Below, in pieces: positions 1-64,000 of a stretch of 64,000 bases of DNA. The notes under the pieces were generated by a model that was not told the DNA's origin, searched no databases, and saw only the letters and a program-made list of their open reading frames with translations. Position 1 is the stretch's first letter. Every line of letters begins with the position of its first letter. This DNA comes from Ruegeria sp. THAF57 (lineage in GTDB: Bacteria; Pseudomonadota; Alphaproteobacteria; Rhodobacterales; Rhodobacteraceae), in assembly GCF_903914075.1 (NCBI RefSeq), contig NZ_CAIWNQ010000003.1, positions 310,001 to 374,000 on the forward strand, written 5' to 3'. The translations under genes were made by a program, and so were the position numbers.

Positions 1-1008
1 GCCACCCGGCTGGCCTCAGGCGATGAAACGCCGGGATTGCATGCCGAACCAATCGGTCTTTGGGGCTGCGCGCGTGAACATTCGCGGGGCAAGGACACAC
101 CGTCAGGGCATTGGGAATTGGCAGGTCTGCCCGTGCCGTGGGACTGGCACTATTTTCCTGACACGACCCCCAGCTTTCCCAGTGACCTAAGCCGTGCTGC
201 CGCGCAAGTCGCTGGAACAGAAGAAATTTTGGGCGATTGCCATGCCTCTGGCACGGCGATTATCGCGGAATTGGGGGCCGAGCATATGCGAACCGGTTGG
301 CCGATCTGCTATACGTCGGCAGACAGCGTTTTTCAGATCGCCGCCCATGAAGAGAGTTTTGGCCTTGAGCGTCTGTTGGACATGTGCCGGGCACTTGCCC
401 CTCGGTTGCACGAAATGAAGGTTGGGCGTGTGATCGCCCGTCCTTTCGTCGGCTCACCGGACACGGGCTTTACGCGGACAACCAATCGTAAGGACTTTGC
501 CATCCTGCCACCTGCACCGGTTCTGACGAATTGGGTGCAGGACGCCGGGCGGCGGGTTCATGCGGTGGGTAAGATCGGCGACATCTTCTCGATGCAGGGG
601 ATTGATACGCTGCGCAAAGGCTCGGATGTAGAACTGATGGGGCACCTGTCCGATCTGGTGGACGAGGCCGAAGAGGGCAGCCTGACCTTCGCCAATTTCG
701 TTGAGTTCGACAGCCTTTATGGTCACCGCCGGGATATCAGCGGCTATGCCCGTGCGTTGGAATGGTTTGACCAAGAAATCGGCGTCGTACTTTCGCGCCT
801 GCGCCCCGGAGATATGATGCTGTTGACCGCGGATCACGGAAATGATCCAAGCTGGATCGGAACGGACCACACACGTGAACAAGTGCCGGTGCTGATCGCC
901 GGACTAGGCGCGGGTGAAATCGGAGCCGTCAATTTCGCTGATATCGCCGCAAGCATTGCGGCCCATTTGAACATTCCGGCCCAAGGGCCGGGACGGAGTT
1001 TTCTATGA
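1..1008 (+). CDS. deoB: phosphopentomutase, 5'-truncated by window edge
   Basis: Interconverts (deoxy)ribose 1-phosphate and 5-phosphate, linking nucleoside phosphorolysis to sugar catabolism; cytosolic. The frame is open from base 1, so the start lies upstream. About 335 residues are visible against roughly 400 in the family, so some 65-70 N-terminal residues are missing. Family blocks read in order: GKDTPSGHWE, CHASGT, YTSADSVFQIA, VGRVIARPF, NFVEFDSLYGHRRD, and the alkaline-phosphatase-superfamily metal motifs TADHG and GTDHTRE near the C-terminus. The stop overlaps the next start (ATGA), so it is coupled to add and then upp in a purine/pyrimidine salvage operon. Confidence 0.97.
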   Translation, partial: ATRLASGDETPGLHAEPIGLWGCAREHSRGKDTPSGHWELAGLPVPWDWHYFPDTTPSFPSDLSRAAAQVAGTEEILGDCHASGTAIIAELGAEHMRTGWPICYTSADSVFQIAAHEESFGLERLLDMCRALAPRLHEMKVGRVIARPFVGSPDTGFTRTTNRKDFAILPPAPVLTNWVQDAGRRVHAVGKIGDIFSMQGIDTLRKGSDVELMGHLSDLVDEAEEGSLTFANFVEFDSLYGHRRDISGYARALEWFDQEIGVVLSRLRPGDMMLLTADHGNDPSWIGTDHTREQVPVLIAGLGAGEIGAVNFADIAASIAAHLNIPAQGPGRSFL

Positions 1009-1991
1009 CCGTAGCAGACCTGCCAAAGATCGAACTGCATCTGCATCACGAAGGCGCGGCCCCGCCTGCCTTTATCCGCCAGTTGGCGCATGAAAAGCGT
1101 ATCGACCTGAGTGGAATTTTCAAGCCGGACGGCAGCTATGATTTCCGGGACTTCGCGCATTTCCTCAGCGTGTATGAGGCTGCCTGCGAAGTGCTGAAAT
1201 CGCCCGAGGATTTTCGGCGACTGACGCTTGCGATCTTGGAAGAAAGCGCGGCGAACGGGGTCGTCTATTCGGAAACATTTTTGAGCCCCGATTTCTGTGG
1301 TGGCGGTGACCTGCACGCCTGGCGCGACTATCTGAATGCCATTCAGGACGCGGCCGATGAAGCCGAACGGAAATACGATATCACCCTGCGCGGTGTCGTC
1401 ACCTGTGTGCGTCATTTCGGGGCGGAGCAGGCCAAAGTCAGCGCCCTTTGTGCTGCGGAAACTGCGGGGCACTGGATCACCGGGTTTGGAATGGGCGGCA
1501 ACGAATCCGTCGGCACCCAGGGAGATTACAAATGGGCCTTTGACTGCGCGCGCGAGGCCGGGCTGCGCCTGACCACACATGCGGGGGAATTTGGCGGCCC
1601 CGAAAGCGTCAGGGACGCCATCCGGGAGCTGGGCGTTGAGCGTGTCGGCCATGGGGTTCGCGCCTCCGAAGACCCGGATCTTGTACATGAACTGGTGGAC
1701 CGAGAGGTGACGCTTGAGGTCTGTCCCGGCTCGAACGTGGTTCTGGGGCTTTTCCCAGAGTTTGCGGCCCACCCGATAGCAAATCTGCGCGACGCTGGTG
1801 TCAAAGTCACGGTTTCAACCGACGATCCCCCGTTTTTCCATACCACAATGCGACGCGAATATGAGATGCTGGCCGAAGCTTTCGGCTGGACAGCCGACGA
1901 TTTTGCAGCCCTGAATGAAACGGCCCTGACTGCGGCTTTTTGCGATGAAGAGACCCGAGCGCGGGTCAAGAAAAGACTGGAGAGATCATGA
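1005..1991 (+). CDS. add: adenosine/adenine deaminase family protein
   Basis: A 328-aa amidohydrolase of the Add family, which deaminates adenosine (to inosine) or adenine (to hypoxanthine) with one Zn2+. Visible metal and catalytic motifs are LHLHHEGA near residue 11, [15 protein letters not shown] and STDDPPFF. The N-terminal motif has Glu where classical adenosine deaminases have Asp (HLDG); HxxEG is more typical of the adenine-deaminase branch. The mid-protein GMGGNES resembles the adenosine-type GDE loop. Substrate is therefore uncertain; the location between deoB and upp supports purine salvage. Start and stop both overlap neighbours by 4 bp. Confidence 0.93.
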
Positions 1992-2620
1992 GCGAACACC
2001 TGACCGTCGTCGACCACCCGCTGGTTCAGCACAAACTGACGCTCATGCGGGACAAGGGCACATCGACCGCCGTTTTCCGCCAACTGCTGCGCGAGATCAC
2101 GCTGCTGTTGGCCTATGAGATCACGCGCGAGATGCCTCTGACCACCCGGCACATAGAAACCCCGATGGAGGAGATGGACGCCCCGATTCTGGCAGGCAAG
2201 AAATTGGCGCTGGTGTCCATTCTGCGGGCTGGCAACGGGATGCTGGATGGTGTGTTGGAACTGGTCCCCTCGGCCCGTGTGGGGTTTGTGGGGCTGTACC
2301 GGGATGAAGAAACGCTGAAACCTGTTCAGTACTATTTCAAAGCGCCCGAAGGTTTGAAAGACCGCCTTGTCATCGCTGTCGACCCGATGCTGGCCACGGG
2401 CAACAGCTCGGCTGCTGCGATCGACCTGCTGAAAGAGGCTGGTGCCACCGATATTCGGTTCTTGTGCCTGTTGGCGGCACCCGAGGGTGTTGCGCGTATG
2501 AAAGAGGCGCACCCCGATGTGCACATCGTGACTGCCTCGCTGGACCGCGAACTGAACTCCAAAGGCTATATCATGCCCGGCCTCGGCGACGCCGGGGATC
2601 GGATGTTCGGCACCAAGTAA
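1988..2620 (+). CDS. upp: uracil phosphoribosyltransferase
   Basis: Makes UMP from uracil and PRPP in the cytosol. The 210-aa length is normal for bacterial Upp. The PRPP-binding block [14 protein letters not shown] and the C-terminal uracil-binding segment [12 protein letters not shown] are both intact, as is [13 protein letters not shown]. Last gene of deoB-add-upp, joined to add by an ATGA overlap. The stop is only 5 bp from the stop of the convergent gene at 2626, leaving no room for a separate intrinsic terminator. Confidence 0.97.
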
Positions 2621-2625
2621 GTGAT

Positions 2626-3639
2626 CTACTCTCCGCAGATGTTCTGAAGCCGGACCCAATCGCGGTCCGGCAACACCTGTTGCAAAGGTCGTCCTGCCAT
2701 CGGGTCGGCCTCGATCAAGCCCAGAACGGTTTCACCCGTCACGTCCATCGCATAGGCATATGGTGTCGAGGGAAGGGCGACTTGCGCGAAAAGCTCAAGT
2801 AGGTCGTCATCCGGCAGTCGAGGGCGCGGCTCTGACAAGACCTGCTCGGTATAGCTATCTACGATCTCGGGTGTCAGCTCACCGGTTGTGAGCAGACGGA
2901 AGGCAGAGCGCACTCCGGTCCGGTCCAGAAGGTCATCCAAAGGATCCTGAGCGGCTGCCCGCGCGCGTTCGGCGATGATATAGCCAGCCGCGACCGAGGG
3001 GTCTTCGTGGTCTTCAACCAATGAGCGGTTCAAAAGGATGATCCCTCCGGGTAGGCTGAGGCTACTTTGTACGCCCGCAGGCAGGATAACGACGCTGCGC
3101 ACCCCCGTCCGCGTCGCCAGATGGTCCAGCGCCTCCTGCGCGTCCGCAGAGGTGCACGCGCGGCCTGACACCCTTTCAATCCGGCTCAGGATGGCGTCGC
3201 CTATGTCCTGCCTCTTGATCTCGGGCACGACAGACACAACGTGATTTTGCAAAGCAGCCGGCACCCATAGCAGCAAAAGCGCAAGAACGGCCCCGACAAC
3301 GCCCGCAACGCTCAGCCAACGCAGCCGCCCCGGATGTGGTCTCGCACGGTCGATTGCGCGTTGCAGGCGGTCGATGGCCTCGATCATGGTCGTTTCAGAT
3401 TCCGCCAGTTCCAGCGTTTCTTCCGGGTCGCCATCGGGGTTGAAAATCGCTGGATAACTGCCGGGGTTCTGACGCTCGAGCGCTGCCAGTGACCAATGTG
3501 TCAGGGCGCGGTCATTGAAATCCGAAATTGTCAGAGTCGCTTCGCCAATTGAAACCACGACCTCGCGCCGTTGCACATCGGGCGAGGGGCGCCACAGACC
3601 GGTGGCTTCGATCCGCTGGTACTGTTTCAGGGCCGTCAT
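2626..3639 (-). CDS. membrane-anchored M48-like pseudopeptidase (hypothetical)
   Basis: A 337-aa protein of unestablished function. It has an acidic cytosolic N-terminal region of about 105 residues, one membrane segment (about 107-130, VVGAVLALLLLWVPAAL) and a C-terminal domain presumably in the periplasm. That domain carries LPGGIILLNRSLVE followed by AAGYIIAERARAAAQDPL. This follows the M48 pattern LPGGxIfvnrGLle...AavlaHEiaHvaarHpl, with both zinc-binding His positions replaced (HExxH becomes AExxR). It is probably a catalytically inactive M48 relative; this is my alignment by eye, not a search. ATG at 3639 is chosen over TTG at 3642. Transcribed divergently from the DMT exporter and convergently with upp. 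Confidence 0.8.
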   Translation of the reverse strand: MTALKQYQRIEATGLWRPSPDVQRREVVVSIGEATLTISDFNDRALTHWSLAALERQNPGSYPAIFNPDGDPEETLELAESETTMIEAIDRLQRAIDRARPHPGRLRWLSVAGVVGAVLALLLLWVPAALQNHVVSVVPEIKRQDIGDAILSRIERVSGRACTSADAQEALDHLATRTGVRSVVILPAGVQSSLSLPGGIILLNRSLVEDHEDPSVAAGYIIAERARAAAQDPLDDLLDRTGVRSAFRLLTTGELTPEIVDSYTEQVLSEPRPRLPDDDLLELFAQVALPSTPYAYAMDVTGETVLGLIEADPMAGRPLQQVLPDRDWVRLQNICGE

Positions 3640-3674
3640 CAAGGTGAGGTCTGCTCGTTATTATTTGAACTTAG

Positions 3675-3688
3675 TTTAGCACGCTAAA
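3675..3688. promoter_or_regulatory. inverted repeat TTTAGC-AC-GCTAAA in divergent intergenic region
   Basis: A perfect 6-2-6 inverted repeat lies about 35 bp upstream of the minus-strand start at 3639 and about 100 bp upstream of the plus-strand start at 3789. Position and symmetry fit an operator serving one or both divergent genes. No cognate regulator is visible nearby. Confidence 0.3.
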
Positions 3689-3788
3689 ATCCAATGGCGC
3701 AAACCTGTTGCACGTCAATCGGGAATTGTGCTGGATATCACGACGCGCGGGAGAAATTTCGCGTCCGGGATCAGTGTCAGGGCGGCAG

Positions 3789-4724
3789 ATGCAGTCAGAA
3801 ACGCAGACATCACCAATACTCGCGTCGGTGCTGATGATCAGCGCCATGGCTATTATCGGAGTGATCGACAATGTGGTGGTGCTGTTGGCTGAAACAATTG
3901 GATTGTGGCAGTTCCACCTGAACCGTTCTTTGCTGATGCTACCGTTGATTGTCGGGCTGTCGCTGCTGGGCCTGGGCAGCCTGCGTCCGAAACGGCTGGG
4001 GCCGGTTGTTTTGCGCAGTGTTCTGATCACCCTGGCCATGTTGTTTTACTTTTCTTCCCTTGCGCTGATGCCGATCGCACAAGCGCTGGCAGGATTGTTC
4101 ACTTCGCCGATCTTCGTGCTTTTGATTTCCGCCCTGTGGCTGAAACAGCCCATCGGGCCATGGCGCATCTTTGCTGTCATCCTTGGGTTTTGCGGTATCT
4201 TGTGCGTCTTGCAGCCGAATCCGTATGAGTTTGACACGCTGAGCTTGCTGCCTGTCGCAGGAGGGTTGTTCTACGCCCTGAGCGCAATAATCACCCGCAG
4301 CCACTGTTCCGAGGAGAGCACCGTCTCGCTTTTGGCGGCCATGGTCATCACATTGGGTGTGGCCGGGGCAATCGGGCTTGTGGCCCTGTCAGTGTTTCCA
4401 CTGGAGTCTGTGGCCGGGCCGCAGGGCTTCGCGACCCGAGGCTGGGAGCCTAATATGACGCCCGCCGTGCCTTGGATTCTGTTGCAGGCCGGAGGGTCCA
4501 CGATTGCCGTCTTTATGTTGATCAAGTCATACCAGATCGGGGAACCCTCGTATGTCGCGGTCTTTGAATACTCGGTTATGGTTTTTGGACCGCTTTTTGC
4601 ATGGGTCGCCTTCGGTCAAACAATCGGAATGTTGCAGACGGTGGGAATTGGTCTGATCGCCACGGCTGGGGCATTGTTGGGGTGGCGCGCCTCGCGGGAA
4701 GTGGCGCGAAAGGTGGCGGCGTGA
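3789..4724 (+). CDS. DMT-superfamily (EamA) transporter
   Basis: A 311-aa inner-membrane protein with about ten hydrophobic segments arranged as two EamA repeats, typical of drug/metabolite exporters; substrate unknown. I start at ATG 3789 (MQSETQTSPILASVLM) because the upstream extension is hydrophilic and not membrane-like. The C-terminal end overlaps the next gene as GTGA, so exporter and sulfotransferase are probably translated from one message. Confidence 0.9.
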   Translation: MQSETQTSPILASVLMISAMAIIGVIDNVVVLLAETIGLWQFHLNRSLLMLPLIVGLSLLGLGSLRPKRLGPVVLRSVLITLAMLFYFSSLALMPIAQALAGLFTSPIFVLLISALWLKQPIGPWRIFAVILGFCGILCVLQPNPYEFDTLSLLPVAGGLFYALSAIITRSHCSEESTVSLLAAMVITLGVAGAIGLVALSVFPLESVAGPQGFATRGWEPNMTPAVPWILLQAGGSTIAVFMLIKSYQIGEPSYVAVFEYSVMVFGPLFAWVAFGQTIGMLQTVGIGLIATAGALLGWRASREVARKVAA

Positions 4725-5377
4725 TTATCTCGCGCGGGCGGCGCTATGTCTTTGTCCACATTCCCAAAACGGGGGGGACATCGCTTGCGCTGGCGCTGGA
4801 ACAGCGTGCGATGAAAGACGACATTCTGTTGGGGGACACTCCTAAAGCCAAAAGGCGTCGCAAACGGGCCAAGTCGCTTAACGCACGCGGGCGCCTGTGG
4901 AAACACTCGACGCTTGCGGATATTGACGGAGTTCTGACCGCCGACGACCTGAAGGACATGTTTACCTTCACGCTGGTGCGCAATCCGTGGGACCGAATGG
5001 TCAGCTATTTTCACTGGTTGCAGGGCCAGGATTTTGATCATCCCGCAGTCTCGCTGGCCAAGACGCTGTCTTTTGAAGACTTCGTGTTGCACCCGGCAAC
5101 TCTACGATCCTTTCAAAACCACCCTGCGCGCCAATATATGACCACGGCAGAAGGGCACGAATGTTGCCGGGCATACATCCGGTTGGAGCAATTCGAACAG
5201 GATGCAGCGCCATTATTTGCGCATCTTGGGTTTCAGTTCGACCTGCCGCGCGTGAATCCGTCAGTTCGTTCCAAGGGCTACAGGCAATACTACTCAGCCC
5301 GAACAGCCTCCGTTATTGCCAGTGCCTGCGCAGAAGATATCGACAGGTTCGGATATCAATTCGACCCGTCGATCTGA
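4721..5377 (+). CDS. sulfotransferase family protein
   Basis: A 218-aa Sulfotransfer_2-like enzyme that would transfer sulfate from PAPS to an unknown acceptor. The 5'-phosphosulfate loop FVHIPKTGGTS lies at residues 11-21 and the 3'-phosphate motif VRNPWDRMVSYF near residue 86. GTG 4721 is chosen as start because it overlaps the DMT stop (GTGA) and puts the PAPS loop at the N-terminus as in the family; the longer frame adds 40 low-complexity residues. A lysine/arginine-rich stretch (about residues 44-55) separates loop and core. Followed by a bidirectional terminator. Confidence 0.88.
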   Translation: MIISRGRRYVFVHIPKTGGTSLALALEQRAMKDDILLGDTPKAKRRRKRAKSLNARGRLWKHSTLADIDGVLTADDLKDMFTFTLVRNPWDRMVSYFHWLQGQDFDHPAVSLAKTLSFEDFVLHPATLRSFQNHPARQYMTTAEGHECCRAYIRLEQFEQDAAPLFAHLGFQFDLPRVNPSVRSKGYRQYYSARTASVIASACAEDIDRFGYQFDPSI

Positions 5378-5453
5378 TCGCAAATTCAAACAAAATTGAG
5401 GGCGTAACCTGAAGCTATGCAGGGTGGTCTGCGCGGGCTTTTGAGAAAATGGA

Positions 5454-5485
5454 AAAGCTGGCGCATAGGGACATGCGCCAGCTTT
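5454..5485. terminator. bidirectional intrinsic terminator
   Basis: A perfect 13-bp stem (AAAGCTGGCGCAT / ATGCGCCAGCTTT) with a 6-nt loop, A-rich on one side and T-rich on the other. It lies between the convergent sulfotransferase (stop 5377) and the fad cluster (stop 5492) and can serve both. Confidence 0.85.
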
Positions 5486-5491
5486 ATTAAT

Positions 5492-7693
5492 TTAAGCGGC
5501 TTTTGCTTCGGGGTCGAAGCGGCCATAGAAGGTCTGACCCTTCTCAGCCATTTCACGCAGCAGCGGCGGGCAGGCGAAGCGATCACCGTATTTTGCCGAT
5601 AGCTGGTCACAACGCTCGGCGGCGTAGGGTGCGCCAATGATATCTACCCAGCTTAGTGGGCCACCGGACCAAGGTGCAAAGCCCCAAGCCAGGATCGCAC
5701 CCACATCGGCCTCGCGGATATCTTCCACCACACCTTCTTCCAGCGCGCGGACGGCTTCCAGAACCTGTGCGAACATCAGACGTTCCTGAACTTCGATCAG
5801 GTCGGGCTGATCTTCGGCCAGCGGATATTTGTCTTGCATCCCTTTCCAGTGACCCAGTCGCTTACCTTTTTCGTCATAGTCGAAAAAGCCGGATTTCGAC
5901 TTACGCCCCAGACGGCCCTGTTCTTCCATCCAGAACATCAGATCGTCCGCCGGGCTTTCGGGATAGGCATTGCCCATCGCTGCCTTGGTCGCGCGGGCAA
6001 TCTTGGCCCCCAGATCAATCGAGGTTTCATCGGTGAGCGTGATCGGCCCCACGGGAAAGCCCAATTGGCGCGCGGCGTTGTCGATCAGCACGGGGCTGAC
6101 GCCCTCTGTCACCATGCGCGCACCTTCGTTCAGGTAGGGGATAATACAGCGGTTACAGTAGAAGAACCGCGCGTCATTAACCACGATCGGCGTCTTGCGG
6201 ATTTGGCGCACATAGTCCAGCGCCTTGGCGACTGCGCGGTCCCCGGTTTCCTTGCCTTTGATGATCTCGACGAGGAACATCTTCTCGACCGGCGAGAAGA
6301 AGTGGATGCCGATGAACTGCTCGGGCCGCACGCTTGCCTTGGCCAGATCGGTGATCGGCAGGGTCGAGGTGTTCGACGCAAAGATGCAATCCTCGGGAAT
6401 GATCGCCTCGACCTTTTTGGTCATGTCGGCCTTGACCGCGGGGTCTTCAAACACGGCCTCGATGATCAGGTCACAGCCTTTCAGCTGATCCAGATCCGGG
6501 GTCGCGGTGATCTGACCCAGCATGGCGACTTTTTTGTCTTCGGTGACTTTGCCGCGCTTCATGCCTTTGTCCAGATAGGCTTCCGTATAGGCTTTGCCCT
6601 TGTCCGCGGCGGCCTGATCACGGTCGATCAGAACAACCTCCATCCCGGCTTGCGCGGATACCAAGGCGATACCGGCCCCCATCATGCCTGCACCCAGAAC
6701 GCCGATCTTCTTGACCGACTGATCGGGGATACCGGCGGGGCGCACGGCGCCTTTGTCCAGCGCCTCTTTGTTCAGGAACAAAGAGCGGATCATCGCGCCC
6801 GACGAGGGGTTCATCAGAACGGTAGTGAACCAGCGGGCCTCGATCTTCAGCGCGGTGTCGAAATCAACTAACGCACCTTCGTAGACCGCGCTCAGCAAGG
6901 CTTTGGCAGCAGGGAACGCGCCTTGGGTCTTGCCATGCACCATCGCGGCGGCACCGACGAAGTTCGGGAAACCAGCCGGGCTAAACGGAGCGCCGCCGGG
7001 CATCTTATAGCCTTTGGCATCCCACGGCTTGACCAGATCGGCGGCTTGGGCGTTCAGAACCCATTCTTTCGCGGCGGCCATCGGGTCTGCTGCAATCTCG
7101 TCGATATAGCCTGCGCTTTTGGCCTTCTTGGCGTCCAACATCTTGCCTTCCAGCAGCAGCGGAGCCGCGGCCATGGCGCCGACCTTGCGGACCATCCGTG
7201 TGGTTCCGCCCGCGCCGGGGAAGATGCCGATCATAATTTCCGGTAGGCCGTATTTGGCCTTGGGACTTTCACCGGCAAAGATGCGATGGGTCGACAGGGG
7301 CAGTTCCATGCCAATACCGGCGGCGGTGCCCGGCAGAACGGCCGCAATCGGCTTGCCGCCCTTTTTGGTCTTGGGGTCCATGCCAGCCAGCTCGATTTTG
7401 CGCAGCAGCTTGTGCATGTTCATCGTGCCTTCGAACAGGCCCTTGGCCGGGTCATCACCCGCCTGTTCCTTCATCACGGCCAGCAGGTTCAGGTCCATGC
7501 CACCGGCAAAGGATCCCTCTTTGCCCGAAGTGATGATTATGCCTTTGACCTCATCGTCAGCCAGCGCCTGATCAATGCAGGCATCCAGTTGTGTCAGCCC
7601 GTCAAAGGACATCACGTTCATTGATTTGCCGGGAACATCCCAGGTGATTGTACCAACGCCATCGGCGTCTTTGGTCAGGGTAAACTCGGTCAT
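5492..7693 (-). CDS. fadJ: 3-hydroxyacyl-CoA dehydrogenase / enoyl-CoA hydratase (FadJ-like alpha subunit)
   Basis: A 733-aa bifunctional beta-oxidation protein. The crotonase domain occupies about residues 1-200 (oxyanion region SFAGGMDL, GTAAGIGMELPLS, YGLPEIMIGIFPGAGG). The NAD-binding hydroxyacyl-CoA dehydrogenase domain starts near 327 (IGVLGAGMMGAGIA), with ASNTSTLPIT and the catalytic His in GIHFFSPVEKM. The C-terminal dimerisation domains follow to about 730. Hydrates enoyl-CoA and oxidises the L-3-hydroxyacyl-CoA. Its ATG overlaps the cupin stop (ATGA), and it is last in the fad cluster that includes its thiolase partner. fadB and fadJ naming are not separable here. Confidence 0.96.
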   Translation of the reverse strand: MTEFTLTKDADGVGTITWDVPGKSMNVMSFDGLTQLDACIDQALADDEVKGIIITSGKEGSFAGGMDLNLLAVMKEQAGDDPAKGLFEGTMNMHKLLRKIELAGMDPKTKKGGKPIAAVLPGTAAGIGMELPLSTHRIFAGESPKAKYGLPEIMIGIFPGAGGTTRMVRKVGAMAAAPLLLEGKMLDAKKAKSAGYIDEIAADPMAAAKEWVLNAQAADLVKPWDAKGYKMPGGAPFSPAGFPNFVGAAAMVHGKTQGAFPAAKALLSAVYEGALVDFDTALKIEARWFTTVLMNPSSGAMIRSLFLNKEALDKGAVRPAGIPDQSVKKIGVLGAGMMGAGIALVSAQAGMEVVLIDRDQAAADKGKAYTEAYLDKGMKRGKVTEDKKVAMLGQITATPDLDQLKGCDLIIEAVFEDPAVKADMTKKVEAIIPEDCIFASNTSTLPITDLAKASVRPEQFIGIHFFSPVEKMFLVEIIKGKETGDRAVAKALDYVRQIRKTPIVVNDARFFYCNRCIIPYLNEGARMVTEGVSPVLIDNAARQLGFPVGPITLTDETSIDLGAKIARATKAAMGNAYPESPADDLMFWMEEQGRLGRKSKSGFFDYDEKGKRLGHWKGMQDKYPLAEDQPDLIEVQERLMFAQVLEAVRALEEGVVEDIREADVGAILAWGFAPWSGGPLSWVDIIGAPYAAERCDQLSAKYGDRFACPPLLREMAEKGQTFYGRFDPEAKAA

Positions 7694-8175
7694 CCGTCGT
7701 CTCCTATCTGGTCAGCCGTCAGGGGGCTGCCGTCTTTCCGGGTGAAGGATTCGCCATCTGCGTCGTCCTTCACCATCATGTCCAGGTCGCTGTAGTAAGC
7801 GGTCTCGGTCGGGGTCCGCGTGCCCACCACCAGAAAGGTCGCAGGCGCGTCGGTTTTGTTCACAAGGTGGTGGCCGTTGGGCTCACCCGCGGGCCAGGCC
7901 GCACAGTCACCGGGCTGCATCTCATGTTCACCGTCATCGTCGATCAGGGTGCAGGTGCCGGAAAGCACAATGGCAAACTCGTCCTGCTCCATGTGGTAGT
8001 GCCGCAACGAGGACATCCCCGCCGGTTCCAACCGCACGATGTTGACCCCGTATTGGGTCAGACCGTCCGCATCCCCCAGCCTCTGAACGAAACGACCTGC
8101 GGTCGCCTCGGCCAGTTTGCCGGGATAGGACGATCCCCCTACAAACGGGATCTGTGAGAGATCCAGCTTGGGCAT
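7690..8175 (-). CDS. cupin-domain protein
   Basis: A 161-aa single-domain cupin with a metal-binding motif in RHYHMEQDEFAIVLSG (two His and Glu) and a second-strand His in GHHLVN. Function unknown; small cupins may be isomerases, dioxygenases or sensors. ATG 8175 shares its A with the thiolase stop (TAATG) and the 3' end overlaps fadJ by 4 bp, so it is translated within the beta-oxidation operon. The longer upstream frame (to 8223) lies in thiolase coding sequence and is rejected. Confidence 0.88.
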   Translation of the reverse strand: MPKLDLSQIPFVGGSSYPGKLAEATAGRFVQRLGDADGLTQYGVNIVRLEPAGMSSLRHYHMEQDEFAIVLSGTCTLIDDDGEHEMQPGDCAAWPAGEPNGHHLVNKTDAPATFLVVGTRTPTETAYYSDLDMMVKDDADGESFTRKDGSPLTADQIGDDG

Positions 8176-9389
8176 TACACCCGCTCGATGATGGTGGCTG
8201 CACCCATGCCCGAGGCCACACACAGGGTCGCCAGTCCAGTCTCTTTGTCCTGACGCTCCAGCTCGTCCAGCAGGGTGCCGATGATGATCGCACCGGTGGC
8301 GCCAAGCGGGTGGCCCATAGCGATCGAGCCGCCGTTGACGTTGACCAGTTCGGGGTCGACATCGAACGCCTGCTGGAAGCGCAGCACGACCGAGGCAAAG
8401 GCTTCGTTCACCTCGAACAGGTCGAGGTCCGAGATCGCCATGCCGCTGTCGGCCAGAATTTTCTGCGTCACCGGCACGGGGCCGGTCAGCATGATGGTTG
8501 GGTCCAGACCGATCTTGGCGGTGGCCTTGATGCGCGCGCGGGGTTTCAGGCCGTGCTTTTCACCGAATTCCTTGTTGCCGATCAGAACAGCCGCAGCCCC
8601 GTCCACAATGCCCGAGCTGTTGCCCGCATGGTGGATGTGGTTGATCTTTTCCAGATGCGGGTATTTCAGCAGCGCCACCTTGTCGAAGCCGGGCATCTGC
8701 TCACCCATCATCTGAAAGGCGGGGTTCAGGCTGCCCAGGCTCTGCATGTCGGTGCCGGGGCGCATGTATTCGTCGCGGTCCAGAATGGTCAGGCCGTTGC
8801 GGTCCTTGACCGAGATCACCGATTTCTCGAACCGGTTCTCTTCCCAGGCTTGTGCCGCACGGCGCTGCGATTCCATCGCCAACTGGTCGGCCTGTTCACG
8901 GCTGAACCCGTATTCAGTTGCAATGATGTCCGAGGAAATCCCCTGCGGCACGAAATAGGTGTCCATCGCCACGGTCGGATCAATGGCAATCGCTGCCCCG
9001 TCCGAACCCATGGGCACGCGGCCCATCATTTCCACGCCACCGGCGATGTAGCCGTCACCAGCACCGCCTTTGACCTGGTTGGCGGCCAAGTTCACGGCCT
9101 CCATGCCCGATGCGCAGAAACGGTTGATCGACAGGCCGGGGATGCTTTCATCCAAGTCCGAGGCCAGAACCGCAGTCCGGGCCAGACAGCCGCCTTGTTC
9201 CATTGCCTGAGTGGCGTTGCCCCAGATCACGTCCTCGACGGCGTGGCCTTCAAGGTTGTTACGCTCCTTCAGCGCGTTCAGGGTCACGGCGGACAGTCGC
9301 ACCGAGGTCACCTCGTGCAGACTGCCGTCCTTACGGCCCTTGCCACGCGGGGTGCGCAGGGCGTCATAGATATATGCTTCGGTCATCAT
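8175..9389 (-). CDS. fadA: acetyl-CoA C-acyltransferase (thiolase)
   Basis: A 404-aa thiolase that cleaves 3-ketoacyl-CoA with CoA to release acetyl-CoA. The acyl-accepting Cys is in NRFCASGMEA, the His in NVNGGSIAMGHPLGATGA, the second catalytic Cys near the C-terminus in CVASGMGAA, and NEAF is present. It forms the beta component with the FadJ-like protein two genes downstream; the cupin separates them, which is unusual. Start could be the first or second codon (MM). Confidence 0.95.
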   Translation of the reverse strand: MMTEAYIYDALRTPRGKGRKDGSLHEVTSVRLSAVTLNALKERNNLEGHAVEDVIWGNATQAMEQGGCLARTAVLASDLDESIPGLSINRFCASGMEAVNLAANQVKGGAGDGYIAGGVEMMGRVPMGSDGAAIAIDPTVAMDTYFVPQGISSDIIATEYGFSREQADQLAMESQRRAAQAWEENRFEKSVISVKDRNGLTILDRDEYMRPGTDMQSLGSLNPAFQMMGEQMPGFDKVALLKYPHLEKINHIHHAGNSSGIVDGAAAVLIGNKEFGEKHGLKPRARIKATAKIGLDPTIMLTGPVPVTQKILADSGMAISDLDLFEVNEAFASVVLRFQQAFDVDPELVNVNGGSIAMGHPLGATGAIIIGTLLDELERQDKETGLATLCVASGMGAATIIERV

Positions 9390-9398
9390 TAGCTCTCC

Positions 9399-10037
9399 TT
9401 AAGCTCGATCCGGTGCTTGGCCGGGCATCAGGTCATAGGGTGATTGCCAACCGGGCTGTTCAGACAGCCGCGTCAGCCATTTGTCGATATTGGGCCATTC
9501 GGCGCGGTCAAAGCCGAAAGGTTCGGGGTAATACAGATATCCGCAGCAACTGAGATCGGCGTTTGTCACGCCGTTGCCAACGATCCAGTCGCGGCCATCC
9601 AGATGAGCGTCAAGAACTTGATAAGCCGCTTTCAGGCGCCCTTGATTGAATGCAATAACGTCCGCGTTGCGGTGTTCGGGGGGCAGGAAGTTCATCAGGA
9701 AGCGTGTCAAACCCGCCATCGAACTGAACTTATGGTTATCCCAGAGAACCCAACGCAGAACCTCGTATTTCTCTTCATGCGTTGTGCCGCCGAACTTGCC
9801 GGTTTTTTCAGTGATATATGCCTGAATCGCACCGGACTGGCTGGTGCGAAAATCGCCATCGACCAACACCGGGGCTTCACCCATCGCATTGACGTTATCG
9901 CGGTATTCAGGGGTCCGTGTCTCGCCCTTGAAAAATTCGACCTCGATCGGCGCCCAATCCAGACCGGACAATTCAAGCGCCAGAGCCGCCTTGTATGAAT
10001 TTCCGCTCGCGCCGAAGCAGTATAGTTTCATGGTCAT
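9399..10037 (-). CDS. glutathione S-transferase family protein
   Basis: A 212-aa GST. The N-terminal thioredoxin-like domain (about 1-80) carries the cis-Pro of GEAPVLVDG and the glutathione gamma-Glu-binding QSGAIQAY; a helical C-terminal domain follows. Substrate unknown. Located between the 70-aa protein and the thiolase (9-bp gap to the thiolase), so probably co-expressed with beta-oxidation. Start at MTMKLY or MKLY two codons later. Confidence 0.93.
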   Translation of the reverse strand: MTMKLYCFGASGNSYKAALALELSGLDWAPIEVEFFKGETRTPEYRDNVNAMGEAPVLVDGDFRTSQSGAIQAYITEKTGKFGGTTHEEKYEVLRWVLWDNHKFSSMAGLTRFLMNFLPPEHRNADVIAFNQGRLKAAYQVLDAHLDGRDWIVGNGVTNADLSCCGYLYYPEPFGFDRAEWPNIDKWLTRLSEQPGWQSPYDLMPGQAPDRA

Positions 10038-10185
10038 GGTCGCGCCCCTCCCGTGGCGTTGGTCGACTGTTTCACGCGTATCTTTAGCAGCAAGAACCTG
10101 TCATGCATGAATGACGTTGCGGTCTATTGCGCAAGTTTCTTCTTGTTGAAAATACGCGGCTTTCCGGGTTCAGTTTGCCTTTGGT

Positions 10186-10398
10186 TTAACGCTTGCGTGC
10201 CTCTAGCTCGGAATTGAAAACCCGGAGTCGGTGGGTCAGGTTGTCCTGATCAATGACGCTGTTGAAGTTTTCAAAAAGGAAAGACAGCGCTTCGCCTTCG
10301 TCCAAGCCAGCTTCGCGGGCGAACCCCCTAAGCTTGCGGTATCCGTCTTCGGTCATTGCGACCGGAAATCGGCGGGTTAAACGAAATCGTTTCGGCAT
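10186..10398 (-). CDS. small basic conserved-looking protein, 70 aa
   Basis: Unrecognised function. The product is short and basic at both ends (MPKRFRLTRRF; ends LEARKR) and predicted mostly helical in the middle (TEDGYRKLRGFAREAGLDEGEALSFL), a layout reminiscent of small ribbon-helix-helix or adaptor proteins. It has a plausible SD (GGGAGG) just upstream of ATG 10398, sits 54 bp after the acyl-CoA dehydrogenase stop on the same strand, and has coding-like base composition. Confidence 0.75.
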   Translation of the reverse strand: MPKRFRLTRRFPVAMTEDGYRKLRGFAREAGLDEGEALSFLFENFNSVIDQDNLTHRLRVFNSELEARKR

Positions 10399-10452
10399 GT
10401 CTTTCCCTCCCGAGGAACTGGCTCCGGGGTTGCCCCCGGAACCAGGTAAGGA

Positions 10453-12234
10453 TCAGAAGTTTGCCGCCTCCAGTGCCATGACTGTGTCGGCGCCGGTCTG
10501 GATACGTGCCAGATGCAGGCCGGTGGCCGGCAGGCGACGCGCCATGTAGAACTGGCCGGTGGCAATCTTAGTCTCGTAGAACTCGGTATCCGAGGCTGCG
10601 CCGTCAAGGGCTGCATAAGACGCTTTTGCCATTTGCGCCCACATCAGGCCCAGGCAGACATGGCCGAACATGTGCATGAAGTCGTTCGACCCGGCCAGCG
10701 CGTGGTTGGGGTTCTTGGCACCGTTCTGCATGAAGTACATCCCAGCGGCCTGCAAGTCCTTCGAAGCCGCCTTGAGCGGTTCAATGAACGCCTTGTCGAA
10801 GGCTTCGTTCTGACCGCCGTTTTCCTTGCAGAAATTCTTGACGATCTCGAAGAAGGCCATGACGTGCTTGCCGCCATCGGTGGCCAGCTTACGGCCCACA
10901 AGGTCCAGCGCCTGAACACCGTTTGCACCTTCGTAGATCATGGCGATCCGCGCGTCGCGGGTATATTGCGACATGCCCCATTCTTCGATGTAGCCGTGGC
11001 CGCCGTAAATCTGCTGGGCCTGAACGGTCATGTCATAGCCCTGATCGGTCAGGAAGCCCTTGATGACCGGTGTCAGCAGCGAGATCAGGCCGTCCGCGTC
11101 CTTGTCTTCCGAGCGGTGCGCCTGGTCGATCAGCGTGGCACCCCACAGGATGAATGCCCGTGCGCCTTCGGTAAAGCTTTTCTGATCCATCAGGTTGCGG
11201 CGGACGTCCGGGTGGACGATCAGCGGGTCTGCGGGACCATCTGGGTTTTTCACGCCGGTTACGTCACGGCCCTGCAGGCGGTCCTTGGCGTATTCCAAAG
11301 CGTTCTGATATGCGGCCTCGGCCTGCGACAGGCCCTGCATACCCACACCCAGACGCGCTTCGTTCATCATGGTGAACATGGCGCGCATACCTTTGTTCAG
11401 GTCGCCCAGCAAAAAGCCCTTGGCTTCGTCATAGTTCATCACACAGGTCGAGTTGCCGTGGATGCCCATTTTCTCTTCGATCTTGCCGACCGAAACGCCG
11501 TTGCGTTCACCCAGCGAGCCATCTTCGTTCACCATGAACTTGGGCACGATGAACAGCGAGACACCCTTGATGCCCTCGGGGCCGCCGGGGACCTTGGCCA
11601 GCACCAGATGGATGATATTGTCGGCCATGTCGTGATCGCCGGACGAGATAAAGATCTTTTGACCCGAAATCTTGTACGAGCCGTCATCTTGCGGCTCGGC
11701 CTTAGTGCGCATCAGGCCCAGGTCGGTGCCGCAATGCGGTTCCGTCAGGTTCATGGTGCCGGTCCATTCACAGCTTACCATGTTGGGCAGATAGGTGGCT
11801 TTCTGTTCGTCGGTGCCGTGCGCCAGAATGGCCGAAGCCGCACCGTGGGTCAGGCCTTGATACATGGTGAACGCCTGGTTCGAGGCCGAGAACATCTCAC
11901 CCACGGCAGTACCCATCACATAAGGCATGTTCTGACCGCCGAATTCCTCGGGCATATCCAGGCCGGTCCAACCACCTTCTTTCATCTGCTCGAACGCGTC
12001 CTTGAAGCCGGTCGGTGTGTAAACGATGCCGTTTTCAAGGCGGCAGCCTTCGGTGTCGCCAACGGTGTTCAGCGGATGCAGGACGTTCGAAGCAATCTTT
12101 CCTGCTTCTTCCAGCACGGCACCGGTGAATTCGGCGTCCAGTTCGTTGTATCCGGGGATGTCCGACCCCGAAATGTTAAGCACTTCGTGCAGGATGAACT
12201 GCATGTCTTTGGTGGGCGCGTTATAGACGGGCAT
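10453..12234 (-). CDS. acyl-CoA dehydrogenase (long, FadE/DmdC-like subfamily)
   Basis: A 593-aa FAD enzyme that introduces the alpha-beta double bond of acyl-CoA. It has N-terminal, middle and C-terminal acyl-CoA dehydrogenase domains plus an extra helical C-terminal domain, typical of the roughly 590-aa proteobacterial group. That group includes long-chain dehydrogenases and the methylmercaptopropionyl-CoA dehydrogenase DmdC. FAD/substrate loops include [13 protein letters not shown] and [12 protein letters not shown]; the catalytic Glu is in [13 protein letters not shown]. Context with FadJ-like and thiolase favours general beta-oxidation; a DMSP role cannot be excluded from sequence. Confidence 0.94.
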
Positions 12235-12284
12235 TTGAAGCTCCCTTTAATATTCAGATGTCCGGGTGATAGGGACCGCCAGGG

Positions 12285-12686
12285 TTACTCGGCGGCGTTT
12301 TTCTCGTTTTTCATCGAGGCGATGACTTTTTCGCCCCAGCGCAACTGCTCTTTCATTTCGCTGATCGCCTGGTCCAGTTCGTCCCGGCGGGATTCCAAGT
12401 CCACCAGACGTTCTCGCGCGATCTCAAGCGTGCGGGTCATCTGGGTCATCTGCTGATCGCCGACATGGTAGAGATCCAGCAGTTGCCGAATTTCTTCCAG
12501 GCTGAACCCAAAGCGTTTCCCGCGAAGGATAAGCTTCAGGCGTGCCCGGTCGCGTTTGGTGAACAGGCGTTTTTGCCCTTCACGGATCGGAAACAAAAGT
12601 TCTTTTGCCTCGTAAAAGCGCAATGTGCGTGGAGTGACGTCATACGTCTCGCACATTTCACGAATGGTCATCAGATCTTCGGTCAT
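12285..12686 (-). CDS. MerR-family regulator 1 of the fad cluster
   Basis: A 133-aa MerR-type activator/repressor. The N-terminal winged helix-turn-helix holds TIREMCETYDVTPRTLRFYE; a basic wing (REGQKRLFTKRDRARL) and a C-terminal coiled coil (about 80-133) follow. There is no Cys-rich metal site or large effector domain, as in LiuR-like regulators of acyl-CoA catabolism. I prefer ATG 12686; an in-frame TTG at 12719 would add 11 residues. Located 50 bp upstream of the acyl-CoA dehydrogenase and downstream of a MerR-type promoter, so it likely controls itself and the fad genes. Confidence 0.92.
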   Translation of the reverse strand: MTEDLMTIREMCETYDVTPRTLRFYEAKELLFPIREGQKRLFTKRDRARLKLILRGKRFGFSLEEIRQLLDLYHVGDQQMTQMTRTLEIARERLVDLESRRDELDQAISEMKEQLRWGEKVIASMKNEKNAAE

Positions 12687-12792
12687 GGGTTCAGCACTCT
12701 TGATCACTGGCGTTTTCAATAGTTAGTTGCGCAGTCGATGCGCGTCTTACAACACGGAGGTGTAGTTTACGTAATGCAAACGCTACGTCACT

Positions 12793-12823
12793 TATAAGTT
12801 GACGTAACATCCGTTTACGTCAA
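12793..12823 (-). promoter_or_regulatory. MerR-type promoter with inverted-repeat operator
   Basis: A perfect 9-bp inverted repeat, TTGACGTAA (12799-12807) and TTACGTCAA (12815-12823) with a 7-bp spacer. Read on the minus strand, its outer edge is a -35 TTGACG (12823-12818), followed after 19-21 bp by an A/T-rich -10 (CTTATAAG, 12798-12791). An elongated spacer filled by a dyad is the hallmark of MerR-regulated promoters. Further TACGTCA / GTGACGTCAC copies flank it at 12784-12790 and 12852-12861. Confidence 0.7.
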
Positions 12824-12851
12824 GCGCCTTGGACGCCAAGATCAAACGAAC

Positions 12852-12861
12852 GTGACGTCAC
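12852..12861. promoter_or_regulatory. additional GTGACGTCAC palindrome
   Basis: A perfect 10-bp palindrome containing the same TGACGT core as the operator 30 bp away, in the 305-bp gap between the two merR genes. Likely a secondary binding site. Confidence 0.45.
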
Positions 12862-12991
12862 AATTCCTGACAGATGAGGTTGTGCTGATTTGCGGCGGCA
12901 GGACACGGCGATCCGGCGAATTTGAAAATGGCCGGTCCCTTAGGGTGACACCGTGAAGAGGGGAATCGGCGCAGCGCCTGCCGCCCCTTGA

Positions 12992-13360
12992 TTATTCTAG
13001 CGAACTGGCGGTTTGATCACGCATGCTCTGCAACGCGTCGACCGCTTCATCCAGTTGCTGTCGTTGCTTTTCCAGTTCGATTAGCTGCTGGTCGGCCAAC
13101 TCAACGAAGGCCTTCATTTGGGCCTGATTCCCCTGATCTTCGTAGATCAACAGCCACTGGCGAATGTCTTCCAACGGAAAGCCGTATTTCCGTCCCCGCA
13201 TGATCAGCGTCATCCGGGCACATTCCCGAGGGCCATAGAACCGCGACCTGCCTTCCCGTTCGGGTTGCAGCAGCTCGATATATTCATAGTAGCGCAGGGT
13301 ACGCGGGGTTACATCGAACTCGGCGCACATCTCTTTGAATGACAAACGATCGTCGGACAT
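12992..13360 (-). CDS. MerR-family regulator 2
   Basis: A 122-aa MerR paralogue of the adjacent regulator, sharing the pattern SFKEMCAEFDVTPRTLRYYE, REGRSRFYGPRECARM and MRGRKYGFPLEDIRQWL, then a Gln-rich coiled coil. ATG 13360 has an appropriate SD (AGGAGATCAGGA) and sits at the usual MerR N-terminus; the longer frame to 13459 adds non-homologous sequence. Transcribed divergently from the tandem thioesterases, which it may regulate. A hairpin without a T-run lies just downstream (12960-12987). Confidence 0.92.
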   Translation of the reverse strand: MSDDRLSFKEMCAEFDVTPRTLRYYEYIELLQPEREGRSRFYGPRECARMTLIMRGRKYGFPLEDIRQWLLIYEDQGNQAQMKAFVELADQQLIELEKQRQQLDEAVDALQSMRDQTASSLE

Positions 13361-13473
13361 TCCTGATCTCCTCTGGGACAACCTATGGCCTGCCGCATGC
13401 AAGCGCAACAGGCAGGCTTGCTCTTTTGCCTGCCCCTCGCTCATAAAGGGAGAAACCAAGAGGACACAAGTAC

Positions 13474-13893
13474 ATGGTCGACAATGCGACGATTGCGCGC
13501 CAGTTCATCGAGGCGATTCCGCATGCCAAGGCTCTGGGAATGCACCTGACCAAAATCGACAGCGGCGAGGCTGAAATCACTATGCCTTACAGCGAACAAC
13601 TGGTTGGCGATCCGCGGACAGGTGTGATCCACGGGGGGGCAGTCTTTGCCGTTTTGGACACCTGTTGCGGGGCCGCTGTCATGAGCCACCCCGCCGCCCC
13701 CGGTGGAACGGCCACGATCGACCTGCGGATTGACTACATGCGCGCCGCGACACCGGGGCAGAGCATCACGACCCGCGCGACATGCTATCATATCACCCGT
13801 AACGTCGCCTTTGTTCGAGCAACTGCAATGGACGACGATCAGGATCTGCCAGTGGCGACGGCATCCGGGTCTTTCACCGTGGAGGGGCTGTAA
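13474..13893 (+). CDS. PaaI-family hotdog thioesterase 1
   Basis: A 139-aa single hotdog-fold protein likely hydrolysing acyl-CoA thioesters. The PaaI signature GVIHGGAVFAVLDTCCG with the HGG active-site loop lies near residues 51-67, followed by TIDLRIDYMR and a VATASGSF strand. The stop shares a base with the start of the second thioesterase (TAATG). Divergent from merR 2; likely provides CoA recycling for the neighbouring fatty-acid oxidation cluster. Confidence 0.93.
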   Translation: MVDNATIARQFIEAIPHAKALGMHLTKIDSGEAEITMPYSEQLVGDPRTGVIHGGAVFAVLDTCCGAAVMSHPAAPGGTATIDLRIDYMRAATPGQSITTRATCYHITRNVAFVRATAMDDDQDLPVATASGSFTVEGL

Positions 13894-14411
13894 TGGCGCG
13901 TACCCGTCCCGAGCCCATGCAAGTCGTAAAGCAACGACGCGATGCGGCTTTGAACGCTATCGTTGATGGTGTGCCCTATATCCGGTTTCTCAATATCGGA
14001 TTTGATCGGCGCGGGGATGAACTGACCGGCGTGTTGAACTTCGACGAAAAGCTGATCGGAAACCCTTTTCTGCCAGCTTTGCATGGTGGGGTCACCGCGG
14101 CCTTTCTGGAAGTGACGGCAGTAATCACCCTGAGTTGGGAGTTTTTCTTTCCCCGGATCGAAAGCGGTGAACTGGATGCAGAAGACATCTTCAAGGATGA
14201 CACGGTGCGGTTCCCCAAGACGGTGGATTTCACTGTTGACTATTTGCGGTCCGGCTTGCCACGTGATGCATATGCGCGGGCCTTCGTCAGCCGTTCGGGG
14301 CGGCGATATGCTTCGGTGCGGGTTGAGGCGTGGCAGGACAATCACGCGCGCCCCTATGCGCAGGCCACCGGGCATTTCCTGATGCCACAACCACCGACCG
14401 CCAAAGAGTGA
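13893..14411 (+). CDS. PaaI-family hotdog thioesterase 2
   Basis: A 172-aa second hotdog protein with the active-site loop ALHGGVTAAFLEVTAV and the strand TVDFTVDYLRSG. It is longer than its neighbour because of an inserted segment around residues 78-105 (FFFPRIESGELDAEDIF). It has diverged strongly from thioesterase 1, suggesting either a heteromer or different acyl specificity. Coupled to the upstream gene by TAATG and to the MATE gene by GTGA. Confidence 0.9.
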   Translation: MARTRPEPMQVVKQRRDAALNAIVDGVPYIRFLNIGFDRRGDELTGVLNFDEKLIGNPFLPALHGGVTAAFLEVTAVITLSWEFFFPRIESGELDAEDIFKDDTVRFPKTVDFTVDYLRSGLPRDAYARAFVSRSGRRYASVRVEAWQDNHARPYAQATGHFLMPQPPTAKE

Positions 14412-15733
14412 CGGCTGTGCAGGATGCTTCGGCACCCATAACGCATAAGCGGGTGCTGAAGATTGCGGTACCCATTGTGCTGTCGAATGCCACAGTTCCC
14501 ATTTTGGGGGCCGTGGATACCGGTGTTGTCGGGCAAATGGGTTTGGCCGCGCCAATCGGGGCCGTCGGTATGGGCGCCGTCATCCTGTCCGCGATTTATT
14601 GGATTTTCGGGTTCCTGCGTATGGGAACCACAGGTTTGGCAGCACAGGCTCGCGGGGCAGGGGACACAGCCGAGACCGGCGCTCTTTTGATGCGGGGGCT
14701 GCTTCTGGGCGGTGCGGCAGGGCTGTTTTTCATTCTGACACAAATCTGGGTGTTCTGGGGCGCGTTCGCCCTTTCACCAGCCAGCCCCGAAGTTGAGGTA
14801 TTAACGCGCGACTATCTGGAAATTCGAATCTGGGGGGCTCCGGCGACAATTGCGCTTTACGCTGTGACCGGTTGGCTGATCGCGATCGAACGGACAAAAG
14901 GGGTGTTCATCCTGCAGATCTGGATGAACGGCTTGAATATCGTGTTAGACCTTTGGTTTGTGCTGGGCCTTGGCTGGGGCGTCGAAGGTGTTGCGATTGC
15001 GACATTGATCGCGGAATGGACGGGTCTGGCTTTGGGCCTCTGGCTTTGCCGCAGCGCGTTTGGCGGCAATCAATGGCGCGACTGGCCGCGAATATTCGAT
15101 CCCGCTCGTCTGCGCCGCATGATGCAGGTGAACAGGGATATCATGATCCGTTCGGTCCTTTTGACCGGCTCGTTCACGACCTTTCTGTTTGTCGGATCAG
15201 ATCTGGGCGACGTCAACCTGGCCGCCAATCAGGTCTTGTTGCAGTTCCTTGAAATCACAGCGTTTGCCCTGGACGGGTTCGCGTTTTCAGCCGAGGCGCT
15301 TGTCGGGGCTGCCGTCGGTGCCAAAGATCGTTATCAGGTGCGGCGGGCCTCGGTTATGGCATCGCTTTGGGGCGTGGGCGGAGCCTTTTTGTTGGGGGCT
15401 GTGTTTTTCCTGGCAGGACCCAGCCTGATTGACGTGATGTCCACCTCGACTGAAGTGCGGTTTGCCGCGCGGGAGTATCTGGCCTGGGCAGCATTGGCCC
15501 CAGTGATCGGCGTGGCAAGCTGGATGTTCGACGGTATCTATATCGGCGCTACGTGGACCCGTGCAATGCGGCAGGCGATGATCCAATCGGTCGCGATCTA
15601 TGTCGTGGCGCTGTTTGTGCTTGTCCCGTGGCTGGGCAATCACGGGCTATGGGCGGCCCTGATGGTGCTGAACATTGCCCGGGGCGTCACCTTGGGATGG
15701 CGATACCCCAGACTGGAAGCCCAGATCGTCTAG
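14408..15733 (+). CDS. MATE-family efflux transporter (DinF-like)
   Basis: A 441-aa inner-membrane protein with about 12 hydrophobic segments in two MatE repeats (IAVPIVLSNATVPILGAVDT at the start of the first). It exports cationic or organic compounds using H+ or Na+; substrate unknown. GTG 14408 overlaps the thioesterase stop (GTGA); a second GTG three codons later is possible. The stop overlaps the convergent ArsC-like gene by 4 bp. Confidence 0.92.
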   Translation: MTAVQDASAPITHKRVLKIAVPIVLSNATVPILGAVDTGVVGQMGLAAPIGAVGMGAVILSAIYWIFGFLRMGTTGLAAQARGAGDTAETGALLMRGLLLGGAAGLFFILTQIWVFWGAFALSPASPEVEVLTRDYLEIRIWGAPATIALYAVTGWLIAIERTKGVFILQIWMNGLNIVLDLWFVLGLGWGVEGVAIATLIAEWTGLALGLWLCRSAFGGNQWRDWPRIFDPARLRRMMQVNRDIMIRSVLLTGSFTTFLFVGSDLGDVNLAANQVLLQFLEITAFALDGFAFSAEALVGAAVGAKDRYQVRRASVMASLWGVGGAFLLGAVFFLAGPSLIDVMSTSTEVRFAAREYLAWAALAPVIGVASWMFDGIYIGATWTRAMRQAMIQSVAIYVVALFVLVPWLGNHGLWAALMVLNIARGVTLGWRYPRLEAQIV

Positions 15734-16077
15734 AGTAGGCCCAACAGATTTTCAGGAGGCCGACCAATAAACGCCTTGCCGCCTGATATCGCCAGTGGGC
15801 GCTCGATCAGGATCGGATTGGCAGCCATCGCTGCAATCAAGTCATCGTCGGGCGTTGTCTTGGACAGGCCCAATTCCTTGAAACGCTTTTCGCCGGTCCG
15901 CATCATTTCGATGGCAGGAATACCTAAGCGCTGTTGGGCGGCGCGGATGTCTTCTGCCGAAGGCGCATCATCCAAATACTTGCGGATTTCAATCTTTGCG
16001 CCGTTTTCCTCCAGCAGAGCAAGCCCGGCCCGGGACTTGGAACAACGCGGGTTGTGCCAATATTCGATCACAGCCAA
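15730..16077 (-). CDS. arsC: ArsC-family (arsenate reductase-like) protein
   Basis: A 115-aa thioredoxin-fold ArsC/Spx-family protein, with the catalytic Cys at position 12 in HNPRCSKSR and the downstream RPL (IERPLAI) expected of glutaredoxin-dependent arsenate reductases. No arsenic resistance genes are nearby, so true arsenate reduction is not supported by context; it may be a YfgD-type housekeeping reductase. Its start overlaps pyrD by 10 bp. Confidence 0.85.
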
Positions 16078-17126
16078 TCCTCTCGTTTGCTGCCAACGGC
16101 CTGCGCGACAGTTTCGAAACCGTCACGGGCCAATAACTTGTCCAACCCTTGCGCTATGTCGGAGGCAAGGGAAATGCCGCCGAATACCATGGCCGTATAG
16201 AACTGAATGGCAGACGCCCCGGCGCAAATCTTGGCATAGGCCTGTTCTGCCGAACTGATGCCGCCGACGCCGATCAACGGAACCTGCCCGCCCGTCAGCT
16301 TGCTCAACTGCGCTAAAATGCGGGTGGATTTTTCAAACAGTGGCGCGCCGGAAAGACCACCAGCCTCGGACTTATGGGGGCTGCTCAGGCCGTCGCGCGA
16401 CAGTGTCGTATTGGTGGCGATTACGGCGTCTACACCTGTTTCGCGGGCCACGTCGGCAATATCCTGAAGCTCGTTTTCGGTCAGGTCAGGGGCAATCTTC
16501 AGGAAAATCGGCAAAGGGCGCGCCAGAGCGTCACGAGTTTCAATCACGCCGCTCAACAAGGCAGTCAGAGCCGCTTTTCCCTGCAAATCCCTAAGCTTTT
16601 CAGTGTTAGGGGAGGATACGTTCACCGTGGCAAAATCCAGATGCGGGGCGCAATGGGCCAGCACCTTGGCAAAATCGCCGGGTCGATCGTCGCTGTCTTT
16701 GTTCGCCCCAAGGTTCAGGCCGATTACAGCATCATTGGGGCGCTGCGCCAGACGGCTTGCCATAACCTCCATGCCTTCGTTGTTAAAGCCAAACCGGTTA
16801 ATGGCCGCCCTGTCTTCGGTAAGGCGAAACAGGCGCGGCTTCGGGTTGCCGGGCTGGGGGCGCGGCGTGACTGCACCGACTTCGATAAATCCGAAACCTG
16901 CACGGGACAGCGGGGCCAGAACCTCTCCGTTCTTGTCGAAACCGGCGGCCAATCCAACCGGGTTCGGCAGGTCAAGCCCTGCAACTGTTGTGCGCAGTCT
17001 TGGCGACGTTATTGGTCCCGGTGCCGGGGCTAGCCCAGCCTTCAGAGCTTTGATCGACACCCCATGGGCGGCTTCCGGGTCCAACCGGTGCAGGGCGGCA
17101 AGGCCAATTTTCTCGGTCAGTTTCAT
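16068..17126 (-). CDS. pyrD: dihydroorotate dehydrogenase (quinone), class 2
   Basis: A 352-aa FMN enzyme oxidising dihydroorotate to orotate with electron transfer to quinone, peripheral on the inner membrane. Class 2 features: N-terminal membrane-associating helices, [19 protein letters not shown], the catalytic Ser in [21 protein letters not shown], and the FMN phosphate loop [12 protein letters not shown]. Start overlaps DUF1330 by 4 bp; the group DUF952-DUF1330-pyrD-arsC reads as one tightly packed unit. Confidence 0.97.
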
Positions 17127-17554
17127 CCAAACGATTCTCCGCCCTGAACCGGAGCGCAGCGGATCAGGCGCGAGGTTTCAACCGCTGCCTGACGGTGCAC
17201 AACGGCCTTTTGATAGGTTGGGTCCGTAACCATCTCAAGGAATGCATGTGCAGAAGGGTACCGGGCAATGAAAACGGCATCCCAGCTTTCGTCGCCGGGG
17301 CCGATCAGGGTTGTCTGGAACGCACCGCGCCACAGTATTGATGCACCCAAACGGGCGATGATCGGCGCGGTTTCGGTTCCGTAGTTCCGATAGGCCTGCG
17401 CGCCGGTCAAGTCAGCCTTCGCCAGATCATGCCCGTCAGGGTATTGGGCCTTGGCCCGGAACTTCACCAGATTCAGCATCTCGATCGGATGGTCGCGGTC
17501 GAGGGTCTTGAACGCTTCGAATTGCGCGCGCTCGGGGTCGATATAGGTTGTCAT
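17123..17554 (-). CDS. DUF1330 family protein
   Basis: A 143-aa ferredoxin-like-fold protein of the DUF1330/dimeric alpha-beta barrel type ([43 protein letters not shown]). Function unknown. Overlaps pyrD and the DUF952 gene by 4 bp on either side. Confidence 0.85.
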
Positions 17555-17889
17555 TCCATCTCCTCGGGGAATTGGTGCGCATGTCCGTCAAACGGCAGGG
17601 GGCGTGACCAGACAACGTCCGTCATGCGGATTTTGCGGTAGAGGTGGGGGAACAAGGCGCCGCCCCGTGACACCTCCCAATTCAAGCTGTCGCCCATCGC
17701 GTCCGCATCGCAGGCCAGCAAGGTCAGCCCGGTGACGCCCGCAAAGTGCTTGGCCGCGGTTTCAGCAGCCTGCGTCGCGGTCGAGAAATGAACATACCCG
17801 TCCGAAACGTCAATCGGAGCACCATCGGATTCGCCGTTGGACTGCAACGCGGCCCATTCATCGGCCCGAAAAATCTTGTAAATCAGCAT
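17551..17889 (-). CDS. DUF952 family protein
   Basis: A 112-aa protein with the DUF952 signature: YKIFRADEWAAL at the start, DGYVHFSTATQAAETAAKHF in the middle and FPHLYRKI near the end. Related to GyrI-like/ADP-ribosyl-like folds; biochemical role not established. First gene of the compact DUF952-DUF1330-pyrD-arsC unit. Confidence 0.88.
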   Translation of the reverse strand: MLIYKIFRADEWAALQSNGESDGAPIDVSDGYVHFSTATQAAETAAKHFAGVTGLTLLACDADAMGDSLNWEVSRGGALFPHLYRKIRMTDVVWSRPLPFDGHAHQFPEEME

Positions 17890-17997
17890 AGGCTCGTGAT
17901 GCCCCGCGCGACGGGTAGAATCAAGATGGATTTCCCCCTTTGACTCTTTGAACGGCAGAGCGCACCATCACGCCCAATAACAATAGGGAGTTTCAAT

Positions 17998-19581
17998 ATG
18001 TTGACCCGTTTCCTGGCTTCGGCCGCTGTTTTGGGCCTGACCGCAGGCATGGCGTTGGCCGAATACAAGCTGACGATCCTGCACACCAACGACATCCACA
18101 GCCGTATCGAGTCCATCAACAAATATGATTCAACTTGCGATGCCGAGGATGAAGCTGAAGGCAAATGCTTTGGCGGCGTTGCACGGTTGAAAACGATCGT
18201 GGACGCCCGTCGCGATGCGCTGAGCGGCGAAAACTATCTGTTGCTGGATGCTGGTGACCCCTTCCAGGGTTCGCTGTTCTATACGACCTACAAAGGTGCT
18301 GCCGAAGCCGAGTTCATGGAGGCAATCGGCTATGATGTCATGGCGGTCGGAAACCACGAATTCGACGACGGCCCCGAAGGTCTGGCCGCGTTTATTGACG
18401 TTGTCAGCTTTCCCGTGATCTCGGGGAACCTGGACCTGTCGTCTTCGTCGGAACTGAAAGATCGCGTTGATGGGCACGTTGTCCTCGAACTGGGCGGTCA
18501 GAAAATCGGGATCGTCTCAGCTCTGGCGACGGACACGGTAGAAACCTCAAGTCCCGGCAAGGACGTTGTGTTTCAGGACGAAATCGAAAGCCTGACTGCC
18601 GATGTCGAGGCGCTGAAGGCCGAGGGTGTGAATATCGTCATCGCCCTGACCCATGTGGGGTTGGCCAAGGATATCGAGATTGCCGAAAAAGTCCCCGGAC
18701 TGGATCTTGTTGTTGGCGGGCATTCCCATACGCTTTTGTCCAATACGCAAGAGGGCGCGGCTGGGTCTTATCCCGTGATGGTCGGCGACGTTCCGGTCGT
18801 TCAGGCCTATGCCTATTCTAAGTATCTGGGCGAGATCACGCTGACCTTTGACGACGACGGAAACCTTGTATCGGCAGAAGGTGAGCCAATCCTGCTGGAT
18901 GCCTCGGTAACTCCGGACCCCGATATCGCCGCGCGCGTTGCCGAGATGGGTGCCCCGATTGAGGAAATGAAACAGCGTGTGGTCGCCAATTCCGCTGAAG
19001 CGATTGAAGGAAACCGCGATGTTTGCCGCGTTCAGGAATGCCAGATGGGCAACCTTGTCGCCGACGCGATGTTGGCGCGGGTCGCGGATCAGGGCGCTCA
19101 AATCGCGATTGCCAATTCGGGTGGTCTACGGGCCTCAATCGACTCGGGTGATGTGACCATGGGCGAAGTGCTGACGGTTCTGCCGTTCCAGAACACGCTT
19201 TCAACCTTTGAGATCAGTGGTCAGGGCGTGATTGACGCGTTGGAAAACGGCGTCAGCCAAGTCGAAGAGGTCAAGGGCCGCTTCCCACAGGTGGCGGGCA
19301 TGACCTTCACATGGGACCCGTCAGTGGCACCGAATGAAGGCCGCATCACCGAAGTCATGGTGGTCGATGGAGACGGATTTAAGCCGATTGATCCCTCCGC
19401 GACCTATTTGGTTGTCACGAACAACTATGTCCGCAATGGCGGAGACGGGTACAGCATGTTCGAAGGTGACGACAAGAACGCTTACGACTTTGGCCCGGAT
19501 CTGGCTGATGTGACGGCGGAATACCTTGCAGAAAACGCGCCTTACACGCCGTACCTGGATGGTCGCATCAAGCAGAAGTAA
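17998..19581 (+). CDS. secreted bifunctional metallophosphatase/5'-nucleotidase
   Basis: A 527-aa UshA-like enzyme exported by a signal peptide (residues 1-21, cut after GMALA). The calcineurin-like metallophosphatase domain has HTNDIHSRIE, DAGDPFQGS, GNHEFDDG and GGHSHTLL. The C-terminal 5'-nucleotidase domain carries NLVADAML, NSGGLRASI and NNYVRNGGDGYSMF. It dephosphorylates periplasmic nucleotides, feeding nucleoside salvage and phosphate supply. Stands alone with its own terminator. Confidence 0.96.
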   Translation: MLTRFLASAAVLGLTAGMALAEYKLTILHTNDIHSRIESINKYDSTCDAEDEAEGKCFGGVARLKTIVDARRDALSGENYLLLDAGDPFQGSLFYTTYKGAAEAEFMEAIGYDVMAVGNHEFDDGPEGLAAFIDVVSFPVISGNLDLSSSSELKDRVDGHVVLELGGQKIGIVSALATDTVETSSPGKDVVFQDEIESLTADVEALKAEGVNIVIALTHVGLAKDIEIAEKVPGLDLVVGGHSHTLLSNTQEGAAGSYPVMVGDVPVVQAYAYSKYLGEITLTFDDDGNLVSAEGEPILLDASVTPDPDIAARVAEMGAPIEEMKQRVVANSAEAIEGNRDVCRVQECQMGNLVADAMLARVADQGAQIAIANSGGLRASIDSGDVTMGEVLTVLPFQNTLSTFEISGQGVIDALENGVSQVEEVKGRFPQVAGMTFTWDPSVAPNEGRITEVMVVDGDGFKPIDPSATYLVVTNNYVRNGGDGYSMFEGDDKNAYDFGPDLADVTAEYLAENAPYTPYLDGRIKQK

Positions 19582-19602
19582 CGCGACTTAGATAACAAAA
19601 AT

Positions 19603-19628
19603 TAGGCCGCATCAGTCGATGCGGCCTA
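19603..19628. terminator. intrinsic terminator between nucleotidase and TPR-sulfotransferase
   Basis: A perfect 10-bp stem TAGGCCGCAT / ATGCGGCCTA with a 6-nt loop, followed on the plus strand by TTTTATTT and preceded by A-rich sequence. It can act for both convergent genes (stops at 19581 and 19645). Confidence 0.88.
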
Positions 19629-19644
19629 TTTTATTTCAGACCGG

Positions 19645-21297
19645 TTAGCTGAAATCGTATTCTGGCCAAAGCTCTGGATCGAACCCTTGCAGCATCGGTT
19701 GAAGATGCTCTGAAACGTCGCGCCAACCGCCAATGGACTTGGTCGAAATTTTCTTACGCACTTGGTCGATACTGGCCGTTCTGACCTGTTTGGTGTTCTT
19801 TTCAGGGTGCATCATGGTTTCGGACCACTTGATGTCACAGAATTCGGCAACCTGCTGGCTGTACGTCTTGGGGTCGGCGACCAGCTTTTCGTAAGGGACT
19901 GTCAAAATTCTGTCGCCAAACACAGCGGTCCAATGTGTCATATAACGACGGTACAGGTTCGCTGTGTGGGCAATTGCCTCAAGGTTCGAGGCATAGCGCA
20001 TCCCGCCAGCAGGGAACCTTCTGATCCATTTGGACAGACCAACGTCGCGCGGATCGCGCAGCATGTTGATGACTTTGGCATTGGGGAAGGCCGACAGAAG
20101 GAAACCCGCGCGCTGAAAGTTATGCGGCATCTTATCGACAAACGCGACTGAGTCGTCAGGGATTGGCGGCATCAACTTGCGGAATTCCCGCGCAAATTCC
20201 GCCGCCTCTTTTTCGCCGAACCGTTTACCGGTTTTCAAATGGGCCTGAGACAGGTCGCCGGTAATTGTAAGCTCTCCGCACCCCGCGATTTCGGGGTCAG
20301 AACTCAGCATCATTTCCATCAACGTGGTGCCGGAACGGGGTTGGCCCAGAACGAAAATGGGTTTGGGGGATTCCGAAAGGTCAGCCAGGATCGGATCGAC
20401 CCCAATGGGGAACAGGTCCGTGATCTGCGTCAGCTTTTCTTCTTCTGCCTGGAAATCATACGGGTTTGCTTCGTGCTGCACCGCATTGGCCCGCGCAAAT
20501 TGAGGAAGCGCGGCGCCCAACCCTTCGGTCTTTGAGATCAGCTCGGCCTTAGCGAATTCCAACTCTGAAAGTTCATGCTCATTTGTTTTGCGGGCGGCTT
20601 CAACTGCTGGCATCAGGTCTGGCGCGGTTTCCGCGTTCGCCATAGTTGAAAGTTGGAACAGCGTCGCCACATGCCCGGGCTCTTCGGTCAGAATCCGCTG
20701 CATAATTTCTTTCGACCCCGCCTTGTCGCCGCTTTGATGCAGGTTAACGGCCATCTGAAACGCAACATTGTGATTTTCAGGATCCAGCGCATAAGCCCGG
20801 GTAATGTCGCGCGCGCTGTCTTCGACAAACGATATGCGCCCATAGGCCCGTGCACGCGCCGACAAAAGACCGGGGTTATCCGGGTCCGAGGCCAGCTTTC
20901 TGGAAGTATAGTCGATGATCAGACGCCAGTTGCTGCCCTTTTGCTGGATTTCGTCGATGACGCGGGTCAGTTCCTTGTTGTTGGGGAACTTCTCAAGCTT
21001 TTGTTCAGCAAATTCCAGCGCCTTGGGAATTTGACCGGTTTGCATCAGCGCGTTGGCAAGGTTTTCGACAAATTGCGGATCGTCCGGTTTCATCCGCGAG
21101 GCTTCGATGAAATGTGGTATCGACTTCCGATACTGCTTCATCTCGGTCAGGACAAAGCCGGAAATGGCGTGAAAATCCGTGTCTTTTGGGAACTTCTTGA
21201 GGCCCAACTGCGCTTTTTTCAATGCTTGCTGCAGCTTGCCTGCGTCTAGGGCCGACAGCGCCTTACTTTTCAGGGAACTTGCTGTTTGATTTTGCAT
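19645..21297 (-). CDS. TPR-repeat sulfotransferase
   Basis: A 550-aa protein. The N-terminal half (about 1-260) is a run of TPR helices; the C-terminal half (about 310-545) is a Sulfotransfer_1/3-like domain with the PAPS loop FVLGQPRSGTTLMEMML and 3'-phosphate site MLRDPRDVGLSKW. The family, common in roseobacters, resembles tyrosylprotein sulfotransferases in layout, but the acceptor is unknown. No signal peptide is evident, so it is likely cytosolic. Monocistronic. Confidence 0.92.
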   Translation of the reverse strand: MQNQTASSLKSKALSALDAGKLQQALKKAQLGLKKFPKDTDFHAISGFVLTEMKQYRKSIPHFIEASRMKPDDPQFVENLANALMQTGQIPKALEFAEQKLEKFPNNKELTRVIDEIQQKGSNWRLIIDYTSRKLASDPDNPGLLSARARAYGRISFVEDSARDITRAYALDPENHNVAFQMAVNLHQSGDKAGSKEIMQRILTEEPGHVATLFQLSTMANAETAPDLMPAVEAARKTNEHELSELEFAKAELISKTEGLGAALPQFARANAVQHEANPYDFQAEEEKLTQITDLFPIGVDPILADLSESPKPIFVLGQPRSGTTLMEMMLSSDPEIAGCGELTITGDLSQAHLKTGKRFGEKEAAEFAREFRKLMPPIPDDSVAFVDKMPHNFQRAGFLLSAFPNAKVINMLRDPRDVGLSKWIRRFPAGGMRYASNLEAIAHTANLYRRYMTHWTAVFGDRILTVPYEKLVADPKTYSQQVAEFCDIKWSETMMHPEKNTKQVRTASIDQVRKKISTKSIGGWRDVSEHLQPMLQGFDPELWPEYDFS

Positions 21298-21351
21298 ATG
21301 ACCCCGTGAGAACCTGTGCCTGTAGGAAATACTGTTGATGGTTCATTACCC

Positions 21352-22017
21352 ATGTGCGGACGGTTTGCAATAACTCTTCCCAACGACGCAATGGCGCAGC
21401 TTTTTGCGGCCCGGCCTGCCAATACGTTGCCTGCCGTGCCCAACTTTAATGTTTGCCCGACAAATCAGGTGCATGTGGTGCGGGCCAGTGACACAGGCCG
21501 CACGCTGGACCCGCTGCGATGGGGGTTTCTGCCGCATTGGTACAAGACGGCAACCGCTGGTCCTTTGCTGATCAACGCGCGGGCGGAAACACTGGCCGAG
21601 AAGCCCGCTTTTCGTGCAGCCTGCCGCGAGCGGCGATGCCTGATCGTGGCCACCGGGTTTTACGAATGGACCAAGACGGATCAGGGTGATCGGCTGCCTT
21701 GGTACATTCAACGCAATGATGGCGCGCCCATTGCCTTTGCCGGTGTCTGGCAAGACTGGGGGGCAGAGGGCGCGCGGCAGGGGACCTGCGCAATCGTCAC
21801 AACTCCTGCCAACAAACACCTGAGCGCGATCCATCACCGAATGCCCCTGATCCTTGAGCAGGACGACTGGCCTTTGTGGTTGGGCGAAGCTGGAAAGGGG
21901 GCCGCGCGATTGATGCAACCGGGGGCCGAAGATGTTCTGAGCTTTCACCGGGTGGACCCGGTGGTGAATTCCAACCGGGCATCTGGCCCCGATCTGATTG
22001 AGCCTGTCGATGCGTGA
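21352..22017 (+). CDS. SOS response-associated peptidase (SRAP/YedK-HMCES family)
   Basis: A 221-aa SRAP protein that forms a stable thiazolidine crosslink with abasic sites in single-stranded DNA through the N-terminal Cys. The start at 21352 leaves Cys2 directly after Met (MCGRFAIT), as the family requires; the longer frame would bury it. Also visible are the Asn in LLINARAET, the Glu in GFYEWTK and the His in IHHRMP. The gene is alone between the TPR-sulfotransferase and mnmH. Confidence 0.96.
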   Translation: MCGRFAITLPNDAMAQLFAARPANTLPAVPNFNVCPTNQVHVVRASDTGRTLDPLRWGFLPHWYKTATAGPLLINARAETLAEKPAFRAACRERRCLIVATGFYEWTKTDQGDRLPWYIQRNDGAPIAFAGVWQDWGAEGARQGTCAIVTTPANKHLSAIHHRMPLILEQDDWPLWLGEAGKGAARLMQPGAEDVLSFHRVDPVVNSNRASGPDLIEPVDA

Positions 22018-22061
22018 TCGCTGTTCTTTCCAAACTGGGCGGGGCGGGTTAGACCGCTGAC

Positions 22062-23114
22062 ATGGTTCTGAAATTTTCCAAACTTCCCGAACTTTATGGG
22101 CATGGATTCGATACGGTGATCGACGTGCGCAGCCCGGCGGAATTTGCCGAAGATCATTTGCCCGGTGCAATAAACCTGCCGGTGCTGGACAATGAAGAAC
22201 GCGCAAGGGTCGGCACGATATACGTTCAGCAAAGCCCCTTTCTGGCGCGAAAGCTGGGCGCGGCATTGGTGTTTCGGAATGCGGCGAACCACATCGAACG
22301 CAGCCTGTCCCACCACGAAGGAGGGTGGAAGCCCTTGGTCTATTGCTGGCGCGGCGGGCAGAGGTCAGGGTCGTTCACCTGGATGTTGCAGCAAATCGGC
22401 TGGCGCGCCGAAGTTGTCGAGGGCGGCTATCGCACCTATCGCAGGTTGGTGAACCGTTACCTGTACGATGACCCGTTGCCCCATCGGTTGATTGCGCTGG
22501 ACGGGTATACGGGCACCGCAAAGACAGAATTGTTGGCCAAGCTCGGAGCGTGTGGCGTTCAGGTGCTCGATCTTGAAGGGCTGGCAAATCACCGGGGGTC
22601 ATTGTTGGGTGAAATGCCCGGAGGACAGCCCAGCCAGAAGGCCTTCGAATCCGCGTTGGCAGCCCGTTTGTGCCTGCTGGACCCAGCCCGTCCGGTCGTG
22701 GTGGAAGCTGAGTCTTCGAAAATCGGGTCGTTGATCCTGCCTCCAACCATCTGGTCTGCGCTTCGAAACGCGCCGCGTATTCAGGTTGCTGCCCCGATTG
22801 AGGCACGCTCGGCCTATCTGGTGTCGGCCTATGACGACGTATTGTCAGACAGTGACAGGTTGCGGGATCGGCTATCTCCGCTCCGGTTTCACCGGGGGCA
22901 CGAAACTGTGGATGGTTGGCTGTCGTTGATCGAAGCAGGCGACAAGAAAGCTCTGACCCGCGCCTTGATGGAGCAGCACTATGACCCGGCTTATGCCAAG
23001 TCCAGCCGGGCGCGCAAAGCGCCGGTCATCGCCAATGTCGATGTTCTCAGGTTGGACGACGCGGGGTTGGACAGCGCGGCGGTACAGATTCGGCGCGTTT
23101 TGGATCAGCTTTGA
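22062..23114 (+). CDS. mnmH: tRNA 2-selenouridine synthase
   Basis: A 350-aa MnmH/SelU that replaces sulfur by selenium (via a geranyl intermediate) at the wobble 2-thiouridine of Lys, Glu and Gln tRNAs. The rhodanese domain has the catalytic Cys95 in YCWRGGQRSG; a P-loop GYTGTAKT lies at 148-155. Its 3' end overlaps the 3' end of convergent selD by 10 bp, pairing user and donor of selenophosphate. Confidence 0.95.
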   Translation: MVLKFSKLPELYGHGFDTVIDVRSPAEFAEDHLPGAINLPVLDNEERARVGTIYVQQSPFLARKLGAALVFRNAANHIERSLSHHEGGWKPLVYCWRGGQRSGSFTWMLQQIGWRAEVVEGGYRTYRRLVNRYLYDDPLPHRLIALDGYTGTAKTELLAKLGACGVQVLDLEGLANHRGSLLGEMPGGQPSQKAFESALAARLCLLDPARPVVVEAESSKIGSLILPPTIWSALRNAPRIQVAAPIEARSAYLVSAYDDVLSDSDRLRDRLSPLRFHRGHETVDGWLSLIEAGDKKALTRALMEQHYDPAYAKSSRARKAPVIANVDVLRLDDAGLDSAAVQIRRVLDQL

Positions 23115-25264
23115 AGGCGCAGGCCCGGTGTATCCGTCATTTGACCAATAACAACTGCGGGGTATCCCGCCTTGTGCAGGGCTGTACAGGTTTGATGAGC
23201 GTGATCCGGGGAAACGACAGCCAATAAACCCCCGGCGGTTTGTGGGTCAAACAACAGGTCGATCCTGCCGCCGGAGGGCAATTCGGGCGCCAGCGCGCGA
23301 TTGTCATTGAACAGCGTGGATCTGACGCCGCCTTCGCTCAGTTCAAGTGCGCCGGTCATGATCGGGATTGCATCGGGGTCAAGGGTTGCCCCGCAGCCTG
23401 ATGCTTCGCAGATACCCAATAGGTGCCCTGCGAGGCCAAACCCGGTTACGTCCGTCATGGCATGGGCGTCGGCTAGAATGCGCGAAGCTGCATCCTGCGG
23501 CTGGACCATCTGTTGAAATGCCTTGGTGATCCACGCTCCGTCCGCCGCGCCAGCCATTTCAGCGGCCATCAGGACGCCGCTGCCCAATGGTTTAGTCAGG
23601 ATTAGGGCGTCACCGGGCCGCGCACCGGCAAGCGTGATCGGGTCGCGCTCACACAGGCCGGTCAGGGTGAAACCAATAGTCAATTCGTCCCCCATGGAAC
23701 TGTGACCACCGACAATTTCAGCTCCGGCTGAACGGATAACGTCGTTGGCTGTCGTCATGACTTCGATCATCGTGCGGTGCTGCAAGTCAGGCGACATCCG
23801 TGGCAAGATGATCGTTGCAGTCGCTGCCTGCGGTGCGGCCCCCATCGCCCAGATATCACCAAGGGCGTGCACGGCGGCGATCCGTGTCATCAGGACCGGG
23901 TCGAGTGTGAAACCGCGCAGGTGATCCGATGTCATGACCTGTCGCGCGTTTCCGGTTAGCAGAAGGGCGGCGTCGTCATTGGGCAACGGCGTCACATCTG
24001 CGCGGTCGGGTTTGGGCAGGTTGCGCAGGGCGTCCTGCAACGCGCCCCGCCCGATCTTTGCGCCACACCCCCCGCACATAGGTTTGTCACCGATCGCGCT
24101 GTCCAACCCAGCGGCGTGGTCGCGGGGCAGCGCTGGTTGCGCCATCTGAGGCAGGTTGCGGAATTTGTTCATGAATGTCTGGTCAATGTGGTCCTTCCAT
24201 TTCCACATCAACGCACCACTGAACGAGGTGCCCAGACGTTCGGCCAGCGCGGACTTTCCGCCCAAAGACACGAGTTTCAGGTAGTCCTTTTGCGGGACAT
24301 ACCGGCGCAGTTTTCCCGCGCCAAGGGCTGCGCGCAAGTTGTTGAAAAGAATGGGGGCTTCTCTTACCGCATAAACGCCTGCCTTGGGTCTTGGGCTTTC
24401 GGTCAGATGCGCGCAATCCCCGGCCGCAAAGACAGCCGGGTCACTGGATTGAAGGTGCCCGTCGACCTGAATAAAGCCGTCCTGCAAATCCAGCCCTGTT
24501 CGGGCGATCCACTCATGGGCGCGGGCGCCGGCGGCACCGGTTACAAAGTCCGCCGGAATCTGACGCCCGTCCTCCAGCAGCACATGATCGTTTGTAATTC
24601 GGGTGATGGTCGCGCCTTCGATGACTTCAACGCCAAGGCCGGACATCGAGCGCCTTATCGTTGATGCGGCTTTGTCCTGCGTAGCGGTCAGGGCTTGGGC
24701 ATTGTCGATCAACGTGACCTGCGCGGGTCGGTTTCGGGACTTCAGGGCATGGGCCATTGCCATGACCAGTTCGACGCCCGCAATACCGCCGCCAATAACG
24801 ACCACCTCAGCAGGGCCGCTTTGGTCGACAAAATCGCCCCATTTTGCGGCAAACGGCCCCAGCGGTTTGGCTGGGGTCGCATGTTCGGCAAAGCCCGCAA
24901 GCCGCGGCATGTCCGAGGTGATGCCCACGTTGACCGAAGCCACGTCAAACGCGATCGGAGGGCGTCCGGGCACATGCACATGTCGGTCATACAGGTCGAT
25001 ACCGTCCACACCCCCCAGAACGATGCGCGCACCTGCGAACCGGGCCAGCTTGACCAGATCGATATTCAACTCGTGCCTGTCATAATGCCCGGCGACAAAC
25101 CCTGGCAACATGCCCGAATACGGTGCGGTCGGGCCGGGGTTGATCACTGTGACCCGAGCGCCCGGCAGCGGGTTCATCCCCCATTTACGCAGCAGCAGCG
25201 CGTGGGTGTGACCGCCGCCAATAAGAACCAGATCGCGGGTCAGGGGCAGCGGAGGTGTATTCAT
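23105..25264 (-). CDS. selD: selenide, water dikinase fused to an N-terminal NAD/FAD oxidoreductase
   Basis: A 719-aa fusion. Residues 1-380 are an NDH-2-like flavoprotein (LVLIGGGHTHALLL, VVVIGGGIAGVEL, FAAGDCAHL). Residues 390-719 are SelD, making selenophosphate from selenide and ATP. The catalytic site is Cys400/Lys403 in GGCGAKIG, with Cys rather than selenocysteine; GGHSSMGDELTIG and DVTGFGLAGHL follow. The oxidoreductase may supply reduced selenium. ATG 25264 lies 4 bp after the mrpG stop, so selD may be read as the last gene of the mrp operon. With mnmH present and no selA/selB seen, use in tRNA is the likely role. Confidence 0.95.
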   Translation of the reverse strand: MNTPPLPLTRDLVLIGGGHTHALLLRKWGMNPLPGARVTVINPGPTAPYSGMLPGFVAGHYDRHELNIDLVKLARFAGARIVLGGVDGIDLYDRHVHVPGRPPIAFDVASVNVGITSDMPRLAGFAEHATPAKPLGPFAAKWGDFVDQSGPAEVVVIGGGIAGVELVMAMAHALKSRNRPAQVTLIDNAQALTATQDKAASTIRRSMSGLGVEVIEGATITRITNDHVLLEDGRQIPADFVTGAAGARAHEWIARTGLDLQDGFIQVDGHLQSSDPAVFAAGDCAHLTESPRPKAGVYAVREAPILFNNLRAALGAGKLRRYVPQKDYLKLVSLGGKSALAERLGTSFSGALMWKWKDHIDQTFMNKFRNLPQMAQPALPRDHAAGLDSAIGDKPMCGGCGAKIGRGALQDALRNLPKPDRADVTPLPNDDAALLLTGNARQVMTSDHLRGFTLDPVLMTRIAAVHALGDIWAMGAAPQAATATIILPRMSPDLQHRTMIEVMTTANDVIRSAGAEIVGGHSSMGDELTIGFTLTGLCERDPITLAGARPGDALILTKPLGSGVLMAAEMAGAADGAWITKAFQQMVQPQDAASRILADAHAMTDVTGFGLAGHLLGICEASGCGATLDPDAIPIMTGALELSEGGVRSTLFNDNRALAPELPSGGRIDLLFDPQTAGGLLAVVSPDHAHQTCTALHKAGYPAVVIGQMTDTPGLRLQS

Positions 25265-25268
25265 TTCG

Positions 25269-25655
25269 CTAGTTCGCCGTATGGTCCGGTACGTCTTCGA
25301 CCTGTTCGACGGCGTGGGTGGCCCAAAGCCCGTCCTCGCCCGCGTCTGGCAGGTTCTCGGGTTTTTCATGGCGGTGAATGTGCCACTTTGCAATGAACAG
25401 GGCCGTGATCGGGGCTGTCAGGAACAAGAACAGCGTGATCAACAGCTCATGCAGGGACAGATGATTTTCAATCAAAACCGAATGGATGATCGAAGCCACA
25501 AGAACGCCGCCCACCCCCAGAGTCGTAGCTTTGGTCGGCGCATGAAGGCGCGACATCGGGTCTTTCAGTTTGATCATCCCATACGAGCCCACGAAGCCGA
25601 AAATCCCCGAGACGACTAGAAAGAAGGCGATCAAAAATTCGAAAATGAATGCCAT
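25269..25655 (-). CDS. phaG: monovalent cation/H+ antiporter subunit G
   Basis: A 128-aa MnhG/MrpG membrane protein with three hydrophobic segments and the family core GFVGSYGMIKLKDPMSRLHAP (seen at residues 21-41) followed by KATTLGVGG. The hydrophilic C-terminal tail (about 95-128) is longer than in many homologues. Subunit of the hetero-oligomeric Na+(K+)/H+ antiporter. Last mrp gene, 4 bp before selD. Confidence 0.95.
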   Translation of the reverse strand: MAFIFEFLIAFFLVVSGIFGFVGSYGMIKLKDPMSRLHAPTKATTLGVGGVLVASIIHSVLIENHLSLHELLITLFLFLTAPITALFIAKWHIHRHEKPENLPDAGEDGLWATHAVEQVEDVPDHTAN

Positions 25656-25662
25656 GTCGCCC

Positions 25663-25932
25663 TCACTCGATAATGTTGCCGCGCAACATGAAACGCGCGT
25701 AAGCCACGGTTGAGACGAACCCTAGCATGGCAATGATCATGGCGGATTCGAAAAAGATCTCGGTCCCCAAGGATAGGCCATACAGGATCAGAAGGGCGAT
25801 GGTGTTGATCACCATCGTATCCAGCGCCAGCACACGGGTGCCGACGCCGTCTGCTGTGATGATCCGCCAAAGGCACATCATGATGGCGGTTCCGAAACAC
25901 GCAAAGGCAAACCAGATGGCGTAGTCGATCAT
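25663..25932 (-). CDS. phaF: monovalent cation/H+ antiporter subunit F
   Basis: An 89-aa MnhF/MrpF protein with three membrane segments and the conserved RVLALDTMVINTIALLIL-type central helix. Start overlaps phaE by 4 bp; 7-bp gap to phaG. Confidence 0.95.
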   Translation of the reverse strand: MIDYAIWFAFACFGTAIMMCLWRIITADGVGTRVLALDTMVINTIALLILYGLSLGTEIFFESAMIIAMLGFVSTVAYARFMLRGNIIE

Positions 25933-26429
25933 TCGAAAATCTCCTTGAGCCGGCGTTCATAGCGCTGCTTGATTTGATCGCGCACCGCCTCGGGGTCTGG
26001 GGCGTCCAGGCAATGAACCAAAAGGCAATGACCTTGCGCTGACAGATCGCTGCTGACCGTGCCCGGTGTCATTGTAATGGTGCCGGCCAGAACGGTTATG
26101 GCCTCGGGCGTGCGTAGCTCCAGCGGAACGCTGATCCAATTGGGTTTCCGGTCTGCATCGCGTTTGAACAGGATGATCCGGGCGACTGTGACATTGGCCA
26201 CGACGATATCCCAAAGCACGACCAGAATGTATTCAACCACCATGGGCCAATTTCGCAGTTTCGGGCGATCCGGCCAGTAGGGTTGCGTGACGAATGGGAT
26301 GATAATCCCTAAAATCAGGCCGAAGACCAACGAGTTCAGCGAAGGTTCGTTCGCCAGCAGAACCCACACAACCGTCAAAAGAAACGTCAGATGAGGGTGC
26401 GGAAATATCCGGTGCAGGAGTCTTATCAT
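25929..26429 (-). CDS. phaE: monovalent cation/H+ antiporter subunit E
   Basis: A 166-aa MnhE/MrpE protein: two hydrophobic N-terminal segments, then a soluble domain with VLAGTITMTPGTVSSDLS, the most conserved block in the subunit. Overlaps phaD and phaF by 4 bp. Confidence 0.95.
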   Translation of the reverse strand: MIRLLHRIFPHPHLTFLLTVVWVLLANEPSLNSLVFGLILGIIIPFVTQPYWPDRPKLRNWPMVVEYILVVLWDIVVANVTVARIILFKRDADRKPNWISVPLELRTPEAITVLAGTITMTPGTVSSDLSAQGHCLLVHCLDAPDPEAVRDQIKQRYERRLKEIFE

Positions 26430-27970
26430 TCTTCGCCTCCCAATACGGCTGAGATATAGTCTTCCGGGGTAAACAATTGCTGGGCCGTGCTGCTGGCGTA
26501 TTGCAATGCGGGACCAGCGAACAGCGTCAGCATGACAAGGCCAAGAACAAGCGTAAAGACGGCGGTGAAGGCGAGGCCGGGTTGCGGTTCTGGCGCCGGT
26601 ACAGTGTCTCCCTCGTCTGCGCCTTCCTGGTCCGCTTCCGCGTTGTGCTGGGCGTCATGACTTTTCCAAAAGATCAGCGACCCGGCCCGCGCCAGACCGA
26701 CAATCGTGACAAATGAGCCGATCAGGACTACCGCCCAGATTGCGTTTGCGTCCCGTGCATCCCGCGCGGCGTCCAGAACCAACAATTTGCCGACAAAGCC
26801 TGATAGCGGCGGCATCCCTGCCAACGCGATGGCCCCGACAAAGAACAGGGCTGAAATCAACCCGCTCTGCGGCATCGGCCGCGTGGGGGCAATCGCTCCG
26901 CCGCGACGTTCCATTACCAGATCAGCCACCAGGAACAGCAGGGCGGTCGCTAGGGTCGAATGGTAGATATAGTACAGTGCCGCAGTTGTGGCGGTTTCCG
27001 TGAACAACGAAATGGCAATCAGCAGCGTTCCCATAGACGCGATGGCGCAAAAGGCCACCATCCGCGCGATATGCTGCGCGCCAAGGATGCCGATCGTACC
27101 CACCGCAAGCGTCACCAGAGCAGCCGGTTGTAGCCATGCGCCTACCAGTCCTTGCGTCGCTTCGACCTCGGGGCCGAAGCCCAGCGTGTACATCCGCAGG
27201 ATCGAATAGGCTCCGACCTTGGTCATAATTGCAAACAGCGCGGCGACAGGCAGAGGGGCGTTCGCGTAGCTGGCGGGTAGCCAGAAATGCAGGGGCAGTA
27301 CCGCGGCCTTGATACAGAACACCAACAGCAACAGCACCGCGCCGACCCGCAGCAGGGCCGTGTCGTCGGCCGGTAGCTCGGCTACGCGCACGGCCATGTC
27401 CGCCATGTTCAGCGTGCCGGTCACAGCATAAAGCGTTCCCAGTGCGAACAGGAACAGGGTTGATCCCAGCAGGTTATAGGCAACGTATTGCACGCCCGCC
27501 TTCAGTCGCACCGCCCCGCCGCCATGGGTCATCAAGCCGTAAGAGGCGATCAGCAGAACCTCGAAGAAAACAAACAGGTTGAAGGCGTCGCCAGTCAGGA
27601 ATGCGCCGCACACACCCATCAGTTGAAAGTGGAACAAGGCGTGGAAATGTTTGCCCCGGTCGTCCCAGCCCGAGGCGATGGCATATAATACAATGGGCAG
27701 CGCCAGCAGGGCGGTCAGCAACACCATCATGGCCGACAGGCGGTCCAGCACCAGAACAATACCGAACGGCGCGGGCCAGTCGCCCAGTTCATAAACCTGA
27801 ATGTCGCCTCCCGCCGCCTGTGCAGTAATCGTCAGGGCGATCCCCAGCAGAACAACCACCCCGGCGACCGAGAAGATGCGTTGCAGGTCCAGATGATACC
27901 GCAGGACCATGATAATAAACGGGGCCAGGATCGCAGGAAGGACGACCGGCGCAACGATCCAGTGGTTCAT
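26426..27970 (-). CDS. phaD: monovalent cation/H+ antiporter subunit D
   Basis: A 514-aa proton-translocating subunit homologous to complex I NuoN/M, with about 14 membrane segments. The antiporter core includes FFEVLLIASYGLM, KAAVLPLHFWLPASYANAP (residues carrying the key Lys) and AIASMGTLLIAISLF. A charged loop (residues about 445-465, HDAQHNAEADQEGADEGD) precedes the last helices. Overlaps phaC by 4 bp. Confidence 0.96.
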   Translation of the reverse strand: MNHWIVAPVVLPAILAPFIIMVLRYHLDLQRIFSVAGVVVLLGIALTITAQAAGGDIQVYELGDWPAPFGIVLVLDRLSAMMVLLTALLALPIVLYAIASGWDDRGKHFHALFHFQLMGVCGAFLTGDAFNLFVFFEVLLIASYGLMTHGGGAVRLKAGVQYVAYNLLGSTLFLFALGTLYAVTGTLNMADMAVRVAELPADDTALLRVGAVLLLLVFCIKAAVLPLHFWLPASYANAPLPVAALFAIMTKVGAYSILRMYTLGFGPEVEATQGLVGAWLQPAALVTLAVGTIGILGAQHIARMVAFCAIASMGTLLIAISLFTETATTAALYYIYHSTLATALLFLVADLVMERRGGAIAPTRPMPQSGLISALFFVGAIALAGMPPLSGFVGKLLVLDAARDARDANAIWAVVLIGSFVTIVGLARAGSLIFWKSHDAQHNAEADQEGADEGDTVPAPEPQPGLAFTAVFTLVLGLVMLTLFAGPALQYASSTAQQLFTPEDYISAVLGGEE

Positions 27971-28326
27971 GCGTCTTCTCCCGGCGCATCCACGCTGTCC
28001 TGCGCGGTCATGTCGATATGGTCATCCCTAGACGACAGATACGCCGACAATGAGATCATGACGATCACCGCCGTCATCCCGAACGAGATCACAATGGCTG
28101 TCAGAACCAGCGCCTGCGGCAGCGGATCAGTATAGGGCACGTCTTCGTATTTATTCAGAACAGCAGGGGCGTTCAGTGCCAACCGTCCGGTGGCAAACAG
28201 GAAGACGTTCACGGCGTAGGTCAGCAAGGAGAGGCCCAGAATGACCGGAAAGGTTCTGCGGCGCAGGATCAGGAAAATCCCGGCGGCGGTCATGATGCCA
28301 ACGGCTGAGGCGACAAGCGCTTCCAT
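27967..28326 (-). CDS. phaC: monovalent cation/H+ antiporter subunit C
   Basis: A 119-aa NuoK-like subunit with three helices; signature ILGLSLLTYAVNVFLFATG and the coupling segment YTDPLPQALVLTAIVISFG. Its ATG overlaps the phaAB stop by one base (TGATG). Hydrophilic C-terminal tail. Confidence 0.95.
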   Translation of the reverse strand: MEALVASAVGIMTAAGIFLILRRRTFPVILGLSLLTYAVNVFLFATGRLALNAPAVLNKYEDVPYTDPLPQALVLTAIVISFGMTAVIVMISLSAYLSSRDDHIDMTAQDSVDAPGEDA

Positions 28327-31196
28327 CAGGCTTGCTCCTTTTCTTGTTCTTCTTCCGGGGGATTATCCCGCAGCGGGTTGATATCCATCGGGAATTCCTG
28401 CGCCATTCCGGGCTGCCAGGCAAACCGTGACAGGCTGTCCAAAGCCAGCATGACGGCGCCCAGAACCGCCAGGAAAACGCCTGTGTCGAACAGCATCGCC
28501 GTGGCCCATTCGAACTCTTCCAGCGGTGGCCAGTGCAGATAACCGAAGTCGCTGGTCAGGAAGGGGCGTTCGTTGAACCACGCACCCAGACCCGTTGCGG
28601 CTGCGATCAGGACACCCCAGCCGATTGTGCCGTGATAATAGAACCGCTGCCGTTCAATGGCCCATGTGTACCCGCTGGCCATGTATTGCATCAGGTAGGC
28701 GATGGCGACGATCAGACCGGCGATAAAGCCGCCTCCGGGCTGGTTGTGGCCGCGGAAAAAGATATAGGCCCCCACCATCAACGCAATTGGCATCATCATG
28801 CGCGTCACAACTACCATCATGAGAGGGTGTGAATCACCCGATTGCGGCCAGTGCGGTTTGCGGTTCAGCAGATAGCTGCGGACATTCGTCCCCAATACGG
28901 ATTCTGTCAGCGCAAAGATGATCAGGGCGGCAATCCCCAGCACAATGATTTCACCAAAGGTATCAAAACCCCGGAAGTCGACCAGGATCACGTTGACGAC
29001 GTTGGTGCCTCCGCCTCCTTTGTACGAGTTGGCAAGGTGGAACTCGGAAATGGTTGGAAACGCAAAGTCACGCAGCATGAGCGCATAGATCAACGCGCCA
29101 GTGCCCAGCCCTGCGACGACTGAAATAGCCGCGTCCCGCCAACGCCGCGTTGCGCTGCTGTCCCATGGTGTATCCGTAGGCAGAAAGTTCAGCGACAGCA
29201 GCAGAAGGATCATGGTCACCACTTCGACCGAGATCTGCGTCAGGGCCAAATCCGGGGCCGAGAGATAGTTGAACGCCATTGAAACGATCAGTCCAACGAC
29301 TCCGATCAGGACCAGCGACAGCAACCGGTTACGGTGGAACCACATAATCGCCAATGTCGCACCCACCAGACAGATCCAACCGATGAACGGAATGAGTGGT
29401 GCAGGCAGGGCTTCGCGTGTCGCGGCCCCCAACGACCCGGTCGAATACGCATAGTACCCCAGTCCGAGCGTGAAGGCGATCAGGATGATGGCGTAACGGC
29501 TGATGACACCATTATGCAGCCCGTCTGTGACCCACCTGCTGAATACCGTGAATGCGCCAATGACATTGTCAAAGATTGCTTTGGCCTCGGGGCGGGGAAG
29601 GGCGTTCCAAAGCTGCTCGCCCCGGCGGTGAAGGGCCAGCAGGAACAGACCGCCCAGCGTTGCAACAACGGACATGTAAAGTGCAGGCGTAAAGCCGTGC
29701 CACAGTTTCAGCGAATAGTAGGGCAGTTTCTCGCCGCCAATCACCGCGCTGGATACGACGGTGACCAGTGGCCCTACAATGGCCGCAGAATACAAGCCAA
29801 TCAGCACAACAAGCACCACGAGGAAAGCCGGGGCCAGCCATAGCCCGACCGGAGGATCATGTGGATGGGCCGGGTAATCGCTCCGCTGTGGGCCAAGAAA
29901 CACATGGCTGACAAAGCGGAATGAATAAGCGGCAGAAAACAGCGCCGCCAGCAAAGCCAGACCCGGCACCAGATAGGGTGAGTTCAACCAGGTGGTGTGA
30001 ACGGTTTCTTCCAGCATCATCTCCTTGGACAAGAAGCCGTTCAGGGGCGGCAGCCCTGCCATCGACAGTGCTGCAATCGTTCCGATGGTGAATGTTATCG
30101 GCATCAGCTTTCGCAGACCGCCAAGCCGCTTGATGTCGCGGGTTCCGGTCTCGTGGTCGACAATGCCTGCGGTCATGAACAGCGCGGCCTTGAACGTCGC
30201 GTGGTTGATGATGTGGAACACGGCGGCGACGGCTGCGAACTTGGTGCCAAAGCCCAGCAACATCGTGACCAACCCCAAGTGTGACACCGTGGAAAATGCC
30301 AACAGCGCCTTCAGGTCATCTTTGAACAGTGCGATGCAGGCACCGATCAGCATCGTGACCAACCCTGTTGTCGCAACAATATAGAACCACGCATCTGTTC
30401 CGGCCAGAACCGGCCACATTCGCGCCATCAGGAAAAGCCCGGCCTTCACCATTGTGGCAGAATGCAGGTAAGCCGAAACCGGTGTCGGTGCAGCCATCGC
30501 ATGGGGCAACCAGAAGTGAAACGGGAATTGGGCCGACTTGGTGAAACACCCCAACAGGATCAGGATCAGCGCAGGCAGATAATGTGGCGACGACTGGATC
30601 AGCTCTTTGTTCTGAAGAATGACGCTCAGGTCGTAGGAGCCGACGATATTGCCAAGGATCAGCATCCCCGCGATCATAGCGAGCCCGCCTGACCCCGTTA
30701 CCGCCAGCGCCATTCTAGCCCCCTGGCGGCCTTCGGGAAGGTGTTTCCAATAGCCGATCAGCAGGAATGAACTTAGCGACGTAAGCTCCCAGAAAATAAG
30801 CAGAAGAAGGACGTTGTCTGACAAAACGATGCCGACCATCGCGCCCTGAAACAGCAGCAGGTACGTATAGAACTGCCCCATCGGATCTTCGCGTGACAGG
30901 TAGAACCGGGCGTAGAGAATGATCAGTAGACCGATGCCCAGGATCAGCAGGGCAAACAGAAAACCAAGACCGTCCAGCATGAAATTGGCGTTTAGTCCAA
31001 GAATGGGAATCCAATCAAACCGAGCGGACACGACATCGCCCCGCATGACCGACGGGATATGGATGAGCAAACCCATCAAGGCCAGAAACGTGGTCAGCCC
31101 CGCGGCGGATGCAGCTGCGTTTCGTCCCGCCCTGATAAGAAGGGCTGGAAACACAGCGCCGAGAAAGGGAAGGGCCGCGATGAGGAATAGGGACAA
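28326..31196 (-). CDS. phaAB: monovalent cation/H+ antiporter fused subunit A-B
   Basis: A 956-aa fusion. The NuoL-like MrpA part (about 1-770) has FWELTSLSSFLLIGYW, KSAQFPFHFWLPHAMAAPTPVSAYLHS-type core motifs and a DUF4040-like region (DLALTQISVEVVTMILLLL). The C-terminal MrpB part (about 780-935) has VTRMMMPIALMVGAYIF and HNQPGGGFIAGLI. The A-B fusion is the group-2 (Pha-type) arrangement of alphaproteobacteria. I prefer TTG 31196, preceded by GGAG at 8-nt spacing and giving the usual hydrophobic start LSLFLIAALPFL; TTG 31223 would add nine residues. Confidence 0.95.
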   Translation of the reverse strand: MSLFLIAALPFLGAVFPALLIRAGRNAAASAAGLTTFLALMGLLIHIPSVMRGDVVSARFDWIPILGLNANFMLDGLGFLFALLILGIGLLIILYARFYLSREDPMGQFYTYLLLFQGAMVGIVLSDNVLLLLIFWELTSLSSFLLIGYWKHLPEGRQGARMALAVTGSGGLAMIAGMLILGNIVGSYDLSVILQNKELIQSSPHYLPALILILLGCFTKSAQFPFHFWLPHAMAAPTPVSAYLHSATMVKAGLFLMARMWPVLAGTDAWFYIVATTGLVTMLIGACIALFKDDLKALLAFSTVSHLGLVTMLLGFGTKFAAVAAVFHIINHATFKAALFMTAGIVDHETGTRDIKRLGGLRKLMPITFTIGTIAALSMAGLPPLNGFLSKEMMLEETVHTTWLNSPYLVPGLALLAALFSAAYSFRFVSHVFLGPQRSDYPAHPHDPPVGLWLAPAFLVVLVVLIGLYSAAIVGPLVTVVSSAVIGGEKLPYYSLKLWHGFTPALYMSVVATLGGLFLLALHRRGEQLWNALPRPEAKAIFDNVIGAFTVFSRWVTDGLHNGVISRYAIILIAFTLGLGYYAYSTGSLGAATREALPAPLIPFIGWICLVGATLAIMWFHRNRLLSLVLIGVVGLIVSMAFNYLSAPDLALTQISVEVVTMILLLLSLNFLPTDTPWDSSATRRWRDAAISVVAGLGTGALIYALMLRDFAFPTISEFHLANSYKGGGGTNVVNVILVDFRGFDTFGEIIVLGIAALIIFALTESVLGTNVRSYLLNRKPHWPQSGDSHPLMMVVVTRMMMPIALMVGAYIFFRGHNQPGGGFIAGLIVAIAYLMQYMASGYTWAIERQRFYYHGTIGWGVLIAAATGLGAWFNERPFLTSDFGYLHWPPLEEFEWATAMLFDTGVFLAVLGAVMLALDSLSRFAWQPGMAQEFPMDINPLRDNPPEEEQEKEQA

Positions 31197-31243
31197 GTGC
31201 GATACTCCGGTCTGGGCGGTCAAAATTGGTACTGATTTTGTAA

Positions 31244-31255
31244 GGAAATATTTCC
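31244..31255. promoter_or_regulatory. GGAAATATTTCC palindrome upstream of pha operon
   Basis: A perfect 12-bp palindrome about 50 bp upstream of the phaAB start, in the divergent 222-bp gap to the rhodanese gene. Position suits an operator or promoter-overlapping site; no regulator is identifiable here. Confidence 0.35.
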
Positions 31256-31418
31256 GACTGTCCAGCTATTGCAAGTTTTGCACTTTGTCCTACCCCTGCA
31301 TTCAGGGCGAAGTTCTGTGCGGGAAAATGACGCGATCTTGATTGGCGCGCCTATTTTCGGCGCGGAATTGAAACTGGGACTGTGATAAACCCGTCTTGCC
31401 GGTTGAGGAGAATGCGAC

Positions 31419-31892
31419 GTGGCAGGTGAAACAAGTAGAACACGCAGATGGGTCGTGCTTGGCGCGGTCGGTGTCGTTGCAACAGGGTTGGCGGTTCGCG
31501 AATACCGGTTGATCCCTCCGGTTTACGCGGGTGGGCAGCTTGGCGTTCGGGACGCGCACCAACAGGCTGTATCAGGTGAGATATTGTTGCTTGATATCCG
31601 CACGCCACGTGAATGGGCGGCGACAGGCGTCGGAGAAGGGGCGGCAACGCTGGACATGCGCCGGGAGGATTTTGTCGAAGTGTTGGATCAATTGACCGAC
31701 GGCGACAGGACCACGGCAATCGCTTTGATCTGCGCGCGTGGTGTCCGGTCAGCCCGGCTGAGTAACCGCCTAAGCGAGGCTGGGTTTGTAAACATTATCG
31801 ACGTTCCTGAAGGTATGCTTGGGTCCGCTGCGGGTCCGGGCTGGCTGCGTACGGGCCTGCCTTTGGTTGACTATGAAAAGGAACAGCTATGA
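31419..31892 (+). CDS. membrane-anchored rhodanese-domain protein
   Basis: A 157-aa protein with an N-terminal signal anchor (residues 10-27, WVVLGAVGVVATGLAV) and one rhodanese domain. LLLDIRTPREW matches the entry motif and the active-site loop is ICARGVRSAR, with the catalytic Cys. Likely periplasmic sulfurtransferase or single-domain redox/sulfur handling; donor unknown. GTG 31419 has a good SD (GAGGAG). The stop overlaps the esterase start (ATGA). Confidence 0.88.
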   Translation: MAGETSRTRRWVVLGAVGVVATGLAVREYRLIPPVYAGGQLGVRDAHQQAVSGEILLLDIRTPREWAATGVGEGAATLDMRREDFVEVLDQLTDGDRTTAIALICARGVRSARLSNRLSEAGFVNIIDVPEGMLGSAAGPGWLRTGLPLVDYEKEQL

Positions 31893-32704
31893 TCCGAACG
31901 GTGACATTGGCACTTGGCCTTTCGCTTGCGGGTCAGAACGGCCTTGCCGCCTGTGCTGATCAGGACGGGATGTGCGAAACGGCCTCGGGCGGGTACCACA
32001 TCGAAATGCCACAGGCCGAAAACCCGCCGCTGGTGGTTTTTCTGCACGGCTATGGCGGCACCGCGACGGGGACTTTGAAAAACCGCAGGATGGTCGACCC
32101 TCTGCTGGCCCGAGGCTATGCGGTCATGGCCCCCGAAGGGTCAGAGCGAAACGGACGCCAAAGCTGGAACTTTTTCCCCGGATGGGAAGGCAGGGACGAG
32201 ACCGCATTCCTGAACGAAGTGGTACAGGACGCTTCGGACCGGTTTGGTGTTGATGCCGACCGCGTGGTTCTGGGCGGGTTTTCGGCTGGGGCCTTCATGG
32301 TCTACTATCTGGCATGCGCTGCGCCCGAGACGTTTTCGGCCTATGTGCCAGTATCCGGCGGGTTTTGGCGGCCCCATCCCCAAAGCTGCGAGGGACCGGT
32401 GCGCATGTTCCACACGCATGGCTGGACCGACAATGTCGTCCCGCTGGAAGGCCGCATCCTTGGCGGAGGCCGCTTTCATCAGGGCGACATTTTTGCCGGG
32501 TTGGAAATATGGCGTGTAGCCAACGAATGCGCAGACACCAAGCCCACCGGCTTTTCCACAACCGGCCAATTCATGCGCCGTCACTGGAGTGGTTGCGCCG
32601 ACGGCAGCGCGTTGGAATTCGCGCTTTTCCCCGGGGGGCACAATGTGCCCAAGGGGTGGCCCGATATGATGGTTGACTGGTATGAAGGCCTGCCGGGGGG
32701 CTGA
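31889..32704 (+). CDS. secreted polyhydroxybutyrate depolymerase/feruloyl-esterase-like hydrolase
   Basis: A 271-aa alpha/beta hydrolase of the LpqC/PHB-esterase type with a signal peptide (about 1-20). Oxyanion loop VVFLHGYGGT, nucleophile Ser in VVLGGFSAGAF, Asp in HTHGWTDNVV and His in PGGHNVPKG form the triad. Substrate unknown. Co-translated with the upstream rhodanese protein; the pairing has no obvious biochemical logic. Confidence 0.9.
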   Translation: MIRTVTLALGLSLAGQNGLAACADQDGMCETASGGYHIEMPQAENPPLVVFLHGYGGTATGTLKNRRMVDPLLARGYAVMAPEGSERNGRQSWNFFPGWEGRDETAFLNEVVQDASDRFGVDADRVVLGGFSAGAFMVYYLACAAPETFSAYVPVSGGFWRPHPQSCEGPVRMFHTHGWTDNVVPLEGRILGGGRFHQGDIFAGLEIWRVANECADTKPTGFSTTGQFMRRHWSGCADGSALEFALFPGGHNVPKGWPDMMVDWYEGLPGG

Positions 32705-32714
32705 TCAAAGCCCA

Positions 32715-34583
32715 TTACTCGGCAGGTGTCATGACGCCCTTGCCATCGATCAGACGCTTCAACTCATCCCGGTGTCGACGGGCCGACCGCGTGATTGCGG
32801 GTTCCTGAATGTCCTCTTTCATACCGACCATACGGCGCGCGGGTGCTGATGATACGCCACTGAGCGCCGACAACGGAATGGCGAACGCAAGGCTAATGGC
32901 AATCGGAGCCAGCCAGATCGACACAAGTCCGGACAAAATGCCAACACTCAGGGCGATGCCGCTGATGGTTTCCAGCACATGGCATAGGATCAATGTGCGC
33001 AGCCCATAACTGCCGCCATCCCGCGCCTGCGGGGACCAGCCCTTTTGCACGCCAAAAGCTGTGCGGAAAACGGCGGTCATCTGTTGCACCATAAGGATCG
33101 GGGCATAGAGGATGGACAGGACCACCTCGGCCAGAAATGAGGTCAAGAACTTGGGGCCGCCACCAAACTCGGCATAGCGCATGCCGCTTAGGGGCAGGGC
33201 CAGAACGCCAAGCACCTTGGGGGCCAGCAACATGGCGTACATGACCAAGATGATCAGGACGTGACGGGTTTCCGACATTTCCGGCCATTGGGGGAACAGA
33301 GGGTTATCGGGGCTGAAATAATGCAGAACCGACGCGTCTTCGCCCTGACCGATAAGCGCCCACATGACCAGCAGGGCGAACCAAAGCGGTGACATCAGGT
33401 ATCCAACCGCACCGTGGAACATGTGGAACCGCGATACGGCCCGAAACCCGGTAGAGTCCAACAGTTTCAGGTGCTGCAGGTTGCCTTGGCACCAGCGCCT
33501 GTCTCGCAATGCGTGATCAATCAGGGTTGGCGGGGTTTCTTCGTAAGATCCACGGATGCGCGGCAGAAACCGCACGCCCCATCCGGCACGGCGCATCAAC
33601 CCAGCCTCGACGAAATCGTGGCTCATGATCAGCTTTTCCTGACCGCTGAGCGTCCGTAGTTTTGGCAGACCCGCGCAATTGGCAAAAGCCTTGGTGCGGA
33701 TAATGGCGTTGTGACCCCAATAGTTGCCCTCTTGCCCGCACCAACGGGCCAGCCCTTCGGCAAAGGCAATGCCATATACGCCATTGGCGAATTGCTGCAT
33801 TCGGGCAAAAACCGACTGCGCGCCGATCAATTGGGGATAGCTCTGGATCAGGCCCGCGCCGGGGTCGCGCGCCAACGAGTCGGTCAGGCGCAGGATTGCC
33901 TGGCCCGTCATCAGGCTGTCTGCGTCCAGCACCAGCATTGCGTCCCAATCAGCGCCCCAGCGACTGACCCAATCGGCAATGTTTCCGACCTTGCGGTCCG
34001 TGTTCTGTTCACGCCGACGGTAATAGAGTTCCAGCCCCGGCGCGAGCGTGGTGCGCAACGCTTCGATACTGGATTGTTCCTGCGCGGCAATTTCGGGATC
34101 GCGGGTGTCGGACAGGATGAACATGGCATAGTGATGCTGACCACCTTGCGCGCGCAGGTCTTCCAGCATCGTCCGGGCGTTCCCCAGAACATTCCACGGA
34201 ACCTCGTTATAGACAGGCATCAGCAGAGCAACGCGCAGCGGCTGCGCGCGATCTTGCCGTTGCGGCGGTTCTTGCCGGGACAGTGACACCATGCCCAGCA
34301 AAACAGTGCAGACCGTGAAGGCGATCCAGAAGAAATTGAAGGAAATCAGGGTTAGAAGGATGCCTTCCACCAAATTGATCCCTTCGGCCGCAAACCAGTC
34401 CGCCATCACCCATAGTAAGCCCAGGGTCGCAACCATTGCGGGCGAGAACACAAGCGCACGCCAGAAGCCAGCCGAAGGACGCTGGCCACCCGGGACTTGC
34501 GCATCGCGGAACCCTGCGCGGAAATTCTGCGCTGGCATCGCCAAAGGTGTCTCTGGCGGCATGATATGCAAATCGCTGCTCAT
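32715..34583 (-). CDS. opgH: glucans biosynthesis glucosyltransferase H
   Basis: A 622-aa inner-membrane GT2 enzyme building the beta-glucan backbone of osmoregulated periplasmic glucans from UDP-glucose. Membrane segments flank the cytosolic catalytic domain: VALLMPVYNEVP, the metal site LVLDADSLMTG, SHDFVEAGLMRRAGW and the acceptor motif DRRWCQGNLQH. ATG 34583 overlaps the opgG stop (ATGA), preferred over the start three codons upstream. Last gene of opgC-opgG-opgH. Confidence 0.96.
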   Translation of the reverse strand: MSSDLHIMPPETPLAMPAQNFRAGFRDAQVPGGQRPSAGFWRALVFSPAMVATLGLLWVMADWFAAEGINLVEGILLTLISFNFFWIAFTVCTVLLGMVSLSRQEPPQRQDRAQPLRVALLMPVYNEVPWNVLGNARTMLEDLRAQGGQHHYAMFILSDTRDPEIAAQEQSSIEALRTTLAPGLELYYRRREQNTDRKVGNIADWVSRWGADWDAMLVLDADSLMTGQAILRLTDSLARDPGAGLIQSYPQLIGAQSVFARMQQFANGVYGIAFAEGLARWCGQEGNYWGHNAIIRTKAFANCAGLPKLRTLSGQEKLIMSHDFVEAGLMRRAGWGVRFLPRIRGSYEETPPTLIDHALRDRRWCQGNLQHLKLLDSTGFRAVSRFHMFHGAVGYLMSPLWFALLVMWALIGQGEDASVLHYFSPDNPLFPQWPEMSETRHVLIILVMYAMLLAPKVLGVLALPLSGMRYAEFGGGPKFLTSFLAEVVLSILYAPILMVQQMTAVFRTAFGVQKGWSPQARDGGSYGLRTLILCHVLETISGIALSVGILSGLVSIWLAPIAISLAFAIPLSALSGVSSAPARRMVGMKEDIQEPAITRSARRHRDELKRLIDGKGVMTPAE

Positions 34584-36079
34584 ATGGTCCAACGGTACAG
34601 CCAGACCTCAGAGGCCGGTTGTTTGTCTTTCATCAATTGCGCACGCAGTTCGACGTGGTTGCGTTCACCGGGTTGGAACGAGAATGCCAGCCGCAACCCG
34701 CCCGTATCAGGGTTACGCTGCAAGACGCCATCTGAGGTTTCGGCGTGGGGCGAATCCACGAAGATGGTCATCGCCTCGGGATCATCGAACAACTCGCTTG
34801 GCTCAAAGTCGATGACAGCCAGACGGCCATCGCCAAAGGTGTTGTCGCCCATCGCTGTGTTGATCACGCGCGGCATCGGTGTCCGCTGCGGTTCTTCACC
34901 CCAGATCAGGCGATAGGAGAGGTCGACCTGACTGCCTGCCGTGTACGGCTCCATCGGGCGCCAATAGGCGACGATATTGTCATAAATCTCTTGATCTGCC
35001 GGAATTTCCACCAGCGTCACTGTGCCCTTGCCCCAGTCGCCGTTTGGTTCAACCCACAGGCTGGGACGCTTGTGGTAATTGGCCTCAAGATCGGCATAGT
35101 CCGAGAATTCCCGCTTACGCTGCATCAGGCCGAAACCGCGCGGGTTCATGTCGACGAAAGAGGAAATCTGCAAACGGGTGGGGTTGGCCAGCGGCCGCCA
35201 CAGTACCTCGCCAGCGCCGTTGCGGATCAATAGCCCGTCGCTGTCGTGGACGGCGGGGCGGAAGTCGTCAAAGCGGCTGTGGTTGGTCTGATCGAACAGG
35301 AACATCGACGTGCCTGGTGCGATCCCTACATGAGACAGGTCCTCTCGTGGGAACAGCGTGGCTTCGACATCCATCACGCAATCCGCACCGGCGGTGACGT
35401 TGAACCGATAGGCACCGGTCACGCTGGGGCTGTCCATCAGGGCGTGTACAACCATGTTGCGTTGGCCGGGTTCAGGGCGTTCCAGCCAAAAGCGGATGAA
35501 TTCCGGGAACTCCTCGCCATCCGGGTCACCGGTTTTCAGGGCAAGGCCGCGCGCGGACAGGCCGTAAACCTCGTGCAGGCCAATGGCGCGAAAATAGCTG
35601 GCCCCCTGCCAGACGCAGAATTCGTCTGTCTCACCGGGGCGGTGCATCTCGGTCCGTAGGCGCAGGCCCGAAAAGCCCAACGTATCGTCGATGGGCAGTT
35701 GTGGCACGTCTTCGGACTTGTCGAACATCGACAGATCGAAAGCGACCGGAGTTGCCATGCCGTCCTCGACCGTGGCCACTTTGACGGTGCGGGGGAAGTA
35801 AAGGCCGGGGGTAAAGAAATCGACATTAAACGGCGTTTCGGTTTCGTACCACAGCGCGCGATCTAGACGGAACCGGATCGAGCGGTATTGCTGATAGGTC
35901 AGGTCCTGCCATTCCTGCGGGACCATTTCCCGTTCCGCAAATGGCCGACTGGCCAGATCACGGGCAAGCGCGATCACGTCTTCGCGCTGAAATGGAACTT
36001 CACCACCTACCGCAAAGGTCGCCGGGGCGATTGCAAGCGCTGAGGTTGAGGCCAGAAATGCGCGACGCGTGAAATTCAT
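34580..36079 (-). CDS. opgG: glucan biosynthesis protein G (periplasmic)
   Basis: A 499-aa MdoG/OpgG protein needed to shape periplasmic glucans. It begins MNFTRRAFLASTSALAIAP, a twin-arginine-like signal, so export by Tat is likely. The mature part is the OpgG beta-sandwich fold (FQREDVIALARDLASRPF, YQQYRSIRF, VNPRGFGLMQR-type region DMNPRGFGLMQRKREF, EEPQRTPMPRVINT). ATG 36079 overlaps the opgC stop by ATGA. Confidence 0.96.
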   Translation of the reverse strand: MNFTRRAFLASTSALAIAPATFAVGGEVPFQREDVIALARDLASRPFAEREMVPQEWQDLTYQQYRSIRFRLDRALWYETETPFNVDFFTPGLYFPRTVKVATVEDGMATPVAFDLSMFDKSEDVPQLPIDDTLGFSGLRLRTEMHRPGETDEFCVWQGASYFRAIGLHEVYGLSARGLALKTGDPDGEEFPEFIRFWLERPEPGQRNMVVHALMDSPSVTGAYRFNVTAGADCVMDVEATLFPREDLSHVGIAPGTSMFLFDQTNHSRFDDFRPAVHDSDGLLIRNGAGEVLWRPLANPTRLQISSFVDMNPRGFGLMQRKREFSDYADLEANYHKRPSLWVEPNGDWGKGTVTLVEIPADQEIYDNIVAYWRPMEPYTAGSQVDLSYRLIWGEEPQRTPMPRVINTAMGDNTFGDGRLAVIDFEPSELFDDPEAMTIFVDSPHAETSDGVLQRNPDTGGLRLAFSFQPGERNHVELRAQLMKDKQPASEVWLYRWTI

Positions 36080-37293
36080 TTTTTTGACTTCCAAGGTTGT
36101 GACTTGAACCAGGCGGCCGTGTAAGCGACGCCGATGATCATGGCAAAGCCAATCATGTTGGCGGCAAACACGCTGGCAACATCCCGCCCACTCAGGTCCA
36201 GTCCGACGCCGATAAGTCGTGCTGCTGCCATGGAAAATACAAAGACCGCCAGCGACTGCTGCCCGACTTTGGTGATGACGGTCAACAAGAACTGCCAGAC
36301 CCGCGCGGCAACCCCGTGCCCGGTCGCGATCAGGCGGTGGCCGTGCTCTCCTGCTACGACCCAGCCCAGATAGGCTAGCGATAGGAAGTGAATGTAACGG
36401 AAAAGTCCGAATTCTGTCTTGTCGCGGAATTCCTTGGTGACGGGCCAGACTTTTCGGATTTCGTCTGCAAGGTCAGGGGCTGCCGCATTGATCCACATGA
36501 ACACTTTCCAAGACCCGAAAGGCATTGACAGGATCAGGAATAGCGCCGCTGCCCAGATCAACGTTTTCGACACAGGCGGGGCAGGAATCCAGCCACGCAT
36601 GAAGGCAAAGCCGGTGAAGAACAACAACTGCCATCCAAAGGGGTTGAAAAACCACTCCCGTTCCGACCACGGTTCGGCGGGCAAAGCCAGCGCACCCGTC
36701 TGTGCGATGAGCCAGATCGCGATGGACGTGGCGGCAACGGCCCAAAATCCGATCCGATACAAGCCCATGAACACGGGCATAAGGGCCAGAACCACCAGAT
36801 ACATCGGTAAGATGTCAAAGTAGTTCGGCACGTAAGTCAGCGTGAACAACCCTACCATTTGCGGGGCCGGGTCATTGAAGAAATGCTGCAGGTTTAGGGA
36901 CGAGATGTAGGTTTTCTCGAAAAGCCCGGTCTGATCCAACGCGGCCATCGACATTGCCACGAAGAAGAACAGGCAGATATGCGCCCAGTATACCTGCCAG
37001 ATGCGGAAGGCGACACGGGCTGTGCCCATCCACCAGCCTTTACGCAAAAAGGCACCGCCAAACGCGATGGCCGAGGCCATGCCCGAGCAGAACACAAAAA
37101 TTTCGGTTGCGTCCGAGAACCCGAACCGCGCGGGGATCCACTTGGCCCAGGGGTCGTTTGGGATATGGGCGATCAGAATGATAAACATCGCGATACCGCG
37201 ATAGAAATCCAGGCGCGGGTCGCGCACGCGGGCAGGGGCGGCTGCTTGGGCCGCCACAGGCGCAAAATCAGAAGCGGGCGATGCTGTCGCCAT
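36076..37293 (-). CDS. opgC: OpgC-family acyltransferase (glucan succinylation)
   Basis: A 405-aa OpgC membrane protein with about ten hydrophobic helices. The family opening DPRLDFYRGIAMFIILIAHIP is followed by ATEIFVFCSGMASAIAFGG. In Rhodobacter sphaeroides OpgC adds succinyl groups to periplasmic glucans. I start at MATASPAS (37293); the upstream 23 residues are Lys/Arg-rich and unlikely. First gene of the opg operon. Confidence 0.94.
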   Translation of the reverse strand: MATASPASDFAPVAAQAAAPARVRDPRLDFYRGIAMFIILIAHIPNDPWAKWIPARFGFSDATEIFVFCSGMASAIAFGGAFLRKGWWMGTARVAFRIWQVYWAHICLFFFVAMSMAALDQTGLFEKTYISSLNLQHFFNDPAPQMVGLFTLTYVPNYFDILPMYLVVLALMPVFMGLYRIGFWAVAATSIAIWLIAQTGALALPAEPWSEREWFFNPFGWQLLFFTGFAFMRGWIPAPPVSKTLIWAAALFLILSMPFGSWKVFMWINAAAPDLADEIRKVWPVTKEFRDKTEFGLFRYIHFLSLAYLGWVVAGEHGHRLIATGHGVAARVWQFLLTVITKVGQQSLAVFVFSMAAARLIGVGLDLSGRDVASVFAANMIGFAMIIGVAYTAAWFKSQPWKSKK

Positions 37294-37327
37294 ACGTGTT
37301 CTGTCCTTCTTTGGTCTTTTGTTTTTG

Positions 37328-38698
37328 TTATTCAGCCGGAACGCTTTGTGCATCCCGATCATCGCGGGCCGCGTCGATCAATGCGCGGCGCGCAAGGGCG
37401 TAATTGTCCTCGCCACCGGCCCGTTTTGCGCGGCGGTCATCCAGAATGCGCTCGACTGCATCCAGACGCCCGGCGCGCAGGCCGGAATCAATTGTGATGC
37501 GCTCGAATACATCACGTTGCGCGTGACTGCCACCTGCCAGTTGCATTCCGTCACGTGCATTGGACAGGAAATCAAAGGCTTGACCATAAAGCCCCTCGCC
37601 GAAGGCTTCCAGCCCCTTGGCCGCCGCGATCCCCGGATCGGACATGCGGATCGGGGTGTCACCCTGATTGCGCTGGGCGTCTTTCTGGATGCGTTGCAGC
37701 ATCTTGCCGGTGGCCTCGGGGCGCTTGTCGCCAGTGAGGGCCAGCAAATAGTGCAGATCGGCGAAGATCAGGCAACCATCCTCGGTGCGCGCGGCGCTGA
37801 GATCGGCCAGTTCTTCCCAGCGGTTGCCAACGTTAACGCCCTCAAGCTCAAGCCGGGATAGCAGCGAGGTGGCGTTCGAGATGTCGCGATAGTCGTCGGT
37901 TTTGTCCTGACGGATATAGTTGTCATACAACTCCATCACCTGATCGACCTGACCCAAATCCAGATGCATCAGCGCCTTGTGCCACCAGACGTGGTAGCGG
38001 AAGTTGTTGCAATGGGTCCAGGCGTCCTCGCGCCCGGCCAACCAGTCCAGACCCAGTTGTGCATTGCCTGTCATCTCATGCACATGTGCGACGGCGTGCA
38101 GGCCCCATGCATCGTCCGAAGCCATCCACAAGGCCTGACGACCTGCGATCTCGGCTTTTTCATAGGCGCCCGTTTCTTCCAACGCGAAAGAGTGGCAGCC
38201 CAGCAGATAGCCGCGCCCCGCGTGGTCAGGTTCATACGCGGGCATTACCCTTTCGATGGATCGGCGCATCCCGGCGGAGTCACCCAAAATAAACCGGGTG
38301 GCATGGCTAAGCTTCATTGCTAGCGTATCTTGCGGATGCGCGCGCAGGACCTCTTCGAACTTCTGTACAGCCTGCGAAGGCAGATCGGCCAGATAAAGCT
38401 CCAAAGCATCAACAAAAAGACGTTCGCGATCTGTGACTGGCTGACGCTCCATCGCGGCCTTTGCAGAGACCAGCGCGTCGGTTGCAACAGGCATCACCTC
38501 GCGCCGCCCCAAGAGGACCATGAACAACCCTTTGACTGCGTGACCCAGCGCAAAGTCGGGCTCAAGTTCCAGGACAGCGACCAGATGCTGCGGGGTGACC
38601 GCCGCGTGCGCCATGAACCCAAGAAGCACCCCGTTCCATGCTTCGACGCTTGTCGGGTGGTTCAGAGTGTTCATCTGTCCGAAAACGTCTTGTTTCAT
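37328..38698 (-). CDS. tetratricopeptide-repeat protein (TTC38-like)
   Basis: A 456-aa cytosolic all-helical protein with TPR-like repeats (FALGHAVKGLFMVLLGRRE, AVQKFEEVLRAHPQDTLAMK, HAVAHVHEMTGNAQLGLDWL, YHVWWHKALMHLDLGQ). Organisation and the HxxHxxE-rich middle match the TTC38 family of unknown function. No signal peptide. 35 bp upstream of opgC on the same strand, so it may be co-transcribed with the glucan genes. Confidence 0.85.
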   Translation of the reverse strand: MKQDVFGQMNTLNHPTSVEAWNGVLLGFMAHAAVTPQHLVAVLELEPDFALGHAVKGLFMVLLGRREVMPVATDALVSAKAAMERQPVTDRERLFVDALELYLADLPSQAVQKFEEVLRAHPQDTLAMKLSHATRFILGDSAGMRRSIERVMPAYEPDHAGRGYLLGCHSFALEETGAYEKAEIAGRQALWMASDDAWGLHAVAHVHEMTGNAQLGLDWLAGREDAWTHCNNFRYHVWWHKALMHLDLGQVDQVMELYDNYIRQDKTDDYRDISNATSLLSRLELEGVNVGNRWEELADLSAARTEDGCLIFADLHYLLALTGDKRPEATGKMLQRIQKDAQRNQGDTPIRMSDPGIAAAKGLEAFGEGLYGQAFDFLSNARDGMQLAGGSHAQRDVFERITIDSGLRAGRLDAVERILDDRRAKRAGGEDNYALARRALIDAARDDRDAQSVPAE

Positions 38699-38819
38699 GC
38701 TCGTGGTCCGATCCAGTTTTGAATATGTTGCTCTATTCGACTTACCAGAGACTCTAGCGGCGTCGTATCAGTATCGACCAACCTCTCGAATTGGTGAAAG
38801 GCTGTGTGCCTAAAACGTG

Positions 38820-38873
38820 AAAAAAACCGCCGATTCAACGGCATGTTTCAGCAACATGCCGCCTAATTCGGCG
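38820..38873 (-). terminator. intrinsic terminator after the CoA-transferase gene
   Basis: Read on the minus strand: a two-part stem, CGCCGA...TCGGCG outside and GGCATGTT/AACATGCC inside, followed by seven T. It begins 7 bp after the CoA-transferase stop. Confidence 0.85.
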
Positions 38874-38880
38874 TTCTGTT

Positions 38881-40065
38881 TCAATCGTTGAACGGATTTT
38901 CGGCGCTCAGAACATCCTGTGTGTCCGCCCCAAAGACCGGCGGCGCGGCACGATATGTAACCGGTGTGCGCGAGAATTTGAGCGGATTTCCGATCAGTTT
39001 CACCTCGGCTGGATCTGCCTGCATTGCAATCTGCATTTGTCGCGCCGCGACCTGTTCGGTGTCAAAAACCTGATCCATTGTCTGCACGGGGCCGACGGGC
39101 ACTTTGCGGTTTTCAAGCTCGGATATCACCGTTTCAGTATCAACGGATCGAACGGCGGGGCGAAGTATTGCGTTCAGCGCATCCCGGTTTTCAAGACGGG
39201 AAGGGTTCGTGGCAAAACGCGGGTCGTCGGCCAGTTCGGGGCGTTCGACGAAGTCACAGAAACGCCTGAACTGGCTGTCATTTCCAACCGCCAGAATGAC
39301 GTGGCCGTCTGACGTTTCATAGACATCATAAGGCACGATATTCGGATGGCCATTTCCGCGCCGCTGCGGAACGTCGCCAGAGGTCAGGTAGTTGACCCCT
39401 TCGTTGATCAGCCACGCGATCTGAGCATCCACAAGCGCAAGGTCAATCTGCTGGCCTTCTCCGGTCAAATCGCGGTGACGCAGCGCGGCCAGAATGCCAA
39501 CAGTTGCGTACATCCCGCACATGACATCCGCGATGCCCACACCCACCTTCATCGGAGCGCCCTCGGGATCACCTGTCAGGGACATGATGCCGCCGTAGCC
39601 TTGCGCCATCAGGTCATAGCCGGGTTTTGACGAATTGGGGCCCGTCTGCCCGTAGCCCGAAATGGAACAATAGACGAGGCCGGGAATATCTTTGGACAAC
39701 GCCTTGTAATCCAAGCCGTATTTCGCTAGCCCCCCGGGTTTGAAGTTCTCGATCAGGATATCCGCATATGCGGCCAGTCTTTTGATCTCGGCCTGACCCT
39801 CGGCTGTTGCGATGTCTATGGCGACGGATTTCTTGTTGCGGTTGGCCGACATGAAATACGCGCTCAGATCCGAGGGGTTTCCGTCGGCGTCCGCCACATA
39901 GGGTGGCCCCCATTGGCGCGTGTCGTCGCCCTTAGTTGCCGGGTTCTCGATCTTGATCACGTTGGCGCCCAGATCCCCCAGAAGTTGGGTGCAAGTCGGA
40001 CCCGCAAGGATGCGGGACAGGTCCAATACCTTTACGCCTTTCAGCGGGCCTTCAGATCCGGCCAT
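38881..40065 (-). CDS. CaiB/BaiF-family CoA transferase (class III)
   Basis: A 394-aa class III CoA transferase moving CoA between carboxylic acids. VLDLSRILAGPTCTQLLGDLGANVIKIE opens the fold (residues about 12-39), the catalytic Asp lies in the SKPGYDLMAQGYGG segment, and GQQIDLALVDAQIAWL follows. Donor and acceptor are unknown. ATG 40065 is chosen from its GGAGG at 6-bp spacing; it overlaps the upstream ThDP-enzyme gene by 14 bp, so the two are translationally linked, as in oxalate (frc/oxc) type pairs. Confidence 0.93.
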   Translation of the reverse strand: MAGSEGPLKGVKVLDLSRILAGPTCTQLLGDLGANVIKIENPATKGDDTRQWGPPYVADADGNPSDLSAYFMSANRNKKSVAIDIATAEGQAEIKRLAAYADILIENFKPGGLAKYGLDYKALSKDIPGLVYCSISGYGQTGPNSSKPGYDLMAQGYGGIMSLTGDPEGAPMKVGVGIADVMCGMYATVGILAALRHRDLTGEGQQIDLALVDAQIAWLINEGVNYLTSGDVPQRRGNGHPNIVPYDVYETSDGHVILAVGNDSQFRRFCDFVERPELADDPRFATNPSRLENRDALNAILRPAVRSVDTETVISELENRKVPVGPVQTMDQVFDTEQVAARQMQIAMQADPAEVKLIGNPLKFSRTPVTYRAAPPVFGADTQDVLSAENPFND

Positions 40066-41671
40066 CATAGCCTCCACGGTCAATTTCTGCGGCAATCACA
40101 GTGAATGTGTCAGATTCCATCGCCGCGTCCAGTGCTGCGCGCAATTCGGAACGTGTGCGAACCGTGTGGCCGATGCCGCCAAATGCCCGACCCATTGCCG
40201 CAAAATCGTGTCGGTCGAAGTCCACACCTTTGTTTCCCATCTGACGTTGCCGCTGTTTCAACTCGATTAGGGCAAGGCTTGCGTCCACGAAGACGAGAAA
40301 AATGGGGTTACCCCCCATTTCGGCAGCTGTTGAAAGCTCTCCGGCAACCATCAGGAATCCGGCGTCGCCGGAAAAGCTGATCACGGGGCGGTCGGGCTCT
40401 GCCAGTTTTAGACCGATCGCCATCGGCACGGCGCACCCCATCGTGCAAAGGGCCGAAGACTGGATCAACCCACGTTCCTCGGAACATTCCCACATCTGGC
40501 TTAGAAGGATGCGATGGGCCCCGCTATCTGCCGTGGCCAGTGTTTCCGGCGGCAATGCAGCGCGTGTTTCCGCAATAACGGCGGCCGGTCCCCACTCATC
40601 ATCAGTCGGAAAGGCCTGTAACAATGCGGATTTAACCTTGTTCGGTTCACCGCCGGGCCAGGTTTTCCGGGCGGGGTTGCCCTTGGCAATCGCTTCAAGT
40701 GTAGCCCCTGTGTCGGCCACCAGATTCAATCCGGCCTGATGCATGTAGTGGTCATTAACCACGGCCGAGATATCAATGACCCGCTTTTCATCTGGGTCCC
40801 AAATCTCGCGCCAGCCGGGGCGCATTTCGATTGGATCATAGCCCAGACACAAAACCAGATCAGCCTGTTCAACCAACGGCACCAGATGCTTGTCGGCCAA
40901 TGGCGACAGACCTGCGCCACCCAAGCACAGGGGATGATCTTCGGGGACGACGCCCTTGGCCTTGTAGGTGGTGACGAATGGAATGTCGAAATGTTCCAGA
41001 AACGCCTGCACGACGTTGCGCGAGTCATCGTATAGAACATCAAGCCCGATAATGGCTATGGGGCGTTCGGCCTCGGTGACCCAGCGGCGAGCTTTCTCAA
41101 CGCAATTCCCTTCGGGCGCGACCGCACCGGGTTTGGTAAGCCTGCGGCGTTTGACACCTGAAACACGCGTGTCCGCGACCGAGATGGGCACATCAATATG
41201 CACCGGACCGGGGCGGGGCTGGTTGGCCAGCGACACGGCCTTGTCCGCAATGATATCCGCGCCCTTTGCGGTAAGCGTAAAGGTCCCCTTGGTGATCGAG
41301 TGGTAGACCTGCGCGTGATCCATGACCTGATGGGTGTAAGTCAGCGCCTCGTCCGCGTCGACGCATCCGGTCAGCACGATCATGGGCACCCTGTCCTGCA
41401 AGGCGTTGGCAACCACGTTGATCCCGTTCATCGCGCCGGGGCCGAGGGTTGCGACAAGAATTGCAGGCGCGCCGTCGCGGTGATGCACAGCCTCGGCCAT
41501 GAAGCCTGCTGCGTTTTCGTGTTTGGTCAGGTGAAAGGTGATCCCGGCCTGCTCCAGTGCGTCCACCAGTGTCAGGACTTCGCCGCCCGGCATGCCAAAG
41601 GCGTGGCGGCACCCGGCCTCATAAAGACGTTCGGCCAGAAGGTCCGCAGCGCGGGGCGAAAGGTCCTGCAT
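40052..41671 (-). CDS. thiamine-diphosphate enzyme (acetolactate synthase-like)
   Basis: A 539-aa three-domain ThDP enzyme: Pyr domain with catalytic Glu in TKHENAAGFMAEA, a central domain, and a PP domain. The ThDP/Mg motif reads SGDAGFLMVAGEL...FVDASLALIELKQ, so the usual GDG is GDA and the usual NN is DA. These substitutions may mark a subfamily with changed chemistry. Candidates are a 2-oxoacid or acyl-CoA decarboxylase, given the CoA transferase that follows; acetolactate synthase proper is less likely because no small subunit is near. Start MQDLSPRA (41671). Confidence 0.88.
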   Translation of the reverse strand: MQDLSPRAADLLAERLYEAGCRHAFGMPGGEVLTLVDALEQAGITFHLTKHENAAGFMAEAVHHRDGAPAILVATLGPGAMNGINVVANALQDRVPMIVLTGCVDADEALTYTHQVMDHAQVYHSITKGTFTLTAKGADIIADKAVSLANQPRPGPVHIDVPISVADTRVSGVKRRRLTKPGAVAPEGNCVEKARRWVTEAERPIAIIGLDVLYDDSRNVVQAFLEHFDIPFVTTYKAKGVVPEDHPLCLGGAGLSPLADKHLVPLVEQADLVLCLGYDPIEMRPGWREIWDPDEKRVIDISAVVNDHYMHQAGLNLVADTGATLEAIAKGNPARKTWPGGEPNKVKSALLQAFPTDDEWGPAAVIAETRAALPPETLATADSGAHRILLSQMWECSEERGLIQSSALCTMGCAVPMAIGLKLAEPDRPVISFSGDAGFLMVAGELSTAAEMGGNPIFLVFVDASLALIELKQRQRQMGNKGVDFDRHDFAAMGRAFGGIGHTVRTRSELRAALDAAMESDTFTVIAAEIDRGGYDGRI

Positions 41672-41749
41672 CAGTCGTTCTCCGAGAAAATGTCTCACAG
41701 CAGATTGCGGAGGACGGCCCCGGGCGCAAGGCGGATCACGCCAGTGTGA

Positions 41750-42208
41750 CTATTTGACTGCGGTTTCAGCTATGGACTGAAACTTTGTATCCAGATCAGC
41801 CGCGATGTTTCTCAACGGTTCGCCGCCTTCCGGCAGATAGGGTGAAAAAACAAAGCTGGGTGTCTTGTAGGACAAAGTGGCGGTGCCATCGGGTTTTTCT
41901 GTCACATAGAACCGGATCGGGGCTTCGATCATCGCGTTCACCGACGTTTCAAGAACGCGTACTGCGTAGTCATTGTTAAAGACACCAATGACCCGGTTGC
42001 CGGGAATGATGATCCCACGCGCAGCGGCAGCCTGTGTCGGCCCGGCCTGAGTGACCACGATCAAACCGTTTTCCTTCACGGCGGCTTTTGTGTCTGTCAG
42101 CAGTTCCTCGTAAGATTTCTGCGTTGGAAAAACGGCCCATCCCGACGGTGCGTCGTCCGCCCAGGCGGGCAAGGCCAGCGACCCCAACGCAAACAATGCA
42201 GCTTTCAT
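41750..42208 (-). CDS. periplasmic DUF302 protein
   Basis: A 152-aa protein with a signal peptide (MKAALFALGSLALPAWA) and one DUF302 domain (SYEELLTDTKAAVKENGLIVV, IPGNRVIGVFNNDYAVRVLE, RFYVTEKPDGTATLSY). Function unknown. ATG 42208 has an SD (GGGAGA). The longer frame reaching 42508 runs into cobF and is rejected. 78 bp upstream of the ThDP-enzyme gene on the same strand. Confidence 0.88.
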   Translation of the reverse strand: MKAALFALGSLALPAWADDAPSGWAVFPTQKSYEELLTDTKAAVKENGLIVVTQAGPTQAAAARGIIIPGNRVIGVFNNDYAVRVLETSVNAMIEAPIRFYVTEKPDGTATLSYKTPSFVFSPYLPEGGEPLRNIAADLDTKFQSIAETAVK

Positions 42209-42351
42209 AATAAGTCTCCCACGAAATACCGGAACGCGTCTTGCAAGAAAAAAGGTCAAGTTTCGGTCGCAATACTGCGCGCATTCCAAACAGATTGACA
42301 GTTCAGAACCCAAAGGATCACAGCATTGTAAGTAAGTACCAAGACTGGGGC

Positions 42352-43101
42352 TTAGTCCTGGTCTTCGCGCTTTTTCAACAAATAGATATCCATGATCCAG
42401 CCGTGATCCGCCCGGGCCATGGCGCGTGTGTCTAAAATCTGCTGGGCCGCGTCTGCCAAAGCCCCTTTGATCAGGATTTCTTCGCTCATGCCGACGTAAG
42501 CGCCCCACCAGATGTCATAATCAGCCATCGACAGGTGCTGGAATGAGCATTCTCCGTCCAGCATAACCGCGACTGTCGACGCATCTTGCGGCCATCCTTC
42601 ATCCCGAATGCGCCGCCCGGTTGTGACAACATATGGCGCACCAAGGTCGTTGATCGGGATGGCATGAGCCGCAGTCAGGGCCTGCAATGCGGTAATGCCC
42701 GGCACAACGCGCGTCTTAGGGTAAGGGTCCAGCCGTGACGCGATCCTGAGAGAGCTGTCATATAATGACGGATCACCCCAGATCAGCAACGCAACGTGGC
42801 GCGCGCTGGGATGGGTGAAAATCGCATCGCGCCAACGCTGGGCGATCGCGTCATGCCACTCGTCAACGCCCTGTAGATACCCGTCTTCCGAGCGGCGTTT
42901 GGGGATGTCAAAATACGCGATTTGCGGCGGTGTGTCCGTTACTGCATTGATGATTTCTTCTCGCAGGCCGGCAAGATCGGCTTTGTTCTCGCCTTTTTTC
43001 GGAATCAGGATCAGGTCAGCCGCCCGAATGGCCTGTGCGCCTTGAAAGGTCACGTGATCCGGGTTGCCCGAGCCGATGCCGATCAGGGTCAGGTCAAACA
43101 T
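42352..43101 (-). CDS. cobF: precorrin-6A synthase (deacetylating)
   Basis: A 249-aa SAM-dependent C1 methyltransferase that also releases acetate from precorrin-5, specific to the aerobic pathway. LIGIGSGNPDHVTFQG is the N-terminal tetrapyrrole-methylase motif; VVPGITALQALTAAH the SAM-loop region. MFDLTLIG (43101) is taken as start. Overlaps cobA by 8 bp; last gene of the cob operon. Confidence 0.95.
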   Translation of the reverse strand: MFDLTLIGIGSGNPDHVTFQGAQAIRAADLILIPKKGENKADLAGLREEIINAVTDTPPQIAYFDIPKRRSEDGYLQGVDEWHDAIAQRWRDAIFTHPSARHVALLIWGDPSLYDSSLRIASRLDPYPKTRVVPGITALQALTAAHAIPINDLGAPYVVTTGRRIRDEGWPQDASTVAVMLDGECSFQHLSMADYDIWWGAYVGMSEEILIKGALADAAQQILDTRAMARADHGWIMDIYLLKKREDQD

Positions 43102-43822
43102 CGTCAAACTCTGCCAATGGACCATAAAGGATCAGGGCAGGGGCTGTGCCGATTTCTGCCGCCAATTTCTCGGACAGTGCGCCGACCGATGATCGGTGCA
43201 GTTTTTGGTCAGGTGTAGATACGGATTCAGCCATCAAAGCAGGGGTTTTCAATGGTAAGCCATGATCGTGCAACGCTTTGACCAGAAGGGGAAAAGTTCG
43301 CTTACCCATGAAAACAACGGTGGTTGCGTCCGGGTCGGCCAAAGCGGGCAGGTTCAGATCGTCGGGAAGTTTTCCGCTTACATCGTGGCCCGTCACAAAT
43401 TGCACGCGCCGGGCGGTCAGTCGCCGGGTCAGAGGGATACCGGCCGCCGCCGCAGCGGCAACAGCCGATGGAATTCCGGGAATGATCTCGTACTTGATGC
43501 CGGCTTCTTGCAGGGCGACAAGTTCTTCCTCGAGCCGTCCGAACAAGCCTCCATCGCCCGATTTCAAGCGCACGACGCGCGCACCGGTGTTTGCGTAATC
43601 CACCAGTAGTCGGCTGACGTGATCCTGCTTGGGCGACGGACGTCCGGCCCGTTTGCCGACGCCCACCAGATCGGCGTCGTCCCGCGCATGAGACAGGATC
43701 GGGCCGCTGCTGAGATCGTCAAACAGCACGGCGTCAGCCTTTTGCAACCGGTCTACGGCCTTCAGCGTCAACAGTTCCGGATCACCGGGCCCCGAGCCTA
43801 TGAATGAGACAAACCCGCTCAT
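43094..43822 (-). CDS. cobA: uroporphyrinogen-III C-methyltransferase
   Basis: A 242-aa SUMT converting uroporphyrinogen III to precorrin-2 with two SAM, the entry step to corrinoids and sirohaem. FIGSGPGDPELLTLKA, YDDLSSGP-type DDLSSGPIL, VRLKSGDGGLFGR and VPSAVAAAA-type IPSAVAAAAAAGIPLT are intact. Stand-alone SUMT, with no CysG oxidase domain. Overlaps cobB and cobF. Confidence 0.96.
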   Translation of the reverse strand: MSGFVSFIGSGPGDPELLTLKAVDRLQKADAVLFDDLSSGPILSHARDDADLVGVGKRAGRPSPKQDHVSRLLVDYANTGARVVRLKSGDGGLFGRLEEELVALQEAGIKYEIIPGIPSAVAAAAAAGIPLTRRLTARRVQFVTGHDVSGKLPDDLNLPALADPDATTVVFMGKRTFPLLVKALHDHGLPLKTPALMAESVSTPDQKLHRSSVGALSEKLAAEIGTAPALILYGPLAEFDDV

Positions 43823-45135
43823 GCCGAGGCTTCCGCGATCAGGTGAAAGAACGTGCCGGTTACGTTGCCGCGTACCGACCCGGTTTGCGGTCCTTCAGCC
43901 CCTTCAGCGTCGAATACGCGTGCCAATGGCGCATCTGGCTGCTCGAGAATGGATGAATAATGGAACTCATGCCCCCTCAGCGGTGTCTTGGCGTCATAGC
44001 CGGGCATTGGGGCTAACAGTTCTGCCCGGCGGTACCCAAGGTTGAACTTGCGTTTCTCATAGGACGTTACCAGCCCCAGCAACCCTGCCATCTGATGCCG
44101 GGTGCCATCCTTGTCGACAAGGGCTTGTCCCAAGGTCATGTAACCTCCGCATTCACCGTGAACGGGCTTGGTTTCCGCGTGTTTGCGCAGGCCGGACAGA
44201 AATGTTGCAGCAGCGGCCAGTGTGCCCGCGTGAAGCTCGGGATAACCGCCCGGCAACCAGACCAGATTCGCGTTGGGTGCGGGCGGTTCGTCCGCAAGTG
44301 GTGAAAAGGGCAGAATTTCCGCCCCGGCTGCGCGCCATCCTTCCAGCAAGTGCGGATAGGTAAAAGAAAACGCCGCGTCCCGTGCCAGTGCGATCCGTTG
44401 CGCAGGAGGCCGCGGCAGCGCGGATGACGATGGCCCCTTTGAGCCTGAGGAAGCCGCATTCTTGATGGCCTCAAGATCCACGTGTTCCCGAAGGAACGCG
44501 GCATATCCGACGATTGCGCTTTCAAGGTCAGGATGTTCAACAGCCTGAATCAGGCCCAGATGCCGTTCAGGAAGCGTCAGGTCGCCCCGGCGCGGCAAAA
44601 CGCCCAGAACAGGCAACCCGGCGCGCTCCATGCCCAGCCGCGTTAAACGTTCGTGACGTGGGCTGGCGCATCGGTTCAGGATTACGCCTGCAAAGGGAAG
44701 ATCGGGATTATACATCCGAAATCCCAGCGCGGTTGCAGCGGCCGATTGAGCCTGCCCGCCGACATCCAGCACCAAAACGACGGGCCAACCCATCCGCTGC
44801 GCGGTTTCCGCGCTTGAGCCATGCCCAAGCTCACCGGGTTTGGCGACACCGTCGAACAGGCCCATCGATCCCTCGGCGATGACGATGTCCGCATCCTCGG
44901 CTTGCGCGGAAATTGCGGTCAAAAGCGGCTCTCCCATCGCCCAGCTATCAAGATTGAACGAGGCGCGCCCAGCTGCTGCCCTGTGGAAGGCCGGGTCGAT
45001 ATAATCCGGCCCGCTTTTGAACGGCTGCACCGTCAGCCCATCTTCGGCCAGCGCCCTTAGAAGCCCCAGCATGACTGTCGTTTTCCCAGTCCCCGAAGAC
45101 GGAGCAGAGATCAACAGGCCCGGAGAGTTAGTCAT
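43819..45135 (-). CDS. cobB: hydrogenobyrinic acid a,c-diamide synthase
   Basis: A 438-aa ATP- and glutamine-dependent amidase acting on the a and c carboxylates. P-loop [16 protein letters not shown] at the N-terminus, [12 protein letters not shown], and a C-terminal class I glutamine amidotransferase with nucleophile Cys in [14 protein letters not shown] 45135 is chosen for its GGAG at 8-nt spacing; it overlaps cobM by 8 bp. Confidence 0.96.
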
Positions 45136-45922
45136 CGCCATGGCTCCAACTTGACCACGGGCTATCCGCGCTTTGCGGGCGATAGCGGCGGTCGTAATCC
45201 TTTGAATACAGGCAGCTTTCGTCAAACCCTTTGCCCGCCAATGCGGGGCCAACCATGATCAGCGCCGTGCGCGAGATACCTTCGTCCAGTGCATCTTTCA
45301 GCGTTTCCAGCGTCGCGCGAATAATGCGCTCATCCGGCCAGCTTGCGCGATAAACAACGGCGACGGGGCAGTCTGCACCGTAGGCCGGGGTCAGGTCGGC
45401 GATTACCTTGTCCAGATTGCCGATCGACAGGTGAATGGCCAGCGTTGCGCCTGTGCGGGCAAAATTCTCCAATGTCTCGCCTTCGGGCATCGAGGACGCA
45501 CGGCCCGGTGTCCGGGTGAGAACCACGGATTGAGCAAGCCCAGGCAGCGTTAGTTCGGTCCCCAGCGCCGCCGCAGCCGCTGCGAACGAGGGCACGCCCG
45601 GCGTGACGCTGACGGGAATTCCCATCTCTTTCAGCCGTCGAATTTGCTCGCCCATGGCCGACCAGACCGACAGGTCGCCGGAATGCAGGCGCGCAACGTC
45701 GTGGCCCGCTTTGTGCGCAGCCTCGATCTCGGCCATGATCTGATCCAGATCCATGGGGGCAGTATTGATGATCTGCGCCCCTTCGGGGCAGTGGCCAAGG
45801 ATTTCCTCGGGCACCAGCGAGCCTGCGTAAAGGCACACAGGGCAGGACGCGATGATATCGCGCCCGCGCAGGGTCAGCAGGTCGGCGGCACCGGGTCCGG
45901 CACCGATGAAATGAACGGTCAT
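45128..45922 (-). CDS. cobM: precorrin-4 C11-methyltransferase
   Basis: A 264-aa tetrapyrrole methylase: [47 protein letters not shown] and [16 protein letters not shown] are diagnostic of CobM/CbiF. Makes precorrin-5. The start overlaps cobE by 4 bp (ATGA). Confidence 0.97.
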
Positions 45923-46287
45923 GATTGTCCTCCGATGGCTATGGCGCAGGTGGCCAGCCGGTCGTCCGATATGTGTCTGGGGGAAAGCAACCGGGCCTGA
46001 GGCCCGGCGGCCGCAAGGGCGGATGCTTCGGATACGCTGCCAGTGCCATATGTGGCCCGGCTGCGGTTCGAGCATGTCAGGGTGCGTTGTCCGGCCAGTT
46101 CGCTGGCCGCCACATAGTGCAAGGGCAGGGCCAGTGCGTCCGCAAAGGCCGCCAAAGCCGGATGCCCCTTTTTGTCGCTGGCCGTCGCCAAGGCCGAAAC
46201 GTCGTGACCTATCGATGCCGCATCATAGGCAGCCTGCAGGCTTTCAACCGTCGCAGATGACGAAAAACCAAGGCCCGCGACAATCAT
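45919..46287 (-). CDS. cobE: cobalamin biosynthesis protein CobE
   Basis: A 122-aa CobE/CbiG C-terminal-type protein ([51 protein letters not shown]). CobE is required for aerobic cobalamin synthesis, but its exact step is not firmly defined. ATG 46287 overlaps the cobL stop (ATGA). Confidence 0.92.
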
Positions 46288-47483
46288 AGCGTCACGCTCC
46301 ACTGGATGACCGGATAGGATGACTTCCACCCGCGACGAGGGCCCAAAGACGACGCCTGCGCCAGTTCAATCCGCAATAGCTCACCACCCAGCTTCTCGTG
46401 CCACTGGGTCAGCAGTGCTTCGCTTTCCAATGTCACGGCGTTTGCCACCAACCGCGTCCCCGCCGGCAGTGTTTCACTGATCCATTCCAGAAGGGCGGTG
46501 CTCAGGCCGCCACCGATGAAAACGGCGTCGGGTTTTGGAAGCGGGGTCAGTGAGTCTGGTGCGGTGCCGTGCACCACGTCCAGCCGGTCTTGCCCCAACG
46601 CGTCCGCGTTGCGCCGAATGCGGTCGGCGCGGTCCTTGCGCGGTTCGATCGTGGTGGCGCTTAGCGTCGGATCACACATCAGCCATTCGATGCCGATCGA
46701 GCCCGAGCCGCCTCCGATATCCCAAAGGTGCTCCCCCCTCTGAGGGGCGAGGGCAGACAGGGTCAATGCCCGAATGGGCCGTTTTGTAATTTGGCCGTCG
46801 GTTTCAAAAATCTCATCGGGTTTGCCAGAGGCTTTGGGAATGGCGTTGCCGTGTCTCGCCACGTCCAGTGCAACGCAAACGGGGTGATTGAAGTCGCCTT
46901 GCAAGGCTTCGGTCAGAGTCAAGCTGTGGGATCGCTCTCGGGGGCCGCCCAAAGCCTCCATTACGTGAAACTGGGTGTCAGCAAATCCGGTTTCGGTCAG
47001 ATACTGCGCCAGCTCTGCGACCGCAGCCCCGTTACGCAGCAGAAGTATCGCACGAAGCCCCGCTGCCAAATGGGGGCGCAATTGCGTGAGTGGCGCGGCG
47101 TGCAAGCCGAAGGTCTGAGCCCCTTCCAGCGGCCAACCCAAGCGCGCGGCGGCCAGTGAAAACGTCGATCGCCCGGGCAGAGCCGTCCACTCACCAGCCT
47201 CAAAATTGCGGGCAATCACCGAGCCTGCGCCGAACCAGAAGGGATCGCCCGAGGCCAAAACCACGGTCTTGCGCCCCCTCAAACCGCTCAGGATAGGCAG
47301 GCCGTCGGAAAATGGGACAGGCCATTCGATCCGTTCGGCCTTGCCTTGGGGTATCAATGCAATATGGCGTGGTGGGCCCATTATAACTTCGGCCTGTTCC
47401 AGCACTTGACGGGTTGCAGGCGAAAGGCCATCCAGTCCATCTTCACCCAAGCCCAAAACGGTCAACCACGGAGTATCAGACAT
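46284..47483 (-). CDS. cobL: precorrin-6B C5,15-methyltransferase (decarboxylating)
   Basis: A 399-aa fusion of CbiE-like (about 1-200, VLGLGEDGLDGLSPATRQ) and CbiT-like (about 205-395, HLWDIGGGSGSIGIEW) methyltransferases. Methylates C5 and C15 and removes the C12 acetate carboxyl. Its start codon is the reverse complement of bases that also form the cobK start (CATG at 47481-47484), so the two divergent genes share start-codon bases. Confidence 0.96.
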   Translation of the reverse strand: MSDTPWLTVLGLGEDGLDGLSPATRQVLEQAEVIMGPPRHIALIPQGKAERIEWPVPFSDGLPILSGLRGRKTVVLASGDPFWFGAGSVIARNFEAGEWTALPGRSTFSLAAARLGWPLEGAQTFGLHAAPLTQLRPHLAAGLRAILLLRNGAAVAELAQYLTETGFADTQFHVMEALGGPRERSHSLTLTEALQGDFNHPVCVALDVARHGNAIPKASGKPDEIFETDGQITKRPIRALTLSALAPQRGEHLWDIGGGSGSIGIEWLMCDPTLSATTIEPRKDRADRIRRNADALGQDRLDVVHGTAPDSLTPLPKPDAVFIGGGLSTALLEWISETLPAGTRLVANAVTLESEALLTQWHEKLGGELLRIELAQASSLGPRRGWKSSYPVIQWSVTL

Positions 47484-48213
47484 GCCTAACCTCCTGATTC
47501 TTGGTGGTACAACCGAAGCAAATGCATTGGCCCAAGCTATAGCGGATCTGGGGATGCCCGCGACCTATTCCTATGCTGGCCGCGTGGACAAGCCGCGCCC
47601 CCAACCACTTCCGGTGCGGGTTGGCGGTTTTGGCGGCATCGATCGGCTGGTTGCTTACCTTCATGACAACGAAATAACCCACATTGTCGATGCAACCCAC
47701 CCGTTTGCCGCCCAGATGAGCCGAAACGCGATTGAGGCCAGCGCGGTTGCTCAAACAAAGCTTGCTGTGCTGACTCGTCCCGCCTGGGCAGCCCAAGCCG
47801 GCGACGATTGGCGCCACGTTCCGGACATCGGGGCAGCGGTTGCAGCGTTGTCCGGCGACCCTCGCCGCATTTTCCTGGCGGTTGGACGCATGCATCTTGC
47901 GGATTTTGCCGCCCAACCCCAACACCATTATCTTCTGCGGTTGGTGGACGCGCCCGGCGCGCTGCCCCTGCCGAACTGCGACGTTGTCGTGGATCGCGGA
48001 CCTTTCGCCGAAGCGGACGACCGCGCGCTGATGCAGAGGCACGGGATTGAGCTGGTTGTCTCTAAGAATGCTGGCGGAACCGGGGCACGCGCCAAACTGG
48101 ACGCTGCCCGATCTTTGGGTGTGCCGGTCTTGATGATCGACCGGCCGGTCCTGCCGCAAAGAACAGAACTGGCGAGCGTTGCTCAGGTTCTGGACTGGTT
48201 GGATCATTCCTGA
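47482..48213 (+). CDS. cobK: precorrin-6A reductase, antisense within the cob operon
   Basis: A 243-aa NADPH-dependent reductase of precorrin-6A. LLILGGTTEANALAQAIA and IVDATHPFAAQMSRNA are the CobK/CbiJ signatures; VVSKNAGGTGARAKLDAA lies near the end. It is the only cob gene here on the plus strand. It sits between cobL (start overlap) and cobJ (10-bp stop overlap), so its promoter must lie inside cobL coding sequence. Confidence 0.96.
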   Translation: MPNLLILGGTTEANALAQAIADLGMPATYSYAGRVDKPRPQPLPVRVGGFGGIDRLVAYLHDNEITHIVDATHPFAAQMSRNAIEASAVAQTKLAVLTRPAWAAQAGDDWRHVPDIGAAVAALSGDPRRIFLAVGRMHLADFAAQPQHHYLLRLVDAPGALPLPNCDVVVDRGPFAEADDRALMQRHGIELVVSKNAGGTGARAKLDAARSLGVPVLMIDRPVLPQRTELASVAQVLDWLDHS

Positions 48214-48968
48214 TCCTCGTCCGGGGTAAAGCGCGGCGTATAGACGATGGGTGTTCCGTCCCGCTCGATCAGGCGTGTTCGCGAGGAACCGACCAGAACG
48301 ACGGTTTGCATATCGGCCATGTCCGGCGTCGCTTCGGCCAAAGTCGAAACTCGGATCGCTTCATCCGCGCGGGATACGGCGCGGGCAAACAGAATTAGCC
48401 GTTCGGGTTCGCATTCGTCACGCAGAATTTCCAGCGTTTTTACAAAGCCTTCGGGGCGAGACTTTGAGCGTGGATTGTAAAACGCCATCGAGAAATCCGC
48501 CTGTGCAGCCAGACGCAGGCGCTTTTCGATCAGAGGCCACGGTTTTAGGTTGTCGCTCAGGTTGATCGCGCAAAAGTCATGACCCAGTGGTGCGCCCGCC
48601 CGCGCCGCGGCCGCTAGCATCGCTGTGATCCCGGGTAGAACGTCTATCTGGAGATTGCGCCATTCTTCCGGCCCATTCTCCAACGCTTCAAACACCGCGG
48701 CTGCCATCGCGAAAACGCCGGGATCGCCCGAGGATACCACGACCACGCGCTTGCCTTCCGCTGCCAATTGCAACGCATGCTGCGAGCGGTCGATCTCGAC
48801 CCGGTTGTCACTGGCGTGCAGGGTCAGGCCGGCGCGTTCGGCGACGCGCGCGACATAGGGGTTGTAGCCGACAACATCCGTCGCCTCATCCAGTGCAGCC
48901 GTAACTTCGGGTGTCACAAGTCCCTCGTTGCCGGGGCCGAGGCCAGCGATTTTGACCCAGCCGCTCAT
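48204..48968 (-). CDS. cobJ: precorrin-3B C17-methyltransferase
   Basis: A 254-aa ring-contracting methylase: IAGLGPGNEGLVTPEV, VVGYNPYVARV, VVVVSSGDPGVFAMAAAV, VLPGITAMLAAAARAGAPLGHDF and MAFYNPRSKSR are the CobJ/CbiH blocks. Produces precorrin-4. Starts with a 4-bp overlap on cobI. Confidence 0.97.
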   Translation of the reverse strand: MSGWVKIAGLGPGNEGLVTPEVTAALDEATDVVGYNPYVARVAERAGLTLHASDNRVEIDRSQHALQLAAEGKRVVVVSSGDPGVFAMAAAVFEALENGPEEWRNLQIDVLPGITAMLAAAARAGAPLGHDFCAINLSDNLKPWPLIEKRLRLAAQADFSMAFYNPRSKSRPEGFVKTLEILRDECEPERLILFARAVSRADEAIRVSTLAEATPDMADMQTVVLVGSSRTRLIERDGTPIVYTPRFTPDEDQE

Positions 48969-49693
48969 GGTCGCCGCCCCTGTCCGTGGACAATGATGAT
49001 CGAGAAATAAGGCGTGACCTTGTCCTCAGATTCGGACAATTTCATCACTTTCTGGTTGGGCATCTGTGCAAATTCGACGATCCAAGCCCTGTCATACATT
49101 CCTGCCGACCTGAGCGCCCGCTTCACCTTGTCGATGTTGCGACCGATCTTCATGACCACCAAAGCATCGGTCTGCGCCATGCGCTGCGCCAAATCGTGTT
49201 CGGGCAGCGTGCCAACCAACACGGTCAACACGTCGTCGCCCCATGTGATCGGGTCACCCGTGGCCGTCCACGCGCCGGACATTCCGGTAATTGCGGGCAC
49301 GACTTCCACATCAGTCGTGGTTCGTAAGCGGTTGTAAAGGTGCATGAAAGATCCATAGAAAAATGGATCTCCCTCGCACAGAACCACGACATCCTCGCCT
49401 TGTTCCGCCAAGGATTTCAAATGCGCAGCGCAGTCTTCGTAGAAGGCCGACAGCAATTCGTTATAGCGCGGGTCACTCAGGGGGATTTCGGTCGTGACCG
49501 GGTATTCCATCGGAAATTCCACGGCGTTTTCGGGGATTATCCCGTTGACGATCTTTCGCGCCTGTCCGCTGCGACCGGGCTTGCGGAAAAACGCCACATG
49601 TCGCGCATTGCGCAGCAGACGGTCGGCCCGGACGCTCATCAGGTCCGGGTCGCCGGGGCCAAGGCCAACGCCGTATATTTTCCCCGCTGTCAT
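48965..49693 (-). CDS. cobI: precorrin-2 C20-methyltransferase
   Basis: A 242-aa methylase with GVGLGPGDPDLMSVRA, VVLCEGDPFFYGSFMHLY and VVPAITGMSGAWTATG typical of CobI/CbiL. Produces precorrin-3A, the substrate of CobG two genes upstream. Overlaps cobH by 4 bp. Confidence 0.97.
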   Translation of the reverse strand: MTAGKIYGVGLGPGDPDLMSVRADRLLRNARHVAFFRKPGRSGQARKIVNGIIPENAVEFPMEYPVTTEIPLSDPRYNELLSAFYEDCAAHLKSLAEQGEDVVVLCEGDPFFYGSFMHLYNRLRTTTDVEVVPAITGMSGAWTATGDPITWGDDVLTVLVGTLPEHDLAQRMAQTDALVVMKIGRNIDKVKRALRSAGMYDRAWIVEFAQMPNQKVMKLSESEDKVTPYFSIIIVHGQGRRP

Positions 49694-50319
49694 TCGGCGC
49701 GGCTCGCGATTGCGTTAACGGCGGCGACGGTGATGGCGCTGCCGCCCAAACGCCCCTTGACGATGCAGGACGGGACCGGCTGCGCTTCCCATAGGGCGTC
49801 TTTGGATTCGACCGCGCCGACAAAGCCCACGGGGCAGCCGATGATCGCGGCGGGGCGCGGGCAGTCGGGGTCTTCCAGCATGTTCAGCAGGTGAAACAGC
49901 GCGGTGGGCGCGTTGCCAATCGCGACGACGGCACCCGCCAAATGCGGGCGCCACAGCTCCAGCGCGACGGCGGATCGCGTGTTGCTCATCTCGGCGGCCA
50001 GCGGGCGCACACGTTCGTCGTGTAGGGTGCAGATCACGTCGTTGTAGGCAGGCAGACGGAACCGGGTCACACCTTCGCTGACCATGCGCGCGTCACACAG
50101 GATCGGTGCGCCAGCCTCCAGTGCTGCGCGTGCGGTGGCGACAAAGCCGGGCGAGAAATGCACGAACTCTTCCAGCCCCACCATGCCTGCTGCGTGGATC
50201 ATGCGGACAGCGACCTGTTCCTCGTCGGCGTCGAACCGGGTCAGATCGGCCTCGGACCGGATGGTGGCAAAGCTTTCTTTGTAAATCGCCGCGCCATCGG
50301 TTTCGTAAGTGTAAGGCAT
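49690..50319 (-). CDS. cobH: precorrin-8X methylmutase
   Basis: A 209-aa enzyme moving the C11 methyl to C12 to give hydrogenobyrinic acid. The catalytic His lies in VRMIHAAGMVGLEE; PILCDARMVSEGV, AIGNAPTALFHLL and IGCPVGFVGAVESK are the other family blocks. Overlaps cobG by one base (its ATG follows the cobG stop region). Confidence 0.97.
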   Translation of the reverse strand: MPYTYETDGAAIYKESFATIRSEADLTRFDADEEQVAVRMIHAAGMVGLEEFVHFSPGFVATARAALEAGAPILCDARMVSEGVTRFRLPAYNDVICTLHDERVRPLAAEMSNTRSAVALELWRPHLAGAVVAIGNAPTALFHLLNMLEDPDCPRPAAIIGCPVGFVGAVESKDALWEAQPVPSCIVKGRLGGSAITVAAVNAIASRAE

Positions 50320-51440
50320 CAGGTGAAGTCCATATTCATCAGTGTTTCTACGGTCAGGCCGGTCTGGCAGGGCTCATCCCCCGCGCGGCCTTGTTTGACA
50401 AGATCAAATCGTCCGGCATTCCCGATCAGAGTCACATCGGCCGGGCCCATCCGCGCGCACCCCTTGGAACAGCCCGAGACATGGAGGCTGCCCGGTACGC
50501 GCGCCGCCAAAGCGCGGGCGATATCACGGGTTTCCACCTGCGCTTGCGGGCAGAATGGCGCGCCGGGGCAGGCGTCGGTGGTCATCAAAGGATCGGTGCC
50601 ACCCGTGACAAAGGCTGGGGCAGGTATTGCCGCCCCGCCTTCCAGCAGGATCAGCCGCCACGGGGTCACACGCAGGGCTTGGGCCCCGCTGTGCGCGATC
50701 AGCTCTTTCAGGGCGCGCGCAGGCAGTTGCCCAAAGGCTGCACCATAGAGCGTCCCCAGATCGCAAGCACCCGGCTGCAACGGTGCGCCAATAGGTTCCG
50801 AAGCTGCGCCCTGCCATTCCGAAGGCAAGGCCGAGACAACGCGTGACATGCGACGAGTCTCGGGCGTGTAGGTTTGGGCGAACCATGTGGCCAGACATAT
50901 CAACTGGTCAATGGCGTCAGCTTCCTGGACCAGACGTCCGGTCTTGGCCCCGTCGGCGCGCAGGATCAGGCCGTCCGGGGCGGTCTCCAACCGGATATCA
51001 GCGGAATCACCTGCCAGCAGGCGTTGAGCTCCGGTGTCGATGGCAAAGCCGAATTTGGCGGGCAGGGCGGGCAATTCCGCCAACCGGTCAATCAGTTCCT
51101 GTGTCAGCTTGGCGGTCAGATCGCCCGACTGATAAAGCGGCGAGACCAAAATGTTACGGCGCACCTCGATCCCCGGTTCGGCATCCAGCAGCTTCAGCGC
51201 GGCCAGTTCAGCCAGCAGGGGCTGATGATCCGCCTCGGCCACGCCGCGCAGTTGCAGGTTGGCGCGGTTGGTCAGGTCGATGGTGCCATTGCCGAAACGC
51301 GCGGCCAGATCACACAGACCCATGGCTTGTTCCGCCGTCAGCCGTGCCAATCGGGGCCGCACCCGTACCACCAGCCCGTCGCCCGACATCATCGGACGGT
51401 GCGCGCCGGGGCACCAGCCCTGGACGATGGGAGCGCTCAT
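50319..51440 (-). CDS. cobG: precorrin-3B synthase
   Basis: A 373-aa O2-dependent monooxygenase with one [4Fe-4S] cluster and sulfite-reductase-like fold. The N-terminal half-domain holds CPGAHRPMMSGDGLVVRVRP (20 residues) and LTNRANLQLRG. Cluster Cys are visible in ACPGAPFC and SGCSKGCARMG. Its presence defines the aerobic route. ATG 51440 overlaps the cobN stop (ATGA). Confidence 0.96.
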   Translation of the reverse strand: MSAPIVQGWCPGAHRPMMSGDGLVVRVRPRLARLTAEQAMGLCDLAARFGNGTIDLTNRANLQLRGVAEADHQPLLAELAALKLLDAEPGIEVRRNILVSPLYQSGDLTAKLTQELIDRLAELPALPAKFGFAIDTGAQRLLAGDSADIRLETAPDGLILRADGAKTGRLVQEADAIDQLICLATWFAQTYTPETRRMSRVVSALPSEWQGAASEPIGAPLQPGACDLGTLYGAAFGQLPARALKELIAHSGAQALRVTPWRLILLEGGAAIPAPAFVTGGTDPLMTTDACPGAPFCPQAQVETRDIARALAARVPGSLHVSGCSKGCARMGPADVTLIGNAGRFDLVKQGRAGDEPCQTGLTVETLMNMDFT

Positions 51441-54400
51441 CCCAGCCCCTCCAGATCGGCACGGATCGAGTTGCGCCGCGTGTTCCAAAGCCCGGCCTCC
51501 ATTAAGGCGCGGAACCGGTCCTGCATAGCCTGATGCGCCTTTGGGTTGGCCTCGGCCAGAAAGGCGTCGACGTCATCATTGCCCAGCGTGGCATCGTGGT
51601 AGAGGTCGAACAGATGCGGCGCGACCGTGCCCGACAGATGCGCGAATGAGGCCATATGGTCCAGCGTCGCTGCAATCTCGGCCGCGCCCCGGAACCCGTG
51701 GCGTTGCATCCCTGCTATCCAGCCCGGATTGGCGGCGCGGGCGTGGACCACGCGGCTGATTTCCTCGGGCAGGGTCCGCGCGCGCGGGGTGCCGGGGTTG
51801 GTGTTGTCCAGATGATACAGCTGCGCGGTGCCGCCGGTGATCTTCTTGGCGGCGGCGAACCCGGCCTCATGCGTGGCATAATCATTGGCCAGCAGCAGGT
51901 CGGTCTCGGCCAGATCCTGAAGGTGCACAAAGCTGTCGGCATTGGCGACGCGCTGCGCAATCCCGTCCTTGTCCTGCGCGTTATGTTCGCCCTCCAGAGC
52001 GTAGGAACTGGCGTCCAGCCAAGCCTCGCCCGCCTGCGCGCGGGCTTCGTCGGTGTAAATTTCGGACAATTGCGTCATGTTCACACCATAGCTGCCGGGG
52101 GCGGGGCCATAGACGCGGGCGGCGGGTTCGTGACCGGCGTAAGGGTTCCAGTCGGTGGCCTCGTCCCGCGCCGACAACGCCCGGATCGCCTGACCGTAGA
52201 GCGCCGAAAGCGTCGGGAACACGTCGCGGAACAGGCCCGAGACCCGCAATGTCACATCCAGACGCGGACGGCTGAGGTCGGTGATCGGCAGCACTTCGAT
52301 GCCCGAGACCCGTTCGGACCCCTTGTCCCAGACCGGTTTTACGCCCAAAAGGTGCAACGCCATGGCGAATTCCTCGCCCGCCGTGCGCATCGTGGCTGAG
52401 CCCCACAGATCGACGATCAGCCCCTTGGGATAATCGCCTTCTTCCTGAAGGTGACGCCGCACCAGTTCCTCGGCCAGTTTGACACCCTGCGCATAAGCCG
52501 CGCGTGTAGGCACCGAGCGCGGATCGGTGGTATAAATGTTCCGCCCGGTGGGCAGCACGTCAGAACGCCCACGATAGGGGGACCCAGATGGCCCGGCCTC
52601 GATCCGCTTTCCGGCCAGCGCATCCGTCAGCGCGCGACGCTCAGAGTGGGCAGAGGGCGCGGGGTCGAAATTGCCCGTGACCTCCGGTACCCGGCCAAAG
52701 ATGTGCAGACCGTCACCGAACTGGCTTTCCTTGATGTCGCAGACAAAGCGGTCAATGCGGGTGATCGCCTCGGCGGTGCAGGTGGCCTGATCCAGACCCA
52801 GATCGCTTTCCAACCCGATGGCCTGCGCCTCATCCCGAATGTCTTCCTGCAACCGGTCGCGGCGTTTGGGGTCAAGACCATCGGCATTCGAGAATTCGTC
52901 CAGCAGGGATTCAAGCCGCACCATTCGGTCGGGCGTGCCGCTTTCCTTCAGCGGGGGTGGGACGTGGCCCAGCGTGACCGCGCCGATCCGGCGTTTGGCC
53001 TGTGCGGCCTCGCCGGGGTCGTTGACGATAAAGGGGTAGATCACGGGCAGATCGCGGATCAAGGCCTCGGGCCAGCAAGTGGCGGACAGGGCGACGGATT
53101 TGCCCGGCAGCCATTCCAGCGTGCCATGGGCACCGATATGGATCAAAGCGTCTGCGCCCAGCCCTTTGCGGAGCCACAGGTAGAAGGCGACATAGCTGTG
53201 GCGCGGGGTGCGCGACAGGTCGTGATAGTCGTCATCGCGCAGCTCGGGCGTGCCGCGCTCGGGCTGCAAGGCGACCAGAGCTTTGCCCCGGCGCAGAGCG
53301 GTAAAGTGGAACGCTCCGTTTGCGCAAGCGAGGTCGTCCTCGGGCGCTCCCCAGACTGTGTTCAGGTCGGTACGAAGCTGCTCGGGCAGGTCGGCCAGCG
53401 CGGTTTGGTAGTCGGCAAGGGGCCACGCGATGCGCGCGTTCAGCAGCGCTTCAGAGATTGGGTCGGCGGCGGCGGTGTCATAGCCCTCGGCCTGCAAGTC
53501 GGACAGCATCGCCTCGGCAGAGGCCAGCGCGTCCAGACCGACCGCATGGGCCATCTGCCAGTCTTTGCCCGGATATGTGGACAGGACCAACGCGGGCACC
53601 TGGTCGGATTTAGGTTTGTCCTGAAGGTTCAACCAGCTGGTCACACGGTCGAGGATGGCCTCGACCCGTTCCTCTTCGGCCCGGTGGGCAAAACGAGAAT
53701 ATTCCAGATGCGGATCACGCTTGCCCGGTTCTTTGAACGAGGCGACGCCCGCGTTGATCCGCCCGTCCACCTCGGGCAAAACCACATGCATGGCAAGGTC
53801 GGCGGGTGAGAGGCCGCGTTCCGCCTCGGCCCATGCCTTGCGGCGCGAGGTGGCCAGCGCGACTTGGAAGACGGGCACATTCGCAGCATCTAAGGGCGAG
53901 GTGCCAGACGCGCCTTTGCCCGAGAATGAGGTGGCGTTGATGATCACCGAAGGGGCCAGCGATACGATGGTTTCGCGTAGCCAGTCGGCGGCTGCCGGTG
54001 CCTTCAATGACGGGGCGAACAGGCCCACGGCCTCAAGGCCCCGTTCGCGTAGGCTGTGGATCAAGGCTGCAACAGGGGCGGTATCTGCGGATGTCAGATA
54101 AGCGCGGTAGAATGTCACGAGGATACGTTTGGCGTCGCCGGAAAACGCCTGTTCTGCCGGTATCACGCCTCGATCCGGGCACCACACGCCACATTCGGGG
54201 ATCGTTTTGGCCCCCATCACCGGACCCGCATATAGCCCCGCCGCCAGCGCCATCTGCGCCAAAGCGGCTTGTGCTGCGACCTCGCCACCCGTGTCGCACA
54301 GATGCGCCAAGCGGCGCAGGGTTGACACGGGCAGGGTGGAATACTCATCCAGCCGCGTATCCTCGCGCCCGTCGGCGGGCAGCACGGCCACAGCGATCCC

Positions 54401-54730
54401 CTTGGCCTGCGCCAGCGCCAGAACCTGTTGCAGCCCATAGGCCCAATAGGGCACCCCTCCGATCAGGCGGATCAGGATGCCCTTTGCGCCCTCAAGCGTC
54501 TGTTCCACATAGGTGTCTACGGACAAAGGGTGTTTCAGCGCCGTCAGATTGGCCAGCCGCAGGGTCGGCATCCGCCCCTCGGGCCCGCCACCGCGATGCC
54601 AGCCCGCCGCGAAAGCGCCAAGGTCACTGTCGGAAAAGGACAGCGCCACCAGATCCGCCGGGCTTTGGCCCAGATCGGTCGGGGTCTCTGATTCCTCGAG
54701 CCCGTGGCTTTCGCGGAAGACGACGTGCAT
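51437..54730 (-). CDS. cobN: cobaltochelatase subunit CobN
   Basis: A 1097-aa large subunit that inserts Co2+ into hydrogenobyrinic acid a,c-diamide, working with CobS/CobT (not in this window). It has the Mg-chelatase H-subunit-like architecture: LIRLIGGVPYWAYGL, INATSFSGKGA, LIHIGAHGTLEWLPGKSVAL (His-rich core) and TDPRSVPTRAAYAQG. 15 bp downstream of cobW. Confidence 0.97.
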   Translation of the reverse strand: MHVVFRESHGLEESETPTDLGQSPADLVALSFSDSDLGAFAAGWHRGGGPEGRMPTLRLANLTALKHPLSVDTYVEQTLEGAKGILIRLIGGVPYWAYGLQQVLALAQAKGIAVAVLPADGREDTRLDEYSTLPVSTLRRLAHLCDTGGEVAAQAALAQMALAAGLYAGPVMGAKTIPECGVWCPDRGVIPAEQAFSGDAKRILVTFYRAYLTSADTAPVAALIHSLRERGLEAVGLFAPSLKAPAAADWLRETIVSLAPSVIINATSFSGKGASGTSPLDAANVPVFQVALATSRRKAWAEAERGLSPADLAMHVVLPEVDGRINAGVASFKEPGKRDPHLEYSRFAHRAEEERVEAILDRVTSWLNLQDKPKSDQVPALVLSTYPGKDWQMAHAVGLDALASAEAMLSDLQAEGYDTAAADPISEALLNARIAWPLADYQTALADLPEQLRTDLNTVWGAPEDDLACANGAFHFTALRRGKALVALQPERGTPELRDDDYHDLSRTPRHSYVAFYLWLRKGLGADALIHIGAHGTLEWLPGKSVALSATCWPEALIRDLPVIYPFIVNDPGEAAQAKRRIGAVTLGHVPPPLKESGTPDRMVRLESLLDEFSNADGLDPKRRDRLQEDIRDEAQAIGLESDLGLDQATCTAEAITRIDRFVCDIKESQFGDGLHIFGRVPEVTGNFDPAPSAHSERRALTDALAGKRIEAGPSGSPYRGRSDVLPTGRNIYTTDPRSVPTRAAYAQGVKLAEELVRRHLQEEGDYPKGLIVDLWGSATMRTAGEEFAMALHLLGVKPVWDKGSERVSGIEVLPITDLSRPRLDVTLRVSGLFRDVFPTLSALYGQAIRALSARDEATDWNPYAGHEPAARVYGPAPGSYGVNMTQLSEIYTDEARAQAGEAWLDASSYALEGEHNAQDKDGIAQRVANADSFVHLQDLAETDLLLANDYATHEAGFAAAKKITGGTAQLYHLDNTNPGTPRARTLPEEISRVVHARAANPGWIAGMQRHGFRGAAEIAATLDHMASFAHLSGTVAPHLFDLYHDATLGNDDVDAFLAEANPKAHQAMQDRFRALMEAGLWNTRRNSIRADLEGLG

Positions 54731-54745
54731 GGTCTTACTCTGTGC

Positions 54746-55801
54746 TCACTCGGCGGGTTCGGTGACACCCATCAGGATATCGCGGATTTCGGCCTCTTTG
54801 ATGTCGTCATGCTCGGCGATCACTACCAGACGCGAGCGGCGTGCTTCATCCGGTTCCCAAAGGCGGTCATACTGATGCCGCACGCGCGCACCAACGGCCT
54901 GCACCAGCAGGCGCATTGGCTTGCCTTGAACGGCGGCATAGCCTTTGACCCGCAGAATGTTCAGTTCAGAAGCCAGACGTTCGATTTTGGCAACCAGATC
55001 CAGCGGATCGGCCTGTTCGGGCAACTCGACGATGATGCTTTCGAAATCGTCATGCTCGTGATCGTCGTGACCGTCATGATGGCTGGGTCGGGCATCCATG
55101 TCATCCTCGGCGGCGGCTTCCAGCCCCAGTACGACGCGCACGTCGACGACACCTTCGGCCACTTCGACCACGGGCAGAGGGCGCGGGGCCTCGGCGGCGA
55201 TGATCTCGCGCGCTTTGGCAACACCCTCGGGCCCGGCCAGATCAGGCTTGGTCAGAAGGATGATGTCGGCGCACGAGATCTGATCTTCGAACACCTCGGA
55301 CAGGGGCGTTTCGTGGTCGATGGAATCATCGGCCATGCGCTGTGCATCCACCGCTTCGACATTGGGGGCAAAGCGACCTGCAGCGACGGCCTCGGCATCG
55401 GCCAGTGCGATCACGCCGTCCACGGTGATTTTCGACCGGATATCGGGCCAGTCGAAGGCTTTCAGCAGCGGTTTCGGCAGTGCCAAACCGGATGTTTCGA
55501 TCAGGATATGTTCCGGGCGCGGCTCCAACGCCATCAGCGCCTCAATCGTGGGAATGAAATCATCTGCCACGGTGCAGCAGATGCAACCATTGGCCAGCTC
55601 CATGATGTTTTCCGCCGGGCAATCGGGGATCGCGCAGGATTTCAGGATATCGCCATCCACGCCCACATCGCCGAATTCATTGACCACAACGGCCAGACGC
55701 TTGCCCTGCGGGTTCTGCATCAGGTGGCGTACCAGCGTGGTCTTGCCCGAGCCCAGAAAGCCGGTGATCACAGTAACAGGGAGTTTTTCCAAATTGCTCA
55801 T
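54746..55801 (-). CDS. cobW: CobW GTPase metallochaperone
   Basis: A 351-aa G3E GTPase that loads Co2+ for the chelatase. P-loop VTVITGFLGSGKTTLVRHL, the metal-binding CxCC in GCICCTVADD, and the base-recognition TKPDL are present. A His/Asp-rich linker (residues about 235-255, HDGHDDHEHDDF) precedes the CobW C-terminal domain. Start overlaps the DUF1636 gene by ATGA; it lies directly under the cobalamin riboswitch. Confidence 0.96.
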   Translation of the reverse strand: MSNLEKLPVTVITGFLGSGKTTLVRHLMQNPQGKRLAVVVNEFGDVGVDGDILKSCAIPDCPAENIMELANGCICCTVADDFIPTIEALMALEPRPEHILIETSGLALPKPLLKAFDWPDIRSKITVDGVIALADAEAVAAGRFAPNVEAVDAQRMADDSIDHETPLSEVFEDQISCADIILLTKPDLAGPEGVAKAREIIAAEAPRPLPVVEVAEGVVDVRVVLGLEAAAEDDMDARPSHHDGHDDHEHDDFESIIVELPEQADPLDLVAKIERLASELNILRVKGYAAVQGKPMRLLVQAVGARVRHQYDRLWEPDEARRSRLVVIAEHDDIKEAEIRDILMGVTEPAE

Positions 55802-56187
55802 TTCAGGGCTCCAATCGGGGGAATGCGGGCCGCGCAGTTTTTGCGGAAATGTTCAGGGCGTTCGCGCCATTTGACCAAGCCATCTTCGGTCGCAAGGTAC
55901 TTGGTCGCGCCTTCAACGATGGTTTCCACATGGTCGCTTTCATTCAGGTGCTCATACACGAACGTCCAGCGTTCGGGCCCACCGCGCAGAACGATGGAAC
56001 AGCCCTGATCGCAATTCGAAAGGCATTCCACGGCTTTCAGGACAACGCCCTCGGGCAGCTTGGCCTGTTCAAGGGCTTTGTGCAGCAATGCGCCGGGCCG
56101 CTGCGCGTCGTCTTCGACGGGCAGTCCTCGGCGACAGGTGGTGCAGACCAGCAGCTCGACTGGTGCAGTATCGGTCACGTCTCTCAT
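55798..56187 (-). CDS. DUF1636 thioredoxin-like metal/2Fe-2S protein
   Basis: A 129-aa DUF1636 protein with four conserved Cys in VCTTCRRGL and ECLSNCDQGCS, the spacing of thioredoxin-like [2Fe-2S] ferredoxins. Role unproven; the constant company of cobW suggests cobalt handling or redox support of corrin synthesis. ATG 56187 is used since upstream codons read into the riboswitch. First gene of the riboswitch-controlled operon. Confidence 0.88.
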   Translation of the reverse strand: MRDVTDTAPVELLVCTTCRRGLPVEDDAQRPGALLHKALEQAKLPEGVVLKAVECLSNCDQGCSIVLRGGPERWTFVYEHLNESDHVETIVEGATKYLATEDGLVKWRERPEHFRKNCAARIPPIGALK

Positions 56188-56284
56188 CCCCCCAAATCCT
56201 CTTTGTGGGGGACGGGGTCTCATGCGGGCCACGCGTTGCGACATGGACCCGACACCGGAACACCCCGTCCGGTTACATCTTCGG

Positions 56285-56475
56285 GCGCTGGCAGGTCTCC
56301 CGGCTTGCGGATATCGGGGCATAGCCCTGTCAGATGTCCTGCCTTCCCGACCTTATTGGCCAGTGGCTTTGGGCACCCTCTCCGGTCACGGTCGCGGGGG
56401 CGGCTGTGTTTCACGGAAGATCCGCTGACACATTCCCTTTTCATCCATCCTAAGATGGACACCAACGGATCGGAC
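56285..56475 (-). promoter_or_regulatory. cobalamin riboswitch
   Basis: On the minus strand the leader shows, in order, AAAAGGGAA (near 56440), the CCGCCCCCGCGACCGTGA segment, the B12 box GCCACTGG (complement of 56360-56367), GGGAAGGCAGGACAT, and the closing AAGCCGGGAGACCTGCC (56306-56290). This is the classical AdoCbl riboswitch order. It lies 100 bp ahead of DUF1636-cobW-cobN-cob genes, so cobalamin should repress the corrin operon. The rest of the 432-bp gap (56476-56619) shows no gene; it holds the promoters. Confidence 0.96.
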
Positions 56476-56619
56476 ATGCGGCACCCGGCAGGGGATTGTC
56501 AAGCGACTCGCAGATATCCGCGCTACCAGAGTGAAAAAGCGACCTGACAGCGTCGCTGGGCGGCATGACTTGGGGGCAAGCGTCATGCTGCCATGCCCTA
56601 AACAAGAGAGGTATGTCGC

Positions 56620-57576
56620 ATGAAGGTAGGCTTTATCGGGCTGGGCAATGTGGGTGGCAAACTGTCGGGATCCTTGCTTCGCAACGGGATCGACCTGACC
56701 GTACATGATCTGAATCCCAATCTGGTCGCTGAATTTGTAACGCGGGGTGCAAAGGCCGCCGAAAGTCCCGCACAGCTGATGCGCGATTGCGATGCGGTCA
56801 TTACCTGCCTGCCATCACCCGCCGCGTCGGATGCGGTGATGCAAGAGATGCTGCCCAATGTCCGTACCGGCAAGATCTGGATGGAGATGTCTACCACCGA
56901 CGAGGCCGAGGTCAAACGGCTGGGTGCCCTTGTAATCGAACGCGGGGGCGCAGCCGTGGATTGTCCTGTGTCGGGCGGGTGCCACCGCGCAGCGACGGGC
57001 AACATCTCGATCTTTGCGGGCTGCGACCGGGATACCTTTGAGCGTATCCTGCCATTTCTGACGACAATGGGCCGGCGCATCCTGCACACCGGCGAGCTCG
57101 GCTCGGCCTCGGTGCTGAAGGTTCTGACAAACTACCTGGCCACGGCGAATCTGATCACCTGCGCCGAAGCATTGGTTACCGCCAAGGCTGCCGGTATGGA
57201 CCTGAATACCACATATGAGGCCATCAAGATCTCTTCGGGTACATCCTTTGTCCATGAGACAGAAAGTCAGGTCATTTTGAACGGATCGCGGGATATCTCA
57301 TTCACAATGGACCTTGTGAAAAAGGACATCGGTCTGTTTCAGGAGGTGGCAGACCGCGCCGGTGTTCCGCTTGAAATGAACCCGCTGATGATCCGAATTT
57401 TTGACGACGCCATCGCACGTTATGGAGAGCGGGAGCTTTCGCCGAACATTATCCGGCGCCTGGAGGATGCGACTGGGCTGGATGTCAGCGCCCCAGGGTT
57501 TCCGCCCGAGATGGAAGACGACGAACCCGAAGAGCCAGGGTACGAGGTCGTCCCTCAGGGTCGCAACGCCGTTTAG
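56620..57576 (+). CDS. NAD(P)-dependent beta-hydroxyacid dehydrogenase
   Basis: A 318-aa 3-hydroxyisobutyrate dehydrogenase-family protein. Rossmann GFIGLGNVGGKLSGSLL; substrate loop DCPVSGGCHRAATG; catalytic Lys in SASVLKVLTNYLATAN. The acidic C-terminal tail (EMEDDEPEEP, residues about 298-307) is unusual. Substrate unknown; divergent from the riboswitch operon with no evident pathway link. Confidence 0.9.
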   Translation: MKVGFIGLGNVGGKLSGSLLRNGIDLTVHDLNPNLVAEFVTRGAKAAESPAQLMRDCDAVITCLPSPAASDAVMQEMLPNVRTGKIWMEMSTTDEAEVKRLGALVIERGGAAVDCPVSGGCHRAATGNISIFAGCDRDTFERILPFLTTMGRRILHTGELGSASVLKVLTNYLATANLITCAEALVTAKAAGMDLNTTYEAIKISSGTSFVHETESQVILNGSRDISFTMDLVKKDIGLFQEVADRAGVPLEMNPLMIRIFDDAIARYGERELSPNIIRRLEDATGLDVSAPGFPPEMEDDEPEEPGYEVVPQGRNAV

Positions 57577-57761
57577 TTATTCATGAAATCCGTCACCTTG
57601 CCGCCGCGCGCTTGTCCACTGGGCACGCAGCGGTTCTCCTGTGGGCAGGATCGCTTTTCTGGCGACAGAAGCAGGGTAAGGCCTGCGGAAAAAATGCCAT
57701 TTTCTGAGGGTCTTAGGCGCGGGGAGGGCACTATTGCCAGTGTACCACACCCGAGCACCAC
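57573..57761 (-). CDS. possible small ORF downstream of tRNA-Cys
   Basis: A 62-codon frame from GTG, with two Cys-x5-Cys (SCPQENRCVPSGQ) and a GC-rich third position in its 3' half. No recognisable SD. It may be coding or chance; no family recognised. Confidence 0.25.
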   Translation of the reverse strand: MVLGCGTLAIVPSPRLRPSENGIFSAGLTLLLSPEKRSCPQENRCVPSGQARGGKVTDFMNN

Positions 57762-57789
57762 AGGGCTAAGTCAATGATTTGGCAAAAAT

Positions 57790-57863
57790 TGGAGGCGAGT
57801 ACCGGAATCGAACCGGTGTACACGGATTTGCAATCCGCTGCGTCACCACTCCGCCAACTCGCC
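57790..57863 (-). tRNA. tRNA-Cys (GCA)
   Basis: A cloverleaf on the minus strand: acceptor GGCGAGT/ACTCGCC, anticodon loop ATTGCAAAT (GCA, bases 57831-57829), T-arm CCGGTTCGATTCCGG, discriminator T and encoded CCA (57792-57790). The flanking gaps (57577-57789 and 57864-58088) hold no confident gene. Confidence 0.97.
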
Positions 57864-58088
57864 TTTTCAAGTAAAATCAAATACTTGTCGTGGTGTGGGG
57901 GGCGTTTTAACAGCTTTCGTCTGGGGCGTCCAGAGGGGCGCCTCAAAAATTCATGCAGAACGCCTTGGCTGGTTGTAGATACTCGGGAAATATTGGTTCT
58001 GCGGCAAAAGTTCTCTGTGCTGGCCGTTGCTGGTTCCGCCCTGATATGGCACAAGCGCATCATCCAAGGGAAAGATACGAGCGATCCA

Positions 58089-58742
58089 ATGACAGACTTC
58101 GCAGCCCGCCGCCGCACGATGGTTGATACACAGATCCGACCCTCTGATGTGACCAAGTTTCCCATTATCGACGCGATGTTGAACGTGAGGCGAGAGAACT
58201 TCGTGCCGGATTCCCAGCGCGAGGCGGCTTATGTCGAAGGATTGGTAGATATGGGTGCGGGGCGCTGTATGCTAGAGCCCAGGACTCTGGCTAAGATATT
58301 GGATGCACTTAACATTTCAAATGATGAGATTGTTTTGGATGTCGGCTCGGCTATGGGGTATTCGACAGCAGTTGCGGCGCGGATGGCGCAATTGGTTGTC
58401 GGAGTCGAGGAAGACGAGGACCTTGCGGCCGAGTCTCAGACCGTCCTTATGGAGGCGGACGCAGACAACGCCATCGTGCATGTCGGACCGTTGGCGCAAG
58501 GTGCGACAGAGCATGGGCCTTACGACGTGATCATGATCCAGGGCGGGGTCGAGCAGGTGCCAGACGCCATTATTGATCAGCTCAAAGAACACGGCCGGAT
58601 TGCTTGCCTTTTCATGGAAGGTGAGCTGGGAACGGTTCGCATCGGCCATAAATCCGGAGGTCGGGTGACCTGGCGCCATGCTTTTAATGCCAACGCGCCG
58701 GTATTGCAGGCATTTTCCGCGGATCGTGCATTTTCGCTATAA
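58089..58742 (+). CDS. protein-L-isoaspartate O-methyltransferase-like protein
   Basis: A 217-aa class I SAM methyltransferase of the Pcm family: MVDTQIRPSDVTKFPIIDAM at the N-terminus, SAM loop VLDVGSAMGYSTAVAARM. The Pcm active-site motif (normally ALPIGxGQTISQP) reads VDMGAGRCMLEP, so the catalytic Ser/Thr is missing and isoaspartyl repair is doubtful. The frame runs upstream through the tRNA, but the homologous start is ATG 58089. Synteny with tolC and a popZ-like gene is typical of alphaproteobacteria. Confidence 0.85.
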   Translation: MTDFAARRRTMVDTQIRPSDVTKFPIIDAMLNVRRENFVPDSQREAAYVEGLVDMGAGRCMLEPRTLAKILDALNISNDEIVLDVGSAMGYSTAVAARMAQLVVGVEEDEDLAAESQTVLMEADADNAIVHVGPLAQGATEHGPYDVIMIQGGVEQVPDAIIDQLKEHGRIACLFMEGELGTVRIGHKSGGRVTWRHAFNANAPVLQAFSADRAFSL

Positions 58743-58785
58743 TTCTACGGCAGATTATTCTGCTGCCTTGATTAGTTGAAAGCAA

Positions 58786-58802
58786 AGGCGCAAACTGCGC
58801 CT
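58786..58802. repeat. short hairpin between pcm-like gene and tolC
   Basis: A perfect 7-bp stem AGGCGCA/TGCGCCT with a 3-nt loop, followed by AGGGCTGCGTAATTTT. Could be a weak terminator or leader structure; there is no clean T-run. Confidence 0.35.
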
Positions 58803-58837
58803 AGGGCTGCGTAATTTTGATTTGAGAGGATTTCGTT

Positions 58838-60256
58838 ATGAGTTCAAAGTCGGGAGGTAAGCTGGTCAAGGCCTTGGCGCTGACGGCTGGTATCGCACTC
58901 AGCGTTGTTCCGGGACGGGCGGTTTGGGCAGATAATCTGACCGACGCTTTCATTGGTGCATATAACACAAGCGGATTGCTGGAACAGAACCGCGCGCTGC
59001 TGCGTGCAGCAGACGAAGATGTGGCAATTGCCCTGTCTGCGCTGCGGCCGATCATCAACTGGACGGTGCAAGTCAGTCAGGATTACACGCGTTCCACCAC
59101 GGATGACGTCGTAGTCAGGAACGAACCATCGTCCTTTTTCACCGGATTGACGCTGAGCCAATTGATTTATGATGGCGGCTTCTCGGTTCTGGGCAAACAG
59201 TCTGCGCAGGAAATCGTTCTGTCCACCCGTCAGAACCTGATTGATATTGAACAGCTTGTCCTGTTCCGCGCCGTGAATGCGTATCTGGAAGTCGTTCTTC
59301 AAGAAGAAACCGTTCAGATTCAGCTCAACGATGTCGATGTGTCTTCCGAGGAACTCCGGGCCTCTCAGGATCGTTTCGACGTGGGCGAAGTCACACGAAC
59401 CGACGTTGCGTTGTCCCAAGCGCAGCTTGCCAGTGCTCAGGCGGAACTTGCCATTGCTCGCGGTAACCTGAGCCGCGCGCAGGCGGAATATGTGAACGCC
59501 GTGGGTAAAGCGCCGGGTGCAACAGCGGGCCAACCCAGCCTGCCGAACCTATCTGGCTCAGAATCTGAAGCGATCGCCTTCGCTCAGCGGAACCACCCCG
59601 CAATTCTGGCCGCTCAGCACGAGGTGCGAGCCTTTGATCTGGCCGTGCAGCAGCAGCGTGCCAACCTTGGTCCGAACGTAAGCCTGAACGCGGATGCGGG
59701 TATTCGCGAAAGCTATGACAATGATGACAACCTCGAAGACGCGTCGATTTCGCTGAACTTCAACCAGCCGATCTATGCTGGTGGTCGTTTGGCGGCAAAC
59801 GTGCGTCGGTCCATGGCGACCCGTGACGCCTCGCGAGCAAACCTGTTGAACGTGCAAAAAGACATCACGCAGGGCGTGGCAGATGCCTATGCGCGTTTTC
59901 AGGCCGCAACTGCAAGCCTGAGAGCGTCGACGGAACAGGTTCGCGCCTCGCAGGTCGCGTTTGACGGTATCCGGGAAGAGGCGACATTGGGCGCTCGGAC
60001 CACGCTGGACGTTCTGAACGCTCAGCAGGACTTGCTGAACGCGCAGTTGACCGAGGTTGGTTCACGCACAGAGCGGTCACGTGCGGCCTATGATTTGCTG
60101 CAGGCCCAAGGTCTGCTAACGGCCGAGCGGCTCGGTCTTGCTGTGCAGATCTATGACCCGACGCTCTACTACAACCTGGTCAAGCGCGCACCGGCGCAGG
60201 TCAGCAAGCAGAGCAAGGATCTGGATCGCGTGCTGAAAGCGTTGCGTCGCGACTAA
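58838..60256 (+). CDS. tolC: TolC-family outer-membrane efflux protein
   Basis: A 472-aa outer-membrane channel for tripartite efflux or type I secretion. Signal peptide about 1-31 (ending RAVWA); two OEP repeats with long helices (EEVGEVTRTDVALSQAQLASAQAEL-like segment, and TLGARTTLDVLNAQQDLLNA in the second). ATG 58838 has SD GAGAGG. Between the Pcm-like and PopZ-like genes. Confidence 0.95.
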   Translation: MSSKSGGKLVKALALTAGIALSVVPGRAVWADNLTDAFIGAYNTSGLLEQNRALLRAADEDVAIALSALRPIINWTVQVSQDYTRSTTDDVVVRNEPSSFFTGLTLSQLIYDGGFSVLGKQSAQEIVLSTRQNLIDIEQLVLFRAVNAYLEVVLQEETVQIQLNDVDVSSEELRASQDRFDVGEVTRTDVALSQAQLASAQAELAIARGNLSRAQAEYVNAVGKAPGATAGQPSLPNLSGSESEAIAFAQRNHPAILAAQHEVRAFDLAVQQQRANLGPNVSLNADAGIRESYDNDDNLEDASISLNFNQPIYAGGRLAANVRRSMATRDASRANLLNVQKDITQGVADAYARFQAATASLRASTEQVRASQVAFDGIREEATLGARTTLDVLNAQQDLLNAQLTEVGSRTERSRAAYDLLQAQGLLTAERLGLAVQIYDPTLYYNLVKRAPAQVSKQSKDLDRVLKALRRD

Positions 60257-60331
60257 GGGTCCAAGCTGACGGTTGTGAGGTCCGAAGTGTTTGGCTACAC
60301 TCGATTCTGAGGACAGAGTGGTAGTGAAAAG

Positions 60332-61072
60332 ATGACGGACAAGGTGGTAAACGGGAGCGTAGAGGACGTTTTGTCCTCTATCAAACGGCTGGTCGGTGAA
60401 GAAGGCCGCAAGATCCCGGACCTTGTTCCAACAGCCATGTCCAGAAAGCCGGGTCGCTTGGTCCTGACGGATGCTTTGCGTGTTAGCGAAGCAGCAGAAG
60501 ACGAAGACGAGGCGGAACCCAAGGCGAAATACACCGCGGATGCGTCCATCAAGCCAATGGTCCTGCGTGCCAGCGACATTGTTAAGCGTGACGAACCTGT
60601 CGCCGAAGAACAGCAAAGCCCTGATCCAGCGGATAGTCTGAGTGCGAAGATCGAGGCGCTGGAAGCCGCAATTGCCCGCACCGAAGATCAGTGGGAGCCG
60701 GACGGCGATAGCGAGGACGAGTATTCCGGCACGCGCACGACGTCGCTGGAATGGAGCGCGGATGAGGAAGCAAGCAGCGCCAAGGAAGACGTCCACGCCG
60801 ATAATGATGACTCTGCGCCCGAGGCCGAACCCCAGGTTTCCGAAACGAAGGCAATGTTCATTCGCGATCCCGAAGTGACCGCTGCCGCTGTATCATCCAC
60901 TGAACAGCCCAGGGACGTAACCGCCCTTGATGAGGTCGCGTTACGTGACCTGATAGCGCTGGTTGTGCGTGAGGAACTGCAAGGCGTTCTGGGTGAGCGG
61001 ATTACGCGCAACGTCCGCAAAATGGTCCGGCGCGAGATTTATCGAGCGCTTGCCGAACACAAGCCGGATTGA
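60332..61072 (+). CDS. PopZ-like polar organising protein candidate
   Basis: A 246-aa acidic, mostly disordered protein with the three-part PopZ/DUF2497 plan. A short N-terminal helix (residues 8-25, VEDVLSSIKRLVGEE) resembles the PopZ client-binding helix. A long Asp/Glu/Pro-rich linker (about 50-195) follows. The C-terminal helical region (200-243, LRDLIALVVREELQGVLGER then NVRKMVRREIYRAL) resembles the oligomerisation domain. Downstream of pcm-like and tolC, as is popZ in many alphaproteobacteria. Overall identity to Caulobacter PopZ is low by eye. Confidence 0.7.
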   Translation: MTDKVVNGSVEDVLSSIKRLVGEEGRKIPDLVPTAMSRKPGRLVLTDALRVSEAAEDEDEAEPKAKYTADASIKPMVLRASDIVKRDEPVAEEQQSPDPADSLSAKIEALEAAIARTEDQWEPDGDSEDEYSGTRTTSLEWSADEEASSAKEDVHADNDDSAPEAEPQVSETKAMFIRDPEVTAAAVSSTEQPRDVTALDEVALRDLIALVVREELQGVLGERITRNVRKMVRREIYRALAEHKPD

Positions 61073-61075
61073 TCG

Positions 61076-62533
61076 TTATCCGCGCGTAGGACTCTCTGCA
61101 AGGTCCAGCAGTTGATCCAGGTTCATATGCGTTTCAAGATGGTCCGCCAACGCGTCGAGTGTGTCCTCAACCCCATCTTCATAACCCAAATCCGATGCTG
61201 CGCCGAGCTGTGACAAGTAGCTGGCGCGAAATGCGTCAGAAGAGAAGATGCCATGCAAATAGCTGCCACGAATGCGGCCGGACTTGTCAGTGGCGCCTTC
61301 TGGCCGCCCGTCGATTTCCAGCCAAGCGCGTCGGCAATCGGCCCCCTCTGTTTTACCCATGTGAATTTCATAACCCTGTACAGGGTCGCCGCCTGGAACA
61401 GTTCGGGCGCTGCGCAGGGTGAGCGTCTTTTGTCCCGACATCACCGTGTCGACATCTAATAGGCCCAAGCCTTCGACAGTCCCCTGGCGACCATCCACCC
61501 CTTCCGGGTCCGCGATCGTCTTGCCCAGCATTTGATACCCGCCACACAAGCCCAAGACATGACCGCCCCGACGAACATGTGCAAATAGATCCACATCCCA
61601 GCCCTGAGCGCGGAAATAAGCCAGATCGCCGATGGTCGATTTGCTGCCCGGCAAAAGCACCAGATCGGCGTCTCCGGGCAGAGCGCGACCAGCAGGCACG
61701 ATCTCTACGGTGATGCCCGGTTCGGCGGACAGGGGGTCAAGATCGTCGAAATTCGCCATCCTCTCCAGTTGCGGGACCACGACTTTACAGGCCCCACCGC
61801 TGTGCGAGCGGATATCCATCATGTCTTCGGCTGGAAGACGCCACGCATCATGGAACCAAGGAACGACGCCCAAACAGGGCCATCCGGTTCGCGCTGCTAT
61901 GTCATCTCGTCCTTCGTCAAACAGTGAAACATCACCCTTAAAGCGGTTAACCACAAAGCCCCTGATCATAGCCAGATCGCTCGCATCAAGCACGGCCTGG
62001 GTTCCAACGATCTGGGCAATGACGCCGCCGCGATGGATGTCACCGACCAGAACCACAGGAACCCCCGCAGCACAGGCGAAGCCCATGTTGGCAATATCGC
62101 CCTTGCGCAGGTTGGTTTCCGCCGGGCTTCCAGCGCCTTCTATCAGCACCAGATCGGCATCGTCGCATAACCTGTCAAAGCTTTCCAAGGCAGCACTCAG
62201 CAGCTTGGACTTGTCCTTGCGGTAATCTCCGGCTTTCATCGTCCCGGCGCGTTGGCCCTGTACGACAATCTGAGCGCCGGTATCCGTTTCAGGTTTCAGC
62301 AGAATCGGGTTCATGTCAGTATGCGTCGGCCGTTTGGCAGCGCGGGCCTGTAATGCCTGCGCCCGTCCGATCTCACCGCCGTTCTCGGTGACGGCGGCAT
62401 TGTTTGACATGTTTTGCGGCTTGAACGGTGCGACACGCAGGCCGCGCCGCGTATAGGCCCGGGCCAGCCCTGCCACCAGAACCGACTTGCCGACATTGCT
62501 GCCGGTGCCCTGAATCATGATGGCGCGAACCAT
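61076..62533 (-). CDS. cobQ: cobyric acid synthase
   Basis: A 485-aa glutamine-dependent amidase converting adenosyl-cobyrinic a,c-diamide to cobyric acid (b, d, e, g amides). N-terminal DTBS-like P-loop [45 protein letters not shown]-terminal GATase with nucleophile Cys in [10 protein letters not shown] and His in [11 protein letters not shown] 62533. Apart from the main cob operon; no second riboswitch seen in its 62-bp upstream gap. Confidence 0.97.
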
Positions 62534-62595
62534 GCCGAGTCTCCTATAACCTGAAGGGCACATGACCCGATTTGATGGCTGAGGAAAAGCCCCGG

Positions 62596-63165
62596 ATGAA
62601 CACACCTGCACATCTTTTGATCGGGGCTGCGGCTTTCGCAAATCCTCCGCGGGGGCGGATTTTGTGGGCTGCTTTGCTGGGCTCTGCGCTGCCGGATGTG
62701 TCGCTTTACCTGATGGCTGGGGTGTCCCTGTTCATTTTGGGGATTCCTGAGCAGGTGGTTTTCGGTCAGCTTTACTATTCTTCGGAATGGCAGACCGTAT
62801 TCGCCGTCGACAATTCATTTTTTGTTTGGGGATTGGCGCTATTTGCTGGGGTTTGGTTCCGTATCAGGCCGCTAATCGTTGGCGCGTCGGCTGGCTTGCT
62901 GCATTTGTTACTGGACTTTCTATTGCATGCCGGGGACGGGCGGCCCCAGTTCTGGCCATTCAGCTCGTGGGTCTTTGACAGCCCAGTCAGTTATTGGGAC
63001 AGCGCGCACCACGCCTTTTGGGTGGCACCTGTGTCATTGACAGTGTGCGCGGTGTCTTATCTGTTACTGTGGCGGCGGGGCATGGCATGGTCGGCGAAGG
63101 TGTTTTTTGCCATGATGCTGTGCGCCGAGGTTTGGGTTGCGCGACAGTGGTTGCTGTTTTTCTGA
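62596..63165 (+). CDS. YdjM/DUF457-like membrane protein
   Basis: A 189-aa inner-membrane protein with several hydrophobic helices and the His/Asp pattern of membrane metal-dependent hydrolase-like proteins ([44 protein letters not shown]). Function unknown. ATG 62596 has a GAGG 11 nt upstream. Divergent from cobQ, so often annotated with it, but a role in cobalamin is not shown. Confidence 0.85.
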
Positions 63166-63185
63166 CGCAACGCTTGGGGCAAACG

Positions 63186-63218
63186 AAAAGCGCGCTCCAG
63201 TGGCAGGAGCGCGCTTTT
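63186..63218. terminator. bidirectional intrinsic terminator
   Basis: A perfect 13-bp stem (AAAAGCGCGCTCC / GGAGCGCGCTTTT) with a 7-nt loop and T-run, between the convergent genes ending at 63165 and 63240. Confidence 0.9.
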
Positions 63219-63239
63219 TCATCCGACCAGAAGTTTGGA

Positions 63240-63560
63240 TCAGGCTGCTTCTGCCTGTTGTGCGGCGTTGCGACGCTCGCTCTCTTCACGCGACAGGGCG
63301 ACCGAGGTGCGTACACCACGACCAACGAACTCCATCAGTCCGCTGACAACGCGTTCGTTCGGGTCAATCCCTGCACAAGACAGGACCTCGCGACCATCGC
63401 GCGAGCGGGCCCACCGAGCGATTTGTTCGGGGCCATTGCCGTACTTTTTATCGTCGGCGATTGCGTCATCCAGTGCAGCCAACACAACGGCTGCGAAAAG
63501 TTTACGAGCACGGTTGCCTTGCTCATTGTTAAAGGCGGTGCCGTCAACGAAATCTCTCAT
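63240..63560 (-). CDS. small conserved Rhodobacteraceae protein (DUF6280-like)
   Basis: A 106-aa soluble, largely helical protein (MRDFVDGTAFNNEQGNRARK; AALDDAIADDKKYG; IARWARSRDGREVLSCAGI) that I recognise as highly conserved among roseobacters; function unknown. SD GGAAGA precedes ATG 63560. Own terminator downstream. Confidence 0.85.
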   Translation of the reverse strand: MRDFVDGTAFNNEQGNRARKLFAAVVLAALDDAIADDKKYGNGPEQIARWARSRDGREVLSCAGIDPNERVVSGLMEFVGRGVRTSVALSREESERRNAAQQAEAA

Positions 63561-63676
63561 CTCGTCTTCCTTGTTGTTCTTGCTCTTGCATTTTCGGCGT
63601 GACGGTCCTTATGACCGATTAAGTGCGATTCGGATACACCTAATATGCATAGTTGCGTTGCGTCATTTGCATGGCT

Positions 63677-63692
63677 TGCTGCAGCTGCAGCA
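63677..63692. repeat. 16-bp perfect palindrome TGCTGCAGCTGCAGCA
   Basis: Lies in the 218-bp divergent gap between the small conserved gene and efp. Could be an operator; no regulator assigned. Confidence 0.4.
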
Positions 63693-63778
63693 CAAGGTCT
63701 CGTTGTCTTGCCAGGTGCAGCCACGCCAGATATAGGGAGCGCAACTTACGCATCAACCGTTTGTGAAGGATTTATGTA

Positions 63779-64000
63779 ATGCCCAAGATAAATGGGAACG
63801 AAATTCGCCCCGGCAATGTGCTTGAGCATAATGACGGTCTGTGGGCAGCCGTAAAAGTCGATCATGTAAAGCCCGGAAAAGGCGGTGCTTTTGCGCAAGT
63901 CGAATTGCGCAACCTGCGGAATGGGTCAAAATTGAACGAACGGTTCCGTTCGGCGGATAAAGTTGAACGTGTGCGGCTAGAGCAGAAGGACCAGCAGTTC
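63779..64000 (+). CDS. efp: elongation factor P, 3'-truncated by window edge
   Basis: The first 74 codons of EF-P, which relieves ribosome stalling at polyproline. [20 protein letters not shown] opens the KOW-like domain I; the modified-loop lysine lies in VKPGKGGAF, with PGKGGA intact; then [27 protein letters not shown] 9 nt before ATG 63779. The frame continues past the window end. Confidence 0.97.

Follow-up and report, generated by a model that had tools for sequence, protein, structure and literature searches.

A divergent candidate PopZ descendant downstream of pcm and tolC in Ruegeria sp. THAF57 and other Rhodobacteraceae

A 246-codon gene of Ruegeria sp. THAF57 is well supported, by sequence comparison, as a descendant of popZ, the gene for the polar organizing protein of Alphaproteobacteria. 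The best explanation is a Rhodobacteraceae popZ descendant that has remained in the ancestral slot after pcm and tolC and quite probably acts as a polar hub. Here we show, from comparisons of profiles and gene order, common descent in which the N-terminal client-binding helix and an acidic linker are kept, and the C-terminal end is rebuilt as a basic helix without the WLDxNLP signature. A passage of PMC5182065 describes many Rhodobacterales as having no conspicuous PopZ, and an excerpt of PMC6414705 states that R. sphaeroides contains none. A literature search of titles and abstract openings gave no report of a Rhodobacterales PopZ among the matches listed. If our reading is true, the polar hub would be much wider in the class and its earlier absence largely a failure of detection. 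A strongly changed PopZ descendant also makes the arrangement of poles and chromosomes testable in a group said to lack PopZ.

The window, that is, the whole stretch of 64,000 nucleotides that was analysed, contains the gene on the forward strand as an ORF with an ATG start, and the observation of a popZ-like gene there is confirmed (Table 1). Homologues were found in 102/120 sampled genomes of the family, the Ruegeria genome included, and in 101/119 genera, so the ORF is not a chance one. The pcm-like and tolC genes that the initial annotation had placed upstream both match their family profiles, and the gap between tolC and the popZ-like gene is 75 bases. The annotation had also remarked that valS is absent beside the gene; it indeed sits beyond the window, some 157 kb along the same contig. 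The gene that follows on the opposite strand, which we take to be cobQ-like from its sequence, has a homologue downstream and opposite in 33/81 family loci.

Table 1. Position of the popZ-like gene, its parts and its neighbours in the window.
Feature	Position	Strand	Basis
popZ-like gene, 246 aa	60332..61072	+	ORF; PopZ_fam match E=0.0017
N-terminal helix, residues 1-25	60332..60406	+	profiles; ungapped alignment to Caulobacter PopZ
Acidic low-proline linker, residues 26-198	60407..60925	+	composition
Conserved linker motif, residues 42-51, family consensus LVLTPALRV	60455..60484	+	alignment of 40
Mid-linker predicted helix followed by WEPDG motif, residues 99-124	60626..60703	+	alignment and model
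C-terminal helix region, residues 199-242, remnant of DUF2497	60926..61057	+	profiles, model, composition
C-terminal tail of the window protein, GERITRNVRKMVRREIYRALA			net charge +5
tolC, upstream neighbour	58838..60256	+	TIGR01844, 257.9 bits, above cut-off of 225.15
pcm-like (protein-L-isoaspartate O-methyltransferase), upstream neighbour	58089..58742	+	TIGR00080 (pimt) E=4.4e-32, 111.7 bits, below cut-off of 159.05; inner ATG taken as start
Presumed cobQ-like gene, downstream, opposite strand	61076..62533	-	inner ATG taken as start

Taken singly, the window protein matches the curated PopZ models weakly. It scores 19.6 bits against NCBIfam PopZ_fam (NF052660) over residues 9-238, below the cut-off of 125, and 13.5 bits against Pfam DUF2497 (PF10691) over residues 190-239 (E=0.1), below the cut-off of 27. 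With no curated cut-off reached, the initial description of the protein as a 'divergent' PopZ is apt. Since it falls short of the curated limits and lacks the canonical C-terminal signature, we regard it as a Rhodobacteraceae variant, almost certainly a PopZ orthologue by descent, that lies outside the curated models. Within the 4.28-Mb Ruegeria genome the popZ-like gene is the sole DUF2497 match at E<=10, and no second, canonical popZ was found at that threshold; the value itself (E=0.265) proves nothing alone, because three unrelated control genomes also give matches at such values. A genome-wide PopZ_fam search at E<=1 gave no match in the Ruegeria genome. Among 61 genomes drawn from the order, that profile matched below its cut-off at E<=1 in 46 and reached the cut-off in none.

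The family as a whole gives a much stronger signal. DUF2497 matches at E<=1 occur in 114/149 family genomes, just four of them above the cut-off, compared with 113/142 genomes of the class. For 88 genomes common to both lists, the genome's best DUF2497 match lies in the homologue of the window protein in 85 (the exceptions are G053, G074 and G083); the other 14 of the 102 homologue-bearing genomes lack any DUF2497 match at E<=1. When 40 homologues were scanned singly, 31 matched PopZ_fam at E<=0.01 (best 1.7e-9), three other families being matched once each, and 20 matched DUF2497 at the same threshold; all 20 canonical PopZ proteins matched PopZ_fam. A profile of the 40 homologues, searched against 177,635 distinct PDB sequences, returned Caulobacter PopZ (6XRY) at the top with E=7.7e-5 and the next sequence at E=2. 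In this alignment positions 1-39 of the family profile fall on residues 1-39 of Caulobacter PopZ, ungapped.

We then treated the two ends separately, using 20 canonical PopZ proteins from 20 other families, drawn from high-scoring DUF2497 loci of the class, and building one HMM from their 24 N-terminal residues and another from their C-terminal 75 residues. Across 60 family loci with 5082 ORFs in all, the candidate came top of its own locus in 59 with the N HMM (12th in L118) and in all 60 with the C HMM. Three candidates (L107, L108 and L109) had been chosen by DUF2497 and the other 57 by similarity to the window protein, and these 57 ranked top in 56 and 57 loci, respectively. Some of the top ranks carry weightless E-values, for example with the N HMM in L109 and L120 and with the C HMM in L118 and L122, and 57 candidates by the N HMM and 54 by the C HMM outscore the best other ORF. 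In 21 further loci, the window included, the N HMM placed the candidate top in 19 and the C HMM in 21; the N HMM gave no match in L161 or in L158, a locus truncated at the end of its contig. For the window protein the N HMM gives E=0.0047 (next ORF of the locus 160) and the C HMM E=0.15 (next 58). Both ends thus match, as the initial annotation had proposed to check with PopZ profiles, weakly for the single protein and strongly for the family.

For the N end, direct comparison of family and canonical profiles with hhalign gave 97.6% probability and a score of 44.4, against at most 17.0 in 300 column shuffles; for the C end it gave 95.1% and 39.8, against at most 19.5 in 300 shuffles. The shuffles are a lenient control because they destroy helix periodicity. 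The ends were compared separately because a full-length profile comparison aligned the C end alone, at 91%. An unrelated disordered protein that came to lie after tolC by chance and resembles PopZ only in having helix-forming charged ends would account for the weak single-protein scores, since composition can make charged helices match, and the column shuffles lose their periodicity. We consider it highly improbable, given that each end matches on its own beyond all 300 shuffles, that the search of PDB sequences finds PopZ and nothing else below E=2, and that the gene sits in the canonical popZ slot (19/20 loci), with intermediate sequences and with valS retained in some members. One such intermediate, in G022, is found by a search with the window protein and also exceeds the DUF2497 cut-off. 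In Cereibacter johrii the homologue follows pcm and tolC, and its N and C HMM matches are the best of the locus. Chance similarity to PopZ was rejected on the separate N and C matches, the shuffles and the gene position.

The slot itself is well conserved. Genes for pcm and tolC lie upstream in 77/81 family loci and in 19/20 canonical popZ loci of other families, which bears out the earlier suggestion of a usual popZ neighbourhood. The four family loci without this arrangement comprise two contig ends, one tolC beyond the distance rule and one locus in which tolC was not found. Directly downstream, valS is usual but not defining for canonical popZ (16/20 loci), whereas in the family it has mostly moved away (3/81 loci, in G008, G017 and G101). 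Eighteen family genomes had no homologue match; three of them are G008, G017 and G054, and the other 15 were searched with TolC, which gave a locus in 14. In four of these loci valS follows (G014, G015, G033 and G090), and two of the four, G015 and G014, contain a clear family-type homologue flanked by valS (family C-end HMM E=2e-13 and 7.6e-9). From this pattern the order pcm-tolC-popZ-valS looks ancestral, with valS having moved away within the family.

The protein resembles the PopZ of Caulobacter and other Alphaproteobacteria in the register of its N-terminal helix, in having an acidic linker and a helical C-terminal end, and in its gene slot behind pcm and tolC. An AlphaFold2 model built from the single sequence, with low confidence (mean pLDDT 51, pTM 0.19), predicts helices at residues 10-25, 99-120 (mid-linker) and 201-242. 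The first agrees with the short N-terminal helix described initially; at the C terminus a helix is also predicted, as one long helix and not the several of the proposed multi-helix module. The N-terminal helix keeps E11, D12, L14, S16, I17 and R19, and has G at position 22. Across the family, in the 74 of 78 sequences that could be placed (four could not), position 12 is D or E in 72, position 19 is R or K in 72 and position 22 is S in 54. A passage of PMC5182065 reports that the sites for ParAB and other clients are inactivated in the Caulobacter PopZ variant E12K/R19E/S22P. Of the three sites altered in that variant, two, the client-binding positions 12 and 19, are kept in the family.

The linker is acidic, as claimed at the outset, with 25% D/E and 8% P in the window protein (measured over residues 26-196). 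Family linkers are longer than canonical ones (median 252 versus 143 residues, taken over the 75 family and 20 canonical proteins that have 150 aa or more), similar in D/E content (0.24 versus 0.27) and lower in proline (0.10 versus 0.19). They also differ from canonical PopZ in carrying the motifs LVLTPALRV and WEPDG; in the former, L45 is invariant and L43, T46 and R50 occur in at least 90% of 40 homologues.

The protein also departs from canonical PopZ at the C terminus. The WLD-type motif is absent from the window protein, as are the canonical WLDxNLP signature as a whole and its W, which is invariant (W203) in the 20 canonical PopZ proteins; the motif is also absent in 77 of 98 genomes that have both a PopZ-like protein and ZitP. 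The net charge of the 21-residue C-terminal tail averages +4.5 over 78 family proteins and -1.1 over the 20 canonical ones; the tail was located by a simple rule that is wrong for L121 at least. In Caulobacter PopZ, according to an excerpt of PMC9512792, the helical end attracts and the disordered acidic linker counterbalances this attraction; joining a basic end to such a linker would be expected to alter that balance. It is conceivable, and we offer it tentatively, that the assembly end has been rebuilt such that the basic C-terminal helix attracts the protein's own acidic linker, or DNA, and does not rely on helix-helix contacts alone, the contact with ZitP having been rewired at about the same time (R27Q). 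If so, a lineage described as PopZ-less would run its polarity on a charge-inverted PopZ. If the protein is the PopZ of these bacteria, it would also provide condensate work with a natural variant that has a charge-inverted assembly helix.

Judged from the conserved N-terminal helix, the protein plan and the presence of partners, the protein most likely works as PopZ does, assembling with itself into a polar hub that serves ParB and regulators. Self-assembly through the C-terminal helix would form a polar condensate, which the acidic linker would keep fluid. The N-terminal helix would capture clients, namely ParB, the ParA-like protein and other regulators, and client capture would tether the chromosome origin region at the pole. 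At the C-terminal end, the partner surface, including that for ZitP, would have been rewired in the Rhodobacteraceae lineage. The Ruegeria sp. THAF57 genome encodes ParB (206 bits) beside a ParA-like gene with a weak match to the MipZ model, and MipZ itself (395 bits).

An unlikely alternative is a popZ orthologue whose role has shifted: a scaffold, polar or cytoplasmic, that has given up ParB tethering and serves other clients, for example the CtrA phosphorelay or envelope factors. A functionally specialised PopZ is described for Rhizobiales in a passage of PMC5182065, and the charge-inverted tail, the different residue at ZitP position 27 in most of the same genomes and the reduction or apparent absence of the gene in some family members would all fit such a change. 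Against it stand the strong conservation of the N-terminal helix, client-binding positions 12 and 19 included, and the presence of ParB, the ParA-like protein and MipZ in the genome.

A ZitP-like zinc-finger N-terminus was found in 117/120 family genomes (E<=0.05) and in 100/135 genomes of the class. Compared with the ZitP-PopZ polarity module as set out in part of PMC5182065, W35 of ZitP is kept in 79/79 sequences examined, whereas position 27 differs: Q or E stands there in 108 of the 117 family sequences (Q 102, E 6, R 8, K 1; G054 and G017 contribute two sequences each), R or K in 39 of the 40 taken from other families (R 35, K 4, Q 1). The same source reports, in the passage concerned, that with Caulobacter PopZ the R. 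sphaeroides ZitP domain (R27Q) is mostly diffuse, and that it turns robustly polar upon Q27R. In the Ruegeria genome the ZitP-like protein (L185:1501-2277) scores 21.8 bits, below the Pfam cut-off of 29.3, and carries R24, Q27 and W35, the same R27Q difference as R. sphaeroides ZitP. If the hub reading is true, ZitP without an evident PopZ in the Rhodobacteraceae lineage would gain a concrete candidate partner.

The residue at ZitP position 27 follows the PopZ tail closely. For the 98 genomes with both proteins, all 21 with a WLD-type tail have R/K27 and 75 of the 77 without such a tail have Q/E27 (exceptions G083 and G101). Co-evolution of the two sites was considered and set aside: despite the near-complete association, too few branches carry changes for these data to show it. 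In a quick TolC and Pcm tree of 96 of these genomes, all bearing both traits, there were two and one changes; supported branches yielded a single independent pair, whose members do not differ in ZitP.

Some family members have a reduced gene. After tolC, L170 (G045) contains an ORF of 119 codons at 2862-3218 and L171 (G094) one of 123 codons at 2904-3272 (stop to stop), both with N-end remnants and the latter also with half of the C end, an apparent reduction of the gene. Between tolC and valS, L179 (G033) and L180 (G090) have ORFs of 133 and 130 codons with a weakly PopZ-like start and a truncated C end. Five loci with pcm and tolC in place (L168, L169, L174, L177 and L181) showed no popZ-like ORF among the same-strand ORFs of at least 60 codons within about 1.5 kb downstream, and are possible gene losses. 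The gene, absent or shortened in some family genomes, is thus not indispensable everywhere. The short ORFs of L170 and L171 and the loci in which none was seen are what an eroding, functionless popZ relic would leave; with homologues in 101/119 genera and seven invariant plus 31 nearly invariant positions in 40 aligned sequences, we regard a relic as very unlikely. Soon after tolC in L171 and L174, where the popZ-like gene is reduced or unseen, lie a gene resembling that for elongation factor P and one for a small conserved protein, both recognised by eye, and the same pair is found in the window at 63240-63560 (-) and 63779-64000 (+).
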